Origin: Microbacterium sp. Marseille-Q6648
GTDB taxonomy: Bacteria > Actinomycetota > Actinomycetes > Actinomycetales > Microbacteriaceae
DNA length: 64,000 nucleotides
Direction: 5' to 3'
Assembly: GCF_943181415.1 (NCBI RefSeq)
Contig: NZ_CALPBZ010000001.1
Span: 1,240,001 to 1,304,000, forward strand
In this document: positions 1 through 64,000 of the stretch, in pieces
Layout: each line of letters opens with the position of its first letter
Numbering within the stretch: the first letter of the stretch is position 1
Position numbers and translations under genes: made by a program
Notes under the pieces: generated by a model
What the model was told of the DNA's origin: nothing
The model's input: the letters and a program-made list of their open reading frames with translations, nothing else
Databases searched by the model: none

Positions 1-1
1 A

Positions 2-1003
2 CCGACCGGCAGCCTCACGATCGCCGTCGACCCAGACGACCCCGCACGGGGGTCGGTCCAGGTGGACTCCGCGACCGCCGCGACCGGCACCCTCGCACTC
101 GAGAACGCGGTCTTCTCCGACACCGGCACGAGCGAGCGGAAGGATGCCGCCACCGGCGTCTCCTATCCGATAGACGCGGTGCCTCCCGCACCCGGGCGGG
201 CTTTCCACGTCTCGGCGGCCGGTTCGTTCCAGACCGGCATCGCCGCCGCCGTCCGCCATTACACGACGCGAGGCGGGCAGGACACCGCAGGGCCTGCGGG
301 GCCCGGGCGGTTCCGCGTCGAAGGACGCGACGAAGTGCCCCGCCATCCGCTGTTCGCACCGACCATCACCACCCAGGCGCTCGCATCGGTCGAGCCCGGA
401 GACGCGTTCGTCGACGACGTCGTGGTCGGCGGCGACCTCGCCCACTGGCCGCGGGACGACGACGGCGCCCCGATACCGGTGACGGCCACGGCGGTGGTCT
501 ACCGCACCGACGCCGAGCCGACGCTGGTCGAGGAGGGGATCCCGGACGGCGCCCGCGCCGTCGGCTCGCTGGGTGCCACCATCGAGAACGCCGACACCGT
601 GCGGGTCACCTCGGCCTGGGCACTCGAGGAGCCCGGCTTCTACACGGCGGTCTGGACGATCCGCCGCGAAGATCAGCTCGCCGAGGTCGCCGCGCACCTT
701 CCTGCGGACTACGCATGGGTGGAGGCCTTCGGCACACCCTCGCAGATCGTCCACGTGGCCGCACCGCCGCCCGCCGAACCGGAGCCGACGCCGCAGCCCT
801 CGCCCGAGGCGCCGCCGACGCCTCAGGAGGACGTCGACGCACCGTCCGCCGCGCCCCCTCGTGAGCCCGAACTCGCCGCCACCGGCGTCGACACGGAGTC
901 GGTGCGACCGGCCGCCGGATGGGCCATCGGCCTCATGACGACAGGGGGCGCGCTCCTCGCCCTGCGCCGCGGTCGGTTCGGAGCATCCACTCCCATCGGG
1001 TAG
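2..1003 (+). CDS. LAXTG-anchored cell-surface protein, C-terminal part
   Basis: The reading frame is open from base 2, so the start of the gene lies outside the window. The visible 333 residues are an extracytoplasmic, Ala/Pro/Thr-rich polypeptide without cysteines. They end in a proline-glutamate-rich wall-spanning stretch (about [16 protein letters not shown]) and then a sorting signal: the motif LAATG, a hydrophobic segment ([15 protein letters not shown]) and a basic tail RRGRFG. LAXTG is the motif expected for actinobacterial class E sortases rather than the usual LPXTG. The likely role is a covalently anchored surface protein or adhesin-like repeat protein. I recognise no enzyme domain. 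A tRNA gene follows 17 bases after the stop. Confidence 0.75.
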
Positions 1004-1020
1004 ACTCGTCGAGTTGCCCG

Positions 1021-1094
<74 letters not shown>

Positions 1095-1100
1095 CAGCAG

Positions 1101-1128
1101 AGAGGCTCCGCCGCAAGGCGGAGCCTCT
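1101..1128 (+). terminator. hairpin terminator after tRNA-Pro
   Basis: Perfect 12-bp stem (1101-1112 with 1117-1128) closed by a GCAA tetraloop, seven bases after the tRNA. There is no clear T-tract, which is common for high-GC actinobacterial terminators. It could also protect or process the tRNA 3' end. Confidence 0.7.
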
Positions 1129-1160
1129 CGCGCATCCGGACCGCACGCGTGAGGGAGACC

Positions 1161-1934
1161 GTGAACGCCACCACCCCGCCCCGTCTCGTCGCCTTCGACC
1201 TGGATGACACGCTCGCGCCTTCCAAGAGCGCGATCGACCCGCGCATCGGGGATCTGCTGATCGGTCTGGCGCAGCGGGTCGAAGTGGCGATCATCTCCGG
1301 TGGCCAGCTCGCGCAGTTCACCGCGCAGGTCGTGGACCGTCTGCCCGAGACCGATCCGGCAGTCCTCGAGCGGGTGCACCTCCTGCCCACCTGCGGCACC
1401 CAGTACTACCGGATCTCCGCCCACGGCATCCGCACCGTGTACGCCCACTCCCTCACCGACGACCAGAAGTCCCGCGCTCTCGCCGCCGTCGAGGAAGAGG
1501 CGCGGCGCCTCGGCTACTGGGAGTCCGAGACGTGGGGCGACATCCTCGAGGACCGCGGGTCGCAGATCACCTTCTCCGCCCTCGGCCAGCGGGCCCCGCT
1601 GCAGGCGAAGACCGCGTGGGATCCCTCGGGCTCGAAGAAGAACGAGCTGCGTGCCGCGGTGGCCGCACGTCTTCCCGATCTCGAGGTCCGCTCCGGCGGC
1701 TCGACGTCCGTGGACATCACCCACAGGGGCATCGACAAGGCCTACGGCATGGGTCGGCTGTCAGAGCAGACCGGCATCCCTCTCGATGACATGCTTTTCG
1801 TCGGAGACCGCCTCGACCCGGACGGCAACGACTATCCCGTTCTCGCGATGGGCGTGGCGTGTCAGGCGGTGGACGGCTGGGAAGACACCGCCGTCTTCCT
1901 CGAGGCCCTCATCCCCTCGCTGCCCGCCCGCTGA
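1161..1934 (+). CDS. HAD-IIB hydrolase, phosphomannomutase-like
   Basis: A 257-residue cytoplasmic phosphatase or phosphomutase of the haloacid dehalogenase superfamily. Motif I is FDLDDTLAPSKSAI near the N-terminus, with the nucleophile Asp and D+2 Asp. Motif II is IISGG. The motif GGSTSVDITHRGIDKAYG and the metal-binding FVGDRLDPDGNDY lie near the C-terminus. The order and spacing resemble eukaryotic-type phosphomannomutases and sucrose-phosphatase-like IIB enzymes. Substrate cannot be read from sequence. GTG at 1161 is preferred over the in-frame GTG at 1149 because GAGGGAG sits just upstream of it. The gene converges with the lldD-like gene across a shared hairpin. Confidence 0.8.
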   Translation: MNATTPPRLVAFDLDDTLAPSKSAIDPRIGDLLIGLAQRVEVAIISGGQLAQFTAQVVDRLPETDPAVLERVHLLPTCGTQYYRISAHGIRTVYAHSLTDDQKSRALAAVEEEARRLGYWESETWGDILEDRGSQITFSALGQRAPLQAKTAWDPSGSKKNELRAAVAARLPDLEVRSGGSTSVDITHRGIDKAYGMGRLSEQTGIPLDDMLFVGDRLDPDGNDYPVLAMGVACQAVDGWEDTAVFLEALIPSLPAR

Positions 1935-1953
1935 TCCTCGCGGACGGGCAGCG
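1918..1953. terminator. bidirectional hairpin between convergent genes
   Basis: Arms 1918-1931 and 1940-1953 pair over 14 positions with one mismatch. The 8-base loop contains the HAD gene's stop codon (1932-1934). It lies between two converging genes and would serve both strands. No T-run is present. Confidence 0.65.
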
Positions 1954-1962
1954 GGGTGACGC

Positions 1963-3261
1963 TCATCGTTTGACGGATGCCGCGGCGGGCGCCGTCTTGC
2001 TGCGAGCCGGAGCGCGACGGGCGGACGGCTGGGCGACCGGCACGAGACGCTGCAGCTGCGTGACGTGCTTGGGCTCGAGCTCTGCCAGCGTCGACACGCC
2101 GAGCAGCTTCATCGTGCGCTCGATCTCGGTGCGGAGGATCTCGATCATGCGGTCCACGCCCTCGCGGCCGCCGGCCATGAGTCCGTACAGGTAGGCGCGA
2201 CCGACGAGCGTGAACTTCGCACCGAGGGCGACCGAGGCGACGATGTCCGCGCCGTTCATGATGCCGGTGTCGATCATGACCGTGGCGTCCTTGCCGACCT
2301 CGCGGACGACCTGCGGCAGCAGGTGGAACGGGATCGGAGCGCGGTCGAGCTGACGGCCGCCGTGGTTGGACAGCACGATGCCGTCCACGCCCAGGTCGAC
2401 GAGCTTGACGGAGTCCTCGACGTTCTGCACGCCCTTGACGACGATCTTGCCGGGCCAGATGCCGCGGATGATCTCGAGGTCCTCGTAGCTGATCGTCGGG
2501 TCCATCGCCGAGTTGAGGAGCTCCCCCACCGTGCCGCCGGTGGTCGACAGCGACGCGAACTCGAGCTTCGGGGTCGTCAGGAAGTCGATCCACCACCAGG
2601 GGCGCGGGATCGCGTTGATGATGGTGCCGATCGTCAGCTGGGGAGGGATGGCGAACCCGTTGCGCTTGTCACGCAGTCTCGCACCGGCGACCGGCGTGTC
2701 GACGGTGAACATGAGGGTGTCGAATCCCGCCTCTGCCGCACGCGTGGCCAGGCCGTACGAGATGTCACGGTCGCGCATGACGTACAGCTGGAACCAGTTG
2801 CGGCCGTTCGGGTTCGCGGCCTTGACGTCCTCGATCGACGTGGTGCCGAGGGTCGACAGCGTGAACGGGATGCCGGCGGCGCCGGCGGCCGAGGCCCCCG
2901 CGCTCTCGCCCTCGGTCTGCATGAGACGCGTGAATCCGGTCGGCGCGATGCCGAACGGCAGCGCGGACGGACCCCCGAGGATCTCGATCGACGTGTCCAC
3001 CGACGGCGCCGGCTTGAGGATGCCGGGGTGGAACTCGATGTCTTCGAAGGCCTGTCGCGCGCGCGCCAGCGACAGTTCCGCCTCGGCGGCGCCGTCGGTG
3101 TAGTCGAAGGCGGCCTTGGGGGTGCGGCGCTTCGCGATCGCGCGCAGGTCCGAGACCGTCAGGGCGGCGTCCAGGCGACGCTTCCTGCCGTTGAGCTCGG
3201 GCTTCTTGAACTGCATGAGCTCGAGAAGCTCGGAGGGATTGGGAAGCTGGCGGGTGACCAT
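1963..3261 (-). CDS. lldD: FMN-dependent alpha-hydroxy-acid dehydrogenase, L-lactate type
   Basis: A 432-residue member of the (S)-2-hydroxy-acid oxidase family, which oxidises L-lactate or a related hydroxyacid to the keto acid using FMN. The hallmark [10 protein letters not shown] with the catalytic His is present. So are FQLYVMRD, the FMN-binding TVDTPVAG region, IVVKGV (lysine contacting FMN) and [13 protein letters not shown]. The family usually has about 380-420 residues. ATG at 3261 is chosen over an upstream in-frame start because the family begins near here and GAAAGG precedes it. It lies 13 bases after the FadR-type regulator gene, so the two form an operon, consistent with lactate utilisation. 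The quinone-linked dehydrogenase and oxidase forms cannot be separated by eye. Confidence 0.85.
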
Positions 3262-3274
3262 CGGATGCCTTTCG

Positions 3275-3994
3275 TCAGGAGTGCGCACGGGACAGACCCG
3301 CGTGTGCGTAGTAGCCGGTGATGTGGGCGGAGACCAGGGACGCCGCGCGGGCGGCATCCCCCGCATCGACCGCCGCGAGGATCGCGCGATGCTCGTCGCG
3401 CAGCCGCGAGACCGTGGCGTCCCAGTCGGGGATGCGCTCCGCGCCGGTGAGGACGTAGGACTCGATCGCGCTGCGCAGGCCGGCCATCATCGCGGCGATG
3501 ACGACGTTGCCCGACGCGTCCGCGAGCGAGAGATGGAGCTGCGCGTCGAGGGCGAGAAATTCGTCGGCGGTGAGGTCGTCCGCCTCCATCGCCGTGATGA
3601 TCGCGCGGGTCTGCTGCACATCGCGGTCCGGATCTGCGGCGAGCGCCTCGACGACGGCGGCTTCGAGGACCAGGCGGGTCGCGACCACATCGTCGATGGG
3701 AAAGCCCTGCGCGGCGACCTGGAGCCTCAGGAGCGCGGACATCCCGCCACGAGGCGTGGCGATGATGATCGCCCCGGCGTTGGGGCCCGAACCGGTGGAC
3801 GTGCGGATGAGACCCATGACCTCGAGCACGCGCAGCGCCTCGCGGACGCTCGAGCGCCCGACGCCGAGCGCGCTCGACAGGTCACGCTCGCCAGGCAGGC
3901 GGTCGCCGGGCGCGAGTCGGCCCTCGAGAAGGTCACCTTCGATCTTCTCGAGCACCGTGCGCCACGCACGTGGCGTCGGAGTGGATGCGGTCAT
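3275..3994 (-). CDS. lldR: GntR/FadR-family regulator (LldR-like)
   Basis: A 239-residue repressor. An N-terminal winged helix occupies about residues 10-75, with the GntR signature [29 protein letters not shown]. An all-helical FadR C-terminal (FCD) domain follows, with metal/effector-type residues around [14 protein letters not shown] and the final ISGYYAH-like histidines ([10 protein letters not shown]). It is first in an operon with the lactate-dehydrogenase-type gene. Two FadR-class operators lie directly upstream, so autoregulation and control of lldD are likely, with lactate as the probable effector (inference). AGGGAG just upstream supports ATG at 3994. Confidence 0.88.
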
Positions 3995-4005
3995 TGCTCT
4001 CCCTG

Positions 4006-4042
4006 ATGGTCAGACCACATTTACCAGATGTGGTCTGACCAT
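4006..4042. promoter_or_regulatory. paired FadR-type operator upstream of lldR-lldD
   Basis: A perfect 15-bp inverted repeat (4006-4020 with 4028-4042) separated by 7 bases. Each arm contains its own palindromic TGGT-N3-ACCA box (TGGTCAGACCA at 4007-4017 and TGGTCTGACCA at 4031-4041). TGGT-N3-ACCA is the known FadR/GntR-subfamily operator. The pair sits 12 bases before the lldR start codon, overlapping its expected 5' leader. Confidence 0.85.
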
Positions 4043-4053
4043 GCAAGGATGAG

Positions 4054-4707
4054 TCAGCCCAAGGCGCCGCGCGACTCCCTCAGATAGCAGTCGGCGCACA
4101 TCGACTCGTATGTGACCCGGTCGCTGGAGAGCTCGTCGATCGCCACCTGATCGCCGTCGAAGACGAACCGCCCTCCCACCAGCCGGGCGTTGAAGAGCGC
4201 CTTGGCGCCGCAGCGGCAGATCGTCTTCAGTTCCTCGAGGCTGTGCGCGAGCTCGAGCAGGCGGCGCGAGCCGGGGAACGCCTGCGTCTGGAAGTCGGTG
4301 CGGATGCCGTATGCCAGAACCGGAATGCCGTCGAGCACGACGATGCGCAGCAGATCGTCGACCTGCGCCGGTGTGAGGAACTGCGCCTCGTCGAGGAGGA
4401 AGCACGCGACGTCGGGAGCGGCGCCGGTCGCCGACGACTCGGGGATGAGCGCCTCCTCGGCGTGCTCTCGCACGCGGGCGCGATGCTCGGCGAAGAGGGC
4501 GCGCAGGTCGTCGTGCGGACCGATCAGGAAGTCCACCTTGCGCTTGACGCCGAGGCGGCTGTCGATCTGATCCGCGCCCTTGGTGTCGATCTCGGGCTTG
4601 GCAAGCAGGACGTGCTGCCCGCGCTCCTCGTAGTTGTACGCAGCCTGCAGCAGGGAGGTCGACTTGCCGGAGTTCATCGCGCCGTAGCGGAAGTACAGTT
4701 TGGCCAC
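4054..4707 (-). CDS. tdk: thymidine kinase, type II
   Basis: A 217-residue cytoplasmic salvage enzyme that phosphorylates thymidine to dTMP. The P-loop GAMNSGKS is at residues 9-16 and the DEAQF motif (LLDEAQFL) carries the catalytic Glu. The lasso/zinc site is built from CRCG and CADC near the C-terminus. Length is typical. It is the last gene in a leftward run after malate:quinone oxidoreductase (35-base gap). There is no pathway link to its neighbours. Confidence 0.95.
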   Translation of the reverse strand: MAKLYFRYGAMNSGKSTSLLQAAYNYEERGQHVLLAKPEIDTKGADQIDSRLGVKRKVDFLIGPHDDLRALFAEHRARVREHAEEALIPESSATGAAPDVACFLLDEAQFLTPAQVDDLLRIVVLDGIPVLAYGIRTDFQTQAFPGSRRLLELAHSLEELKTICRCGAKALFNARLVGGRFVFDGDQVAIDELSSDRVTYESMCADCYLRESRGALG

Positions 4708-4742
4708 CCGAGGAGTCTACGGAAGCCGCGCACCCGCCCGAT

Positions 4743-6218
4743 TCACGCGGTGAGTTCGAGCCTCTCGGCCGTTTCGACGAGGGCCTGCTGCGCGGCATCC
4801 GGTCGCGGGTTGAGCGTGTCGCCGTAGCTGGGGATCAGCTCGCGCAGGCGCGGCTCCCACTCCTGGACGCGGTCGGGGAAGCACGTCTTCAGCAGACCGA
4901 GCATGATCGACACCGCCGTCGACGCGCCGGGCGATGCGCCCAACAGGCCGGCGATCGTCCCGTCGGCGCTCGTGACGACCTCGGTGCCGAACTGCAGCAC
5001 GCCGCCCTTGTCGGGGTCCTTCTTCATCACCTGCGCGCGCTGGCCGGCGTTGAGGAGCTCCCAGTCCTCGTCCTTGGCCGTCGGCATGAAGGTGCGGAGG
5101 CTGTCGACCTTCTGCTTGTGCCCCTTGAGCAGTTCGCCCACGAGGTACTTGATGAGACCCGGGTTGTCGATGGCGACCTTGATCATGGGCCACAGGTTGC
5201 CCGGGCGAACCTGGGCGACGATGTCGAGCATCGAGCCGTTCTTGAGGAACTTCGGACTGAACGTCGCGAACGGTCCGAACAGCAGCGACGCTTCGCCATC
5301 GACCACCCGGGTGTCCAGGTGGGGCACCGACATCGGCGGCGCACCCACCGACGCCTGCGAGTAGACCTTCGCCTTGTGCTGCGCGACGATGGCCGGGTTG
5401 GAGGTCTTCAGCCACTGCCCGCCGATCGGGAACACCCCGTAACCGTCGATCTCGGGGATGCCGGAGCGCTGCAGCAGCTTGATGGCCCACCCGCCGGCAC
5501 CCACGAACACGAAGCGCGCGCGGATGCTGCCGGGGGTGCGGCCGATCGAGTCGCGCCAGCGCACCTCCCACGTGCCGTCGGAGCGCTTCTTGAGGCGCTT
5601 CACCTCGCGGTTGGTGATGACCTCGGCGCCCGTGGCCTCGAGGTGCGCGAACAGCTGCCGCGTGAGAGCCCCGAAGTCGACGTCAGTGCCGGCGGGCACG
5701 CGCGTGGCCGCGAACGGCTCATCCGCCTTCCGGCGCTTCTTCATGAGCAGCGGCGCCCACTGGTGGATGACCCGCGAGTCCTCGCTGTACTCGATCCCCG
5801 CGAACAGCGGCTCTTTCTTGAGCGCCTCGTAGCGCTTCTTGAGGTAGGCGACGTCCTTCTCGCCACGCACGAACGTCATGTGCGGCGTGGAGTTGATGAA
5901 GGTCGAGGGGGCGTCGAGGACGCCTTCGGCGACCAGCGACGACCAGAGCTGGCGGCTCTGCTGGAACTGCTCGTTGATCGAGATCGCCTTCGCGGGATCG
6001 ACCGATCCGTCCTTGCCCTCGGGCATGTAGTTCAGCTCGCACAGGGCGGCGTGACCGGTGCCGGCGTTGTTCCACGCGTTGGAGCTCTCGAGTGCGACGT
6101 CGCTCAGTCGTTCGTAGACGACGATCTTCCAGTCGGGCTGAAGTTCACTGATGAGGGTACCCAGGGTGGCGCTCATGATGCCGCCACCGATGAGTACGAC
6201 GTCGACGGGTTCTGTCAC
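4743..6218 (-). CDS. mqo: malate:quinone oxidoreductase
   Basis: A 491-residue peripheral membrane flavoprotein that oxidises malate to oxaloacetate and passes electrons to the quinone pool. The N-terminal FAD-binding motif is VVLIGGGIMSATLG. The family-specific stretches ESSNAWNNAGTGHAALCELNY and GASPGASTAVSIML near the C-terminus are present. Length matches the family (about 490-500). It follows asd by 9 bases and may be co-transcribed with lysC-asd, which supplies aspartate-derived amino acids from the same oxaloacetate node (inference). Confidence 0.95.
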   Translation of the reverse strand: MTEPVDVVLIGGGIMSATLGTLISELQPDWKIVVYERLSDVALESSNAWNNAGTGHAALCELNYMPEGKDGSVDPAKAISINEQFQQSRQLWSSLVAEGVLDAPSTFINSTPHMTFVRGEKDVAYLKKRYEALKKEPLFAGIEYSEDSRVIHQWAPLLMKKRRKADEPFAATRVPAGTDVDFGALTRQLFAHLEATGAEVITNREVKRLKKRSDGTWEVRWRDSIGRTPGSIRARFVFVGAGGWAIKLLQRSGIPEIDGYGVFPIGGQWLKTSNPAIVAQHKAKVYSQASVGAPPMSVPHLDTRVVDGEASLLFGPFATFSPKFLKNGSMLDIVAQVRPGNLWPMIKVAIDNPGLIKYLVGELLKGHKQKVDSLRTFMPTAKDEDWELLNAGQRAQVMKKDPDKGGVLQFGTEVVTSADGTIAGLLGASPGASTAVSIMLGLLKTCFPDRVQEWEPRLRELIPSYGDTLNPRPDAAQQALVETAERLELTA

Positions 6219-6227
6219 CCACCCATC

Positions 6228-7361
<1,134 letters not shown>

Positions 7362-8645
7362 TCAGCGGCCGGTGCCGGCGTACACGGTGGCATCGATGTC
7401 GCCGTCGAGCCCGTAGGCGGTGTGCACGACGCGTGCGGCCTCGGCAAGGTCGTCACCGCGGACGACGACCGAGATGCGGATCTCCGACGTCGAGATCATC
7501 TCGATGTTGATGCCGGCGATGCTGAGCGCCTCGAAGAGCGTCGCCGAGACACCCGAGTGGGTGCGCATGCCGGCACCCACGACCGAGAGCTTGCCGACCT
7601 GGTCGTCGTGGACCAGGTTGTCGAAGCCGATCTCGGACTGGTCGGCGCTGAGCGCCTTCAGCGCGATCGCCGCGTCGCCCTTGGGGAGGGTGAACGAGAT
7701 GTCGGTGCGGCCGGTGGCCGCCGCCGAGACGTTCTGCACGATCATGTCGACGTTCGCGCCGGACTTCGCGACGATCTTGAAGATCTCGGCGGCCTTGCCG
7801 GGTACATCGGGCACCCCGATGATGGTGATCTTGGCCTGGCCAAGGTCGGTCGCGACGCCCGCGACGATCGGCTCTTCCATCTCTTCTTCCTCACCGTTGG
7901 GACGGGTCTGTCCGGGGCCGAGCACCCAGGTGCCCTCGCCCGAGCTGAACGTGGAGCGTGCATGGATCAGCACGCCATGACGCCGGGCGTACTCCACCGC
8001 ACGGATGTAGAGAACCTTCGCGCCGTTCGCGGCGAGTTCGAGCATCTCTTCCGAGCCGACGACGGAGAGCTTGCGCGCCTTGGGGACGACGCGCGGGTCG
8101 GCGGTGAAGATGCCGTCGACGTCGCTGTAGATCTCGCACACGTCGGCCTGGAGCGCTGCCGCCAGCGCGACCGCGGTGGTGTCGGAACCGCCGCGCCCGA
8201 GCGTCGTGATGTCGCGGGTGTCGCGGTTGAAGCCCTGGAAACCGGCGACGATCACGATCGCGCCTTCGTCGAGCGCCTCGCGCAGACGGATGGGGGTCAC
8301 ATCGACGATACGGGCGGAGCCGTGGTCGGCGGTGGTGATCATGCCCGCCTGGCTGCCGGTGAAGGACCGGGCCTCGAAGCCCATGGAGTGGATGGCCATC
8401 GCGAGCAGCGCCATCGAGATGCGCTCTCCGCTGGAGAGGAGCATGTCGAGTTCGCGCGGTGCGGGGATCGGCGCGACCTGACCGGCGAGGTCGAGCAGCT
8501 CGTCCGTGGTGTCACCCATCGCGCTGACGGCCACGACGACGTCATGGCCGGCGCGGCGGGTGTCGACGATCCGCTTGGCGACGCGCTTGATGCTCTCTGC
8601 GTCGGCGACGGACGACCCGCCGTATTTCTGGACGATCAGCGCCAC
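7362..8645 (-). CDS. lysC: aspartokinase
   Basis: A 427-residue kinase phosphorylating aspartate, the first step of the aspartate family. The N-terminal VQKYGGSSV motif binds ATP and aspartate. [16 protein letters not shown] lies in the kinase domain. Two C-terminal ACT domains provide allosteric control by lysine/threonine. The GTG at 8645 is chosen because the conserved ALIVQKYGG begins here and GGGAG lies seven bases upstream, whereas a longer in-frame extension looks non-coding. The family often also makes the ACT-domain beta subunit from an internal start. It is divergent from the amino-acid exporter. Confidence 0.95.
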
Positions 8646-8823
8646 GATGAGACTCCCGAAGTGCCCGGGCGGGCACGCGTGTGGTGACGGGCGGGCGACC
8701 GGATGCCGCACCCATCGGTACATCTTACGGATGCGGTCATGCGGGGCCGGCCATGTGACGCCCCGGGACGGCGGGCCGAGCCCGCGTCGATCCCGCCCCG
8801 CGACCGGCCGTGGCTACGATCGG

Positions 8824-10221
8824 ATGATGGGACCCCGTCGACGAAGACTCCTCGGTTCGCTCGGGAGTCTCGTGCAGGTGGGCTCGCCCGGCGACGAGAC
8901 ACGAGCGCTGCTCGTCGTCGACGACGCTCTGGCCACCCGCATCCTGGATCTCGCGGTGCGCATCGGCGAGACGATGCTGGTCACCGGCGCCTCGGCGAGC
9001 GAGGTGACCCTCACGATCGTGCGGGTCGCCGGGTCGTACGGCCTGGACCCGGTGCACGTGGACGTCACCTACAACTCCATCACGGCGGCGCATCACCACA
9101 GCGGTGCGGCACGTCCGATCACCCTCATGCGGGTCGTGCGCGGCTCGGTCCCCGATCACGACAAGCTGCAGCGGATCCAGGCGCTGGTCGCCGAGGTGGG
9201 TGCCGGGATGGAGCTCGGCGAGGCGGTCGAGCGCTACCGTGAGATCCGCCGCCGACCGTTCCGGTACCGGCCCCTCGTGGTCATCTCTGCCCAGGCGCTG
9301 CTGGCGGTCGGAGTCGCGGTCATGTACGGCGGCACGTGGCTGGTCATCCTGCTCGCCTTCCTCGGGGCGGGTGGCGCCGCACTCACGCAGTTCGGACTGG
9401 GCCGTGCGCGGGTGCCGTACTTCTTCAGCCAGATCGCCGGCGCGTTCGTGCTCACCATGGTGGCCGCGGCGTCACCGCTGCTGGCCGCCACAGGGTGGGA
9501 GCCGGCGCAGGGGCTGCGGCCGTCGCTCATCGTCGCCTCGGGCATCGTGCTCATGCTCGCCGGGCTGACTGTCGTCGGGGCCGCACAGGACGCGATCGAC
9601 GGGTTCGCCCTGACGGCGACGGGTCGGATCCTCGAGCTGATGACGCACACGCTGGGTGTCGTCCTCGGCATCCTCGCGGGCCTCGAGACGGCCCGGGTGC
9701 TGGGGGTGGGGATGGATCCGCCCGACGACGCGCTCCCGTTCGGCCCGATACCGCTGCAACTGCTCGGCGCCGTGCTGATCGCGATCTCGGTGGCCGTGTT
9801 CAACGGCGCCGGCGGTCGCATCGTCGCGGTGAGCGCGACGCTCAGCCTCGTCGCCTGGGTCGGTTACCTGGCGACCACGGCTGTCGGCTTCGATGTGGCC
9901 GCGGCCAGCGGCGCCGGCGCGCTGCTCGGCAGCTTCGTGGGCATCGTCCTCGCCCACCGCCTGCACGTGCCATCGGTGGCGATCACCATCGCCGCCATCC
10001 TGCCCATGGTGCCCGGTGCCGCCGTCTTCCGCGGGCTGCTGAGCGTCGTGGCCGCCGACGGGTCCCCCGCGGTGCTGCTGGACGGATTCGGCACGCTCGT
10101 CAGCGCCGCCATCATCGGCATCAGTCTCGCCGTGGGGGCGTCACTGGGCATCTACCTCGGGCAGCCGGTGCGCTCCACTCTCGGCTCGGTGGTGCGCACG
10201 CGAGCGCGCGTCCGCCGCTGA
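8824..10221 (+). CDS. thrE: threonine/serine exporter family membrane protein
   Basis: A 465-residue integral membrane protein of the ThrE family. The N-terminal DUF1212-type region includes the conserved ETMLVTGASASEVT and VTYNSI, followed by about ten predicted hydrophobic helices (for example LVVISAQALLAVGVAVMYG and LVILLAFLGAGGAALT). The C-terminal half matches the DUF3815-like part. It exports threonine and serine in corynebacteria. Position opposite lysC-asd suits overflow control of aspartate-family amino acids. Adjacent ATGs at 8824 and 8827 are both possible. Confidence 0.88.
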   Translation: MMGPRRRRLLGSLGSLVQVGSPGDETRALLVVDDALATRILDLAVRIGETMLVTGASASEVTLTIVRVAGSYGLDPVHVDVTYNSITAAHHHSGAARPITLMRVVRGSVPDHDKLQRIQALVAEVGAGMELGEAVERYREIRRRPFRYRPLVVISAQALLAVGVAVMYGGTWLVILLAFLGAGGAALTQFGLGRARVPYFFSQIAGAFVLTMVAAASPLLAATGWEPAQGLRPSLIVASGIVLMLAGLTVVGAAQDAIDGFALTATGRILELMTHTLGVVLGILAGLETARVLGVGMDPPDDALPFGPIPLQLLGAVLIAISVAVFNGAGGRIVAVSATLSLVAWVGYLATTAVGFDVAAASGAGALLGSFVGIVLAHRLHVPSVAITIAAILPMVPGAAVFRGLLSVVAADGSPAVLLDGFGTLVSAAIIGISLAVGASLGIYLGQPVRSTLGSVVRTRARVRR

Positions 10222-10241
10222 CGAGACGCGATCTCCGCAGC

Positions 10242-10835
10242 TCAGACCGACCGGCGGCCCTCGAAGGCGCGGCCGAGGGTGACCTCGTCGGCGTATTCCA
10301 GGTCGCCGCCCACCGGCAGTCCGGAGGCGAGGCGCGTGACGGCGATCTCCAGAGTGTGCAGCAGTCGGCTGAGATATGTCGCCGTGGCCTCGCCTTCGAG
10401 GTTGGGGTTGGTGGCGATGATGACCTCCTGCACGGTGCCGTCGGCCAGTCGCTGCATCAGCTGGGTGATGCGCAGGTCGTCGGGGCCGACGCCCGCGATC
10501 GGGCTGATCGCTCCGCCGAGCACGTGGTACAGGCCGCGGAACTCGCGCGTGCGCTCGATCGCCGCGACGTCCTTGGCATCCTCCACGACGCAGATCAGCG
10601 CGGGATTGCGTCGCGGGTCGCGGCAGATGCCGCAGCGCTCCTGCTCGCTGACGTTGCCGCAGATGTCGCAGAAGCGCACCTTGTCGCGCACGTCGCGCAG
10701 CAGCTCCGCAAGGTGCGACACGTCGAAGTTCGGGGTCTGCAGGATGTGGAACGTGATGCGCTGGGCCGACTTGGGTCCGATGCCGGGAAGGCGTCCGAAC
10801 TCGTCGATCAGGTCTTGGACGATGCCGTCGTACAT
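10242..10835 (-). CDS. recR: recombination mediator RecR
   Basis: A 197-residue DNA-repair protein that acts with RecF/RecO in loading RecA. An N-terminal helix-hairpin-helix ([17 protein letters not shown]) is followed by a C4 zinc finger ([18 protein letters not shown]) and a Toprim domain with [13 protein letters not shown] and a C-terminal [12 protein letters not shown]. It begins 3 bases after the dnaX stop, the conserved dnaX-recR arrangement. Confidence 0.97.
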
Positions 10836-10838
10836 GGC

Positions 10839-13079
10839 CTAGTTGAACCTCGTGGGTGCCTCGTAGGGCTCTTCGCGTACGAAGCGCGCACCGAGCACCT
10901 GCCGGACCACCGCTTCGCCGTAGCGCTGGACCCCGTCATCGCGGGTGGTGGTCTGCGGAAGGCGCGGCGCCACCACGGGTGGCACGGGGACGTCGTCCGC
11001 GGGCACGTCGGGCTCGGGCTCGTCCTCGTCGTCCTGCGGATCGGCGACGTGCGAGTTCTCGACGTCGGTCGGCGCGAGCACGACGCCGTCGCGTGCCGGG
11101 GCCAGGGTGGCCACTTGCACGCGCGCGGTCGGCGCGGCATCCTCGGGCTCGTCGTCGACGGCGAACTGCGCCACTCCGTTGCCGCCGGGGATGGGAGCGA
11201 CCGCCCAGTCGGTCACCGGCTCGGTCGACGCCGGCGCCGTCTGCGGTGCACGAGTGGAGGACCGTGTCGAGGCCGACGAACGAGATGGGGCCGACGACCC
11301 CGGCGTCGCGGGTTCTCCCGGAGGCGATGACGCACCGCGGCCGTCGCCGGGGGGAACCGGCGCCGGCGGGCTGTCGGGAGGACCGCCGGGTCCGCCGGAG
11401 CCGCCCGGGTCCCCGCCGCCGTCGGGCGAGCCCTCGCCTTCGTGCTTGGCGAGGTACTTGACCCGGATGCCGAGCACGGCCTGGATCGCGGTGCGAAGAT
11501 CCTCGCTCGGACCCGACCCGGCCGAACGCTGCTTGAAGGTGGCGACGTCCTTCTGGCTCTGGAACGCGAGGGTGAGGACGTCGGCGTCGAAGTCGGCGAC
11601 GCGCGCACCGGTCGCGATGAGCCAGGAGGTGCGGCTGATGTCTTCGAGCCGGGCCAGCACTTCGGGCCACGCGTCGCGCATGCGCTGCACGGTGACGGGG
11701 CCGCTCGGCGCCGGCGCGGGCGCATCCGGCACCGCGGCAGCAGGCGGTTCCGGGGACGCAGGTGCCGGGGACGCAGGTGCCGGTGCCGGTGAGGCAGGTG
11801 CCGGTGGCGCGGGCGCCGCACTCACCTGGGGAGCGGGCGCCCCCGATGCGGGCGCCGACGGTGTGGAGACGGGCGCCGACGCGGGCGCCGGCGGGGTGGA
11901 GACGGACGGCGCCGGCGCGGCCGAGGGAGCCGGCGCGGCCGAGGGACCAGTGGCACCCTGGGCGGCCGGGGCGTGCGCGAGCACGCGAGCGATCATGAGT
12001 TCGAGCTGCAGGCGGGGCGACGTCGCTCCGCTCATCTCGTCGAGTGCGGCGATGACGATGTCGGCGGTGCGCGACAGGCGGGTGGCGCCGAACGCGTCGG
12101 CCTGGCGCTGCATGGTCGCCAGGTCTTCCGCCGAGACACCCCGGAGCACGGCGGACGCGCCCTGCCCTGTGGCGGCGACGACGATCAGATCGCGCAGGCG
12201 CTCCAGCAGGTCGTCCACGAAACGGCGCGGGTCCTGCCCGGTCTGCACGACCCGGTCGACGGCGCTGAAGGCCGCGGCGGGCTCGGCCGAGGCGAACGCG
12301 TCGACGACCTCGTCGAGGAGTTCGGCGTGGGTGTAGCCGAGCAGCGAGACGGCTCGCTCGTAGCCGACGATCACACCGGCGTCCGTCATCTCGGAGCCCG
12401 CGATCAGCTGGTCGAGCAGCGACAGGGTGTCTCGCGGCGATCCGCCGCCCGCGCGCACGACGAGCGGCAGGACGCCCGCCTCCACCGTGACCTTCTCGGA
12501 CGCGCACAGCTCCTGCACGTACTCGAGCATCGCTGCGGGCGGAACCAGACGGAACGGGTAGTGGTGGGTCCGCGAACGGATGGTGCCGATGACCTTCTCG
12601 GGTTCGGTCGTGGCGAAGATGAACTTCACATGGTCGGGAGGCTCTTCCACCAGCTTCAGCAGGGCGTTGAACCCCTGCGGGGTCACCATGTGCGCCTCGT
12701 CGAGGATGAAGATCTTGAAGCGGTCGCGCGCGGGCGCGAACACCGCGCGCTCGCGAAGGTCTCGGGCGTCGTCGACGCCGTTGTGGCTGGCGGCGTCGAT
12801 CTCGACCACGTCGAGGGAGCCTCCCCCGCCGCGACCGAGTTCGATGCAGCTGTCGCACTCGCCGCACGGGGTGTCGGTGGGACCCTGGGCGCAGTTGAGA
12901 CAGCGGGCGAGAATCCGCGCCGACGTCGTCTTGCCGCATCCGCGCGGACCCGAGAACAGGTAGGCGTGACCCACGCGGTCGCCGCGCAGTGCGGTCATGA
13001 GGGGCTCGGTCACCTGAGCCTGCCCGATCATCTCGCCGAACGCCTCGGGACGGTAGCGGCGATACAGAGCGGTGGTCAC
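10839..13079 (-). CDS. dnaX: DNA polymerase III subunits gamma and tau
   Basis: A 746-residue clamp-loader ATPase. Walker A is [16 protein letters not shown], the zinc module is CLNC...CGECDSC, Walker B is ILDEAHM, and the sensor region is [18 protein letters not shown]. Domain III is followed by a long Pro/Ala/Ser-rich linker (about residues 365-450) and a tau-like C-terminal region with another low-complexity stretch. The repeated Ala-Pro linker explains the many spurious open frames on the other strand. It is first in the operon with recR and divergent from the TPP-controlled thiM. Confidence 0.96.
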
Positions 13080-13162
13080 TCCCCCAGCCTACGACGTGCC
13101 TGCGACATCGCGACGAGAGGTGCGGGATGCGCGCTCGGCCGACTGCTATGGTCATCGGCAGT

Positions 13163-13237
13163 GACACGGGGTGCCCGCCAGCGGGCTGAGAACACACCCG
13201 TCGAACCTGATCTAGTTCGTACTAGCGAAGGGATGTC
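13163..13237 (+). promoter_or_regulatory. TPP riboswitch (THI element)
   Basis: Conserved TPP aptamer blocks are in order: CGGGGTGCCC, GGGCTGAGA, ACCCG, CGAACCTGAT and GTACTAGCGAAGGGA. P1 can be formed by GACA (13163-13166) with TGTC (13234-13237). The thiM Shine-Dalgarno GAAGGGA lies in the 3' part of the aptamer, so repression is probably at translation initiation. A TATGGT at 13147-13152 is a plausible -10 box. Confidence 0.95.
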
Positions 13238-13241
13238 GCGA

Positions 13242-14054
13242 ATGAGCGTTCGCACGTCTGTCCACCTGTCCCCCGGCGAGGCGCTCGACGCGCTGCGCGC
13301 GACGAACCCGCTCGTGCAGTGCATCACGAACACGGTGGTCGCCGGCTTCACCGCCAATGCCCTGCTCGCCCTCGGCGCGTCACCGGCGATGTGCGACATC
13401 CCCGGTGAGGCGGGGATGTTCGCCGATCTCGCCGGAGGGGTCCTCATCAACCTCGGCACCCCCACCTCGGAACAGCGGGATGCCGCGCTCGAAGCGGCCG
13501 ACTCGGCCACCCCCTGGGTGCTCGACCCGGTCGCCGTCGGCGCGCTGCCCGTCCGAACCGCACTCGCCAGGCGCCTGTCCGAGCTGGGCCCGGCGGTGAT
13601 CCGCGGCAATGCATCCGAGATCCTCGCGCTGGCCGGCACGTCGTCGGGCGGTCGCGGAGTCGACGCCGTCGACTCCCCCGACGATGCCGGCGAAGCCGCG
13701 GACGCCCTCGCCCGCCGCACGTGTGCGGTCATCGCGGTGTCGGGCGCGGTCGACCTGATCACCGACGGACACCAGCGGATCCGCGTCGCGGGAGGCGATC
13801 CCCTGCTCACGCGGGTGACGGGCGGGGGGTGCGCGCTGGGCGCGACGACGGCAGCGTTCCTGTCGGTGTGCGACCCGGTCGCGGCCGCTGTCGCCGCCCA
13901 CGCCGTCCACGCCATCGCGGCCGAGCGCGCGGCGGCGATCACGCGCGGTCCGGGGTCCTTCGCCGTCGCCTTCCTCGACGCCCTGGCGGACATCTCCGCC
14001 GGCGATCTCGACAGCGCACGCCGATGGACGGACGAGCCGGCGGCGGCCCGCTGA
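13242..14054 (+). CDS. thiM: hydroxyethylthiazole kinase
   Basis: A 270-residue salvage kinase that phosphorylates 4-methyl-5-(2-hydroxyethyl)thiazole for thiamine synthesis. Family motifs are [51 protein letters not shown] and the catalytic [16 protein letters not shown] 13242 is chosen because the SD (GAAGGGA) is 8 bases upstream, whereas the in-frame ATG at 13233 lies inside the riboswitch P1. The stop overlaps the thiE start by one base, indicating translational coupling. Confidence 0.93.
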
Positions 14055-14740
14055 TGCGCGCGACCATAGCGCCTGACGCGTCCGACCTACGCGCATCCGA
14101 CCCGGCCGGGCAGCTCGCCGTGCACCTGGTCACCGATCAGCGACTGCCCTTCGACCGCCTCATGCGGGTTGTCGACGACGCGGTCACGGGCGGCGTGGAC
14201 GTCGTGCAGCTGCGGGACAAGACCGTCAGCGCGCGCGAGCTGATCTCCCGAGCCGTCGCCCTGTCGGCGGTCGTCGCCGGCCGAGTCGCTCTCCTCGTGG
14301 ACGACCGGGTCGATGTCGTCCTCGCTGCGCGGCACGCAGGCGCCCGGGTCGACGGCGTCCATCTCGGCCAGGATGACCTCCCGCCCGCGACCGCGCGGCG
14401 CATTCTCGGCCGGGACGCGATCGTCGGGTGGACGGCGAACACCGCCGCCCACCTCGACGACGCGGCTGCCATGCCGCCCGGAACGCTCGACTACCTGGGC
14501 GTGGGGGTGATCCGTCCCACCGCGACCAAGCCCGACCATCCCCCGGCGCTGGGTCTGAGCGGGTTCGCCGCCCTCGCCGCTCGCGCCGCCCTGCCGTGCA
14601 TCGCCATCGGCGGGGTCGGACCCGAGGACGTGCCCGCACTGCGCGCGGGCGGCGCCGCCGGGATCGCCGTCGTGTCCGCCGTGTGCGCAGCGGCCGATCC
14701 CCGTGCCGCCGCGCGCGCGCTCGCCGAGGCGGCGCGATGA
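14054..14740 (+). CDS. thiE: thiamine-phosphate synthase
   Basis: A 228-residue TIM-barrel enzyme joining the pyrimidine diphosphate and thiazole phosphate to thiamine phosphate. Motifs are VVQLRDKTVSARELI, LLVDDRVDVVLAA, GVHLGQDDLP, YLGVGVIRPTATKPD and the phosphate-binding IAIGGVGPEDVPALRAGGAAGIAV. The usual TGGCCGV-type glycine-rich turn is GASGAAG-like here but intact. Start overlaps thiM by one base (TGATG) and its stop overlaps the next start (ATGA). Confidence 0.94.
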   Translation: MRATIAPDASDLRASDPAGQLAVHLVTDQRLPFDRLMRVVDDAVTGGVDVVQLRDKTVSARELISRAVALSAVVAGRVALLVDDRVDVVLAARHAGARVDGVHLGQDDLPPATARRILGRDAIVGWTANTAAHLDDAAAMPPGTLDYLGVGVIRPTATKPDHPPALGLSGFAALAARAALPCIAIGGVGPEDVPALRAGGAAGIAVVSAVCAAADPRAAARALAEAAR

Positions 14741-16302
14741 CCGCGCGCGCGGTGCCCCGCGTTCTCAGCATCGCCGGCACAGACCCGACCGGGGGCGCGG
14801 GCATCCACGCGGACCTGAAGACGATCGGAGCCCTCGGCGGCTACGGGATGGCCGCCGTGACCGCCCTCGTCGCCCAGAACACCCGCGGGGTCCGCCGGGT
14901 GCACGTGCCGCCGGCGTCCTTCCTGCGGGACCAGCTCGACGCGGTCGCGGACGACGTCGACATCGATGCCGTGAAGATCGGGATGCTGCAGTCGAAGCCG
15001 CTGATCGATACGGTTTCGGGCTGGCTGGACTCGACCCGACCGCCGATCGCCGTGCTCGATCCGGTGATGGTCGCCACGAGCGGAGACAGGCTGCTGGACG
15101 AGGACGCGGTCGCCGCCATACGAGCGCTGTGCGCCCGCGCCGACCTCGTGACACCGAACCTGCCCGAGCTCGCCGTGCTCGTCGATCGTCCGCCCGCGGC
15201 GAGCTGGGAGAAAGCACTCGCGCAGGCGCGCGGCCTCGCGGACAGCACGGGGGCGGCTGTGCTGGTCAAGGGCGGCCATCTTCCGGCAGGAGGCTCCCCT
15301 GATGCGATCGTCGATGCCGACGCCGTGTTCGAACTCGCCGGACCGCGTGTGGCGACGACGTCCACCCATGGCACGGGCTGTTCGCTCTCGTCCGCGATGG
15401 CCGTCCTGCGCGCCCAGGGGCTGTCGTGGCCGGACGCCCTCACCCGCGCCAAGGATTGGCTGACCGGAGCGCTTCGGGCCGCGGACGCTCTGGAGGTCGG
15501 GCGAGGACGCGGCCCGATCGACCATTTCCACGAGTCCCGTCCCACCGCCGATTGGGCCTCCGATGCGTGGGCCGCGTGTGCCGACATCCGCTCCGGAGTG
15601 GACGCATGCGCATTCGTCATCGAACTGCGCGACGGCACACTCCCCGGGCAGGCCTTCGCGTGGTACCTGGCACAGGATGCGCTGTACCTGCGCGAGTACG
15701 CCCGGGTCCTCGCGCGCTTGAGCGCCATGGCCCGCACCCGGAACGACCAGGAATTCTGGACCGACGCCGCTCGGGGCGCGCTGGTCGAGGAGGCGAGACT
15801 CCATCGATCGCGCATCGGCGACGTCGAGGTCGATGCCGCACCGTCGACGCGCGCCTATGTCGATCATCTCCACGCGGTGTCGGCATCGGGTCGATACGGC
15901 GAACTGGTGGCGGCGGTCCTCCCCTGCTTCTGGCTGTATCACGACCTCGGCCGGCGCTGGCGCACCCACCGACACGAGGGGCACCCGTACGGCGATTGGC
16001 TCGCCGCCTACGGCGACCCCGGGTTCGCCGACGCGACGAACCGGGCGATCGCGGTGGCGGGCGCCGTGGCCGCGGCGGCGTCACCGTCGGAGCGTGACCT
16101 GATGCACATCGCCTTCCGCCGCTCGATGGGCCACGAGCTCGCATTCTTCGCCGCGCCGCTCGCGGCGAGCACCCACGCGCCCGCTCAGGTGTCGGATCCG
16201 TGCTCGACGTCCGACATCGAGATCACCGGGATCGACGTGGTGACGGCGGGGACGGAGGCCGACAGGTGCGAGCCGTCTTCGCGGCGCACGTCCGCGAACT
16301 GA
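14737..16302 (+). CDS. thiD: ThiD-TenA fusion: HMP(-P) kinase / thiaminase II-like
   Basis: A 521-residue bifunctional protein. Residues 1 to about 265 are hydroxymethylpyrimidine(-phosphate) kinase: SIAGTDPTGGAGIHADLKT, DAVKIGML, LDPVMVATSGD, LVKGGH and the anion hole THGTGCSLSSA. Residues about 300-500 are a TenA domain (FAWYLAQDALYLREYARVL, and LPCFWLYHDLG with the candidate catalytic Cys), which salvages degraded pyrimidines. The last 40 or so residues run on past the normal TenA end and are encoded opposite the GH65 gene over 118 bases. Third gene of the riboswitch operon, overlapping thiE by 4 bases. Confidence 0.93.
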   Translation: MTARAVPRVLSIAGTDPTGGAGIHADLKTIGALGGYGMAAVTALVAQNTRGVRRVHVPPASFLRDQLDAVADDVDIDAVKIGMLQSKPLIDTVSGWLDSTRPPIAVLDPVMVATSGDRLLDEDAVAAIRALCARADLVTPNLPELAVLVDRPPAASWEKALAQARGLADSTGAAVLVKGGHLPAGGSPDAIVDADAVFELAGPRVATTSTHGTGCSLSSAMAVLRAQGLSWPDALTRAKDWLTGALRAADALEVGRGRGPIDHFHESRPTADWASDAWAACADIRSGVDACAFVIELRDGTLPGQAFAWYLAQDALYLREYARVLARLSAMARTRNDQEFWTDAARGALVEEARLHRSRIGDVEVDAAPSTRAYVDHLHAVSASGRYGELVAAVLPCFWLYHDLGRRWRTHRHEGHPYGDWLAAYGDPGFADATNRAIAVAGAVAAAASPSERDLMHIAFRRSMGHELAFFAAPLAASTHAPAQVSDPCSTSDIEITGIDVVTAGTEADRCEPSSRRTSAN

Positions 16303-18698
16303 CGCAGCGACGGGCGCCCGGGCATGACCGGACCCTGATCGGCGAGCGGCACCACGACCTGCTCGCCGCCGCCGATCATGTAGCCCTTGCCGCGCACGCT
16401 GAACGCGACCGGGTCGCCGTCGCCGGCGGTCACGGTCATCGACGCGCGCTCGATCGTGACGGTGAGCCGCGTGCCGTGCCAGTGGAGGACGAATGACAGA
16501 GACGGCCACGCCGCGGGCAGACGCGGGTCGAACGACAGCTCGCCGAAGTGGTCGCGCATGCCGCCGAAACCGCACACCAGCGCCGTCCACACCCCGCCCG
16601 CCGAGGCAACGTGCACACCGTCGGCGGCGTTGTGGTGCAGATCGGCGAGGTCGACGAAGGTCGCTTCGGTGAAGTACTCCAGCGCGAGGTCCTGATACCC
16701 GACCTCGGCGGCGAGGATCGCCTGCACGACCGCCGAAAGCGTCGAGTCGCCCGTGGTCAGCGGGTCGTAGTACTCGAAGTCGGCGAGCTTGTCCTCGTCC
16801 GAGAAGTGGTTCCCCTGCAGGAACAGGGCGAGCACGACGTCGGCCTGCTTGAGCACCTGGTAGCGGTAGATGACCAGCGGGTGGAAGTGCAGCAGGAGGG
16901 GACGCTTGTCGTCGGGCGTGTTCTCGAGGTCCCAGATCTCGCGCTCGAGGAACACGTGATCCTGGGGGTGGATGCCGGCGGCCTCGCTGAAGGGGATGTG
17001 CATCGCCTCGGCGGCGCGCTCCCAGGCCTCGGGCTCGCCGTCCTCGAGATTCAGCCGCGCCACCATCTCGCGGTAGATCTCGCCGTCGACCTCGGCCATC
17101 TCGCGGACGGTGCGCGCGGCGAACCGGAGGTTGAAGCGGGCCATGACATTGGTGAACAGGTTGTCGTTGACGACGGTGGTGTACTCGTCGGGCCCGGTGA
17201 CGCCGTGGATGTGGAATGTCGTCTCGACCTCGTCCACGGTGCGCCAGAACCCGAGCGTCGTCCAGAGCCGGGCCGTCTCGACGGCGATGTCGACACCCTC
17301 GCGGCGCAGGAACTCCTCGTCGCCGGTGGCGCGGACGTACTTGGCGAGCGCGAACGAGACGTCGGCGTTGATGTGGTACTGCGCGGTACCCGCGGCGTAG
17401 TAGGCCGAGGCCTCCTCGCCGTTGATGGTCCGCCAGGGGAAGAGCGCACCCGCCTCGTTCAGCTGGAAGGCGCGTCGGCGTGCAGCCGGGAGCATCAGGT
17501 ACCGCATGCGCAGGGCGTTCCGAGCCCACTGCGGGGTCGTGTAGGCCAGGAACGGCAGGACGTAGATCTCGGTGTCCCAGAAGTAGTGACCGCTGTAGCC
17601 GGAGCCGGTCATGCCCTTGGCGGGAACCCCGAGTCCGTCGGCGCGGGCGGTGGCCTGCGCGAGCTGGAACAGGCACCACCGGGTCGCCTGCTGCAGCGCG
17701 TCCTGACCGCCGATGGCGACGTCCGAGCGCTCCCAGAATCCGTCGAGCCAGGCACGCTGCCGCTCGCGCAGCAGGTCGACGCCCTCGGCCGCGGCCCGGT
17801 CGAGCGTGCGTCGGCAGCGGTCCACGAGCTCACGCGCGGGAACGCCGCGCGAGGTGTGGTAGCTCACGAACTTCGTGATCGTGATCGGCACGCCGGCTTT
17901 GGCCTCGACGCGGAAGACGTCCTTGGCGATATCCGGCTCGATGAGCCGGCGCAGGTTGTACTCGTTCTCGGTCTCGATGACGTGGTCGGCGGCCACCGCG
18001 ATCGTCATGCCCGACTCCGTCACGCGATACGACATCGCGGTGCGGGCACCGTCCTGCCAGTACTCCTGCGGCTGCAGGACGCGCTGGTGGTCGATCTTCT
18101 CCGCTTTGCGCGGGTCGAACCCGGCCTTGCGAGATGCGCTGGGCGTGCCGCCGTAGACGTCCTCGCCGTCCTGCCGGTTGATGATCTGGCAGTTGACCGC
18201 GACGGGCGCATCGGCGTTGAGCACGGTGACCTGGACGCGCATCATCGCGAGGTGCTTCTCCTCGAAGCTGACCATGCGCTCGAACTCGATGCGCACGTCC
18301 TTGCCGGACGGGGTGGTCCACAGCAGCGAGCGGCGCAGCACGCCGTCGCGCATGTCGAGCTCTCGCCGGTACTCGCGCAGGTCGGCGACGTCGAACGACA
18401 GCGGCTCGTCGTCGACGTAGACGCGCATGATCTTGGCGTCCGGCGCGTTGACGATGGTCTGGCCCGTCTCAGCGAACCCGTACGCGTTCTCGGCGTGACG
18501 GATCGGGAACGTCTCGTGGAACCCGTTGATGAAGGTCCCGTGCTCGTGCGCCCAGCGGCCTTCCGGGTGATTGCCGCGCAGGCCGAGGTAGCCGTTGCCG
18601 ATGGCGAAGAGGGTCTCGGTGACTCCCATGTCGTCCATCGAGAAGCTGGTCTCGACGAGCTTCCACGGGTCGACGGGAAAGCGATCGCGGTCGATCAT
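16185..18698 (-). CDS. glycoside hydrolase family 65 disaccharide phosphorylase
   Basis: An 837-residue cytoplasmic inverting phosphorylase of the maltose/trehalose/kojibiose phosphorylase family. The N-terminal beta-sandwich carries ETLFAIGNGYLGLRGNHPEG. The (alpha/alpha)6 catalytic domain includes GMTGSGYSGHYFWDTEIYVLPFL and HIHGVTGPDEYTTVVNDN, with the general-acid Glu near residue 503. The phosphate loop is HASAGGVW-like (VHVASAGGVWTALVCGFGG). Exact disaccharide specificity cannot be read. It is co-directional and overlapping (ATGA) with a beta-phosphoglucomutase-like gene that would convert the beta-glucose 1-phosphate it releases. Confidence 0.9.
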   Translation of the reverse strand: MIDRDRFPVDPWKLVETSFSMDDMGVTETLFAIGNGYLGLRGNHPEGRWAHEHGTFINGFHETFPIRHAENAYGFAETGQTIVNAPDAKIMRVYVDDEPLSFDVADLREYRRELDMRDGVLRRSLLWTTPSGKDVRIEFERMVSFEEKHLAMMRVQVTVLNADAPVAVNCQIINRQDGEDVYGGTPSASRKAGFDPRKAEKIDHQRVLQPQEYWQDGARTAMSYRVTESGMTIAVAADHVIETENEYNLRRLIEPDIAKDVFRVEAKAGVPITITKFVSYHTSRGVPARELVDRCRRTLDRAAAEGVDLLRERQRAWLDGFWERSDVAIGGQDALQQATRWCLFQLAQATARADGLGVPAKGMTGSGYSGHYFWDTEIYVLPFLAYTTPQWARNALRMRYLMLPAARRRAFQLNEAGALFPWRTINGEEASAYYAAGTAQYHINADVSFALAKYVRATGDEEFLRREGVDIAVETARLWTTLGFWRTVDEVETTFHIHGVTGPDEYTTVVNDNLFTNVMARFNLRFAARTVREMAEVDGEIYREMVARLNLEDGEPEAWERAAEAMHIPFSEAAGIHPQDHVFLEREIWDLENTPDDKRPLLLHFHPLVIYRYQVLKQADVVLALFLQGNHFSDEDKLADFEYYDPLTTGDSTLSAVVQAILAAEVGYQDLALEYFTEATFVDLADLHHNAADGVHVASAGGVWTALVCGFGGMRDHFGELSFDPRLPAAWPSLSFVLHWHGTRLTVTIERASMTVTAGDGDPVAFSVRGKGYMIGGGEQVVVPLADQGPVMPGRPSLRQFADVRREDGSHLSASVPAVTTSIPVISMSDVEHGSDT

Positions 18699-19480
18699 GC
18701 GCGTGCCTGTTCGTCAGGGTCGACAGAGGGTCGGATGCCGGTTCCCACGGCCGGGAGGAGCTCTGCCAGGTCTTCGACGACGACATGGGCTCCGGCGTCG
18801 AAGAGCACCTGGGCACCGACGCCCCGGTCCACGCCCACCACGAGCGCGAACCCGCCGGCGGCGGCGGAGCGGACGCCGCTGAGGGCGTCCTCGACGGCGG
18901 CGGCGGTCGCCGGGTCGACGCCCAGCATCCGGGCCGCCTCGACGAACACGTCCGGTGCGGGCTTGGAGGCGAGGTTGTCGCGCTCGGCGATCACGCCGTC
19001 CATGACCACAGGGAAGCGCTCGCGGATGCCGGCGACCCCGAGGACCTCTTCGGCGTTCTTCGAGCTCGAGACGACGGCCACGGGCGTGCCCGCGGCCGCG
19101 AGCCGGTCGAGGAGCTCGAGCGAGCCCGGGTAGGGGGCGATCCCCTCATCGCGCAGCACGCGCTCGAAGAAGGCGTTCTTGCGGTTGCCGATCCCGCACA
19201 CCGTGTCGGCGGTCGGCGGGTCGCTCGGCTCGCCCCACGGCACCTCGACGTCGCGGGAGCGCAGCAGGCTCGCCACGCCGTCGTAGCGCTTCTTGCCGTC
19301 GAGGTAGTCGAAGTAGTCCCGCTCGGTGTACGCGGGCGTGATGCTCCAGTCCTCGAAGAGCTCCTGGAACATGGTCTGCCACGCGTGCATGTGGACTTCG
19401 GCGGTGGGCGTGAGCACACCGTCGAGGTCGAACAGGACGGCGTCGTACGTGGTCAGATCGGGCAGCGCGTCAGCGGACAC
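18695..19480 (-). CDS. pgmB: beta-phosphoglucomutase-like HAD phosphatase
   Basis: A 261-residue HAD-superfamily protein. Motif I is AVLFDLDGVLTPTAEVHMHAW, motif II VAVVSSSKN, motif III Lys in LASKPAPDVFVEAA, and motif IV AAVEDALSGVRSAAAGG. Its pairing and 4-base overlap with the GH65 phosphorylase gene make conversion of beta-glucose 1-phosphate to glucose 6-phosphate the likely reaction. GTG at 19480 is chosen because GGAGG lies five bases upstream. The longer frame to 19543 lacks such support. Confidence 0.87.
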   Translation of the reverse strand: MSADALPDLTTYDAVLFDLDGVLTPTAEVHMHAWQTMFQELFEDWSITPAYTERDYFDYLDGKKRYDGVASLLRSRDVEVPWGEPSDPPTADTVCGIGNRKNAFFERVLRDEGIAPYPGSLELLDRLAAAGTPVAVVSSSKNAEEVLGVAGIRERFPVVMDGVIAERDNLASKPAPDVFVEAARMLGVDPATAAAVEDALSGVRSAAAGGFALVVGVDRGVGAQVLFDAGAHVVVEDLAELLPAVGTGIRPSVDPDEQARA

Positions 19481-19582
19481 GGAACCTCCGGCGTCGGACG
19501 GAATGCGGGTGAACGGGCGGCTCCTCAGCGTGCCGTGAGCCAAGCGTAGTCGCGGTGGAGGGCCGTCGAGAACGCGCGCGGA

Positions 19583-20803
19583 TCACGCGCGGGCGACGGC
19601 CAGGGTCTGCCGCGCGATCTCGAGCTCTTCGTTGGTCGGAACCACGAGCACGACAACGCCGGAGTCGTCCGTCGAGATGCGCCGGACGCCCCGCTCCCGG
19701 GCCTGATTGCGCTGCGGATCCAGCTCGACGCCGGCGAACCCGAGGGTCTCGACGGCGGCCGCGCGCACCCGCGCGGAGTTCTCGCCGACCCCCGCGGTGA
19801 ACGAGATCACGTCGACGCCGCCCAGCTGGGCGAGGTAGGCGCCGGCATAGGCGCGCAGACGATGGATGTAGACGTCGAACGCGAGTGCGGCCGCGGCATC
19901 CCCCCGCTCGACGCCCGCCTCGATGTCGCGCATGTCCGAGACGCCCGCGAGCCCCTGCAGGCCGCTGCGCTTGTTGAGCAGCGTGTCGAGGTCGTCGATC
20001 GACATGCCCGCCCGTCGCGAGAGGTGGAACAGCACGGCCGGATCGACGTCGCCCGAGCGGGTGCCCATCACGAGGCCCTCCAGCGGGGTCAATCCCATCG
20101 AGGTCTCGACGCTGCGTCCTCCGTCGACGGCGGTGACGGACGCGCCGTTGCCGAGGTGGAACACGATCTGCCGCAGCTGGTCGAGCGGGCGCCCGACGTG
20201 CGCCGCCGCGGTCTCGCTGACGAACTTGTGGCTGGTGCCGTGGAATCCGTAGCGCCGGATGCGATGGGATGCCGCGAGCTCGGCGTCGATCGCGTAGGTG
20301 TAGGCGGCAGGGGGAAGACTCTGGTGGAACGCCGTGTCGAACACCGCGACGTGGGGGACGTCGGGGAACGCCTTCCTGGCCGCGGCGATGCCGGCGAGAT
20401 TGGCGGGGTTATGCAGCGGAGCCAGCACGCTCAGCTCATCGATGTTTATCTCGACCAGGGGCGTGACCGGCGTCGGCTCGAAGAAGCGCGCGCCGCCGTG
20501 GACGACGCGGTGGCCGACGGCGATCGGCGGGCTGTCGTCGAGCGACGGCCCGTCCTGGGCGAAGGCCTCGAGCATGACGGCGAACCCGGCGGTGTGATCG
20601 GCGATCGGCTGCTCGCGGGTGTAGGTGGCGTCCGTGTACGTGGCCTCGCCCCCGGCCGGGGCCGGCACCGTGTGGGTGGCACGGCCGGTGCCCTCGCCGA
20701 TGCGCTCGACCAGCCCCGAGGCGAGGACGGTCTCTGCGTCCATGTCGATCAGCTGGTACTTGAAGGAGGACGAGCCGCTGTTCACGACGAGGACGGGGGT
20801 CAT
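19583..20803 (-). CDS. ackA: acetate kinase
   Basis: A 406-residue enzyme interconverting acetyl phosphate + ADP with acetate + ATP. The N-terminal VLVVNSGSSSFKYQLID (ASKHA fold) is present, with VGHRVVHGGARF, RRYGFHGTSHKFVS, LGNGASV, MGLTPLEGLVMGTRSGDVDP and FTAGVGENS. Length is normal. The start overlaps the pta stop by 4 bases, giving the standard pta-ackA acetate overflow/assimilation operon. Confidence 0.97.
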   Translation of the reverse strand: MTPVLVVNSGSSSFKYQLIDMDAETVLASGLVERIGEGTGRATHTVPAPAGGEATYTDATYTREQPIADHTAGFAVMLEAFAQDGPSLDDSPPIAVGHRVVHGGARFFEPTPVTPLVEINIDELSVLAPLHNPANLAGIAAARKAFPDVPHVAVFDTAFHQSLPPAAYTYAIDAELAASHRIRRYGFHGTSHKFVSETAAAHVGRPLDQLRQIVFHLGNGASVTAVDGGRSVETSMGLTPLEGLVMGTRSGDVDPAVLFHLSRRAGMSIDDLDTLLNKRSGLQGLAGVSDMRDIEAGVERGDAAAALAFDVYIHRLRAYAGAYLAQLGGVDVISFTAGVGENSARVRAAAVETLGFAGVELDPQRNQARERGVRRISTDDSGVVVLVVPTNEELEIARQTLAVARA

Positions 20804-22932
20804 TCGGATGCCGTTCCCTGAGCCTGGATCGCGGTGATCGCGATCGTGTTGACGATGTCGTCGACCAGAGCGCCGCGCGACAGGTCGTTGATGGGCTTGT
20901 TCAGCCCCTGCAGGACCGGTCCGATGGCCACGGCGCCCGCGGAGCGCTGCACGGCCTTGTAGGTGTTGTTGCCGGTGTTGAGGTCGGGGAAGACGAACAC
21001 CGTCGCCCGCCCGGCGACCGCGGACCCCGGCATCTTCGCCGCGGCGACCGCGACGTCGGCTGCGGCATCGTACTGGATGGGGCCCTCCACGGGGAGCTCC
21101 GGGGCGCGCTCGCGGACGAGCGCCGTGGCAGTTCGCACCTTCTCGACGTCGGCGCCGGAGCCGGACTCCCCCGTCGAGTACGACAGCATGGCCACACGCG
21201 GCTCGATGCCGAACTGGGTCGCGGTCGCGGCCGACGAGATCGCGATGTCGGCCAGCTGCTCGGCGGTCGGATCCGGAACGACGGCGCAGTCGCCGTAGAC
21301 GAGCACGCGGTCGGCGAGCGCCATGAGGAAGACGCTCGAGACGACCGAGACGCCGGGCTTGGTCTTGATGATCTCGAACGCGGGGCGGATGGTGTGCGCG
21401 GTCGTGTGCGCAGCGCCCGAGACCATCCCGTCGGCCAGCCCCATGTGCACCATGAGCGTGCCGAAGTAGGAGAGGTCGGTCACCGTGTCGGCCGCCTTCT
21501 CGACGGTCACGCCCTTGTGGGCGCGCAGGCGCGCGTACTCGTCCGCGAACCGGCGCACGTGCGGGGCGTCGAAGGGCGAGAGCACCTCGGCCGCCTGGAT
21601 GTCGACGCCGAGCTCGATCGCACGGGCGCGCACCTCGAAGGGCTCGCCGAGGATCACGAGGTCGGCGATGCCGCGCTTGAGCACGGTCGCCGCGGCGCGC
21701 AGCACGCGATCGTCGCCGCCCTCCGGGAGGACGATGCGCTTGCGGTCGGCGCGGGCGCGCTCGACCAGCTGGTAGGCGAACATCAGCGGCGTGACGACGG
21801 TGGCCCGCGCGACGCCGAGGACGCGCAGCAGCTCGTCGGCGTCGACGCTGTTCTCGAACAGCGACAGCGCCGTGTCGTAGCGACGCTGGGAGTCCGCAGC
21901 CAGGCGTCCGCGGGTGTTCATCACCCGCACCGCCGTCTCGTAGGTGCCGTAGGCGGTGGTGATGATCGGGACGTTCGAGCCGAGGCCCTCGAGGAGCCGG
22001 GCGACGGGTTCGGGCAGCTCGAAACCGCCGTTGAGGACGATGCCCGACACCGACGGGAAGGTGCCGGAGGCGTTGGCGAGGAGCGTGGCCAGCAGCACTT
22101 CCGAACGGTCGGCGGGGATCACGACCACGGCGCCTTCGAGCAGGCGCGGGAGCACATTGACCATGGACATGCCCGCGATGACGACATCGAGCGCCTCACG
22201 GGTCAGCAGCTCGGGGTCGCCGCCGATCAGCTCGCCGTCGACCGAGCGCATGATGTCGCGCATCGACGGCGACACCAGGAAGCGGTCTTCGGGGATGGCC
22301 CATACCGGAACCCCCCGTCCGCCCCGGGCGGCCTCGACCGACGCGGCGATGGCGGCCACGATCTCGTCGAGCACCGCCTCGTCGGCGCGGTTGGCCACAA
22401 CCGCGAACAGCTCCGCACGACCGTGCGCGAGCTCTGACAGTGCGAGATCGGCGATCTGCCCCATCTGCGCGGCGGTGCGCGGGATCGAAGAGCCGAGCTG
22501 CTCGGGCTGCCCCTGGACGGCCCGGCCGCCGAGGACCAGCAGCACGGGGGCGCCGAGGTTCGCGGCGATGCGGGCGTTGTACGCCAGCTCGGCGGGGCTT
22601 CCGACGTCGGTGTAGTCGCTGCCGAGGATCACCACGGCATCGCACTGCGCCTCGACGGCCTTGTAGCGTTCCACGATCGTCGCCAGCGCGGCATCCGGAT
22701 CATGTCGGACGTCGTCGTAGCTCACGCCGACGCACTCGTCGTACTCGAGGTCGACGCCGTCGTGTTCGAGGAGCATCTCGAGGACGTAGTCGCGCTCCTC
22801 CGTCGATCGCGCGATCGCGCGGAACACCCCCACCCGAGGCGTCGCGTGCGCCAGTGTGCTGAGGACGCCGAGCGCGACGGTGGACTTGCCGGAGTGTCCT
22901 TCGGCCGACGTGATGAAGATGCTCTGCGCCAC
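20800..22932 (-). CDS. pta: phosphate acetyltransferase
   Basis: A 710-residue long-form Pta that interconverts acetyl-CoA and acetyl phosphate. The N-terminal P-loop-like DRTGG domain (SIFITSAEGHSGKSTVALG) is followed by the middle DRTGG module and a C-terminal PTA_PTB catalytic domain with RIVLPEGGDDRVLRAA, GMVSGAAHTTAHTIRPAFEIIKT and VFPDLNTGNNTYKAVQR. It leads the leftward pta-ackA pair. The SRP RNA gene lies 75 bases upstream on the same strand. Confidence 0.97.
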   Translation of the reverse strand: MAQSIFITSAEGHSGKSTVALGVLSTLAHATPRVGVFRAIARSTEERDYVLEMLLEHDGVDLEYDECVGVSYDDVRHDPDAALATIVERYKAVEAQCDAVVILGSDYTDVGSPAELAYNARIAANLGAPVLLVLGGRAVQGQPEQLGSSIPRTAAQMGQIADLALSELAHGRAELFAVVANRADEAVLDEIVAAIAASVEAARGGRGVPVWAIPEDRFLVSPSMRDIMRSVDGELIGGDPELLTREALDVVIAGMSMVNVLPRLLEGAVVVIPADRSEVLLATLLANASGTFPSVSGIVLNGGFELPEPVARLLEGLGSNVPIITTAYGTYETAVRVMNTRGRLAADSQRRYDTALSLFENSVDADELLRVLGVARATVVTPLMFAYQLVERARADRKRIVLPEGGDDRVLRAAATVLKRGIADLVILGEPFEVRARAIELGVDIQAAEVLSPFDAPHVRRFADEYARLRAHKGVTVEKAADTVTDLSYFGTLMVHMGLADGMVSGAAHTTAHTIRPAFEIIKTKPGVSVVSSVFLMALADRVLVYGDCAVVPDPTAEQLADIAISSAATATQFGIEPRVAMLSYSTGESGSGADVEKVRTATALVRERAPELPVEGPIQYDAAADVAVAAAKMPGSAVAGRATVFVFPDLNTGNNTYKAVQRSAGAVAIGPVLQGLNKPINDLSRGALVDDIVNTIAITAIQAQGTASE

Positions 22933-23007
22933 GCAGCCAGCCTAGACGCGGGCGCCTGACCGGCGACGGGTGCGCGGGCCCGGTGGGGACATTCACAGGC
23001 CGGAAAT

Positions 23008-23102
23008 TAAGACTCTCCGCGAACCCGGCAGAGCCTGGTTACCCTTGCTACGTTTCCGTCCTGGGGGAGTTGGCCTGGATGCCGCCTCGCGGAGAGCTGC
23101 CA
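23008..23102 (-). ncRNA. ffs: signal recognition particle RNA, bacterial small type
   Basis: Read on the minus strand, the gene ends pair through CTCTCCGCGA (23085-23094) with TCGCGGAGAG (23012-23021). The apical helix 8 has the conserved AGG and AGCA internal-loop elements, capped by a short ACG/CGT stem with a GAAA tetraloop (around 23049-23071). That matches the actinobacterial 4.5S form (CCCCAGGACGGAAACGTAGC followed by AAGGGTAA). Ends are approximate to about 5 bases. It scaffolds Ffh for co-translational membrane targeting. Confidence 0.85.
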
Positions 23103-23124
23103 CCAGTGTAACCCGTCGTCGGTC

Positions 23125-24807
23125 TCACTCCGAAAGCGGCACCACCCGCACCGCCCCGTCCGGCTCGACGAGCGCGAGGACGCGGGACGCCTCGACACCC
23201 GCCAGCTGCTCGTGCAGCCGTGCGAGGACGCTCTCGTCCACGCCTCCTGCGACGGCGGGCGCCGCCCGCCACACGGTGAGCGCGGCCCCGGTGTCGACCC
23301 GCAGACGCTGGGCGAGGTCGGCGGGCGCGTCGGTCGCGACGAGGACGATGCGTCCCACCGCGACCCGCGGCGCGGTCGCGCGGACGACCCGGCGATCCCG
23401 TCGCCAGATGGCGAAGTGGTAGGCGAACACGAGGGCGGTGGCGCTCAGCAGCCCGAACGGCGCGCGGATCCGCTCGATGAACCCGCCTCCGCTGCCGAGG
23501 AGCAGCTCGAACAGGCGGTAGCCGATGAGCAGCAGCGTCACGATCGCCACGATCGCGCTGGCACCGAACACGGCCACCAGGTAGACGCGTCGCGCCGTGC
23601 CGGCCGCGTGTTCGTCGGGAACGTGGCGCGTGGGCCGCCACGCGATCCACCACACCGGGAAGCCGACCGCGAGCGCCGCGAGACCCCCGAGCAGGAGGGT
23701 GCGCGGGTCGTCGTCGACGAGCGAGGCGCTCGCCGTGGCGAGGAGGGCGTTGACGATCACGCCGAAGCCGCTGGCGGCGCCCACGAGCGCGACCGCCGAG
23801 ATCATCAGCCGCGCGATGCGACCGGTGCGCGCCGGGCGGGTGGCCAGCACCTGACCGTGGAAGGCCCACACCACTCCCCCGATGAGCGCCGCGGCGATCG
23901 CAGTGTCGACCGGACGGAGGATCTCGCCGAGCGGATCGGTGTCGAACAGCAGGCGCAGGAGCACGAACAGCAGCGTGCCGACCGCGAAGAGGGTGACAGC
24001 GGCGATGACCGCGATAACCAAGACGAGCATCACGGCCGCGAACGGGCCGGGCGCGTCCTTCGCGCGGTCGAGGTGCCAGTGCACCCACCACACGAGGGCC
24101 CCGATCGCCGTCCACACCAGCGCCTGCGCGACGCTCACGCCCCAGCTGGACGTCCCGACGAGCCCCGGAGTGACACCGCCGAGGGCCTGCTCGAGGAGGG
24201 TCGCGAGCGCGTTCACCGCGCCGGCCGTGACGACGGCGACGCCGTACACCGCGCCGAGGACGACGGGCACGGTCGCAAGACGCGTGGGCGCGGTGCGGGC
24301 GCTGCGCCGCATCCACCGGTGCCACAGCCACACGCCCGCCCACACCAGCCCGATCGCCGGCGGGCCGGGCTGCCACCGCCCGTCGATCGCGTCGGTGACC
24401 GTCTGCGCGAGTGCGACGGTGGCCACGATGAGCGACACCGTCGACATGGCCGCGAGGTACAGCGCCCACATGAGCGACGAGCGCTCGGCCGGGTCGGCGA
24501 AGCGCCGACGCTGCCACCACCACAGCACACCGAGGAGCGGGCCGCCGATGAAGGTGAACGCGAGCGAGCGGGCGAGCAGGTCGTCGCCGCCCGAGAGCAC
24601 CCGGCCGGTCGAGAACAGCATCTCGAGCAGTCCCGCGAGGCCGTTCGCGGTGACGATCACGAGGGCGAACAGGATGACGTAGACCAGGACGCGACGGACC
24701 GCGGACTGCGCGCGTCCGGTCGGGGCGGCGACCGGGGCGGGCACCGGCGCGGCGTCGGGCTCCACCATCGGCTCGGCCGCCGGATCCGGGGGGACGATGC
24801 CGGACAT
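23125..24807 (-). CDS. DUF5671-domain multi-pass membrane protein
   Basis: A 560-residue integral membrane protein with a short Pro/Ala-rich cytoplasmic head and about fourteen hydrophobic helices. Repeated modules start with a R-R-V-L-V-Y-V-I-L-F type helix and match the DUF5671 pattern. A hydrophilic C-terminal tail of about 85 residues ends RVVPLSE. Function unknown. ATG 24807 is chosen because its A overlaps the stop of the upstream gene (TGATG), implying translational coupling. The in-frame upstream start (24846) would lie inside that gene. Confidence 0.75.
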   Translation of the reverse strand: MSGIVPPDPAAEPMVEPDAAPVPAPVAAPTGRAQSAVRRVLVYVILFALVIVTANGLAGLLEMLFSTGRVLSGGDDLLARSLAFTFIGGPLLGVLWWWQRRRFADPAERSSLMWALYLAAMSTVSLIVATVALAQTVTDAIDGRWQPGPPAIGLVWAGVWLWHRWMRRSARTAPTRLATVPVVLGAVYGVAVVTAGAVNALATLLEQALGGVTPGLVGTSSWGVSVAQALVWTAIGALVWWVHWHLDRAKDAPGPFAAVMLVLVIAVIAAVTLFAVGTLLFVLLRLLFDTDPLGEILRPVDTAIAAALIGGVVWAFHGQVLATRPARTGRIARLMISAVALVGAASGFGVIVNALLATASASLVDDDPRTLLLGGLAALAVGFPVWWIAWRPTRHVPDEHAAGTARRVYLVAVFGASAIVAIVTLLLIGYRLFELLLGSGGGFIERIRAPFGLLSATALVFAYHFAIWRRDRRVVRATAPRVAVGRIVLVATDAPADLAQRLRVDTGAALTVWRAAPAVAGGVDESVLARLHEQLAGVEASRVLALVEPDGAVRVVPLSE

Positions 24808-25265
24808 CACTTCGCCGCCGAATCGAAGCAGATCGCCAGCTCCCACGGGGCGGTCTCGATGAGCCAGCCGCCGTCGGCGGCCACCAGTTCGAACACGCCC
24901 TCGGTCTCGTACTCGTCGCTGCCGAGCGGCCCCGTCCCGTACACCGTCGCGATGAGCACCTCGACGCGCGCGCTGTCGTCGCGCTCGGTGGTCTGCAGCA
25001 GCGTCACGCGGCGATCCTCGGTGCCCGGGGTCACCCGCTCGCAGTCCTCCGCCACATCGGGCGGCAGGTACTCGAGCGCGGTCCGGGTGTCGCCTTCGAC
25101 CACCGCCTGGCTGTACCGCTGGACGACCCCCTCGGGAGTGTCCTCGTCGAACTGCGCCGCGCCGCCGCGGGTGAACACCACGATCAGGGCCACGACCACG
25201 ACCAGAGCCACCGTCGCCAGCAGCGCGATCATGACGAGGCGGGACCGCCGGGCATCTTCGCTCAT
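24807..25265 (-). CDS. single-pass membrane protein with extracytoplasmic domain
   Basis: 152 residues: a short basic N-terminus (MSEDARRSR), one strong hydrophobic helix (LVMIALLATVALVVVVALIVVF), then a soluble outer domain of about 115 residues. The domain includes a GVVQRYSQAVVEGD stretch typical of NTF2-like or DUF4878-type lipoprotein-like domains. It is coupled to the DUF5671 gene (one-base overlap), so the two probably act together. No enzymatic motif is visible. Confidence 0.75.
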   Translation of the reverse strand: MSEDARRSRLVMIALLATVALVVVVALIVVFTRGGAAQFDEDTPEGVVQRYSQAVVEGDTRTALEYLPPDVAEDCERVTPGTEDRRVTLLQTTERDDSARVEVLIATVYGTGPLGSDEYETEGVFELVAADGGWLIETAPWELAICFDSAAK

Positions 25266-25518
25266 GGCGCCATCATCCACCCGGCGCCCCGGGCCGCGCG
25301 GGACCAAAGCCCCGGCACGCCGCACTCGTGCCGGCCGGCGCAGCGGCCCACCCGGCGTCGGGGCACCCGGCCCACCCGGCGTCGGGCCACCCGGCCCACT
25401 GCCGCGTTCGCGCCCCCGGCCCACCGCCGCACGTGCGTTGTTACGATCGGAGTGGGCGAAGTCGCCCGAGGTCGGCTCGACCCTCGGTCCGCCTGTGGGG
25501 AAGACCGGGGAGGTCACC

Positions 25519-26529
25519 GTGACTGATACCGCGACGACGGATGCCGGGGTGCGAACCCCCCTGACGGCGGACGCGTTCCTGGCTCGCACCCGCGGCATCC
25601 TCGACTCCGTGGGTCGCGTGATCGACGGAAAGCCCGACGCGGTCCGCGGGGCGCTGGTCTGCCTCCTCGCCGAGGGGCATCTGCTCATCGAGGACGTCCC
25701 CGGCGTCGGGAAGACGATGCTCGCCCGAGCGCTCGCCGCCTCGGTGGACGCCACGGTCCGCCGCATCCAGTTCACCCCCGACCTGCTCCCGGGCGACGTG
25801 ACCGGGGTCTCGGTGTTCAACCCCGTCGACCGCGAGTTCGAGTTCAAGCGCGGGGCGATCTTCGCTCACATCGTCATCGCCGACGAGATCAACCGCTCCT
25901 CCCCCAAGACCCAGTCCGCGCTGCTGGAGGCCATGGAGGAGGGCCAGGTCACCGTCGACGGCCACACCCACCCGCTGCCGCAGCCGTTCCTGGTGGTCGC
26001 GACCCAGAACCCGCTCGAGATGGAGGGCACGTACGCGCTTCCCGAAGCGCAGCGGGACCGCTTCATGATGCGCCTGTCGATGGGCTACCCCGATGCGCAG
26101 GCCGAGGCGCTCATGCTCCGCCAGCGCGAGACGACGAACCCCCTCGACCAGCTCACCCCCGTGGTCACGTCCGAGATCGTGTCGGACATGATCGCGTGGG
26201 CCCGCGCGATCCACGTGGCCCCCGCGGTCGAGGAATACGCCGTCGCGCTCGCCCACGCCACCCGCGTGCACCCCGACCTCCGCCTCGGGGCGAGCCCCCG
26301 CGCCACCCTGCAGCTGGTGCGGGCGGCGAAGGTGTGGGCGGCGCTCGACGGCCGCGGCTACGTCATCCCCGACGACCTCTCGGCGCTGCTCGTGCCGGTG
26401 TTCGCGCACCGCCTCATCCCCACGCGGACGGCCGGGGGTGGGCGCGGACGCAGCGCATCCGAGACCGTCACGGGCGTCCTCGATCGCATCATCGCGGGCG
26501 TGCGGGTCCCGGTCGCATCGCGTCAGTGA
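25519..26529 (+). CDS. MoxR-family AAA+ ATPase
   Basis: A 336-residue MoxR ATPase, a chaperone-like AAA+ protein often acting with DUF58 and transglutaminase partners. Walker A is EDVPGVGKTMLARAL and Walker B is FAHIVIADEINRSSPKTQSALLEAMEE. The sensor/GTYALPEAQRDRFMMRLSMGYP region and the lid domain follow. GTG at 25519 is chosen for the GGGGAGG at 25507-25513. A long upstream open frame is a compositional artefact. First gene of a three-gene operon. Confidence 0.92.
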   Translation: MTDTATTDAGVRTPLTADAFLARTRGILDSVGRVIDGKPDAVRGALVCLLAEGHLLIEDVPGVGKTMLARALAASVDATVRRIQFTPDLLPGDVTGVSVFNPVDREFEFKRGAIFAHIVIADEINRSSPKTQSALLEAMEEGQVTVDGHTHPLPQPFLVVATQNPLEMEGTYALPEAQRDRFMMRLSMGYPDAQAEALMLRQRETTNPLDQLTPVVTSEIVSDMIAWARAIHVAPAVEEYAVALAHATRVHPDLRLGASPRATLQLVRAAKVWAALDGRGYVIPDDLSALLVPVFAHRLIPTRTAGGGRGRSASETVTGVLDRIIAGVRVPVASRQ

Positions 26530-26536
26530 CCCGATC

Positions 26537-27844
26537 ATGAAGCGCCTGTGGCCGTTCACTCCCCGGGGCACCGGGGCGATCGCGCTCGCGGTCGCGGCCT
26601 TCATCGGGGCGAGCGAGCTGGGCCTGGTGGAACTGATCTACTTCGGGATGCTGCTGGTGGCGGCCGTGGCCGCGAGCCTGGTCGCCCTCTACCTGACTCA
26701 GCGCACCGACAGCGTCGAGCGCGCCCTGCAGCCCGACACCGTACCGGTGGGCGGCGGAGCCGACGTGACGGTGCAGGTGGGCGCGCGAAGCGCCATGCCG
26801 ACGGCGGCGGGCACGTGGCAGGACTCCCTTCCGCACGGGCTGGCCGGCGACGCGCGCGGGGTGTTCCCCGCCCTCTCCTCGGGCCTTCGCGGCGCGGAAC
26901 GGACGGTCGAGTTGACGTATCACGTCCGCGGCGTCCACCGCGGCGTGCACGCGATCGGCCCCCTGCACGTGCGGGTGGGTGACCCGTTCGGGCTCGTCCG
27001 CCGCAGCATCGTGCTCGGCGCGCGCACCCGTGTGACGGTGGCGCCGGCCGTGGTGGAGCTGTCCGCGCTGCCGAACCTCGCCGGCGAGACCGGCGGGATG
27101 CTGCACGTCACCAATGAGCAGCTCGGCCAGGGTTCCGACAATCTGTCGCCGCGCGCGTACGCGCCCGGCGACTCCATGCGGCGCATCCACTGGCGGGCGA
27201 CGGCGCACCGGGACCAGCTCATGGTGCGTCAGGAGGAGCAGGAATCCACGCCCGAAGCGACGGTGATCCTGGATCGCGGCGTCCTGCGCTGGTCGCCCGA
27301 CGCGATGAGCGCACCCGGCGGCGACGACGGGTTCGAGGCTGCGGTCTCCGCGTGCGTGTCGGTCGCCGCCCGGCTCGTGCGCGACGGGTACGGCGTCGAC
27401 ATCGCCGACAGCGACGGCGCGCTTCTGACCGCGAGGATCGACGGTGGCGAGGTCGCCGAGATCGATCATCTCGCCACCGACTTCGCCGTGCTCACCGCCA
27501 GGCGAGACGACACGCTGGGGCGCCTGGCGCAGGTGTTCGCCGGCACGCTGACCGGCCCCGTGGTCGTCATCGTCGGGCGGCTCGACCCCTCGGACGTCGA
27601 CGCGCTCGGGCCGATCGTGCACCACGCGGCCACAGCGGTCCTGCTCGCGGTGGCGCCGATCGGCGACGCGCTCGATCTGGCTGCGCGCGACGGCTGGCAC
27701 GCAGCGCGACTCGATCCGGACGCCGACCTCGTGGACGTCTGGTCGTCGGTCGTCCACGGAGGCGCCGACCACCGGGTCACCGAGCAGCGCTCACCCGAAC
27801 GGGGCGCAGCCGACCGCCTGGATCCCGATCATGTCCTCCGTTGA
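26537..27844 (+). CDS. DUF58 domain-containing membrane protein
   Basis: 435 residues with two N-terminal hydrophobic helices (about residues 10-60) and a cytoplasmic DUF58 domain. The conserved motif is GDSMRRIHWRATAHRDQLMVRQEEQE, preceded by RVGDPFGLVRR. A von Willebrand A-like region with VILDRGVL follows. DUF58 proteins usually form a unit with MoxR and transglutaminase partners, as here. It starts 7 bases after moxR and overlaps the next gene by 14 bases. Confidence 0.88.
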   Translation: MKRLWPFTPRGTGAIALAVAAFIGASELGLVELIYFGMLLVAAVAASLVALYLTQRTDSVERALQPDTVPVGGGADVTVQVGARSAMPTAAGTWQDSLPHGLAGDARGVFPALSSGLRGAERTVELTYHVRGVHRGVHAIGPLHVRVGDPFGLVRRSIVLGARTRVTVAPAVVELSALPNLAGETGGMLHVTNEQLGQGSDNLSPRAYAPGDSMRRIHWRATAHRDQLMVRQEEQESTPEATVILDRGVLRWSPDAMSAPGGDDGFEAAVSACVSVAARLVRDGYGVDIADSDGALLTARIDGGEVAEIDHLATDFAVLTARRDDTLGRLAQVFAGTLTGPVVVIVGRLDPSDVDALGPIVHHAATAVLLAVAPIGDALDLAARDGWHAARLDPDADLVDVWSSVVHGGADHRVTEQRSPERGAADRLDPDHVLR

Positions 27845-30113
27845 GCCGCGCGCTCGCCGTCGCGGCGAGCGCAGTCTGACCGTCGGCGTCCTCGTGGCGC
27901 TGCTGGCGTCGCTCATGCCGCTGCTGCGGGTCGTGACGCCGGGTGCGTGGCTGCTGGGAACGGTGGTCATGATCACGGCGCTGCTGATCGCCGGCTTCGC
28001 CGCGCGGCGCCTGCGTCTTCCCGCGGTGGCCGTCAGCCTCATCGAGGCGGTCCTGTGGGTCGCCTTCATGAGTGTGGTGTTCCTTCGGGACGACTCGCTG
28101 TTCGGCGTCATCCCCACGGTCGACTCGGTGCAGCTCGTACCCCGGCTGCTGGATGCCGCCATGGAGGACATCGTCGAAGGTGTCGCTCCCATGCAGGCGA
28201 CATCGGCGCTGGGATTCCTGATCGTGGGCGCCGCGGGGCTGCTCACGATCGTGGTGGACCACGTCGTCTTGACGGCCCGGATGCCGCTCGTGGCCGCGAT
28301 CGCCCTGATCGTGGTCTCGCTGATCCCGGCGATCGCGGTGCCGGTCGAACCGGATGTGTCGGCCTTCGTCCTGCTGGCCGCGGCGATCCTGTATCTCGTA
28401 CGCGCCGAGACGAGATCGCGCGAACCGCTCGCGCCGCCGCGTCCAGGTCGCGAGACGGCCGGGCCGACGGGAGCGACGGCGACGGCTCTCGGCATCGGCG
28501 CCGTCGCGGTGGTCGTCGCCCTGGTGGTGACACCGGCCCTTCCGCAGCCGGTCATCAAAGGGGGCGCCGGCGAGTACGGAACGGGGATCGGTCTCGACGC
28601 GTCGCTCCAGCTCGGCAGCGACCTGCGGCGTCCGCGCGAAGTCGAGGTGATGCTGGTGCGCAGCAACGCCCCGGCGCCGCCGTACCTGCGTGCGACGACG
28701 CTCACCGACTTCGATGGCGACGTGTGGCTGCCCGACCGATCGCGGACCGTGCCCCTGACGGATCCGGACGGGTTCGGACCTCTGGGGGTCGACGACGGGA
28801 TCGAGACCGTCGAGCAGACGACCACCATCGAGGTGCGCAATCTGTCATCCACGTGGCTTCCGGTGTCGTATCCGGCGACGGAGGTGACGGGAGTCCAGGG
28901 CGAGTGGGGGGCGGTGCCGTACAACCGCACGCTGGTGGCCCGCACCGCGAGCAGTCAGGGACAGCAGTACCAGGTGGTCACCCAGGTGCCGCGTCCGACG
29001 CTCGAGCAGATCCGGGCACGCGAAGCATCCCGACCCCCGTCCGCGACGACAGGCGAGCCGGACAGCACCACGCGCGTGCCGGCGGGGCTGCCGTCGATCA
29101 TCCGTGACCTCGCCCGCGAGGTGACCGCCGAGGCCGAGACGGACTACGACCGGCTCGCGGCGCTGCAGCAGTGGTTCCGCGGCGGCGACTTCCGCTATTC
29201 GCTCTTCGCACCCGTCGAGGAGGGTTTCGACGGCAGCGGCGCCGAGGCGATCGCACGATTCCTCGAGGTGCGCGAGGGCTACTGCATCCATTACGCCTCG
29301 GCGTTCGCGCTCATGGCCCGCACGCTGGGGATGCCGTCGCGGATCGTCGTCGGCTACCTCCCCGGAGCTCCGACGACAGACGCCATCGATCGGCAGACCG
29401 TCCACTCGGTGTCGACGAGCCGCACCCACGCGTGGCCCGAGGTGTATTTCGACGGCGTCGGCTGGGTGGCGTTCGAGCCGACCAACAGCCTCGGCTCCCC
29501 CACCGCGTTCAGCTCCGCACCCGAAACCCCCGGTGACGCGGACGGCGGCCCGGAAGAGACGGACGGGCCGAGCGCGTCGCCGACGGCCAGCGCCACGGGC
29601 GCGGCCCCGGGTCTGGATGCGGACGAGGGCGGGACAGCCACCGGCACGCAGACCACCGGCGAGGACGGTTGGCCGCCCCTGCTGGTGCTCGTCGTCGTCC
29701 TGATCGCTCTGACTCTCCCGGCCGCCGTGCGCGAACTCCGACGCCGCGGGCAGCTGTCGGCGGCGCGTGAGGGCGATGTGGCCGCGGCGTGGATCCTGGT
29801 GCAGGAGACGGCGATCGATGTCGGCATCCCGGTGCCGGCCGCAGAGTCGCCGCGAGCGCTGGGAAGCCGCTTGGTCGAGGCCCACGGCGTGCCGGCAGAC
29901 GAGATGAGGCGACTCGTCGAGGCGATCGAGCGGACCAGCTATGCGCCGCGTCGCTCGCGGATGTGGGCGGGCGAGGGGGTCCCGGATGCCGCATCCGCCG
30001 TCCGCAGCGCGCTGCTGGCCGGGGCCGACGGACCGCGTCGCGTGTTGGCGACGGTGGCTCCACGGTCGCTCATCATCCGCCCCGGAACGGCCTACGCCGC
30101 CGCCCGGATCTGA
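27831..30113 (+). CDS. transglutaminase-like membrane protein (TgpA-type)
   Basis: A 760-residue protein. About six N-terminal hydrophobic helices form a DUF3488-like region. A periplasm-facing transglutaminase core follows, with the Cys in VREGYCIHYASAFALMARTLG (about residue 484) and the His in SRTHAWPEVYFDGVGWVAFEPT (about residue 533). Then come a Thr/Glu/Ala-rich linker, one more helix (LLVLVVVLIALTLPA) and a cytoplasmic DUF4129-like C-terminus. It probably processes or cross-links envelope proteins with the MoxR/DUF58 pair. The start overlaps the DUF58 stop. Confidence 0.88.
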   Translation: MSSVEPRARRRGERSLTVGVLVALLASLMPLLRVVTPGAWLLGTVVMITALLIAGFAARRLRLPAVAVSLIEAVLWVAFMSVVFLRDDSLFGVIPTVDSVQLVPRLLDAAMEDIVEGVAPMQATSALGFLIVGAAGLLTIVVDHVVLTARMPLVAAIALIVVSLIPAIAVPVEPDVSAFVLLAAAILYLVRAETRSREPLAPPRPGRETAGPTGATATALGIGAVAVVVALVVTPALPQPVIKGGAGEYGTGIGLDASLQLGSDLRRPREVEVMLVRSNAPAPPYLRATTLTDFDGDVWLPDRSRTVPLTDPDGFGPLGVDDGIETVEQTTTIEVRNLSSTWLPVSYPATEVTGVQGEWGAVPYNRTLVARTASSQGQQYQVVTQVPRPTLEQIRAREASRPPSATTGEPDSTTRVPAGLPSIIRDLAREVTAEAETDYDRLAALQQWFRGGDFRYSLFAPVEEGFDGSGAEAIARFLEVREGYCIHYASAFALMARTLGMPSRIVVGYLPGAPTTDAIDRQTVHSVSTSRTHAWPEVYFDGVGWVAFEPTNSLGSPTAFSSAPETPGDADGGPEETDGPSASPTASATGAAPGLDADEGGTATGTQTTGEDGWPPLLVLVVVLIALTLPAAVRELRRRGQLSAAREGDVAAAWILVQETAIDVGIPVPAAESPRALGSRLVEAHGVPADEMRRLVEAIERTSYAPRRSRMWAGEGVPDAASAVRSALLAGADGPRRVLATVAPRSLIIRPGTAYAAARI

Positions 30114-30127
30114 TCCGGGGCGGCGGC
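30096..30127. terminator. strong bidirectional hairpin
   Basis: GC-rich inverted repeat (30096-30110 with 30112-30127) broken by one bulged G, containing the transglutaminase stop codon. It sits between two convergent genes. Confidence 0.65.
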
Positions 30128-30152
30128 GCAGGGCGTCGACGGCGTGAGGCGA

Positions 30153-30887
30153 TCAGTAGCGATCGGCCCACGTCTTCAGCTGTGTGAGGGTGATGCCGGA
30201 CTGAGCGGCCTTGCCCTTGAGTCCGAGCGACTTGGCGATCTGCGCGGCGGAGCAGCCGGCGGTCTCGACGACGGTGTACGCCGAGGACGTGCCGTTGCCG
30301 TTGACGAAGACGCCGCGGCTGTTGGCGTAGTAATAGCCGGATGCCGGCCGCACACTGTCGGGCAGCGAGGTGCCGGCGCACTTGTCTGCCGAGTCGGCGA
30401 CGCCGTCCTTGTCGGCATCCGCGGTGATGACGGTGCCTCCCGTGCTGCCGCCGGTGCTTCCACCGGAGGAGCAGGTGAACGACCAGGTCAGGCTGGAAGG
30501 CCGAGTGCCTGCCGCTTCATACGACCATCCGAGGCCGTACGAGGTGCTGCTGGGCGCGGTGAAGGCGATTCCGCTGGTGGCGGGCGCTTCGTTCAGCGAA
30601 ACGGTGCTGCTGACGCCGACGGAGAGGATGATCTTGTCTCCGGTGTACGCCGGCGACACCTTGGCGGTGAGCGTCTCGCCCGCCTTCATCGTGACGACCT
30701 CGCTCACCCACGATGCGGTGACCGTGCGTCCGTGCATCGACGCGCACGTCGTGCTCGAGGTGGCGGCGGACTCTCCGCCGCCGGTGCCGGGCTTGCCCGC
30801 GCTCGCGGGGAGTACCCCCGCGGTCAGGGCCAGGGCCAGGCCGGCGACGGCGCCGATGGCGCCCAGGATGGACGTGCGTGCTCTCAT
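30153..30887 (-). CDS. secreted protein with thrombospondin-3-like calcium motif
   Basis: A 244-residue exported protein. The signal peptide is MRARTSILGAIGAVAGLALALTAGVLPASA, with cleavage after ASA. A Ser/Thr-rich beta domain with two cysteines (CASM, FTCSS) leads to a Gly-Ser linker. DADKDGVADSADKCAGT then resembles a type-3 thrombospondin/OmpA-linker calcium repeat. The C-terminal segment (GCSAAQIAKSLGLKGKAAQSGITLTQLKTWADRY) may be a small helical wall- or protein-binding module. Function unknown. GAGGAG precedes the ATG at 30887. A palindrome upstream may control it. Confidence 0.7.
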   Translation of the reverse strand: MRARTSILGAIGAVAGLALALTAGVLPASAGKPGTGGGESAATSSTTCASMHGRTVTASWVSEVVTMKAGETLTAKVSPAYTGDKIILSVGVSSTVSLNEAPATSGIAFTAPSSTSYGLGWSYEAAGTRPSSLTWSFTCSSGGSTGGSTGGTVITADADKDGVADSADKCAGTSLPDSVRPASGYYYANSRGVFVNGNGTSSAYTVVETAGCSAAQIAKSLGLKGKAAQSGITLTQLKTWADRY

Positions 30888-30956
30888 TGTTCATGCTCCT
30901 CGGTTAGACGGCGATGCGGGTACCACCATCCCGCCCCTCCCCAAGGGAACGAGAAC

Positions 30957-30970
30957 GATACATCTGTATC
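30957..30970. promoter_or_regulatory. palindromic operator-like site upstream of secreted-protein gene
   Basis: GATACA-TC-TGTATC (30957-30970), with perfect 6-bp arms, lies about 70 bases upstream of the start codon at 30887 in an otherwise non-palindromic AT-richer patch. This is the size and symmetry of a TetR- or GntR-type operator. The regulator is not identified. Confidence 0.4.
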
Positions 30971-31017
30971 AGAAATCTCACGCGTAACGCCACACCGGAA
31001 TTTCGTGCTCGCTCACG

Positions 31018-32469
31018 TTAGCGGGTCGAAGCTGAGCGCTCCCCGACCGGATCCGGCCCGGCACCGGCGATCACCTCGTCCTGGTCCGCACCGTCGTCTT
31101 CGGACGAGTCGTCGGCGAACGGAACGTCGCCGCGCGGAGCGTCGTAGAGCTGGCGGTCGAGGATCCCCTCGCGCTGGGCGACGATCGTCGGCACGAGCGC
31201 CTGGCCCGCGACGTTCACCGCGGTGCGTCCCATGTCCAGGATCGGGTCGATGGCCAGAAGCAGTCCGACTCCTTCGAGGGGCAGTCCGAGTGTCGACAGC
31301 GTCAGGGTGAGCATGACGGTCGCGCCGGTGGTGCCGGCGGTGGCGGCCGAGCCGACCACCGAGACGATGACGATCAGCAGGTACTGCCAGATCGAGAGGT
31401 CGATGCCGAAGAACTGGGCCACGAAGATGGCTGCGATCGCGGGATAGATGGCTGCGCAGCCGTCCATCTTCGTCGTTGCTCCGAGGGGCACCGCGAAGGA
31501 CGCGTACTGGCGGGGGACTCCGAGGTTGCGCTCGGTCACCCGCTCCGTCAGCGGAAGGGTGCCGATGGACGAGCGGCTGACGAACGCGAGCTGCACGGCC
31601 GGCCACACACCCGAGAAGTACTGGCGGATGGAGAGTCCGTGCGCGCGCACCAGGATCGGGTACACGGCGAACAGCACGAGAGCGAGACCGATGTAGACGG
31701 CGCCGGCGAACCATGCCAGCGTCGTGAGCTTCTCCCAGCCGTACTTCACCACCGCCGCGCCGATGAGGCCGAGGGTGCCGAGCGGTGCGATGCGGATGAT
31801 CCACCACAGCACGCGCTGGATGATCTTCAGCGCGGACTCGGTGACGTCGAGGAACGGCTCGGCGCGGCGTCCGAGCTTGAGGGCTGCGATGCCGACCGCG
31901 ACAGCGATGACGATCACCTGCAGGATGTTGAAGCCGACGCTCGACGCCGCCGCACCGGTCTCGGGGTCGATCGAGGTCGACACCGTCAGGCCGAGGTAGT
32001 TCTGCGGAATGATGCCGACGAGGAAGTTCCACCAGGTGCCCACGCTCGAGGGCTCGCCGGCGACGAGCTGAGACTGGTCGACGCGCGCCCCCGGCTGGAT
32101 CACCACTCCCAGCACGATGCCGATGGTGACCGCGATGAGTGCCGTGATGGCGAACCAGAGGATGGTCTGTCCCGCCAGGCGTGCGGCGTTGGTGACCCGC
32201 CGGAGCTGCGCGATGCTCGCGACGATCGCGGTGAAGATCAGCGGAACGACCGCGAGCTTCAGCAACGTGACGTACGAACTTCCCACGGTGTCGAGAGTCG
32301 CCGCGAGCGCGTTCGGGGCGCCGTCGGCGCCCGGCCCGATACTGCGGGCCAGCAGACCCAGCACGACCCCCAGCACGAGAGCGGCCGTGATCTGGAAGCC
32401 GAAGGAGGTCAGGATGCGTCGCGGTGCGCTCTTGGCGGCGGGGCGCGCGGTCGAAGGGGTGGAGCTCAT
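31018..32469 (-). CDS. dicarboxylate/amino acid:cation symporter
   Basis: A 483-residue DAACS-family transporter (GltP/DctA-like) importing C4-dicarboxylates or glutamate/aspartate with H+ or Na+. Eight or more hydrophobic helices are present. The signature serine-rich hairpin is in AFVSRSSIGTLPLTERV, and VPLGATTKMDGCAAIYPAIAAIF carries the substrate/cation site. TAGTTGATVMLTLTLSTLGLP and a late DPILDMGRTAVNVAGQALV carry binding residues. The acidic C-terminus is cytoplasmic. It is the last chromosomal protein gene before the tRNA-Ser/island junction. Confidence 0.92.
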   Translation of the reverse strand: MSSTPSTARPAAKSAPRRILTSFGFQITAALVLGVVLGLLARSIGPGADGAPNALAATLDTVGSSYVTLLKLAVVPLIFTAIVASIAQLRRVTNAARLAGQTILWFAITALIAVTIGIVLGVVIQPGARVDQSQLVAGEPSSVGTWWNFLVGIIPQNYLGLTVSTSIDPETGAAASSVGFNILQVIVIAVAVGIAALKLGRRAEPFLDVTESALKIIQRVLWWIIRIAPLGTLGLIGAAVVKYGWEKLTTLAWFAGAVYIGLALVLFAVYPILVRAHGLSIRQYFSGVWPAVQLAFVSRSSIGTLPLTERVTERNLGVPRQYASFAVPLGATTKMDGCAAIYPAIAAIFVAQFFGIDLSIWQYLLIVIVSVVGSAATAGTTGATVMLTLTLSTLGLPLEGVGLLLAIDPILDMGRTAVNVAGQALVPTIVAQREGILDRQLYDAPRGDVPFADDSSEDDGADQDEVIAGAGPDPVGERSASTR

Positions 32470-32670
32470 AGTTCTCTCTCGAAGTCAGCGGACGGCTGGC
32501 GGGGTCGATGCGTCACTCTGCTGAGGCGACCCGGTCGAGGCTAGGCCGATTGTCGGATGCCGGGGCTTGATGTGACGCGGGATGACAACCAGGGCGATGA
32601 CCGGTTTCATTCCCGATTCATCGGGACTCTTTCGACCAGGTAGACTGTCCGGCGGCCCTCCGGGGCTGCT

Positions 32671-32755
32671 GGAGGATTCGCCTAGTGGCCTATGGCGCAC
32701 GCTTGGAAAGCGTGTTGGGTGCAAGCCCTCAGGGGTTCGAATCCCCTATCCTCCG
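32671..32755 (+). tRNA. tRNA-Ser (anticodon GGA), island integration target
   Basis: 85 bases with acceptor arms GGAGGAT (32671-32677) and ATCCTCC (32748-32754). The anticodon GGA sits in the loop between CACGCTT and AAGCGTG. The long variable arm expected of tRNA-Ser and the T-loop TTCGAAT are present. CCA is not encoded. Its last 21 bases are the left half of the island attachment repeat, so the tRNA stays intact after integration. Confidence 0.95.
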
Positions 32756-32756
32756 C
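32735..32756. repeat. attL core (tRNA-Ser 3' end)
   Basis: 22 bases identical to 62441-62462, starting in the T-loop of tRNA-Ser and running one base past the discriminator. See the island entry. Confidence 0.88.
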
Positions 32757-32804
32757 GCCTGCGATCCCAGTGTTTTCAAGGGATCGCGACCCCATTTTCG
32801 TCTC

Positions 32805-32827
32805 GTGGCACAGTTGGTGGCACAGTT
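32805..32827 (+). repeat. tandem GTGGCACAGTT boxes near attL, candidate integrase arm sites
   Basis: GTGGCACAGTT occurs at 32805-32815 and 32817-32827 (12-base period). It recurs near the other end of the island at 62303-62313, with an inverted near-copy at 62361-62371. Repeats close to both att cores are the layout expected for arm-type binding sites of a tyrosine integrase or its accessory factor. The rest of 32757-33054 shows no gene. Confidence 0.5.
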
Positions 32828-33054
32828 AAGTCGGTTTCGCTGCTCAAAATCCAGCTCTGAAGAGCCGCTCAGACAGCGAGTAGGCAGCGCTCCCTTGCAT
32901 TGAGCCTGGGCTCATGCGCCCCTCGTCTGTCACGGAGTCGGAGGGACCGACGGTCGTGTTGGGCGACGTTCGGGTCGTCGCCGACCGGCCGCGGCCCCGC
33001 CGGGTGCTTAGGGCGTTCAATCAAGATCACCGAGTCCGGCGTATCCTCCGTGCC

Positions 33055-33687
33055 TTATCTCGGTAGCTCTCCGACGATTCGCGTCTTGACTTCTTGACAG
33101 ATCGATTCGAGCGCGCGGTGGTCGAGCCGTGCGAAGGGAAGTCGCCATCCTTCCAAGGTGGGGGCGAACGGAATCCACACCGGTTGACCCTCAGCATCAT
33201 GGACAGTGAGGGCGATGACCGTTATCGGCCGATTGACGGTTGCCACCCCGAGGTCGACCTGCATCACGCGTGCTGCGTCCAACTCGAATACGCGCACGGG
33301 GGCTTCGCTGCCTTTCCAGAGCGAGATGCCCGCCTCGTCGACCACGATGACGCCGTAGTCGCCCAGCCGCCGTCTCTTGAGGCCGAGCCACCTCAGCGAG
33401 TCGACCAATTCCTGCGGATGAAGCACTGGCAGGACGAGCGAATCGGGGAAGAGGTTTCGCAGGGCGTGCAAGCGTCGCCGTTGCGGCCTGACCGAGAAAG
33501 CAATCGCCACGGTGATCGCGATCAGCAACCCTCCGATGATGACGACCGTCATGGGAACCGCCGCGTCACCCAGGGTGCTGGCGCGCGACGCAGCCAGCGT
33601 GATCTGCAGGATCACAAAGCCCCCGAAACCTGCCGCGGCTGCGATCCACAGCCCCCGACGGCCCGTCGCGCTATCGTCTGAGCTCAC
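33055..33687 (-). CDS. small membrane protein with cytoplasmic PH-like domain, unknown
   Basis: 210 residues: two N-terminal hydrophobic helices (LWIAAAAGFGGFVILQITLA and VPMTVVIIGGLLIAITVAIAF), then a soluble domain of about 130 residues. The order of beta strands (YGVIVVDEAGISLW, PITVIALTV, WIPFAP) looks PH-like or YcxB-like. Function unknown. It overlaps the integrase stop by 4 bases (ATGA), so it is co-transcribed with int at the left island end. Confidence 0.65.
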   Translation of the reverse strand: MSSDDSATGRRGLWIAAAAGFGGFVILQITLAASRASTLGDAAVPMTVVIIGGLLIAITVAIAFSVRPQRRRLHALRNLFPDSLVLPVLHPQELVDSLRWLGLKRRRLGDYGVIVVDEAGISLWKGSEAPVRVFELDAARVMQVDLGVATVNRPITVIALTVHDAEGQPVWIPFAPTLEGWRLPFARLDHRALESICQEVKTRIVGELPR

Positions 33688-34904
33688 ACGAGCTCCACAG
33701 CCTGCGGCCCAAGAAGCTGGCCAACGAGGTCTGCGGCGCCCCTCTGGAGCGTCCTCACGGCGTGTGAGTACGTGTTCAGCGTCGTCTGGATGTCGGCATG
33801 ACCGAGCCGCTCAGACACGATCTTTGGGTGCACACCGGCCCGCAGGAGCAGTGTGGCGTGGGTATGCCGCAGCTCGTGCAGGTGTAGCTCGTCCAGATCC
33901 GGGTGAGCGGCCACCGCCTTGAGGACGCGCTCACGCCACTGTCGCGAGAACTGTGTCGGGTTGTGCGGCTGGCCGTACCGGTTGCAGAAGATGAGGTGCT
34001 CGCCGCGGGCCAGCTCCGGCGAGACAGCACGGAGCATGTCGCGCTTTGCCCGGAACGCTCCCGCAAGGCGCACGTCGATGTCGACATTTCGTACACGGCC
34101 GCTCTTGGTCGCCTTGAAGTCGATGATCGGCTTCTTGCCCGCCTCCTTGACGTACGACATCGCGCGCGCGATCGTGATGACGTTGTTCTCCAGGTCGAGG
34201 TCCTTCCACCTGATCGCCAGGATCTCCCCCCGCCGCATCCCCGTGCCCAGCAGGGTGAGCCACGCCAGCCACAGATAGTCCCCTGACGACTCCGACCAGT
34301 CGAGGAAGAGGCGGGCGTCCTCCGCGGACCAGGTCGCCATCTCAGGCGGGGCCGCCTCCAGCTTGGTGGGCGGAGAGGCACGCTTCGCGGGATTGAATCG
34401 GATGAGTCCGTCCTCGAGCGCGTGCTGCAGGACCTGCGAGATCAGCACGTGGATGTGACGCACCGTAGCTGCACCGAGCGGCTCGCCCACGTGTCCACGG
34501 TCTTTCCGCCCGTTTGCCTCGAGCTGTCGATAGAAGCGATTCAGCTGATCCTTCGAGATAGCAGCGATCGGCGTGCGCCCGACAGTTGACGGAAAAACGT
34601 GCACGCGAAAATGCTTGCGGTATCCAGCGAGGGTCGTAGGTCTCACGCGCAGAGAATCGAAGTACTTCTCTGCGTAGCCGTTCAGGCTCTCACGTGTCTC
34701 TTCAACGTGGTCGCCTCGGCGGATGTCTACTTGCACTTCGGTGAGCGCATTGAGAGCCTCGCGCTCCGTTGAAAAACCCCGTCGGAAGCGGCGGGAGGCA
34801 TCGCCGTCCGCGCGATCCACCCAGTACGCGATCCGGTACTTCGTCTCGCCCGTCGTCGTCACATACGACGAGACCGTTCCATCCTGATTAGACCGGCGAG
34901 ACAC
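33684..34904 (-). CDS. int: tyrosine-type site-specific integrase
   Basis: A 406-residue phage-type integrase. An N-terminal AP2-like arm-binding domain (about residues 1-60) and a SAM-like core-binding domain (about 65-170) are followed by the catalytic domain. Catalytic residues are Arg in LLGTGMRRGEILAIRW, His-x-x-Arg in HELRHTHATLLL, His in SERLGHADIQTTLNTYSH and the nucleophilic Tyr in NTYSH. It lies about 1 kb from tRNA-Ser and should catalyse integration at, and excision from, the tRNA 3' end. Confidence 0.95.
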   Translation of the reverse strand: MSRRSNQDGTVSSYVTTTGETKYRIAYWVDRADGDASRRFRRGFSTEREALNALTEVQVDIRRGDHVEETRESLNGYAEKYFDSLRVRPTTLAGYRKHFRVHVFPSTVGRTPIAAISKDQLNRFYRQLEANGRKDRGHVGEPLGAATVRHIHVLISQVLQHALEDGLIRFNPAKRASPPTKLEAAPPEMATWSAEDARLFLDWSESSGDYLWLAWLTLLGTGMRRGEILAIRWKDLDLENNVITIARAMSYVKEAGKKPIIDFKATKSGRVRNVDIDVRLAGAFRAKRDMLRAVSPELARGEHLIFCNRYGQPHNPTQFSRQWRERVLKAVAAHPDLDELHLHELRHTHATLLLRAGVHPKIVSERLGHADIQTTLNTYSHAVRTLQRGAADLVGQLLGPQAVELV

Positions 34905-34912
34905 GGGTTCAC

Positions 34913-35497
34913 CTACCGTCCGATGATCGGCCCGCCGGGCGCGGACGCCCCGACAATCGGCCCTGTAGCTGACGGATCAGGAAGGTCGACACCCGGGGCG
35001 AGACCCTCCATGCGCGCGCGATTCATCAAGCGGGTTGCCGTGCTCTGGCTCACGCCGAGGCAGTCGGCCACGGCCTTCAGCGGCGGCAGGTTGATGGTGA
35101 CGGCCAGGCGGTACGTCGTCGACGCGTCCACGACGCTCGCCGTGAGATCGCGGTCGGTGCGCTCCTGCATGCGACGAAGGTACTCGGCGCCGGTCGCCGG
35201 CGGGTGGCCGTACTCCGAGACTGTGGAAACCTCGAGGCCGCTGGCTTGGAGTGCGTACTGCACGCGCACCTCGCGAAGCGTCAGGCTGGTGACCTCGTCC
35301 CCGTCCCCGGCGCGCAACACCCTGACCTCGTCCGCTACGGTCCGGCTCAGCGTCGGGTCATAAGCGACATGCACCTGGATGGCACCAGGCACTCCCGACT
35401 CGCCCTCGATGACGACCGTCCACGTCGCCGGCACGCTGACACCGTTGCCGACGTCAACACGCTGGTCGCTGACGTCGACATTTTGAACCCGCACCAT
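34913..35497 (-). CDS. helix-turn-helix protein next to integrase, unknown family
   Basis: A 194-residue protein. An N-terminal beta-rich part (about residues 1-100) resembles an immunoglobulin-like or sensor fold with no clear family. The C-terminal part carries a helix-turn-helix (LPPLKAVADCLGVSQSTATRLMNRARMEGL) and a Pro/Gly-rich tail. ATG at 35497 is preferred to the TTG at 35533, although its RBS is weak. It is 8 bases upstream of int on the same strand and divergent from the excisionase-like gene, so control of integration/excision is a reasonable inference. Confidence 0.6.
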   Translation of the reverse strand: MVRVQNVDVSDQRVDVGNGVSVPATWTVVIEGESGVPGAIQVHVAYDPTLSRTVADEVRVLRAGDGDEVTSLTLREVRVQYALQASGLEVSTVSEYGHPPATGAEYLRRMQERTDRDLTASVVDASTTYRLAVTINLPPLKAVADCLGVSQSTATRLMNRARMEGLAPGVDLPDPSATGPIVGASAPGGPIIGR

Positions 35498-35626
35498 GCC
35501 CGCCAGTATCCCAGGCGGCTTTTCACCGAACAAGCCGCGTCATGACACATTCATGTCACATCTGGCTCAAGATAATGCTACGGTGTGCCCATGCGCTGAC
35601 AAAGGTGGCTCACAAAGGAGAGAGAC

Positions 35627-35821
35627 ATGAACCGCTCGCAGAACTCACTCGCCCTCACGTACAAGGACGCCGCCGCGCTGGTCGGCGTGGAGTACCGCAC
35701 CATCAAGCTCGGGGTAGAGCGCGGGACGATACCGACTGTGCAGCTCGGCCCGCGCCGGATGATCCCCCGCGCGGCACTGCTGAGAGTGTTCGGCGTCGAA
35801 CCCCCACCCTCAGCGTCATAG
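35627..35821 (+). CDS. excisionase-like MerR-type DNA-binding protein
   Basis: 64 residues with a winged-helix of the AlpA/Xis type (LTYKDAAALVGVEYRTIKLGVERGTIPTVQLGPRRMIPRAALLRVFG). AAAGGAGAG five bases upstream gives a strong RBS. A GATAAT (35571-35576) is a plausible -10 box. The repeat TGACA-N6-TGTCA (35543-35558) lies between this gene and the divergent HTH gene. It is probably the recombination directionality factor for the adjacent integrase. Confidence 0.75.
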   Translation: MNRSQNSLALTYKDAAALVGVEYRTIKLGVERGTIPTVQLGPRRMIPRAALLRVFGVEPPPSAS

Positions 35822-35944
35822 TCCCGCAGGCGGCAGCTGCCCTATGAGATTGGGTGATGCGCGCGTGCCGATTCGCGCATCAAGCAGCGCTCCAGAAAGT
35901 CCTGAGGTCGAGGATTGGGCGATGCCACATGAGGGCACCCAACT

Positions 35945-36022
35945 CCCCGCGCCTGTTGCGGCTGAGGTTGTTCGGGGTCGAGCCGTCGTCCTCAGCACCA
36001 CAGTTCCGCAGGCGGCAGCACC
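35945..36022 (+). pseudogene. decayed duplicate of the excisionase 3' end
   Basis: About 78 bases resemble 35763-35840 (offset 182, no gaps needed). In frame it reads RLFGVEPSSSAPQFRRRQ, against RVFGVEPPPSAS plus the bases after the real stop (CCGCAGGCGGCAG is shared). No start or intact domain is visible, so it is a relic of a tandem duplication. The rest of 35822-36188 shows nothing else. Confidence 0.5.
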
Positions 36023-36188
36023 GATTGCCGACAGCCAAATGTGACCACACGCCTCGCGGGCGCGTTGCCACCGTGTCCGCACGGACGCGGTTGGTACTTT
36101 CGCAGAATGATCACCACCGCGAGGAGAACCGTTAGCAGAGGACGGAAGGCCATCTCACGAATTACCAGCGACGCACTCTGGTGTAAGT

Positions 36189-36419
36189 GTGACTGACCAG
36201 CGGCGCCGCTCCGTGCAGCATGGGAACTCCGGCGACATCTGGATCGTGTATCACGACAGCTGGGCGGACAACAACATTCTGGGTGTCTTCGATAGCGCGG
36301 AGGAGGCCATGGAATTTCAGGAGCAAGTGTCGCCAGAATTTCCCCATGGGGCGCTTCTGACCCCGTTCCACGTGCCTTGGCGGTACAACGACCACGTGAC
36401 GGAACTCACGATGGAGTAG
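36189..36419 (+). CDS. small hypothetical protein
   Basis: 76 residues, acidic and soluble (HGNSGDIWIVYHDSWADNNILGVFDSAEEAMEFQEQV, then a hydrophobic-aromatic C-terminal strand). GTG start. The composition looks like a real small alpha/beta protein rather than a chance frame, but I recognise no family. Confidence 0.5.
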   Translation: MTDQRRRSVQHGNSGDIWIVYHDSWADNNILGVFDSAEEAMEFQEQVSPEFPHGALLTPFHVPWRYNDHVTELTME

Positions 36420-36506
36420 TCCATCTCCCGCATGCTCAGAGATAGTGCTCGACGAAGCGGCGCGTCGCCGACCTACTCGTCGACCGAGCGCATCAAGCCA
36501 GCGCGA

Positions 36507-37718
36507 TCAGCGCTGCTTCATCGCCGCAGCGATCCGACTGTCGAGGTCCTCAAGCTCCGCCATCAGATCGCTGGCCGCCCAGACCCGGTCCCGTTTGCGG
36601 CCAGTTATCTCCTGGATGATGCCCGCCTCCTCAAGGCGGGTTAGCGCCGCGTAGAGCTTCGGCGAGGCGGGGCCCGCGGTCCGCTCCACGTCTGCGATGC
36701 TCATGACCGGGTTGTCGAAGAAGGCCGGGATGAGTGCAGCCGCCGTTGAACCTCGGCGCACGTCAGCTTGCTCGATCCATTGCTGCGGGAATTGCTTGAT
36801 CCGCTGCACCGACACCCTGCCCTCCTCGGCAGCAGCGACCGCCGAACGAAGCATCAGCTCGAGCAACGGCCGGACATTACCAACCCGGTAGCTGCCCAGC
36901 GCGTAGAAGTAGTCGTCTCGCCTGGCGAGCAGGCCGCTCGCGACGGGCACGACCGTATGGGGTGTGACGCCTCGCCGGCGGAGGATCGCTCCGATGAGAG
37001 CTCGACCGGTGCGGCCGTTGCCGTCACCGAAGGGGTGGATCGACTCGAATTGCGCGTGGGCGATCGTCGCCTGCGCCATGGTCGGCAGGTCATCCCGGTT
37101 CGCGAACGCGATCAGGTCGTCGAGCAGCTCGCTGACAAGAGCGGGACCGGGTGGAATGTACAGTGCGTTACGCGGGCTGTAGTCGCTGCCGCCGATCCAG
37201 TTCTGGCTGTCGCGGAGCTGACCGGCGTAGGGCCCTTCATGAAGGTCGTCGCGCATGAGCGCTTCGTGGGCGGTCAGGATGTCCGCTCGCTGAATGGTGC
37301 CGCGTGATCCCGCGGCCGCGACCATCGTGGAAAGTGCAGCGCTGGCCGCGACCATACTCACGGCCGAAGAGTTCGACTTTTGGCCGGCCAGCGCCCGCGC
37401 GAAGTCCGCGGTGCTCGCCGAGACGCGTTCGATCTTTGAGGACGCTACTGACTCGCTGCGGATCATGAAGCGCGCCATCGCCGCTGGCTGCCCGGTTGCC
37501 TCGCCGTCCATCGCCCCGAGCGCAACGAGCGCACGCTCGCCGAGCTGTGTGAGATCTGCAGGGACGACGTAGTCAAGGTCGGCGATCAGTGGAGGCAGCG
37601 AAGTCGCGACCTCGCTGAGCATCCGGTCCTCCCTGTTCCCGCCGCGACGCTCCTGGCGCCAGTGCACCACCTCGCTCCCGTGCGGCGGCCAGTGGCCACG
37701 CTCCCTCCCCACAACCAC
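36507..37718 (-). CDS. Fic family protein (class II, winged-helix C-terminus)
   Basis: A 403-residue putative AMP- or other nucleotidyl-transferase. The core motif is HPFGDGNGRTGR (about residues 226-237), giving the catalytic His and anion site. The N-terminal inhibitory helix is SSKIER (about residues 90-100), the (S/T)xxxE(G/N) position with Arg replacing Gly/Asn. A C-terminal winged helix (MSIADVERTAGPASPKLYAALTRLEEAGIIQ) is usual for this subclass. GTG at 37718 is chosen because GGGAGAGG lies seven bases upstream. A perfect inverted repeat directly upstream may be its operator. Confidence 0.85.
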   Translation of the reverse strand: MVVGRERGHWPPHGSEVVHWRQERRGGNREDRMLSEVATSLPPLIADLDYVVPADLTQLGERALVALGAMDGEATGQPAAMARFMIRSESVASSKIERVSASTADFARALAGQKSNSSAVSMVAASAALSTMVAAAGSRGTIQRADILTAHEALMRDDLHEGPYAGQLRDSQNWIGGSDYSPRNALYIPPGPALVSELLDDLIAFANRDDLPTMAQATIAHAQFESIHPFGDGNGRTGRALIGAILRRRGVTPHTVVPVASGLLARRDDYFYALGSYRVGNVRPLLELMLRSAVAAAEEGRVSVQRIKQFPQQWIEQADVRRGSTAAALIPAFFDNPVMSIADVERTAGPASPKLYAALTRLEEAGIIQEITGRKRDRVWAASDLMAELEDLDSRIAAAMKQR

Positions 37719-37733
37719 AACTTAGCCTCTCCC

Positions 37734-37764
37734 TATTTCTGTTTAGATTGTACAAACAGAAATA
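37734..37764. promoter_or_regulatory. perfect inverted repeat upstream of fic
   Basis: TATTTCTGTTT (37734-37744) and AAACAGAAATA (37754-37764) form 11-bp perfect arms around a 9-base spacer. It sits 16 bases before the Fic start, in an AT-rich pocket of a GC-rich region that would contain the promoter. It is likely an operator, perhaps for Fic's own winged helix (inference). Confidence 0.65.
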
Positions 37765-37943
37765 CCCGGACGATAGTCGTGCTGGACAGAAGTTGGGATG
37801 GCCCGGAACGGGAAATCGCTCGGCGAATGCGGGGGCTGGCACTGAGCGCACCGCGAGTTGCCGTCTCAGCGCAACCCCTAAGCATCGTCAAGCGAGGCAT
37901 CTGCCGCCGGTCACAAGCGGATCCCTGGCCGTGCGCGGTTCGG

Positions 37944-38396
37944 TCAGCGCGAGCAATCGTCGATAACACGATCGATCCACTCGTGCCGAGGGAGCGCCGA
38001 GATGGCAGAAGCAACAAACCAGGCGACCTCGAGCAGCTCGTCCCCATCGAGGTTTACTCGGTCGTCGGGAAGCGTGCACTCATAGGCGACGGTCACGTAA
38101 CTAACACGGTCTCCGTTGGGGTAGACGGCCTCGAGCGCCTCGCCGCCGTAGGCGCCGACAATCCTCCCAACGACGGGTGTGACACCGAGTTCCTCCACCA
38201 CTTCCCTCATCAACGCCGCGGACGGTTCCTCGCCGGGCTCGATCCCTCCGCCGATCAAACTCCAAAGACCGGAGTCACGTTGGCGCGCGAGCAGAAACCG
38301 CGGGCCGCTCCTAATGACTGCGGTCACTGCCGGCAGCAGAAGCAGGTCGGGCCCGACGCGCTTGCGGAGTGAGGCGACATAAGGCGAGATGGGCAT
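37944..38396 (-). CDS. NUDIX hydrolase
   Basis: A 150-residue pyrophosphohydrolase of nucleotide-type substrates. The Nudix box is complete: GGGIEPGEEPSAALMREVVEELGV (G-x5-E-x7-REVxEExG). The start at 38396 (MPISPYVASLRKRVG) is chosen over a much longer upstream frame because the family begins here. It is divergent from, and by its start overlaps, the upstream leader of the GNAT gene. Substrate unknown. Confidence 0.85.
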   Translation of the reverse strand: MPISPYVASLRKRVGPDLLLLPAVTAVIRSGPRFLLARQRDSGLWSLIGGGIEPGEEPSAALMREVVEELGVTPVVGRIVGAYGGEALEAVYPNGDRVSYVTVAYECTLPDDRVNLDGDELLEVAWFVASAISALPRHEWIDRVIDDCSR

Positions 38397-38517
38397 GCAG
38401 ACGAACCTACCGAGCGAACCCGCAGCCCGACCGGCGGTCCGCCCCAGTTTCGCTGGTGTGGCGAGCGGCGGTATTGCGGACGCGGACGTGCTCGTGGGCG
38501 GCGGGCAGAATGCTGGC

Positions 38518-39039
38518 ATGAGCTTCCGCATTCGCAACGCGCGACTATCTGACGCTGCGGTCGTCGCAGACCTCCACGTACAGACGTGGCGCGAGGCGTA
38601 CACGCAGTTGCTTCCCGACGGATTCTTCAGCGAGGAGTACATCCGCGGTCGCCACCAGATGTGGGTAAAGGTGCTCAGCGATCGGAGTGATCGGTGGACC
38701 GTGCATGTCGCAGAATCCGAGGACCAGATTCTCGGGTTCTGCTGGGCCGGGATCCCGCTGGGACCAGAGCAGGACGAGTTCCCTGGGCACCAGCAGCTAT
38801 ACGCGATCTACGTCTCAGCGGCGGCGTATGGGACCGGGGTCGGCCACGCGCTCCTCCAAGCATCTCTCGCAGACCGGCCAACTGTCCTGTGGGTCGCCAA
38901 GGAGAACCCCCGGGCGGTCGCGTTCTATCGCCGCAATGGCTTCGAATTCGACGGCACGGAGAAACTTGACCCGGGAGCGCCCGACATCACAGACGCACGA
39001 ATGGTGCGAAGCGACCGGATCCTGGTCAGCACCAACTGA
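38518..39039 (+). CDS. GNAT-family N-acetyltransferase
   Basis: 173 residues: acetyl-CoA-dependent transferase fold with N-terminal IRNARLSDAAVVADLHVQTWREAY and the acetyl-CoA loop YVSAAAYGTGVGHALLQAS (Q/RxxGxG/A type, here AYGTGVG). The C-terminal NPRAVAFYRRNGFEFDGT is typical. ATG 38518 is the domain start; the longer frame upstream is opposite the NUDIX gene. Substrate unknown. Confidence 0.85.
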   Translation: MSFRIRNARLSDAAVVADLHVQTWREAYTQLLPDGFFSEEYIRGRHQMWVKVLSDRSDRWTVHVAESEDQILGFCWAGIPLGPEQDEFPGHQQLYAIYVSAAAYGTGVGHALLQASLADRPTVLWVAKENPRAVAFYRRNGFEFDGTEKLDPGAPDITDARMVRSDRILVSTN

Positions 39040-39107
39040 CGCTCGTCACGTCCCCAAAGGGATCCCTTTGCGCGAATGCACTCCCGCGTCGGCGGGCCGG
39101 TCCTTGA

Positions 39108-39776
39108 CTAGGTGCGGGTCTCGTGGCGCTTGGGTTTGAGGCGGTCGGGGGCGTCGGTTGCGGGGGTCCAGTCGCAGGTGAAGGAGCCCTTGTAGCCGAA
39201 GAGGAAGCCGAATCGCTTGTTGTGGACCTCGAGGTCGACGTGGAACATGCGGTCTCGCTCGTCGAACGATTCGCGGAGGCGTGCGCGGCCGCTGAACAGC
39301 ATCGGGAACCGGAACGCGATCGGTCCTTCGTAGAAGCGTTGTGCGTCGGAGGTGAGGATGAGGGCGCCGGTGTCATCGACAGTCAGATCCAGGTCGACGG
39401 CGAGGTGCTGGTGGGTGCCGAGGTAATCGACGATGCGCCCTGCGTCGAGCACCATGGTGGCGTCGAACCGGCGCCGATGGTCACGGACGGTGTACTCGCG
39501 GACGAAGGTGACTGTCTCACGGCCGAGGGGGTCGCGGTAGGGATAGTTCTCAATGACGAACGGAACGTTGATTCCTGTGTCGGGAATGAGGATGTTGCGG
39601 AGACGTCCGATCTGCAGGAACGGGACGGTCCACCAGGGTCCACGGCGGATCTGGGTCATCACGCCATGGCCGATGCACGCCTCGCCTCGGTCCAACCCGA
39701 CGCTGAAGCGGCGTTGCAGCATGGGATGCAAACGCGCGAAGTCGGCGCCCATGGCTTGTTCGAAGATGGACGTCAT
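39108..39776 (-). CDS. DUF4166 domain-containing protein
   Basis: 222 residues matching the DUF4166 family (SIFEQAMGADFARLHPMLQRRF, HGVMTQIRRG, VPFVIENYPYRDPLGRETVTFVREY, RFPMLFSGRARLRESFDERDRMFHVDLEVHNKRFGFLFGYKGSFTCDW). Function unknown; in other actinobacteria the domain often follows an epimerase or lies next to SRPBCC proteins. Its 5' end overlaps the SRPBCC frame by about 227 bases, and a truncated paralogue lies in divergent orientation at 40470. Confidence 0.8.
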   Translation of the reverse strand: MTSIFEQAMGADFARLHPMLQRRFSVGLDRGEACIGHGVMTQIRRGPWWTVPFLQIGRLRNILIPDTGINVPFVIENYPYRDPLGRETVTFVREYTVRDHRRRFDATMVLDAGRIVDYLGTHQHLAVDLDLTVDDTGALILTSDAQRFYEGPIAFRFPMLFSGRARLRESFDERDRMFHVDLEVHNKRFGFLFGYKGSFTCDWTPATDAPDRLKPKRHETRT

Positions 39777-40407
39777 CGGATTGCCGCGGCCGGGTCGGCG
39801 AGTGTGGCGAGGGTAGCGGGTGCGTCCCGGAGGTGGTCGTCTCGTCGGGTTCCGCCGATGGGCGCTCGGCGACAGCGGGATGCGCGGGGCCGGCGCGGTT
39901 CCAGAAGAAGAGCACACTGTGCACCGGCCACCTCTCCGGTTCTTCACCACGCTCGACCCAGATGCGAAGACGGTCGAAGCTCCACGCCGTCGCCCACCCC
40001 AGCATCGGTCGCGCCACGAGGTCGAAGACTCGCGCCCATCCGGGGTCGTAGTCGTAGCCGGTGGTGAATCGCGTTGTCGCAGCGCCGATGGGCGCGTAGC
40101 GCCAGTATCCACGGCCGGCGCGGATCGGCGAGAGCGGATCCGCGGTCCAGAATCGCAACGCCGAGGTCCGGGTCCCGTCTGGTCGCGATCGCTCGCCGAG
40201 GCTGATGCCGACCCCTGCGACCGTGTGGAACGGAACACGGCGCGTGTAAGTGAAACGGCTCGCGCCGGACTCATCCAGACCGGTGGGCTCAATGCGGGAG
40301 AACCGCAGATCCCACCTCCCGTGCCGGTGCGCATCCTGGGTCAGCGCCCATACCTGCTCAACGGTGGCATCGATATCGATCTCCACGAAGATGCCCCGGC
40401 GCGCCAC
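39550..40407 (-). CDS. SRPBCC-family protein with anomalous C-terminus
   Basis: The first 185 or so residues are a START/Bet v1-like (SRPBCC) domain (IFVEIDIDATVEQVWALTQDAHRHGRWDLRFSRIEPTG, FTTGYDYDPGWARVFDLVARPMLGWATAWSFDRLRIW). From about residue 205 the sequence is the out-of-frame reading of the DUF4166 gene (DDVHLRTSHGRRLRAF against MTSIFEQAMGADFARL) and looks random. The gene has therefore probably lost its natural stop by a small frameshift before 39,790. The domain itself is intact and may bind a hydrophobic ligand. Confidence 0.65.
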   Translation of the reverse strand: MARRGIFVEIDIDATVEQVWALTQDAHRHGRWDLRFSRIEPTGLDESGASRFTYTRRVPFHTVAGVGISLGERSRPDGTRTSALRFWTADPLSPIRAGRGYWRYAPIGAATTRFTTGYDYDPGWARVFDLVARPMLGWATAWSFDRLRIWVERGEEPERWPVHSVLFFWNRAGPAHPAVAERPSAEPDETTTSGTHPLPSPHSPTRPRQSDDVHLRTSHGRRLRAFASHAATPLQRRVGPRRGVHRPWRDDPDPPWTLVDRPVPADRTSPQHPHSRHRNQRSVRH

Positions 40408-40469
40408 CCCTCGAGGCTAACCCGTGCGTGCAGTGGGCCCCGCTACAGAAGGTGACTAGCGTCGGGTTG

Positions 40470-40979
40470 GTGACGGTCGAAGGGCAGGAGCCCACGACGG
40501 GCGCGACGCCCCCCCACGTCGGCGCTCCATCCGTCGAGCCCCGTCAGTCTGTCTACCAGCAGGCACTGGGTGCGGAGTTTCACCTCCTCGATCCGAACCT
40601 GCAGAAGTACTTCGGCCCGATCCCTCACGGATGGGTTGGAAGCGCATCCGGCCTCTATACGGTGGCAGGATCCCGACACCGAGCGCTTTGCCCCGTGCTC
40701 GCGCTGATGGCCTGGCGCCACATCCTCTTTCCCGAACTCGAACAGAACGTCCCCTTCACCGTCACGAACAGACCCCGCGCGGACGGCAGCCTCAGCGCCG
40801 TGCGCACCTTCGACTATGCCCGCCGGACCCGGGTCATGGAAGACACCCTGACGGTCGTCGACGGTGAACTTCGTGACCGCCTGGGTAAGCGACGCGGACT
40901 CGAGGCCAGCCTTCAACTAGCCGTCATCGCAGCTCCAGCGTCAGCCCGCAAACGGATCCTTCAGTCAGAACGGCGATAG
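40470..40979 (+). pseudogene. truncated DUF4166 paralogue
   Basis: 169 residues that align with the first two thirds of the DUF4166 protein at 39108 (SVYQQALGAEFHLLDPNLQKYF, GLYTVAGSRHR, VPFTVTNRPRADGSLSAVRTFDYARRTRVMEDTLTVVDG). It stops where the paralogue continues with its most conserved C-terminal third, so it is probably non-functional. GTG at 40470 is the likeliest start. An upstream GTG at 40428 is also in frame. Its 3' end overlaps the opposite-strand membrane gene by 19 bases. Confidence 0.6.
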
Positions 40980-41341
40980 CGGAAGATCGCGATCGTGACG
41001 CCGACGACGAACAGCGCGAAGCCGCCGATGATCATCAACGAGGGCCACAGCGGGATCGCTGACATGGCGGACTCACCGGTAGCGTTCACGACATACGAGC
41101 ACTGCGCGCCGAACGGGAGCAGAGATAGTTGCGGCCCGGCCGCGCTGACGCCTTCGTAGTACCTGTCGAACTCTGCGGGAGGGGTGATCGCGTAAAAACA
41201 TGGTGCGCGCCGCTGCAGCATGGGTGCGACCCCGCTGAACGCTCCGTATATGGCCAGTGCGCCACCCAGCAGCGCTGAGACAATCGCGAGATCGAACCGG
41301 AGAGCCGTCGGGCGCCTCACAGCCGTTTCGCGGTTCGTCAT
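40961..41341 (-). CDS. small two-helix membrane protein
   Basis: 126 residues with two hydrophobic helices (LAIVSALLGGALAIYGAFSG and PLWPSLMIIGGFALFVVGVTIAIF) around a 55-residue outer loop with two cysteines (RAPCFYA, GAQCSYV) that could form a disulphide. No family recognised. Confidence 0.55.
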   Translation of the reverse strand: MTNRETAVRRPTALRFDLAIVSALLGGALAIYGAFSGVAPMLQRRAPCFYAITPPAEFDRYYEGVSAAGPQLSLLPFGAQCSYVVNATGESAMSAIPLWPSLMIIGGFALFVVGVTIAIFRYRRSD

Positions 41342-41799
41342 GACGACAGTATGCCCGGCGAGTCTGAGTCAGCTTGCCGTCGTTCCTGACTCGCCCGCGA
41401 CGCCGCCGTCCAGGTCGACAGCTCTCCGCGTAAGCCGGTCGGCCAGAGCGACGCCAGACCTTCTATGTCAGCCATCCGCAACACTCGGCACGCTCGGAGT
41501 GGCCGATGTCCGTATGACCTGCCCGCGCTGGCCTTCGCGTTCAGGTGCGTCATACGGGACAAGGACGGCGCTCGAAACGGATGCGAGACAAACGCCAGGA
41601 CACGCGCGTGGCGAAGCGACGCACGTCTCGCGCTCAACAGCTACGTGACGAGAACTGTGTGGACCGAAGAGGTAGAGGACAACTGCAATGCACGCAGGCA
41701 CCAGAGGTGGCGAACGCCCTATCGGAGCACTTCGGCACAGATACCTGCAGACAGCAAAAATACCTGGACAAGCACGAAAAACCAACCTAGCTTGGCGGC
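41342..41799. other. intergenic region before the relaxase; candidate oriT
   Basis: No convincing coding frame. Nested inverted repeats lie at 41357-41395: GGCGAGTC (41357-41364) with GACTCGCC (41388-41395), and GAGTCAG (41366-41372) with CTGACTC (41386-41392). Its place upstream of a MobF relaxase suits an origin of transfer, but no nic consensus can be assigned. Confidence 0.35.
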
Positions 41800-44541
41800 A
41801 TGCGGGGCGGGTTGGAGCGGTGGAAACGAGGGGCCGGATCGCGTGGGGTACGGCAGGCGATCGCGTACGCGCTCGAGGGAACCTGCGACTCACACGTTCG
41901 TCACTCCGCCGGGCTCGAGGCGTTTGAGGCGTACGGTGCGGCATCCGATTCGACCGTTCAGCGCTTCGTCGTCGAACACGGCGTCATCACGACCGACGAC
42001 CTCACCGCGGGTGGCCTGCGCGTCTGGCTCACCGGCCATGACCCGGTGAGCGGTGAGGACCGTGGCCGCCTGCGGCTCAGTCCCGACGCTGACCTGGTGC
42101 TCGACGGAACGATCAACCATCCGAAGTCCTTCAGCGTCGCCGCGTTGCTGCATCCGGAACTCGCCGCGGAGTTCGAGGCGCTGCAGGACCGGCTCCGGGA
42201 CCGCATCCTGGCCACCTGGCAGACCGAGCTCAACGCTCGCCGCGGACACGGCGGTGCCATCCGAGAGGACATCGCACGGCTCGAGGTCGTTGAACTGCAG
42301 CACCGTCGCTCACGGGCACTCGACCCACACGTCCACCGCCACCTGTGGCTCAACGTAAAGGTGCTGGGCGAGGACGGGAAGTGGTCGAATCTCGACTCTC
42401 GCGTCGCGATGAAACTGCACACCGTCGTCAACGCGGAGGGTGAACTCGCCTCCCGCACCGACCCCATGTGGCTCGCCGCTCTGGCCCGCCATGGTTACAC
42501 CCTCGATGGGGCGGGCGAGATCTCAGAACTTGCCGGCGCTGTACGGCCTCTGTCGCGTCGCTCCGCTCAGATCGAAGCGAACCGCGCCCGACTCGTCGAG
42601 GAATGGATCGCGGCCAACGCCGGCGCGTCCCCCAGCGTGGAGGTGCTGAACCAGATCGATCGACACGCGTGGGCACTGTCGCGCCCCAACAAGCCGACGG
42701 ATCTGGACGAGGCGGCGTGGGCATCGCGCGTGCGGGACGAGATCGCCACGATCGACCCGGAGCTGGTCGCGGACCGCGCACCCGTCTCGCTGCCCGCGAT
42801 GGGGATCGAGGCTCTCGATCCGGAGCTGCTCGCCGCGGCCGCGATCGTCGACGCTGACAAGCGTTCGGCGGCACGCGGCGGGCGGTTCAGCGCCTACGAC
42901 ATCCGGGCGGGAGCCATTCGCGCGCTCTCACGCACGGGTGTCGTCGCCGCGCGGCGTGAGCTCGACGAGGTGATCGAAGCCATTACCTCCAGGGCTCAGG
43001 AGCTTGCGACGAGGCTGGTCGCCGAGGCCACTCCCCCGCACGTCAAGGCGTTCATGGCCAACAACACCGTGCGGGACAAGATCCGACTGGGAAGCCGCCT
43101 CGACGCGCTCGCACAACCGGGCCGGTCGCTGCTTCCCCACGAACTACTCGCAGTCATGGCGGCAGAGCAGATCCCGCCGCTGGATCACTCCCAGGGAGTC
43201 GCCGCCTGCGCCATCGCCGGACTCGGTGGGCTCGTCACGGTGATCGGGCCCGCGGGTACGGGCAAGACGACCATGCTGCGTGCGGCGTCGCGAGCGTTGG
43301 CCGCGCAACAGCGGCGGATGCTGGTGGTCGCCCCTACCCGGAAGGCGGCATCCGTGGCCTCACGCGAAGTCGGGGCGGCGGCCTCCAGCATCCATGCCCT
43401 GCTCGCCGACCACGGATACCGGTGGGGCGCGGATGAGGCCGGGGCGACGGTGTGGACGCGGTTGCGAGTCGGCGACACGGACCACGCAACAGGCAAGGTC
43501 TACACCGGTCCGACTCGACACGCGCTGCGTCCTGGCGACCGGATCGTCGTCGACGAAGCCGGCATGGTGGATCTGCGAACCGCGAACCTCCTCACCGAGC
43601 TCGCGCTCGAGCTGCGCGCGGGCGTGGCGTTCGTCGGAGATCCCCATCAGGCACTCCCGGTCGGCCATGCAGGGGCGATGGCGTCCGCGATACGGCACGC
43701 CACAGCATCCGTCGAACTCGACACGGTGCACCGGTTCCGCGACCCGGACTACGCTGCGCTCACCCTGCGGCTGCGCCATGCCCGCGATCACGACGACGCA
43801 CTCGATGTCGCCAACGACCTCGCCGAGTCCGGTCATCTCGAACGGGCCGACCATCATGACGCCGCGCGGGAGCGCATGGTCGAGGCGTACTTCCACTGGC
43901 ACGCCCGCGGCCTTCGAGCAACCCTGGTGACCGGCACCAACGCCGAGGCCGACGCGATCAACGATGCTATTCAGCAGCGTCGCGTCGACCTGGGCGAGCT
44001 CGACCCCCGCACCGTCGCGTGGGGCATGGACGAGCAACGAATCCTCGTCGGCGACACCGTCCAAACCCGCCGCAACGACCAGCGAGCGGGCGTCGAGAAC
44101 CGCGCCCAGTGGATCGTGCGCGCCGTCCACGACCACGGCGTCGACCTCATGTCAACGACCGACAGCGGCGAATGGCGGCGCGTGACGACGGAGTATGCCC
44201 TCGAGCACCTGCAGCTTGCCTACGCCTCAACTGTCCATGGCGTGCAGGGCGAGACTGCCGACGCGTCGATCGTGGGGCCCGGTGTCGACGCCGCCGGACT
44301 CTACGTCGGACTCACCCGCGGACGCATGCACAACGTTGCGGTCGTCGTGGCCGGAACCGAGCCTGCCGCCCGGCTGAGGGCCGCAGAAACGATGCTGCGC
44401 GGCACACCCGAACTGACTCTGCAGGATGCCGTGCGTGCGGCCGAGGCGGAGTTGTGGCGTGCGGCACGCAGTCCCGCCCCGCCGAGCCAGACCGGGCCCG
44501 TCGTCGCGGCGCCAGCGCCAGCGGGTGGGGTGGGGATATAG
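41800..44541 (+). CDS. MobF-family relaxase with RecD-like helicase
   Basis: A 913-residue protein. The N-terminal TrwC-type relaxase has TINHPKSFSVAALL (about 105-117) and the metal-binding histidine triad HVHRH (177-181) within DPHVHRHLWLNVKV. From about residue 470 comes a superfamily 1 helicase: Walker A GPAGTGKTT (about 483-491), VVDEAGMVD (Walker B), FVGDPHQALPVGHAGAM, VELDTVHRF, and a C-terminal YASTVHGVQGETADASIV with YVGLTRGR. The first residues contain only Y23 and Y45 as candidates for the nicking tyrosine, and the usual leading YYL-type motif is not evident. It mobilises the island by nicking and unwinding oriT. Confidence 0.88.
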   Translation: MRGGLERWKRGAGSRGVRQAIAYALEGTCDSHVRHSAGLEAFEAYGAASDSTVQRFVVEHGVITTDDLTAGGLRVWLTGHDPVSGEDRGRLRLSPDADLVLDGTINHPKSFSVAALLHPELAAEFEALQDRLRDRILATWQTELNARRGHGGAIREDIARLEVVELQHRRSRALDPHVHRHLWLNVKVLGEDGKWSNLDSRVAMKLHTVVNAEGELASRTDPMWLAALARHGYTLDGAGEISELAGAVRPLSRRSAQIEANRARLVEEWIAANAGASPSVEVLNQIDRHAWALSRPNKPTDLDEAAWASRVRDEIATIDPELVADRAPVSLPAMGIEALDPELLAAAAIVDADKRSAARGGRFSAYDIRAGAIRALSRTGVVAARRELDEVIEAITSRAQELATRLVAEATPPHVKAFMANNTVRDKIRLGSRLDALAQPGRSLLPHELLAVMAAEQIPPLDHSQGVAACAIAGLGGLVTVIGPAGTGKTTMLRAASRALAAQQRRMLVVAPTRKAASVASREVGAAASSIHALLADHGYRWGADEAGATVWTRLRVGDTDHATGKVYTGPTRHALRPGDRIVVDEAGMVDLRTANLLTELALELRAGVAFVGDPHQALPVGHAGAMASAIRHATASVELDTVHRFRDPDYAALTLRLRHARDHDDALDVANDLAESGHLERADHHDAARERMVEAYFHWHARGLRATLVTGTNAEADAINDAIQQRRVDLGELDPRTVAWGMDEQRILVGDTVQTRRNDQRAGVENRAQWIVRAVHDHGVDLMSTTDSGEWRRVTTEYALEHLQLAYASTVHGVQGETADASIVGPGVDAAGLYVGLTRGRMHNVAVVVAGTEPAARLRAAETMLRGTPELTLQDAVRAAEAELWRAARSPAPPSQTGPVVAAPAPAGGVGI

Positions 44542-44704
44542 CGTCGCGTTACACGCCCGGTCATCGCGCATGCCTTCGGGCCGGTCATATGAGCGGTCGA
44601 GGTCGGCGATCACCGAGCGCGGGCAGAGCCATGGATACTTCGCACCTGACGCCCCCCACGTGCCCACCGTTGCCGACCCCGCGGTGAAAGGCTGCGGCGC
44701 TCAG

Positions 44705-44965
44705 TCAGTAGTGGTCACGAGCCTGAAGAATCACGATGTGGCCATCGGTGACGTAGTAGACGAGGCGATGCTTCTCGTCGATGCGGCGGGACCACGCGCC
44801 GGACAAGACGTGGCGCAGCGGCTCTGGCTTGCCGATCCCCTCGAAGGGATCTCGGAGCACGTCGGCGATGAGGAGATTGATCCGCTTCAGCGTCTTGCGG
44901 TCCTGAGTCTGCCAGTACACATAGTCCTCCCACCCGTTCGGGTCGAAGGCGAGCGCGCGCGTCAC
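44705..44965 (-). CDS. yoeB: YoeB/Txe-family mRNA interferase toxin
   Basis: 86 residues of the RelE-fold YoeB family, which cleaves mRNA on the ribosome. Family core: AFDPNGWEDYVYWQTQDRKTLKRINLLIADVLRDPFEGIGKPEPLRH, then LSGAWSRRIDEKHRLVYYV with the catalytic Arg/His and the C-terminal His-Tyr. The start overlaps the antitoxin stop by 4 bases. Confidence 0.95.
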   Translation of the reverse strand: MTRALAFDPNGWEDYVYWQTQDRKTLKRINLLIADVLRDPFEGIGKPEPLRHVLSGAWSRRIDEKHRLVYYVTDGHIVILQARDHY

Positions 44966-45213
44966 GCGTCGAGCAGGTCGTGCGACTCGAACTCTCCGCT
45001 GCGCGCACGCTCGATGGCCTCGAGCAGTCGCTCCGCGTTCGCCGGGTTGCGCAGCAAGTACGCGGTCTCGGTCAAGGCGTCGAAATCATCCTTCGACATG
45101 ATCACCGCGTTGCCGCGCCGAGACACCACCTCGACAGGCGTGTGATCGTCGTTGACCTGCTGGATCAGACCAAACAGGCTCTTCCGTGCTTCAGACGCGG
45201 TGATGGCAGACAC
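44962..45213 (-). CDS. yefM: YefM/Phd-family antitoxin
   Basis: 83 residues. The N-terminal DNA-binding Phd/YefM fold (SAITASEARKSLFGLIQQVNDDHTPVEVVSRRGNAVIMSKDDFDAL) is followed by an acidic C-terminal toxin-wrapping tail (LLEAIERARSGEFESHDLLDA). GTG at 45213 is supported by AGGGGG eight bases upstream and by the family start. Autoregulation with the toxin is expected. GTAC-containing repeats upstream are likely operators. Confidence 0.92.
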   Translation of the reverse strand: MSAITASEARKSLFGLIQQVNDDHTPVEVVSRRGNAVIMSKDDFDALTETAYLLRNPANAERLLEAIERARSGEFESHDLLDA

Positions 45214-45231
45214 GCACAAACCCCCTAAGTA

Positions 45232-45261
45232 GTACCGGATAGCGTACCACTCCACGTACGC
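45232..45261. promoter_or_regulatory. GTAC-repeat operator of yefM-yoeB
   Basis: GTAC occurs at 45232, 45244 and 45256, exactly every 12 bases. The last two form the inverted repeat GCGTAC-N8-GTACGC (45242-45247 with 45256-45261). YefM-YoeB operators known from E. coli use palindromes with a central TGTACA. This array begins 19 bases upstream of the antitoxin start. Confidence 0.55.
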
Positions 45262-45317
45262 CAGGGGACCCGCAGTCGCGCAGTGGCGTGCCACATTGGC
45301 GGGATGAGAGTTCGTGG

Positions 45318-46253
45318 CTATCGGCAGGAATCGAGGTATTCCGCGAACGGCTCTCCGCCGTACGCTGCGGCGTCGGCGACAGTCGTGAAGCCCCATCGTT
45401 GCCGCGGTCCAAGGCATCCTCGTGCGAAGTCCACCCAGATCTCAACCTCTCGTTGAAGGTCGCCCGGCGCGTTGGATGCCACGAGCGTGAGGAATTCCCG
45501 CCAGTCGCGGATGATCCAGTGCCGGTCGTCATCGGGAAGGTGAATATCGACGGCGGGTGTTCCGTAGTCAACGCCCACTAGTTGCAGGCCGATGGGGTCA
45601 GCGCCTGAGAGATCAACACCACTGAGTGCCCAGGGACCAGACCCCTCCTCGACGCGACGCGCACCAATCGTCAGGCTGCCGACGCGCCCGGCGAAACGCA
45701 CCCGGATGAGATCGGACCGGCCGAGGTCGGTGGCGCTGACCTTCGCGCGGCTCAGGTCGACGTCCGTCAGCGCGACGTCGCCGATTAGGCCACGGACATC
45801 GGCGCCCGGCATCTCGATGCGGTGCCATCGCGAACGCCTATACGCGCCGACTGTGCTGCCGATCTGTGCCGACCGCAGCGACGCACGATGGGCGGAACAA
45901 TCCGACACCTCGACGCCCCAGCAGCGCAGGTCGTCCAGCTGTGCGTCGTCGAGCACGCAATCCGCGACCTGAAGGTTGAACCAGTTCATCCCCGACAGGC
46001 CGGCACCCGTGAGGTCGAGAGCAGACCATTCGCCGTCGCGCGCGGTGACCCGCTCCAGCATCGAGTTGTGCGTCGCAGCCAACAGGTCCACCTGCAGGCC
46101 CCGGAGATCGACGCGACCTTCCACACGGCCGAACGGGGAAACCGTCCGTAGGTGGCCCACTTGAAGCTCGCTGGCTATCTGACGAGCGGCCGCCCGGGCT
46201 TCCGGCTGTTTCCACCGCTCCCGCCAATAGCGCAACGCGTCCACCCGGCGCAT
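45318..46253 (-). CDS. pentapeptide-repeat-like protein
   Basis: 311 residues. An N-terminal helical part (MRRVDALRYWRERWKQPEARAAARQIASEL) may be a membrane-proximal or dimerising segment. From about residue 55 onward there are degenerate pentapeptide repeats, A/S-D/N-L-x-x type (VDLRGLQVDLLAAT, ALDLTGAGLSGMNW, DVDLSRAKVSATDLGRSDLIRV, GVDLSGADPIGLQ), predicted to form a right-handed quadrilateral beta-helix. The C-terminal 80 residues are a separate alpha/beta part with several Trp. Function unknown. ATG 46253 is preferred over an unsupported 90-residue upstream extension. Confidence 0.65.
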   Translation of the reverse strand: MRRVDALRYWRERWKQPEARAAARQIASELQVGHLRTVSPFGRVEGRVDLRGLQVDLLAATHNSMLERVTARDGEWSALDLTGAGLSGMNWFNLQVADCVLDDAQLDDLRCWGVEVSDCSAHRASLRSAQIGSTVGAYRRSRWHRIEMPGADVRGLIGDVALTDVDLSRAKVSATDLGRSDLIRVRFAGRVGSLTIGARRVEEGSGPWALSGVDLSGADPIGLQLVGVDYGTPAVDIHLPDDDRHWIIRDWREFLTLVASNAPGDLQREVEIWVDFARGCLGPRQRWGFTTVADAAAYGGEPFAEYLDSCR

Positions 46254-46407
46254 CCGCCCCCCAATCCTCCGAACGAAGACTACGACGACCCAAACCATTA
46301 GAGAGCCGCACGCGACCTCGATCGACCGGACTGTCGGCCCGCTTATGGACCGGATGCGGGCGGGTCGGAGGTTTGGGCATGATTGCCGTGACTGGACAGG
46401 AGCGTTG

Positions 46408-47052
46408 ATGCGATCGAGCGGACCGATCCCTGGCAACCCGTGGCCGCACGACATGGGGATCACCGTCGAGGACAGACCCCACGCACTGCTCGAGTTGCTG
46501 TGGATCCGCGAGGCCCACGACATGCACCTGCAAGGGACAGACCTCCCTCCTCTGCTCGTAGATGCGCCTGCTCGCGCGAGTGGATCTGGTCCGTCCGCTG
46601 CCGAACGGGTCGAGTGGGAGCGGGCGTGGCCGCGCCTGTGGCACGCTGCGGCGGAGCACGCCGGCCGTGACCAAGATCCCCGTCAGTTCGAACATCTCCA
46701 GCAGACCGCGCACGGATCACCCGAACACGAGAGGATCCTCCACGAGATTGTCGGGCCCTCATGGCGGGACGAATTCGACGACGCGGTCCTCGACGACGAC
46801 GGCTATCAGGACTGGTCTCGCCGCAGCATGGACGTTCACCTCTCGTCGATGCGGGAGAGGATGACGCATTCGCCGGAGCACCGAGACCTCGATGCGCTCA
46901 TCCGGGCTTGGCGTGCCGGGCTGACCAAAGTCGTGACCATCCCTTGCGAGGGCGAGTACTCGCGCAAGCTCACCAACAACGCGTTGCTGATGACCGACGC
47001 CACCCGCGACGACAACGACAGCTACCGGCGCGCCCTCGACGCATTCCGCTGA
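46408..47052 (+). CDS. hypothetical soluble protein
   Basis: 214 residues, Asp/Glu/His/Arg-rich, no transmembrane segment. Conserved-looking core: DRPHALLELLWIREAHDMHLQGTDLPPLL, WERAWPRLWHAAAEHAGRDQDPRQFEHLQQT, GPSWRDEFDDAVLDDDGYQDW, and a C-terminal AGLTKVVTIPCEGEYSRKLTNNALLMTDATRDDNDSYRRALDAF. AGGAG seven bases before ATG 46408 supports the start. I recognise no family. Confidence 0.6.
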   Translation: MRSSGPIPGNPWPHDMGITVEDRPHALLELLWIREAHDMHLQGTDLPPLLVDAPARASGSGPSAAERVEWERAWPRLWHAAAEHAGRDQDPRQFEHLQQTAHGSPEHERILHEIVGPSWRDEFDDAVLDDDGYQDWSRRSMDVHLSSMRERMTHSPEHRDLDALIRAWRAGLTKVVTIPCEGEYSRKLTNNALLMTDATRDDNDSYRRALDAFR

Positions 47053-47294
47053 CCCCTCAACGGGCCCCATCCGCACGCGCTCAGACGCGGTCGCTAGGTA
47101 CGGCTCCCGCGCGAAGAGCGGTGAAGGACCGGCACTCGAGCGGAGGTCGCGGTTTCAAGTCCCGTTACTCCCTCCGGACTGGCGCTCGGGAACCGGAACA
47201 GAGATCACGAGTCACGCAGACGCGCCTGCGCCCGCGCTGGCAGAGTCGCTGATCTCAGGGATCGGCTGCTCAGCCGGGCCGTCTCACGTGGGGA

Positions 47295-47777
47295 TCATTG
47301 CTCGTGCCGCTGAAGCTGCGGCAGGATGTCCGAGCCGTCACCGGCGGTGTCCTCATCGAGTCGCTTCGATGGCATGAAGAAGGTGGCGAGTGCAGCGACA
47401 ACAAGTGCGATAACGCTGGACACGCCTGCGATCACTGGGAATCCGAAGAAGAAGTCCAACCCGACCAGAAGGCCATTCACCGCCCCAAACAGAACCCATC
47501 CGACAAGCGGGCTGAGGAAATTTGTGAGAAGGAACAGCGCCTTCCCGTACGACCTGTCCAGACGTCGCGCTGTCGCGATGGTGCCCGCGATCACCATCCC
47601 TGTCGTGAGCAGACCGAGTACCGTGCCCCACTTGACAGCGGCGGCGAACGTGGCCCACGTGAACTCGCCAGCGAACGTGAGGTAGTAGACGGTGAGGAGT
47701 CCGGTCGCCAGCGCGATGCCGATCACCGCGCCCCAGGCGATCACCTTCCAGTACAGCCTCATCGTCGACTGCTTCAT
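47295..47777 (-). CDS. four-helix membrane protein
   Basis: 160 residues with four hydrophobic helices (VIAWGAVIGIALATGLLTVYYLTF, WGTVLGLLTTGMVIAGTIATA, LLTNFLSPLVGWVLFGAVNGLLVGL, GVSSVIALVVAALATFFM) and an acidic cytoplasmic tail (DEDTAGDGSDILPQLQRHEQ). No family recognised. Confidence 0.55.
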   Translation of the reverse strand: MKQSTMRLYWKVIAWGAVIGIALATGLLTVYYLTFAGEFTWATFAAAVKWGTVLGLLTTGMVIAGTIATARRLDRSYGKALFLLTNFLSPLVGWVLFGAVNGLLVGLDFFFGFPVIAGVSSVIALVVAALATFFMPSKRLDEDTAGDGSDILPQLQRHEQ

Positions 47778-47986
47778 GACGACAGACTACGAGGGCTCGC
47801 GCCTTCGAGGTTGCCGTGCCGGGCACGGGTCCGATCCCGTCGTTCTCGGTGTGGCCAGCGCCGGCCCGGCCCGGCAATCATGCGCACACGGATTCCTTTG
47901 CGAACCCACGCGGGTCGGCGACCGTCCGCTGAGGGACCGGGAATCGTGCACCGGCTTGCGGGAATCTGAGCGGCCCCTCCGCCGTC

Positions 47987-48601
47987 TCACCCACCGATAT
48001 CCCGCCCGCGCTCTTGCACCTCGGAGATCGCCGCATCAATGCGCAGTCGGTATTCGTCGTGGGCGACAAGCTCGATGACGTTCCCGGCATCGTCGGTCGT
48101 GATAAGTCCCTTCACGGCTTCGGGCATCTCGTTGTACTGAGCCTGCACCTGCGACATGGTCGCGCGCAGCGACGAGTATCCGTATCTGTCGACCAAGTAG
48201 GGAAGGCAGAAAGGGCCGAGCAGGATCTCGTACTCGACAAAATTGAGGGGCGTGGACTCCCCAACCTTCGCGATCGACGGGCGGAGGCGGGCGAGACGCG
48301 CGTCGATCTCAGCCTCGGTCGCGAACTGCGCCAATCCCCGCAACGCGAACAGCTTCATCGAGTGATATCTCTCCCGCGCATAGGCCTCCGCGAAGAAATA
48401 CGCCAGGTCGACGCGGTCACAGTCAGCGAGGAGCGTGAGGATCTTGTTGCGGTAGGCGAGGTCCTTACTGTCGCGGTAGATCCGAACCAAGTCTGGCGCG
48501 CCGTTGGGAAGGACCTTCGTGGTCAAGCCGAGGAGCGCAGCCCGATATGCCGGGTTGCGCTCCAAGACATCGCCATCGAGTTCTGAAGGGAGAGCACTCA
48601 C
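47987..48601 (-). CDS. HEAT-like helical protein, unknown
   Basis: 204 residues, all-alpha and soluble. Repeating helix pairs (DLVRIYRDSKDLAYRNKILTLLADCDRVDLAYFFAEAYARERYHSMKLFALRGLAQFATEAEIDARLARL) resemble HEAT or armadillo repeats. The order and charge pattern also resemble immunity proteins of polymorphic toxins, but no toxin is next to it. Function unknown. Confidence 0.55.
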   Translation of the reverse strand: MSALPSELDGDVLERNPAYRAALLGLTTKVLPNGAPDLVRIYRDSKDLAYRNKILTLLADCDRVDLAYFFAEAYARERYHSMKLFALRGLAQFATEAEIDARLARLRPSIAKVGESTPLNFVEYEILLGPFCLPYLVDRYGYSSLRATMSQVQAQYNEMPEAVKGLITTDDAGNVIELVAHDEYRLRIDAAISEVQERGRDIGG

Positions 48602-48923
48602 GCGGCCATTCCACCATGGTGAACGACCTGTGCGTGATCAAGCGGAACGTCCTCGTCCACGTCGACGAGGGCGCTCTGGCCGCGAACGCACGAGGACCGG
48701 CTTCCGAACGGTGTGCGCTCGGTTGGGGTTGGCCAGCCGCCCCCGCCCCTTTCGACCTAAGGGATCTGAGACGCGCGACGTTGATCGAGGGTAGCTCTTG
48801 GGACCGGGCGGGACCGAAAGTCCATGAATGCGCCCGGTCACGACGTGGACATGTCCCCAATCTGCGCGCTCAAACCGCCCGCACTCGCCCGCCGGGTCTC
48901 GGTTCGGTGAGTCGACTCGCGCG
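48602..48923. other. gene-free stretch
   Basis: About 320 bases between two leftward genes. Frames on either strand are high-Arg, low-complexity shadows. No repeat or hairpin stands out. Confidence 0.4.
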
Positions 48924-49610
48924 TCAGTCCTCCGCCGTCTCAAAGCCTGCAAGGTACTCCAGGCGGTTGGTCATCTCGGCGTGGAGAGAATCCGTGGCTG
49001 TCTCGAAGCCCTGGCAACTCGCCGCAGTATCCGCTGAAAGCCCGAGCTGATATCGGATCTCCTGTGCTGCCCCCGGACGAGGGTCGATGGGCCATGTGGC
49101 GTAGTACGCGTCTTCGAACCGACCAGCGTTGACAATGGCGCTCAAAGTAGCTGCCTCAGCTATTTGAGCGTCCCGGATCGCGATCAGGTCGTCCTGAATT
49201 TCTGCTGGCCACATGTAGTACGAGTCGTCAAGAAGTTCCACTGACAAACGCCCCACGCGTAGAGCCTCGGCAGCGGCGGCCTTGACCGCTGTTGCATCTG
49301 CCTCTCCACCGTTCAGAAAAGTGTCCTCTTGCGCGGCGAAAGCCTCGTTTAGACCGGTGCCGGCGACGTTGCGCTGGCAGACAATTCCGAGGTATCGCTG
49401 ACCAGCTTCCTCAGTGGATAGCTCAACTGGCCCCACATCTATGGTGGGTGTTGGAGACGGAATCGCCGTGGGCGTAGAAGGTGGAATCGCCGCGAGTGTA
49501 GGTGGTACCGACTCCGCTAAGTCGGAGGTCGGCCCCGCGCAACCCGACATCAGGAGTATTAGCGCCGCGACGCCGACGGTCGCGGGAAGGGCATTCCGCA
49601 TGCCGTTCAC
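48924..49610 (-). CDS. lipoprotein, unknown
   Basis: 228 residues. The N-terminal hydrophobic segment ends in a lipobox LMSGC (lipidation at the Cys near residue 24). A Pro/Thr/Ser-rich linker (PPTLAAIPPSTPTAIPSPTPT) follows, then a helical outer domain with two cysteines (VCQRN, SCQGF). ATG at 49610; M4 (49601) is an alternative. Probably an outer-face envelope protein; no family recognised. Confidence 0.65.
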   Translation of the reverse strand: MNGMRNALPATVGVAALILLMSGCAGPTSDLAESVPPTLAAIPPSTPTAIPSPTPTIDVGPVELSTEEAGQRYLGIVCQRNVAGTGLNEAFAAQEDTFLNGGEADATAVKAAAAEALRVGRLSVELLDDSYYMWPAEIQDDLIAIRDAQIAEAATLSAIVNAGRFEDAYYATWPIDPRPGAAQEIRYQLGLSADTAASCQGFETATDSLHAEMTNRLEYLAGFETAED

Positions 49611-49797
49611 CTTAGTGTCCGATGGGAACTACGGCCAAAGGTCTTTTCTGCGTGAAGGGCGGATGCATCTGTGGGCGGACGAGACCGTCGCTGGCGATTC
49701 CAAACCACGACCCAGACGAGGTCAACGATGCCCTACACGAGAGTGCGGATAACCGCTCGACTCTCTCCAAGCGGGCGCCGCTCGATGCGGCACCGCC

Positions 49798-50097
49798 CTA
49801 CGCGCGACTGATGTTCCCGTACTGATCAACTGTCAGCACCACGGTCGCCCGTTTGCGGTTCAACGCCCGGTAGATCAGGTAGATGAGCCACAGCCCACCG
49901 GTGACGATCACGAGGACGGTATTCCAGAACCACCCCATACGGACGAGTTTTGTCACGACTGCCTGGAATCCAGCATTCGTCTCGACTGACCACCCGTCAC
50001 GCGCATATTGCGCGACCACCGAGTTCAAGACTTGCGTGCGCGCCGCGTCGTCGAGGGGAGCTGGCACAGAGCGACCACTGGCACCTACGTCAGTCAT
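49798..50097 (-). CDS. small single-helix membrane protein
   Basis: 99 residues: an N-terminal soluble part (VLNSVVAQYARDGWSVETNAGFQAVVTKLVRMG), one strong hydrophobic hairpin-like helix (WFWNTVLVIVTGGLWLIYLIYRAL), and a beta-rich C-terminal strand (RATVVLTVDQYGNISR). ATG 50097 is preferred over the upstream frame. The region 50098-50396 holds nothing else. Confidence 0.55.
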   Translation of the reverse strand: MTDVGASGRSVPAPLDDAARTQVLNSVVAQYARDGWSVETNAGFQAVVTKLVRMGWFWNTVLVIVTGGLWLIYLIYRALNRKRATVVLTVDQYGNISRA

Positions 50098-50396
50098 GAC
50101 CTGAGGGTACCCGTTCTCGAGAACGATGCTGAAGCAACGCAAAGCGAGGTTGCGCGTGCGCAATCAACGACCCGCAATCGGGCTACTTCGGAGGGTAGTG
50201 CGCCGCGAATAACTCCGTTCGCCTCAGATCGCGCGGACGATTGCAGCTGCGGTGACTGAGGCACGTGACTACTTGCCACCGACGAACGAGTTGCCGCCCA
50301 GCCGCTTCCCCGCGATCGTCGACTTCCCACTCGATCTCAACCCCGGCTCGGAGTGCCCGTCGCCGCGCTCAGGGCGTGTGAAGTAGAGTGTGAAGC

Positions 50397-51176
50397 GTGA
50401 CCAACCGGAATGAATCACCCTCAGACGTCCCGGCCCTTCTCACGCAGGCACCGCTGGCCCGAGTCCTAGTTCAAGTTCGATGGCCCGAGCTATCGAGTTT
50501 TGACCTGGAGAGCGTCGCCACTGCGATGGCGCGCCAGCTCAGCGACTCATTTCCTCTGAAGCGTCGGGAGCCCGAAGTGCAGCTCGTCTTCACACCGGCT
50601 GGACCTCAGCAACAGGCCAACGGCTTTGTCCACAGGCTCACCTCGGCGGCTGACGATTGGACGATCTCGCTAGGTGCAAGCTTCATCGCGCTGGAGACGA
50701 GCGCCTATCAAGGACACGGTGCTTTTGTTGCTCGTCTGCGCAGTGCGCTATTAGCGCTCAACGAGTCGGCCAAGATTCCCGTAATCACGCGAATCGGATA
50801 CAGGTACACGAATCGAATTGTGGGCGCCGATGACCTTGCACGCTTGAGTGAGCGTTTTGCTCCGTCAGTGCTCGGCGGCTTGGGAGACGCACCCAAGGGC
50901 TCGGTCTTGGTGCATACCATCACGGAGTCCGTCTACCGCTTTGACAACACGTCGTTATTGGTTCGATCGGCGCAGGTGGGTGCTAATGAGTCGATAGACC
51001 CTACGTTGGCGCCGGTGAAAGAAATGAGCTGGATTCTGGATCTCGACGCATACGACGAGTCGAGAGTCGCGTTTGCCGTCGACTCGATTTGCGAACGCGC
51101 CGAGCATCTCTCAGGCATTGCCAGCGGCCAATTCCATGCGCTAACCACTGAAGAGTTCACGAAGAGGTATGCATGA
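50397..51176 (+). CDS. TIGR04255-family-like protein
   Basis: 259 residues, the size of the sporadically distributed TIGR04255 family. Matching features are the N-terminal PLARVLVQVRWPELSSFDLES and the central IPVITRIGYRYTNRIVG (R-x-G-x-R-Y-x-N-R), with a FVARLRSALLALNES helix. The family has no established biochemical role. GTG start (VTNRNESP). Its stop overlaps the next gene by 4 bases (ATGA), and that gene is followed after 9 bases by a third, so the three form one operon. Lower GC than the chromosome flanks. Confidence 0.75.
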   Translation: MTNRNESPSDVPALLTQAPLARVLVQVRWPELSSFDLESVATAMARQLSDSFPLKRREPEVQLVFTPAGPQQQANGFVHRLTSAADDWTISLGASFIALETSAYQGHGAFVARLRSALLALNESAKIPVITRIGYRYTNRIVGADDLARLSERFAPSVLGGLGDAPKGSVLVHTITESVYRFDNTSLLVRSAQVGANESIDPTLAPVKEMSWILDLDAYDESRVAFAVDSICERAEHLSGIASGQFHALTTEEFTKRYA

Positions 51177-51691
51177 ACGGGGTGGTCGAACTCAGTCCCC
51201 GCGTCTTCACGCTGTCAGCGATCGGGCTGACCGCTCTCGCCCTGTTGGGTACGTCAGTCCCAGTGGCGAGAGGGTCAGATTCGGTCGTTGTCCGACCCTT
51301 TCTCTCTCCCTCAGGCTCCTCGTCGAACGCCACCGACGGCATGATCGCGGCTAGCCAACCAGCTGAGACGGTTGCTGCAGTCGCGTCCTCATCACACGCT
51401 CAGCTCATCGCCGAGTTGCGAGCCAGCAGCTCATTCACCTGGGAGCAAACGGCGAAGCTGTTCGGCGTATCGCGTCGGACGGTGCATCTCTGGGCTGCCG
51501 GGGGCAACATGGCTTCCCAGAATGAGGAGCACCTGGCCGAGCTCCTTCGTGAGGTTCGTAGTATTCGAGCCGCTGGCGCGCCAGATGAGCGTCTACAACT
51601 GCTCGCGATGTTGGATCGCGAACGTTACGGTCGAGCGTCATCCGACGACGACATCAATCGCCCCGCATCCATCTACGCGGCGGGTGCCTGA
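51173..51691 (+). CDS. HTH protein with N-terminal hydrophobic segment
   Basis: 172 residues. A hydrophobic N-terminal helix (FTLSAIGLTALALLGTSVPVARG), possibly a membrane anchor or signal, is followed by a Ser-rich linker. A helix-turn-helix then reads FTWEQTAKLFGVSRRTVHLWAAGGNMASQNEEHLAELLREV, and a helical tail follows. A membrane or exported segment ahead of a DNA-binding-type HTH is unusual. The HTH may act as a protein-protein module. Middle gene of the operon with 50397 and 51701; overlaps the former by 4 bases. Confidence 0.65.
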   Translation: MNGVVELSPRVFTLSAIGLTALALLGTSVPVARGSDSVVVRPFLSPSGSSSNATDGMIAASQPAETVAAVASSSHAQLIAELRASSSFTWEQTAKLFGVSRRTVHLWAAGGNMASQNEEHLAELLREVRSIRAAGAPDERLQLLAMLDRERYGRASSDDDINRPASIYAAGA

Positions 51692-51700
51692 TCAGTACGC

Positions 51701-52570
51701 ATGGAAAGCAATCATTTTCGTCTGCTCCGCCAAGGGCACATACTCGATATCCACGAAGTCGCGGGGCTCAGCGGGAAGTATGTAATCGTTTCGCAGAGCT
51801 GTGACATCGTTCAACCCAAGCGCGAGTTCATCCAACTCGCGCCCGTCGTTCAGCTCTTGGACGAAGTAGTGCTCCGGGGAGCTCTGAAGAAGGAGAACCC
51901 CAGATTTGCTCTCGTACCTGCATCGGAGGGGGGTGCGTTTGCAGACCTCGCTCAGATCGTGTCCGTCCCAAAGAGCTACTTCGCTGCCACACTCGAGCCG
52001 GTCCGCCAAGGGCCGGAAGATTTGCGGGAGGCTCGAGAATTCGGCCTCGCAGTTGGACGCTGGTTCGGCCGCTTCGCCGTCCCGGATGAGGTTCAACCCT
52101 GGCTAGCGCCCGTTCAGAACCTAATTCGATCGAAGTATGACAACCCCAACAGTCCGCTGGGCCAGGTCATGCAGCGCGTAGCCGAGGTCCGTGTTGAGGC
52201 GGTGGACTGGAGCGTCCTGCCCGTGTCGCTCACCCTCCACGTGATTGTGAAGGCTGGTTGCCTCCCAACCGTCTCGGAGGATGCAGACCTGTCAAACGTG
52301 GGGAGGCTTCCGTCGCAGCTCGACGAGTTGTGCTCGGCGATTCTCGTCGAGAACGACGCTGTTCGGCTTGCGGTGCTGTGGCCAACCCTCGCTGAAGTCC
52401 TGGCATCGAGGTGCGTGCCCCGGGTCAAGGATGCCGAGGATGCTTCAGTCCGCGACGCCGTTCGGGAGATCGTTGGCGAGGTCAGTTCCGATGATGAGTT
52501 CCCGCTTTCGAAAGCTCGACGATCCGAGCAACTCGACATCGACTTCCTCTCGGAGCCAACGCCATATTGA
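51701..52570 (+). CDS. SQSCDIV-motif protein, unknown
   Basis: 289 residues, soluble. The N-terminal core GKYVIVSQSCDIVQPKREFIQLAPVV is a motif I associate with an uncharacterised, widely scattered family of S-Q-(S/T)-C-D-(I/L) proteins whose Cys may be catalytic or metal-binding. Then comes EFGLAVGRWFGRFAVPDEVQPWLAPVQNLIRSKY. The C-terminal half contains LTLHVIVKAGCLPTV and an acidic tail. It closes the operon with the TIGR04255-like and HTH genes, suggesting one functional unit. No similarity to known nucleases is visible. Confidence 0.65.
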   Translation: MESNHFRLLRQGHILDIHEVAGLSGKYVIVSQSCDIVQPKREFIQLAPVVQLLDEVVLRGALKKENPRFALVPASEGGAFADLAQIVSVPKSYFAATLEPVRQGPEDLREAREFGLAVGRWFGRFAVPDEVQPWLAPVQNLIRSKYDNPNSPLGQVMQRVAEVRVEAVDWSVLPVSLTLHVIVKAGCLPTVSEDADLSNVGRLPSQLDELCSAILVENDAVRLAVLWPTLAEVLASRCVPRVKDAEDASVRDAVREIVGEVSSDDEFPLSKARRSEQLDIDFLSEPTPY

Positions 52571-53075
52571 AAACCATTAGGTCTGCTGTGATCGCTCACG
52601 CCTCGTTCGCGGTCCGCGAGAAGCTCGATCAGGGATCGGCCTTGAACCCACTGCGGACGAGCTCTCCCACGAACTCCTGACGACGAGCGCGGCGACGGCT
52701 ACAACCAAGGCCGCAAGGTCTACTCAGGAGAACGCGGCGGTCATCGGCCAAGCGTAGTGATGTCACCTTCACCCCGCAGCGCACCCTCTGAGAGGCTCTG
52801 CGCGCCGTCGAGCTAGCCTTCCAGCCTCCCGCGTACGTGCCAGCCATGTTCCGTCAGGACCGACCGCAGCTCTGGTGATCCCCGCAGTCCGCGGTTGACC
52901 CGCGCGAAGCTGACAACGTGGTACTTGACGGTCTCTGGCACAGGTGGCTACGGAGCTGAGCGTCAACGAGAAAACCAAGCACTCACGATTATCAAACCTC
53001 GGCGTTGAGTTGCATTTACGGCGGCGGCTCATCGCGACTAGCGGAGTCCAGTGCATCACTCATTCGGGCTGACGA
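52571..53075. other. gene-free stretch between opposing operons
   Basis: About 500 bases between the rightward three-gene operon and the leftward zinc-ribbon operon. Short frames here have no RBS or recognisable domain. Possibly the eroded remains of a lost gene, as well as both operons' terminators. Confidence 0.4.
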
Positions 53076-54203
53076 CTACAGCGAGGCTTGCGCGCCTCCC
53101 ACGAACCTCCACGCCTGGGTCGACACCTCCGCGATCGCCTCGGACGGGCGTTCCAACAGCGAAGCGAGCGGCCGGTACCGCTGTACGAAGACTTCCGCGT
53201 TTTCGTCACGCCACCCCGCGACGGCATCGTTGAAGTCTCGGCGAATGACGGCAGAGACATTGGGCAGGTACTCGGTCGCTAGCCGCTCCTGAAGGTCGTG
53301 CCAGGTCCGGTAGTACTTCTGCTCGAGCTTGCCGATTCGTTTGGCAGCGCCGTCCGGATCAGGTCGCATTCCAAGAACCATCATCCGTTGGACGCGAGGT
53401 TCGATCGAGGAGAGCGCCTCCTCGGCGGTACGAAGCTTGCGGGTGGCGTTCCTCACGTCTTCGACGGTTGCTCGCACCGCCGCCGGCTGATCATCGGTGA
53501 TCACTTCTGACGTGGCGATGGGGATGGGGATGCACTGCACTGCGGCGATGGCGCTCGGCACCACGGCGAGAGACAACGTACCCATGGCTTCATGCACGTT
53601 GAGATAGCGAACTGCATCGAGTCCGGCATCACTGATCTCCGCCACGCTGATGTCCGACGCGACAGCGTGATTCTCGTCGCGGTAGCCGGCGCTAATGCGC
53701 CCCGGCGTGAGCCTAAGGGCGACGCGGTAAAGGTAGAACTGCTTCGTACCGTCGTTCTGGTACTCCATGCGGCGAAGCATGTTTTCGATCCCGGCCTCGT
53801 ATGTTCCGACATGCAACGCCTTGGACGTTTGCCGCGCGAGGTAGTTGTCTCGGCTGATGCCAAAATCGCGTTCGACCCACTTCAGCTGATTCTCGAACTG
53901 GGCCGCATAGTCCGGCGAGGGCCAATCGGGTGACGTGCTGGTGTGATACCAGGCGAAAGTAGAGACGAGATTGTCCTGGAGCGCCGGGTCGTTCTCCTCC
54001 CGCAGCGCGGCTACGGCCCGACCGAAGTGGATCTCCCTGCCACAATGCGCGCAGTTCATCCGCGCGCTCCGTGCCTCCGCGAGATAGTCGTCGGCCGCGA
54101 GCGCGGACGTCTCGCCGCACGCGCACCGCATCCGGTAGTCATAGTTGAAGCCGTCGGATCGCTCGGCGAGCTCGAACGTCAGGTAGGCCGGGTGCGCGCT
54201 CAT
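53076..54203 (-). CDS. zinc-ribbon protein, unknown, possible ART/RES-like domain
   Basis: 375 residues. The N-terminal C4 ribbon (CACGETSALAADDYLAEARSARMNCAHCG) is followed by a middle domain with FAWYHTSTSPDWPS, KALHVGTYEAGIENMLRRM and FYLYRVALRLTPG. A helical C-terminal half includes IGKLEQKYYRTWHDLQERLATEYLPNVSAVIRRDF. The YHTS and HVGTYEA segments with a following Y-R-V strand recall ADP-ribosyltransferase or RES-type folds, but this is only a motif impression. It overlaps the upstream gene by 4 bases (54200-54203), forming a two-gene operon. Confidence 0.6.
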   Translation of the reverse strand: MSAHPAYLTFELAERSDGFNYDYRMRCACGETSALAADDYLAEARSARMNCAHCGREIHFGRAVAALREENDPALQDNLVSTFAWYHTSTSPDWPSPDYAAQFENQLKWVERDFGISRDNYLARQTSKALHVGTYEAGIENMLRRMEYQNDGTKQFYLYRVALRLTPGRISAGYRDENHAVASDISVAEISDAGLDAVRYLNVHEAMGTLSLAVVPSAIAAVQCIPIPIATSEVITDDQPAAVRATVEDVRNATRKLRTAEEALSSIEPRVQRMMVLGMRPDPDGAAKRIGKLEQKYYRTWHDLQERLATEYLPNVSAVIRRDFNDAVAGWRDENAEVFVQRYRPLASLLERPSEAIAEVSTQAWRFVGGAQASL

Positions 54204-54607
54204 TCGGATCGACGCACTTCCTCGGGCCTGAAGCCCTCAACGAAGAGCCTGCCAAGTTCGATCCAGTCCTCGGCCGTGACGCGGGAGTCTGCAATCAGGT
54301 CGAGCGCCTCATCGACGGTCCAACTTTCATACGTGACGTACGGCTGACACCAGCGGCCACTCGCCCACGCAGCGCACACGCCCTGACGCCTCTCGGACTT
54401 GCCCAGCCCAATCCAGAACAGGTTGCCAGGGTCGTGACCTTTGATGCTCGGGAAGTGGAGCGCCTTTGACCATCGCCTCCACGCGTGATTGAAAGCGAAC
54501 TCAAGCTTCATCTTCGCGCTGGTGACAGCATCGACATCCTGGGCGAGCACGCCAAGCGCCATGCCCACGACGACGGTCTTGATCTGCTGATCCTTCGACT
54601 GCCCCAC
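54200..54607 (-). CDS. hypothetical partner of the zinc-ribbon protein
   Basis: 135 residues, soluble, Trp-rich (AFNHAWRRWSKALHFPSIKGHDPGNLFWIGLGKSERRQGVCAAWASGRWCQPYVTYESWTVDEALDLIADS). No family recognised. It is first in the operon, with its stop overlapping the zinc-ribbon gene start, so a complex, or an antitoxin-type pairing, is plausible. Confidence 0.55.
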   Translation of the reverse strand: MGQSKDQQIKTVVVGMALGVLAQDVDAVTSAKMKLEFAFNHAWRRWSKALHFPSIKGHDPGNLFWIGLGKSERRQGVCAAWASGRWCQPYVTYESWTVDEALDLIADSRVTAEDWIELGRLFVEGFRPEEVRRSE

Positions 54608-54744
54608 GCGCCGAACCTATCCGGCCTCGCCGACATCTGATCGAAGGAGGTGGCCGAGCCGCGTGCAGGGGCCATCGCATCAGGCATCACAGATTGTGAC
54701 ATCGAACGCGTCGCGTTCGGCACATGCCCAAGATCAGCGCTTGC

Positions 54745-56898
54745 TTACGCCCTGTCGAGTTCGCTTGCGCGTCTCTCGTTTGTGCGGGCGATTATTTCGT
54801 CGGTGACGGACGGAGTCTCGGGGTCGTCGGTGAGATGAATGAGCCGAAGGTCGAGTTCTGGCTGCTCGACTGTTCCTCCAGATGCATAGACCTTCATGAG
54901 GGGAATCGCGCCGATGTCCATCGCTGACTTGACCAACTCGTGGAAGATCGCTGACTGAGGTTCCGGGAGGTATCCCGCGATGGTGCGTTCGCGACCTACC
55001 AAGAGATCTGCTCGCACTGCGTGGACGATGAGTGGGTGGTGGGGTTCGGCGACGAGTAGGGCCATGAGCTCCCCGTCTTCGGCCTCCTCCCACTTGTTGA
55101 GAGCGTCCCGCACCTTCGCCTGGTACTCGCGTGTGCGACTAAGTTGCATGTCGTCGCCACCGGTGAGTCCCATCGCCTGAGTTGGGACGATAGGTGCGTA
55201 CGCCCATTCACCGAAAGGTGCCATGGGCTCGCCCTGGAACTCGAACGCGTCGATCCGCGCGTCTATGCGATTGTCGTTCACAGGGGTGGTGTCCGTGGCG
55301 TGGGCTGCTGCGAAGGCGTCCCAGATCTCACTGGAGATCCGGCCGCGGACACCTACGGGGAACCCGTTGGCGAGTGCCCAGGTGCGCACGACACTGGGAG
55401 ATGCCGCGCTCGTTGATCGTTCCGTCTTGCGCGAGGGCGTCCCGGCTGCGGTGCCAGCAGGTCGAGTTGGCGCGGTGGTCCGCGGGCGGTCTTCGGCGGG
55501 GGCTGCGGGCTGAAGGTGTGCGAGGAGGGTTTCGAAGGTGTCGGGGTGAACGATTCGCGTCCCGACTTCTCGGGCCTTGGCGAGTTTCGTGCCGTCCATG
55601 CTCCCGTCCGTGACGAGCATGGATGTGAGCCTGGACACGTTGTTCATGACGCGAACGCCGAGTTCGGTGGCGCGACGTTCCAATCGGTCCCGCTGCCGGT
55701 CGTCGCAACCGGTGAAGGCGACCTTGTCGCCAACTCGCAGAGGCACCCCGAAGCTCCAGTCATCGGGGAGAGGGCGTAGCCCAGCGCTCATTCTCGCGGC
55801 ACGCGCCGAAGACGCGTGCGCGATCAACTCATTCACGGTTGCACGAGGCACGTCGAGCGCATCACACAGGGTATGCAGCTCCTCGCGCTCGTCTGCGGAG
55901 ACGTGGCCGTCGTCGACCGCCTTATGGGCGAGCGCAAGGATGAATGCCCGGTGGGCCGCGCGGAGGTCGGAATCGGTGAGTCGGTAGACACCGATCAGCT
56001 CACCCAGATCGCCGGCTTCCTCGTCGCTGATTTCACCGTCTTCAAGCGCGTCGAGAAGGGTCTCGAGGTACGCAAGCGTGCCCTCCGGCGCACCCTCCTC
56101 CACAGCCTCGAGAAGACTGACAGCGGTCATCTGCCGCAGTAGAGGCGGATGCTTTGGTTTGGCAGGAGTGATCCTTTTCGGACGATCCCGCGAACTGTCG
56201 GACCGGTCAAACAAGGCTGTGTCGGGGGCGCGTGAGGGACCAGCAGGCCACGTGACGCCACGGGCTTCGTTGCGGAGCGCGATCAGCGCTTGGCTCTGAC
56301 GGCGACCTGTCTGGGTGAGGTAGAAGCGAAGCAGCCCGGCCGTCGCACGTGCGTCGCCCAGCGCGGAGTGGGCATGCTCAAGAGGGACCCCCGCCGCCCA
56401 GCAACAATCGGCCAGCCGGCGCCGATCCAACTCGGGAAGATAGTCGCGACTGCCGTCCAGCGTGCAGAACGCCGGAAGCCACGGCGCATCCCAGCCCGCT
56501 CGTTGAAATTCCGCACGCAGGAACGCAAGGTCGAAGTTGGCGTTATGCGCCGCGATCGGCACGCCTGCGACGAAGGGAATCAGGTGCGGCGCGACGTCAC
56601 GAAAGACAGGCGCACCGGCGACGTCGTTGTGGGTGATGCCGTGGATGTGGGTCGCACCGACAGGACCTTCCGGATTGAACCGCGTCGACCACTCATCGAC
56701 AACCTGGCCCTCGCTGTCCACGCGGACCACCGCGAGCTCAACGATGCGGTCCTGGCGAGGCGAGAGCCCGGTCGTCTCCACATCGATAATCGCGAAATGC
56801 GGCACACCATTCTGCGGTGGATCCGCCAGCCGCGCGGGCGCGCTGGTAGTAGCCCCAGATGTCTCCCGCTTGCCGAACAACCAGTCGAACAACCCCAT
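54745..56898 (-). CDS. DEDDh exonuclease with TerB-like, BRCT and Lsr2-like modules
   Basis: A 717-residue multidomain nuclease. Residues about 33-195: DnaQ-like 3'-5' exonuclease (IIDVETTGL with D39/E41, HNANFD, and HSALGDARATAGL with the DEDDh His/Asp). About 255-370: helical TerB-like domain (LLDALEDGEISDEEAGDLGELI, HKAVDDGHVSADEREEL). About 385-465: BRCT-like domain (GDKVAFTGCDDRQRDRLERRATELGVRV, LVTDGSMDGTKLAKAREVGTRI). About 500-540: Lsr2-like DNA-binding fold (VVRTWALANGFPVGVRGRISSEIWDAFAAAH). The C-terminus has RTIAGYLPEPQSAIFHELV, possibly HIRAN-like. ATG 56898 has GAGGA upstream. Candidate DNA-repair or anti-invader nuclease of the island. Confidence 0.85.
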   Translation of the reverse strand: MGLFDWLFGKRETSGATTSAPARLADPPQNGVPHFAIIDVETTGLSPRQDRIVELAVVRVDSEGQVVDEWSTRFNPEGPVGATHIHGITHNDVAGAPVFRDVAPHLIPFVAGVPIAAHNANFDLAFLRAEFQRAGWDAPWLPAFCTLDGSRDYLPELDRRRLADCCWAAGVPLEHAHSALGDARATAGLLRFYLTQTGRRQSQALIALRNEARGVTWPAGPSRAPDTALFDRSDSSRDRPKRITPAKPKHPPLLRQMTAVSLLEAVEEGAPEGTLAYLETLLDALEDGEISDEEAGDLGELIGVYRLTDSDLRAAHRAFILALAHKAVDDGHVSADEREELHTLCDALDVPRATVNELIAHASSARAARMSAGLRPLPDDWSFGVPLRVGDKVAFTGCDDRQRDRLERRATELGVRVMNNVSRLTSMLVTDGSMDGTKLAKAREVGTRIVHPDTFETLLAHLQPAAPAEDRPRTTAPTRPAGTAAGTPSRKTERSTSAASPSVVRTWALANGFPVGVRGRISSEIWDAFAAAHATDTTPVNDNRIDARIDAFEFQGEPMAPFGEWAYAPIVPTQAMGLTGGDDMQLSRTREYQAKVRDALNKWEEAEDGELMALLVAEPHHPLIVHAVRADLLVGRERTIAGYLPEPQSAIFHELVKSAMDIGAIPLMKVYASGGTVEQPELDLRLIHLTDDPETPSVTDEIIARTNERRASELDRA

Positions 56899-57215
56899 AC
56901 GTCCTCATCCGATCTCAGTCCACTTCCGCCCCCAGACGGAGACCCAGAGTGAGTTCGGGCCTGCTCACATCCTGCCTGATGCCGGCGACGCTCCTCGTTA
57001 TAGCCCGGGTGCTACGGCGCCGCGCGGAGACACGACTTACCGCCCGTCGCCGAATCGATGCGCGCAATTGCCTCGCTATCGCGCAATGCGCGTATGTGGA
57101 TCGTTGGTCAGCGGACGGGCGGCAGCCGTTTCGGTTGGGTTTGCGACGGGCGCCAGGCTGTACAGTCCGATCTGTCAGGATCTCGGAAGCCGGACTAGCG
57201 AGTGACTGTGCTGGT

Positions 57216-58118
57216 TCAAGAAATGTCCGGGCACTTCTCCTCGAACGCTAGTGTCACACCTTTCGATTGAACGATCCCGGCCGTCAGAAGCTCGGACAGG
57301 ATAGAACCATAGCCCTGACCGAGACTCCGATCGATCCAACCGGTGTTGCCAGCGTCGAGAATCGGTCTAGCCGAATCCATCACTTCGCCGTTGAGCTTAA
57401 CGGTGTACTCAGTCGTGTTATAGATCTGCACTCGGAACATCACGTGGCTCGGCACATCGGAAAAGGTCACCGTATTGGCGTCGATCTTGCCAACGTAGCG
57501 GGTGCCGACGCCCGTTTCTAGCTCGAACAAGCGATCATCCATGATGGTCGTGACACGGTCGCATTTCACGCGATAGGTCATGACGAAATCCTCTGCGCTC
57601 CCCACCGTCGCCATTGCCGGAAGCGGCGGACCAATTGCAATGACTGCTGCGACAACGCCGATAGCGACCGCAACGAAGGTGCCCCGGTCCGTTGCTACTG
57701 CTCTGCGGCGCCAGCGGTCCAGTAGCGTCCAGGCAGTGATCGCAACAACAGCCCATATCAGGAGAAGGTTTATGCGCATCAGGGTCTGGCTCGACAGAAA
57801 CGTGCTCTTGGTCGCGTCAATAAACAAAGGGGGCAATAGTACGGCTACGGCAGCCGCTGCCAGCAGACCCCAGCTGCTCCGCCACTGATGCCATGTACGC
57901 GCCGCCAAGAACAGAACGAAAGCGAGAAGAGCCTCGGCGCCAAGAACTGCGAAGAGAAGTTCGACGGTCGGGACGTTGTTCACCAGTAGAACGCACAGGA
58001 GCGGAAAGATAACGAGAATCGCGGCCATAAATATCCGCGCCGTCCTCCTGGCGTGCCGAAGTGCCTTCCCTTGCGCTGCACGGCTTTGGGGTGTGCCCGT
58101 CGAACTAGCTCCCGTCAT
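57216..58118 (-). CDS. membrane protein with C-terminal outer domain
   Basis: 300 residues with five hydrophobic helices in the first 175 (FMAAILVIFPLLCVLLVNNVP, ELLFAVLGAEALLAFVLFLAA, WGLLAAAAVAVLLPPLFI, INLLLIWAVVAITAWTLL, FVAVAIGVVAAVIAIGPPLPA). An outer domain of about 120 residues follows, with Cys192 (VKCDRV) and a terminal EEKCPDIS that may form a disulphide. ATG 58118 is preferred to the upstream extension. No family recognised. Confidence 0.6.
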   Translation of the reverse strand: MTGASSTGTPQSRAAQGKALRHARRTARIFMAAILVIFPLLCVLLVNNVPTVELLFAVLGAEALLAFVLFLAARTWHQWRSSWGLLAAAAVAVLLPPLFIDATKSTFLSSQTLMRINLLLIWAVVAITAWTLLDRWRRRAVATDRGTFVAVAIGVVAAVIAIGPPLPAMATVGSAEDFVMTYRVKCDRVTTIMDDRLFELETGVGTRYVGKIDANTVTFSDVPSHVMFRVQIYNTTEYTVKLNGEVMDSARPILDAGNTGWIDRSLGQGYGSILSELLTAGIVQSKGVTLAFEEKCPDIS

Positions 58119-58315
58119 AATCAGATCGTAACGTCGCGCGAGGACCGGTCGGTGCGGTCGATCCCGCCCTCCCACCGCATCCGAGACGATCGGTCGAGGC
58201 ATCAGAGTCTTCGCGTCCCGGGTACTCCTGGGCGATGCCCGCAAGCACTCCCAGCTTGAGTTTCCGACTGAGTCTCAGCAGGCCAATCGCATTAGCGTTG
58301 GCTCTCTGACCAAAC

Positions 58316-58353
58316 GTACGCAGCTGTCCCCCTATTGGGGCACAGCTGCGTAC
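58316..58353. terminator. long perfect hairpin in an intergenic gap
   Basis: GTACGCAGCTGT (58316-58327) pairs with ACAGCTGCGTAC (58342-58353); inside, CCCC/GGGG pair across a TATT loop with one mismatch, giving 16 pairs in 38 bases. It lies in the 503-base gap 58119-58621, 3' of the gene at 58622 and followed by the palindrome AGGGATCCCT. It has no T-run. Could be a terminator, a protein-binding hairpin, or an inverted-repeat relic. Confidence 0.55.
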
Positions 58354-58621
58354 AGGGATCCCTATTCGCGCACCCCGCGCATGGGGGCGGTCGCGGGCGG
58401 CTGTTAGCCCGTTCCACTGCCATGCCAACCGCGCGTTCGCGACCGACCGGGAGCCACCCAATCCGCGCGCTGGACGAATGCGGATCACTGATTCCCGGTT
58501 ATACATCGGGACCACATTGGCACCGCTGGAGGACCGCTGCCGGCGTAGCAAATTCCTGGAGACACATCGGAGTGAGTAGCCCGGCATGCAAGAGGAACTG
58601 GTCGACGCGGCACGAAATGCT

Positions 58622-59677
58622 TTAGATCCGGGTCGGGCGATCGCTCCGACGCCGAACGTCAAAATAGCCGAATACCGCTGCGAGGAAACCGAGACCCGCG
58701 CCCAGCAGGATCCCGCCGATTGTGTTGAGCCTACCGCCGGTAATCCGCTCACCCTCAATTGGAATGACTCGCTCCATCGTGGTGAAGGCCGCTGCATTCT
58801 CGGACTGTCCGACTACCGTTCGGGCCAAGCACGGTAGGGCATCCAACCGTTTCTCCTCGGACGTGGTGAAGCTGAACCAGGCGGAGTTGACGGGCGTATT
58901 GTTCAAATCCCCAACCGGCGCTTCCCAACTTGCTGACTGATCGGCGAAGATCGCGTATCGAGGACAACCCACCCTCGTCGCCTCCACATCGATCGCAGGT
59001 ATCTGAACTCGTATCTGCCCGAACTCGCGGGCACGGGAGAACTGCGGCTCGATGTCGAAAACAGCCAGGTTGTGCTGACCTTCGACAGCCGTCGAGAGAG
59101 CCCTCGTGAGCGTTGCTGTTCCATCCGGTGCAAAGGTGACACCCCGTTTGAAGTTCTTTAGGAACGGACGCGCCTCAGGACCGAGCGTTACGGTCACTTC
59201 CACGAGCTCAGCGGCACCTACGACGTTGACTCTGAGTTCGTCCGTGTACGTAACGCCGCTTCCTTGGCTGACCCAGGGCACCCCGGAGAGATATGCAACT
59301 TGGGCAGACGTGTAATCGCCGTCGAGCGATACGGTAATGGGAGTCACAGCGCTGGCCGGCGATGCGGCCGGCCACGCTGGGACAGCCAGAACGCCCAAAC
59401 CGACAAGGGTGAGCACGACAGCACATCCAAGCGAGAGCCAAGGGAACATTCTCGGTAGACGGTCTTGAGTTTCGAAGCCGTCTTTCGGGGCCGACGCTCC
59501 TACGTCCGATTGCAGAGACGCCCTCTCAACGGCTGTTGCTGTCGTGCCTTTGGCCCGCGGTCCGGTCGTCAAAGCAGAGTCGGTCCTGGAGCGGCTCATC
59601 GCAGTTAGGAGCACGACAGCGACCGCCGCCACAGCGGCAATCCACGACGTTGCTCTGACGTTCCGATCCGCTGACAT
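58622..59677 (-). CDS. membrane protein with extracytoplasmic domain, unknown
   Basis: 351 residues: a hydrophobic N-terminal helix (ATSWIAAVAAVAVVLLTAMS), a linker, and a second helix (FPWLSLGCAVVLTLVGLGVLAVP). A beta-rich outer domain follows (about 105-310, with VSLDGDYTSAQVAYLSGVPWVSQGSGV and two cysteines at GCPRYA and LPCLAR). A C-terminal helix (GGILLGAGLGFLAAVFGYFDV) ends the protein. Apparently an anchored envelope protein. Same strand as 57216 but separated by about 500 bases and a hairpin. Confidence 0.6.
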   Translation of the reverse strand: MSADRNVRATSWIAAVAAVAVVLLTAMSRSRTDSALTTGPRAKGTTATAVERASLQSDVGASAPKDGFETQDRLPRMFPWLSLGCAVVLTLVGLGVLAVPAWPAASPASAVTPITVSLDGDYTSAQVAYLSGVPWVSQGSGVTYTDELRVNVVGAAELVEVTVTLGPEARPFLKNFKRGVTFAPDGTATLTRALSTAVEGQHNLAVFDIEPQFSRAREFGQIRVQIPAIDVEATRVGCPRYAIFADQSASWEAPVGDLNNTPVNSAWFSFTTSEEKRLDALPCLARTVVGQSENAAAFTTMERVIPIEGERITGGRLNTIGGILLGAGLGFLAAVFGYFDVRRRSDRPTRI

Positions 59678-60264
59678 GGCACTACGCTATGGGACTCATC
59701 CCGGTTCCTTCACCGCTGCCTCGCCCTTAGCACACGACGCCATATCCACTTGAACGGGTGCGACTCCCTCGCATTCGTTGCGGCGACGTCGAGCTTCGTG
59801 GGGCTCTTTTTGCTGCCAAGTGATTACGGGTGGACGGAGTTGTTCGATGAGTCGAGGCGCGCCACGAAGTTCGCGACGTCCTTCTCAAAGATCTTGCACT
59901 CGCGGGTCGCTCGGCCCGATATTGAGAGGAGTGTCCGTCGTCACATAGATGGCCAAGCTGCCTCCCAGGCTCGAATGAGCGGCGTATCGCGCGCTAGACA
60001 ACCAGTCATCACTTGTCGCAATCTATCGGATGCGGCTCACATAGCTTTCGTGTGCGATGTCGGCATCTGGCGGCGGGCGCGCCTCGTCCCAGCGCGCATC
60101 GGTCCTCTGGCGTCGACTGCGCGTGCGCGGATCGATGACGGACGTCAAGGTTCGCTCAGAGGGCAGTGCTCGTTTAGCGATCCGACACGACGATTGCGAT
60201 AACCCCAGAGCCTTCGAGTCGCCGCCGACATCTGTGAGATAAGGACGCGGTTCGCTGCCGTCGG
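59678..60264. other. gene-free stretch
   Basis: About 590 bases between two leftward genes. Frames present lack RBS and family features. It presumably contains the promoter of the 59677 gene near its right side. No notable repeat seen. Confidence 0.4.
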
Positions 60265-61974
60265 CTACCGCAGAAGCTCGTCGCGTCGTTGACTCAGGGA
60301 GATCAGTTTCTGCTGCAGCGACGAGCGCTTCATCTCCATACTGCGAATCTTCGATTCGATCCGGTCGCGCGCTTCAGACTGTCTGCGGACAATGTCCCAG
60401 TAGTGCGGGTGAGTAAAGGACGGCTGGGGTCGCGTGCTTTGCTGCTGGAGTCGCGAGTATGAGCTTCGAATCGCGTCGTCGGTCCGCCAGATCGACTCGT
60501 TGGTGCGTCGAATCGCTTCCTCCACGTTCTGGATCTTCTCCCGTTTGCGCTGCTGCCACTCGGCTTGCTTGCGTTCTCGGTCACGGTTGATCGCGTCAAA
60601 TAGCGCTTGCTTCGCCGACGCGAACTGCTCCTTGAGGCGCTGGTTGTCTTCCCTTCCTGCTGAGCCCGCCGCGAAGAACGCGTCTGAGAGCGCACGCGCC
60701 TGGTCGCGAGCGCTCTTGAAGTCCGACGTGCTTCCCAGCGCTCGCATCTGCGCGATCAGACTCTCCTTGGCGCTCTTGGCTTGAGCGGCCTCGCGGTCGC
60801 GCTTGTCTCGTTCCGCTTTCGACTTGGCAAACAGAGCATCCTTCGCTTTCGAGAAGTCACGCCACAGGCGATCCTCGTCATCTCGGGACGCTCGACCAGC
60901 CTTCTTCCACTCCTCGGTCAGAGCCCGCATCTGCTGGCTAGCCTCGCGGAGGTCGGACGAGTGAACGAGACCCATCGCGCGCGAGACAATCCGCTCCTTC
61001 GTGGCTTTCGCTTGAGCAGCGTCGCGGTCGCGCTTGTCTCGTTCCGCTTTCGACTTGGCAAACAGAGCATCCTTCGCTTTCGAGAAGTCACGCCACAGGC
61101 GATCCTCGTCATCTCGGGACGCTCGACCAGCCTTCTTCCACTCCTCGGTCAGAGCCCGCATCTGCTGGCTAGCCTCGCGCAGGTCGGACGAGTGAACGAG
61201 ACCCATCGCGCGCGAGACAATCCGCTCCTTCGCAGCCTTGGCCTGACCCTGTGCATACTCGCGCTGCCGTCTCTCATCGTCACTCTTGGTTCTGAGTCGA
61301 GTCCTTGCGTCGTTGAACCGCTTCCAGAGACGATCCTCGACTTCGCGCGACGCTCGCGGAGCCGCCTTCCATTGGTCGCCGAGTTGCCGCATCTCCTGGC
61401 TCGCAGCACGGACGTCGCTCGACGTAGCAAGGTCCTCGGCACGCGAGACGATGCGCTCCTTCTCACGTTGCCCGATAGCTTCATTGCGCTCTCGTTCCTC
61501 ACGGTGACGCGTCTGTGCATCACGGAATTGGCTCTGCGCCGCGTTGAAGGAATCCCAGTAGCCATCCTTCTCCGCGCGAGACTTCACCGGACCGACGTTC
61601 TTCATCTGTTCGCGTAGTTCGCGGAGCCGTGCGTTTGTCGATCGCCAGTCCGTCGACGACCCCAAGGCACGAGCCTCGCTCACGATCCTCTGGAACGCCG
61701 CGGCGTTCGCCTGCCAGTCGTCTTCTACGCCCGGGTATAGACGCGGCCCTCGGCGCATGTCGTGATGTCCCGGCTGGCCATCCTCGCGGCGTTCGTAATA
61801 GTGCGCATGGTCTTCGTCGACCGTCTTGCTGCTCACATGTCCGGGCGCGACGAACCCTTCTCGTGGACGAGATGAGGTCTTATGAGTCACCCGCTGCCCG
61901 TGTTCGTCGAATCCCCAGATCAGTTTTCCCGAAGCATCATTTACGTCAGCTGGATCGCGTTCCCCATTCCCCAT
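60265..61974 (-). CDS. DUF349-repeat coiled-coil protein
   Basis: 569 residues, highly charged and helical. The first 90 residues form a distinct head (KLIWGFDEHGQRVTHKTSSRPREGFVAPGHVSS). Then five or so repeats of about 77 residues match DUF349 (R-A-x-x-L-x-x-S-S-D-x-R-x-A-S-Q-x-M-R-x-L-x-x-E-W-K-x-A-x-R-A-S-R, LWRDFSKAKDALF). A C-terminal coiled coil follows (RIESKIRSMEMKRSSLQQKLISLSQRRDELLR). Two internal repeats are nearly identical at the DNA level. DUF349 proteins are helical scaffolds of unknown function. Confidence 0.8.
   Translation of the reverse strand: MGNGERDPADVNDASGKLIWGFDEHGQRVTHKTSSRPREGFVAPGHVSSKTVDEDHAHYYERREDGQPGHHDMRRGPRLYPGVEDDWQANAAAFQRIVSEARALGSSTDWRSTNARLRELREQMKNVGPVKSRAEKDGYWDSFNAAQSQFRDAQTRHREERERNEAIGQREKERIVSRAEDLATSSDVRAASQEMRQLGDQWKAAPRASREVEDRLWKRFNDARTRLRTKSDDERRQREYAQGQAKAAKERIVSRAMGLVHSSDLREASQQMRALTEEWKKAGRASRDDEDRLWRDFSKAKDALFAKSKAERDKRDRDAAQAKATKERIVSRAMGLVHSSDLREASQQMRALTEEWKKAGRASRDDEDRLWRDFSKAKDALFAKSKAERDKRDREAAQAKSAKESLIAQMRALGSTSDFKSARDQARALSDAFFAAGSAGREDNQRLKEQFASAKQALFDAINRDRERKQAEWQQRKREKIQNVEEAIRRTNESIWRTDDAIRSSYSRLQQQSTRPQPSFTHPHYWDIVRRQSEARDRIESKIRSMEMKRSSLQQKLISLSQRRDELLR
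60791..61232 (-). repeat. 231-bp in-frame tandem duplication
   Basis: 60791-61001 and 61022-61232 are identical at 210 of 211 positions (one G/C difference near 60949), with a period of 231 bases, exactly 77 codons. The repeat encodes one extra DUF349 unit and is clearly recent. Confidence 0.92.
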
Positions 61975-62302
61975 GAGCAGATCGTGGCGACGAAAAGCGA
62001 AGTCGTCAACTGTTGCGTCACAGATGCGTACGTCCGCGCGACGCGATCATGTCGCGGCGTCCACCGTGGTCCTCCGATCCGTCGTGCACAACGGAATCGA
62101 GACGGCGGCCGGATAGGAGCTCACATGACGCACGGATGGGTCCCGTTCGCGGGCAATGCGCGTTTACGGATCCCCAGCGAGACCCGACGCGGGGTCCCGC
62201 GTGGCCTGCTAGACACTGTCACCGGACGCGGCTCACAGCACCGCCCTGGCCCCTTGCCGTCGCGGGAAGAGTGATACCCGGCGCCGGAGGCTCCACCCGC
62301 TC

Positions 62303-62462
62303 GTGGCACAGTTAAGGCACATTTACTCGCGACACGCCGTGTTTTCGAAGGCAGATTCATGCAACTGTGCCGCGAGCGCGGGAGCTGAGAACGGCGGAAT
62401 TACGCGGCAAAACGGCCCATTCGTGCCTCAGAAAATGAGAGTTCGAATCCCCTATCCTCCGC
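62303..62462. repeat. attR region: candidate arm sites and att core
   Basis: GTGGCACAGTT at 62303-62313, an inverted near-copy (AACTGTGCCGC) at 62363-62373, then the 22-bp core at 62441-62462 identical to the tRNA-Ser 3' end. The tRNA's 5' part is absent here, so this is the right island end. The stretch 61975-62572 contains no convincing gene. Confidence 0.85.
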
Positions 62463-62572
62463 TCCTGCGAACCCCTGTTTCCAAGGGATCGCGACTCAAT
62501 GCCACTTCGGACGTAGCCGAAACGGCACAGGTCTCCGTGCGTCCGAAAGCCCGATGGGGCACCATGGGCGGC

Positions 62573-63124
62573 ATGACTTCTCCGAGGGTGCCGTCTGGGA
62601 CGACGGTGCTCGAGACAGACCGGCTGGTGCTGCGTCGGTGGTTGCCAGCCGACGCCGCCATGCAACGGCAGTTGTGGATGGAGCGTGACGCTCGTGTTCC
62701 CCCGCACCGCCGAATCTCATCCGACGGCCGCCCGAGCATCGAGGACCTTGAAGACCGGATCCGGCGTGACGACCGGTCAGCTTCCTTGGGCCTGCTGGCT
62801 GCCGTCCGCAAGGACAGCGGCGAGGCGATCGGCTACTGCGGTCTCATCGCGAACGTCCACGGCCAGGATGGCGAGCCCGAGCTCGCATACGAGTTCCTCC
62901 GCAAGGAGTGGGGACAGGGGCTGGCGACCGAGGCCGGGAGAGAGATCATCGCCTGGGCCGGGTCGCTCGGGTACACCCGACTGTGGGCGACGGTCCGTGA
63001 GTGGAACGCACCCTCGCGACGTGTCATGGCGAAGCTCGACTTCGTTCAGACATCGCGCGTCCAGTCCGATGCCGAGCACGGGGACTCGCTCTTCTACCGA
63101 AAGGACCTTGTCCTCGCGGGCTGA
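62573..63124 (+). CDS. GNAT-family N-acetyltransferase (RimJ-like)
   Basis: 183 residues of the RimJ/RimL-type acetyltransferase group: ETDRLVLRRWLPADAAMQRQLW, GYCGLIANVHGQDGEPELAYEFLRKEWGQGLATEAGREIIAWAGSLG with the acetyl-CoA loop WGQGLATEA, and NAPSRRVMAKLDFVQT. ATG 62573 or 62564 are both near the domain start. The frame upstream across attR is not coding. First chromosomal gene right of the island. Confidence 0.88.
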   Translation: MTSPRVPSGTTVLETDRLVLRRWLPADAAMQRQLWMERDARVPPHRRISSDGRPSIEDLEDRIRRDDRSASLGLLAAVRKDSGEAIGYCGLIANVHGQDGEPELAYEFLRKEWGQGLATEAGREIIAWAGSLGYTRLWATVREWNAPSRRVMAKLDFVQTSRVQSDAEHGDSLFYRKDLVLAG

Positions 63125-63265
63125 GCCCGTGCCGACGTGGCCCACACCATGTCCGCGGACGACGCGATGACGATCGCGCTCGGGCCTATCGCGGGTGAAC
63201 GCGCATGGTGGTCTGTTTGGCCAGCGGACTCGTCATCGCGCGTGTTCCGTCTGACTGGGTCGCGG

Positions 63266-64000
63266 TCATGCTTCGGGAATCTCCCGTCCGTAGGTTTCGA
63301 GTGTGATCTGGTTGGGTTCGGGGCCGCGACGGATGCCGGTGTCGAGCGCGTCGATCGCTGCGAGTTCTGCCTCGGTGAGAGCGAAATCGAACACGGTGTA
63401 GTTCTCGCGGATGCGATCGGGTCGAACCGACTTGGGGATCGCGGAGCGGCCCTGCTGCAGGTGCCAACGCAGCATGACCTGCGCAGGCGTCTTGCCGTGA
63501 GCCGCCCCGATTCGGGCGATGGTGGGGTCCTGAAGGGCGTTGGCTCCGCCCTCGCGGTAGGCGGTGATCCCGCCGATCGGGGACCATGCCTGGGTGAGGA
63601 TCCCTGCAGCGGCATCCGCGTCCTGCACGTCGCGCTGTGCGAAGTAGGGATGCACTTCGATCTGATTCACCGCGGGCACGACGCCGGAATGCTCGAGGAG
63701 CGCGGCGAGGTGATCGGACATGAAGTTGCTGACCCCGATCGCGCGGACGCGTCCGTCGGCGAGGAGTGTCTCGAGAGCCTTGTAGGCGTCGATCGTGAGG
63801 TCGAATCGGGAGGGGAGCGCCTGGTGCAGGATGAACAGGTCGAGGGTGTCGACGCCGAGCTTGCCGGCGCTTTTGTCGAACGCGTGCAGGGTCTGGTCGT
63901 ACCCGAAGTCGCTGATCCAGACCTTGGTCTCGATGAACACGTCGCCACGGTCGAGCCCCGACCGTCGCAGGGCTTCGCCGACTTCGCGTTCGTTGCCGTA
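63266..64000 (-). CDS. aldo/keto reductase, 5' end outside the window
   Basis: At least 244 residues of an NADPH-dependent aldo/keto reductase. Reading from the window edge: YGNEREVGEALRRSGLDRGDVFIETKVW, LGVDTLDLFILHQALP (usually LLHWP), IGVSNFM, NQIEVHPYF, TQAWSPI (AYSPL-type), IPKSVRPDRIRENYTVFDF (NADPH-phosphate site) and the C-terminal DTGIRRGPEPN. The catalytic Asp/Tyr/Lys/His N-terminal part lies partly outside. The family usually has about 275 residues. Confidence 0.92.
   Translation of the reverse strand, partial: YGNEREVGEALRRSGLDRGDVFIETKVWISDFGYDQTLHAFDKSAGKLGVDTLDLFILHQALPSRFDLTIDAYKALETLLADGRVRAIGVSNFMSDHLAALLEHSGVVPAVNQIEVHPYFAQRDVQDADAAAGILTQAWSPIGGITAYREGGANALQDPTIARIGAAHGKTPAQVMLRWHLQQGRSAIPKSVRPDRIRENYTVFDFALTEAELAAIDALDTGIRRGPEPNQITLETYGREIPEA

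Follow-up and report, generated by a model that had tools for sequence, protein, structure and literature searches.

A recurrent three-gene cassette of mobile elements, with a TIGR04255 family protein, a candidate operator and a protein of predicted MazF/CcdB fold: a putative toxin-antitoxin-like module

The described systems closest to the three-gene cassette reported here (genes A, B and C) are the MazF/PemK (PF02452) and CcdB toxins, the Xre-type helix-turn-helix (HTH) antitoxins, and CmdTAC, a toxin-antitoxin-chaperone system of SecB type. The fold predicted for C residues 2–126 is that of MazF/PemK and CcdB, and the C gene likewise follows immediately on a small gene for a DNA-binding protein; C departs from these toxins in being 289 aa long with a C-terminal extension, in matching no PemK/MazF Pfam model and in belonging to a three-gene unit, and from MazF/PemK also in that most C proteins are without the catalytic Arg and Thr and all have a Gln-Gly and a Cys-Asp. 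B resembles the Xre-type antitoxins in matching HTH_3 and related models, although the Pfam matches of the B protein studied here all fall below the curated cut-offs. The likeness to CmdTAC lies in the set of parts: three genes, one each for a putative effector, a small protein of antitoxin type and a possible sensor or stabiliser. The CmdTAC report describes CmdT as an ADP-ribosyltransferase and CmdC as a homologue of SecB; a phage capsid protein draws off the chaperone CmdC, whereupon degradation of CmdA sets CmdT free (PMC11618068). In the present cassette, by contrast, C is predicted to have the MazF/CcdB fold, A belongs to TIGR04255 (no SecB-type chaperone was among the fold matches listed for it), and the HTH protein is encoded in the middle. 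By analogy, A may be a CmdC-like sensor or stabiliser.

TIGR04255, of which A is a clear member, is a model whose name gives no function; here the family acquires a recurrent genetic setting and several types of partner. No earlier description of the A-B-C cassette was found in the open PMC papers searched, among which there was also no mention of TIGR04255 and no description of a MazF-like three-gene anti-phage system (preprints were outside the scope). Were the reading offered below true, it would supply a function and a mechanism for TIGR04255, whose NCBIfam name marks sporadic occurrence only, and would reveal a widespread branch of the MazF/CcdB toxin fold from which the known catalytic residues are mostly absent; a three-gene unit with a recognisable operator, present in four phyla and on plasmids and proviruses, is directly testable.

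The cassette and its island

The window (the whole analysed stretch of 64,000 nucleotides from Microbacterium sp. Marseille-Q6648) carries the cassette on its forward strand. The three open reading frames proposed in a first-pass annotation of this DNA, with their 4-base and 9-base spacings, were confirmed as follows.

50397–51176, + strand: gene A, TIGR04255 family protein, 259 aa, GTG start
51173–51691, + strand: gene B, HTH protein, 172 aa, 4-base ATGA overlap with A
51701–52570, + strand: gene C, 289 aa, after a 9-base gap from B

Rfam at gathering scores gave nothing in 50100–53100, the promoter scan around the operon gave no sigma-70-type site, and a single terminator-like site was found (inside B) against 2.4 in shuffles. 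Pairwise protein distances were correlated (Mantel) over 26 cassettes, selected for having all three genes and with some start codons assigned by hand; the correlations were 0.738 for A with B, 0.867 for A with C and 0.739 for B with C, and the permuted maxima 0.361, 0.274 and 0.293, respectively. The three proteins thus co-diverge, and host relationships could account for part of this. The identical 4-base A/B overlap is found in 12 of the 26 complete cassettes, L087, with its hand-assigned B start, among them.

The cassette sits in an island of 29.7 kb, bounded by exact 22-bp repeats and with an integrase and a relaxase inside.

32735–32756, + strand: attL-like copy of the 22-bp repeat, at the 3' end of tRNA-Ser
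33684–34904, – strand: tyrosine integrase (Phage_integrase E=1.4e-25)
41800–44541, + strand: TrwC relaxase/helicase (TrwC E=4.6e-29)
62441–62462, + strand: attR-like copy of the same 22-bp repeat, an exact match

The mobile island claimed in the first-pass annotation is therefore real, judged by the repeat pair at tRNA-Ser, the tyrosine integrase and TrwC, and the Fic and nuclease genes that it placed there are both present. The G+C content is 60% at the operon versus 67–73% across the first 32 kb of the window. No near match to 15 kb of the island was found among plasmids.

Other genes of the island were also seen. The Fic protein (36507–37718) matches the PADLOC SoFic model (E=4e-64). Downstream of the operon, on the opposite strand, a DEDDh exonuclease with BRCT and Lsr2-like domains (54745–56898) matches the PADLOC candidate PDC-S48 (E=9.8e-136), and a DUF349 protein (60265–61974) lies left of the attR-like repeat.

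Recurrence on plasmids, in proviruses and across phyla

The first-pass annotation had staked its proposal on the three families occurring together outside this Microbacterium strain, and A-B-C adjacency does recur widely. Queries with the window A (9 records) and with an Acinetobacter A (15 records) gave 19 distinct plasmid records bearing A, all of which were inspected; in 17 of them A is followed by an HTH protein and then by C with the motif [ST][QHR]xCD. The exceptions are a Thermus plasmid, with A, one unknown and a HEPN-like ORF, and that of Rhizobium CB3060, with A and two unknowns adjoining multiubiquitin/ThiF genes. C was found on five distinct viral contigs, using a C pattern that includes the motif, and these were called proviruses from reading their genes; four hold A-B-C and the fifth begins at B. 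The range of A-B-C takes in Actinomycetota, Pseudomonadota, Cyanobacteriota and Deinococcota. A contig scan with C added three genomes that each have A-B-C: Micrococcales bacterium KH10, at 57% identity, and two of Brevibacterium, at 50 and 49%; by eye, the Brevibacterium copies (L004, L005) adjoin ordinary-looking genes.

Among 198 relatives C was present in just two, the genome of the window itself and G155, which belongs to the same order; the cassette has therefore probably arrived recently. In G155 it is flanked on one side by a type I restriction gene and on the other by a gene that matches the PADLOC candidate PDC-S01. In a phylum sample of 396 genomes the C profile matched 16 and TIGR04255 matched 31. 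A lay upstream of C, on the same strand and within about 1.3 kb, in 12 of the 16. The middle gene of these 12 pairs matched the B profile in six (the window, by construction, and L083, L084, L087, L100 and L102), was HTH-like by eye in L090, L097 and L101, and had no visible HTH in L080, L089 and L092. The other four genomes (G408, G220, G355 and G439, the last with a match of 66 residues) had a C match without A; there is a full-length C relative (SQDCD) at L109 6768–7679 with no A or HTH gene visible nearby, and on a plasmid of Rhizobium acidisoli C is matched in part, the annotation showing no A in the vicinity. C thus need not always have its partners.

Neither A nor C matched any of 50,697 phage records, and A was not found on viral contigs by a single-protein scan or a close-relative scan. 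The Klebsiella cassette had no distant-blastn match in 5,426 E. coli genomes, which at such divergence is a weak test. The idea, put forward in the first-pass annotation, of an anti-phage or maintenance system is partly supported: its cargo location holds up (plasmids, proviruses and islands), with a type I restriction gene (L012) and SoFic among the neighbours, and this fits defence or maintenance; on the other side, no PADLOC 2.0.0 anti-phage model matched A or C, and B touched mad1 alone (E=0.011).

The predicted proteins and the repeat before A

Within the operon the following smaller features were placed.

50376–50395, + strand: tandem direct repeat GTGTGAAG-N4-GTGTGAAG, proposed operator (period-12 repeat, p=0.03)
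50384–50389, + strand: TAGAGT, a –10-like hexamer that lies within the repeat and seven bases before the GTG
51401–51508, + strand: HTH region of B, residues about 77–112, with an SRRTVHLW core (from Pfam positions and a conserved alignment block)
51704–52078, + strand: MazF/CcdB-fold domain of C, residues 2–126
51791–51805, + strand: Ser-Gln-Ser-Cys-Asp motif of C, residues 31–35

The window C matches nothing in Pfam/NCBIfam at E up to 10 or in PADLOC/PHROGs at E up to 1; among 13 C proteins there was no NCBIfam match, and none to PF02452 (PemK/MazF) at E up to 1. Its one short match by sequence to the PDB (E=0.43) was taken as chance. The conserved motif that the first-pass annotation singled out is borne out: Gln11, Gly12, Cys34 and Asp35 are invariant in all 31 aligned C proteins, and R124 nearly so (29/31). 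Five of these (L026–L030) were retrieved by a pattern containing the motif, so that its conservation in them is partly by construction; without them the motif stands at 26/26. Left out of the set were the near-copies L019 and L156 and, as fragments or for other reasons, L080, L089, L090, L092, L097, L110, L111, L157 and the Meiothermus protein.

An AlphaFold2 (AF2) model of C from nine sequences had pLDDT 82.5 and pTM 0.70. Comparison of the predicted structure rests on residues 2–126, the part after 126 being barely covered, and these residues have the features of both the MazF fold and the CcdB fold. Foldseek against the PDB placed MazF and then CcdB on top (best E 4.5e-3, prob 1.00), with no match under E 0.001. 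Of 50 matches listed by VIA-align (Z 10.2 to 8.0), 40 are titled MazF or CcdB; the other 10 are titled toxin, endoribonuclease, mRNA interferase, YdcE or MoxT, and we take these to be MazF kin. In one example 103 residues were aligned on a 110-residue chain at 3.1 A. End-to-end profile comparison of C with 20 MazF proteins of related genomes scored 15.4 (shuffles 10.1, sd 2.0) and is suggestive of a relation; the largest of 100 shuffles reached 16.5, so that the sequence by itself is no proof of it. The Arg (before Pro) and Thr (after Pro-x) of MazF are catalytic residues. At the corresponding positions, which were set by sequence alignment and not by coordinates, R is found in 2/31 C proteins versus 18/20 MazF, and T in 2/31 versus 20/20. 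C as an ordinary MazF was rejected, each residue being absent in 29 of the 31.

The HTH of B was matched by PF13384 (E=1.5e-4), HTH_23, HTH_3 and related models, all below cut-off, and at E up to 0.1 five of the 13 B proteins compared touched an Xre-like-HTH antitoxin model. The first-pass annotation had described the middle gene as a hydrophobic segment joined to an HTH; the HTH stands, and a conserved hydrophobic segment does not. The best 17-residue mean Kyte-Doolittle value of the window B is 1.89 (p=0.22 against shuffles), and 11 of 29 B proteins reach 1.6 or more at the N-terminus, one of the 29 exceeding its shuffles at p 0.05. The hydrophobic lead was accordingly rejected as a defining feature, being no higher than in N-terminus shuffles.

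A scores 123.3 bits against NCBIfam TIGR04255, where the cut-off is 30 (E=1.4e-35). Its AF2 model (pLDDT 84.6, pTM 0.81) has a predicted alpha/beta fold, and residues R132, G134, R136, Y137, R190, D215 and D217 are invariant (13/13 aligned). Assignment to an identified fold family was rejected after structure comparisons; by sequence the PDB gave one short match (E=0.42), taken as chance, and PADLOC 2.0.0 had no model for 13 A proteins at E up to 0.01. The partners of A change from genome to genome. Where the cassette type of C is missing, A may be found with an HTH protein and an "HPC" protein (L085, L086, L099), with an HTH protein and an "SHDC" protein (L088, L093), with a "GWNGYD"-type protein (L077, L104, L014), with an unknown followed by a HEPN-like protein (L078, L098; a Pfam HEPN match for L098 alone, at E=0.048, below cut-off), with small proteins (L094, L096), or without clear partner at several loci (e.g., L079, L081, L091). 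By profile the HPC type is related to C, with a score of 43.8 where shuffles average 11.4 and reach 20.2 at most; for the SHDC type the relation is weak (20.4; shuffle maximum 18.6), and in both the Cys is aligned. These varied sets suggest that A is a hub whose effectors can be exchanged.

The sequence just 5' of the GTG start of A in the window is GTGTGAAGTAGAGTGTGAAGC. The repeat in it is found once in the 3.49-Mb genome, before A, at up to 3 mismatches. Nineteen bp of it are identical in L003, L004 and L005, whose proteins are 34–65% identical to the window's A, B and C, and the DNA further upstream aligns poorly. Variants occur far afield, as TGTGTAAT in Vibrio and Acinetobacter and, on the other strand, CTTCACAC in the viral contigs L027–L029. 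We tested 32 of 35 upstream regions (L088, L093 and L100 were dropped); the 32 include the near-copy pairs L018/L019, L148/L149 and L147/L156, and for some of them the start of A was taken as the ORF's first start codon. The motif-blind period test gave a direct repeat of period 10–13 at p 0.05 or less in 16/32, and of period 17–20 in 0/32. With a 6-mer set selected after inspecting the upstream regions, a related pair at 10–13 bp was present in 21/32 versus 0/5985 windows elsewhere in the same loci; the remaining 11 have no exact repeat pattern. A spacing of about one helical turn fits side-by-side binding by an HTH protein. In actinobacterial promoters a –10 element so close to the start codon gives a leaderless message. 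The TAGAGT hexamer may be such a promoter; a TANNNT within the repeat, again at seven bases from the start codon, is shared by the window, L003, L004, L005, L012 and L022.

A proposed module and its alternatives

We put at about even the chance that A-B-C is a mobile three-part toxin-antitoxin-like module, with C as effector, B as autorepressor and antitoxin, and A as a sensor or stabiliser with exchangeable partners. Of what a type II toxin-antitoxin system would have, gene coupling, an HTH (below cut-off) and a conserved repeat are present, and B is the putative binder of the repeat. B would bind the tandem repeat before A and shut the operon off, since the repeat is conserved and B is the sole HTH gene of the unit; from gene order and co-divergence, it would also keep C inactive. 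C would be an effector of MazF/CcdB-fold domain and C-terminal extension, with a site built on Gln-Gly and Cys-Asp in place of Arg/Thr; the fold and the site residues come from the model and the alignment, and the effector activity is inferred. A, which turns up with varying partner genes, would be the sensor or stabiliser of the B-C pair, perhaps acting as CmdC does for CmdA-CmdT. Phage or other trouble would remove A or B, and the freed C would stop the cell or the invader; where plasmids or proviruses carry it, the module would protect its carrier or retain it in the host. Toxicity, a role in defence and a part for the Cys are proposed features of the module. Against this reading weigh the MazF profile score, which a shuffle exceeds, the mostly missing MazF residues, the C matches that have no A, the three middle genes with no visible HTH and the 11 upstream regions that have no exact repeat pattern.

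The same parts and wiring could instead serve as an addiction module of a plasmid or prophage, selected for retention of the carrier and with no anti-phage role. The occurrence of A on 19 plasmids (17 with A-B-C) and of C on five viral contigs is consistent with this, as is the fold family of C, which takes in the addiction toxins CcdB and MazF; the window copy within its 29.7-kb island, the Brevibacterium copies (L004, L005) beside ordinary-looking genes and the L012 copy adjoining a type I restriction gene all argue the other way, and we think addiction without defence unlikely. The two roles, addiction and defence, are compatible. A non-toxic regulatory module, with B as repressor, C as a Cys-based redox or ligand sensor of MazF fold and A as their partner, together controlling the genes of the element, would account for the mostly missing MazF catalytic residues, the invariant Cys and the C relative that stands without A or HTH in L109. 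The cassette is nevertheless present in many unrelated elements, and the repeat, single in the genome, leaves no evident other target for B; this reading seems to us quite unlikely. We see a slim chance that A is the enzyme (guanidino-kinase-like or otherwise catalytic) that modifies a target, B and C being its control. A classical MazEF-type pair of RNA-cutting toxin and antitoxin with an extra gene, which the fold and gene order would suit, is hardly credible given how seldom C retains the Arg and Thr and that it has no PemK/MazF Pfam match.

The three-part module with C as effector could be one member of a larger set. A might be the hub of modular mobile immune or addiction systems, pairing with an HTH repressor and Cys-rebuilt effectors of MazF/CcdB fold (the SQ-x-CD, HPC and SHDC types, which would be new chemistry for this toxin fold), and elsewhere with a HEPN-like effector swapped in; this is possible, and we lean against it. 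The first-pass annotation had foreseen neither the MazF/CcdB fold of C nor the operator, nor that the partners of A are exchangeable.

Some features of other TIGR04255 loci were seen in passing. The HEPN-like ORFs, assigned by eye (Pfam weak, for L098), lie at L078 6429–6812, L098 6160–6540 and L151 about 5300–5700, and one of these three loci, carried by a Thermus plasmid, has cas6 and VapC close by. On a plasmid of Rhizobium (L155 1177–5519) a TIGR04255 gene has genes for multiubiquitin, ThiF and DUF6527 immediately upstream. By eye, the L093 operon, with its SHDC protein, has tandem repeats of its own upstream of 7295, GGGAA and CTTCCCAT, at similar spacing before A.
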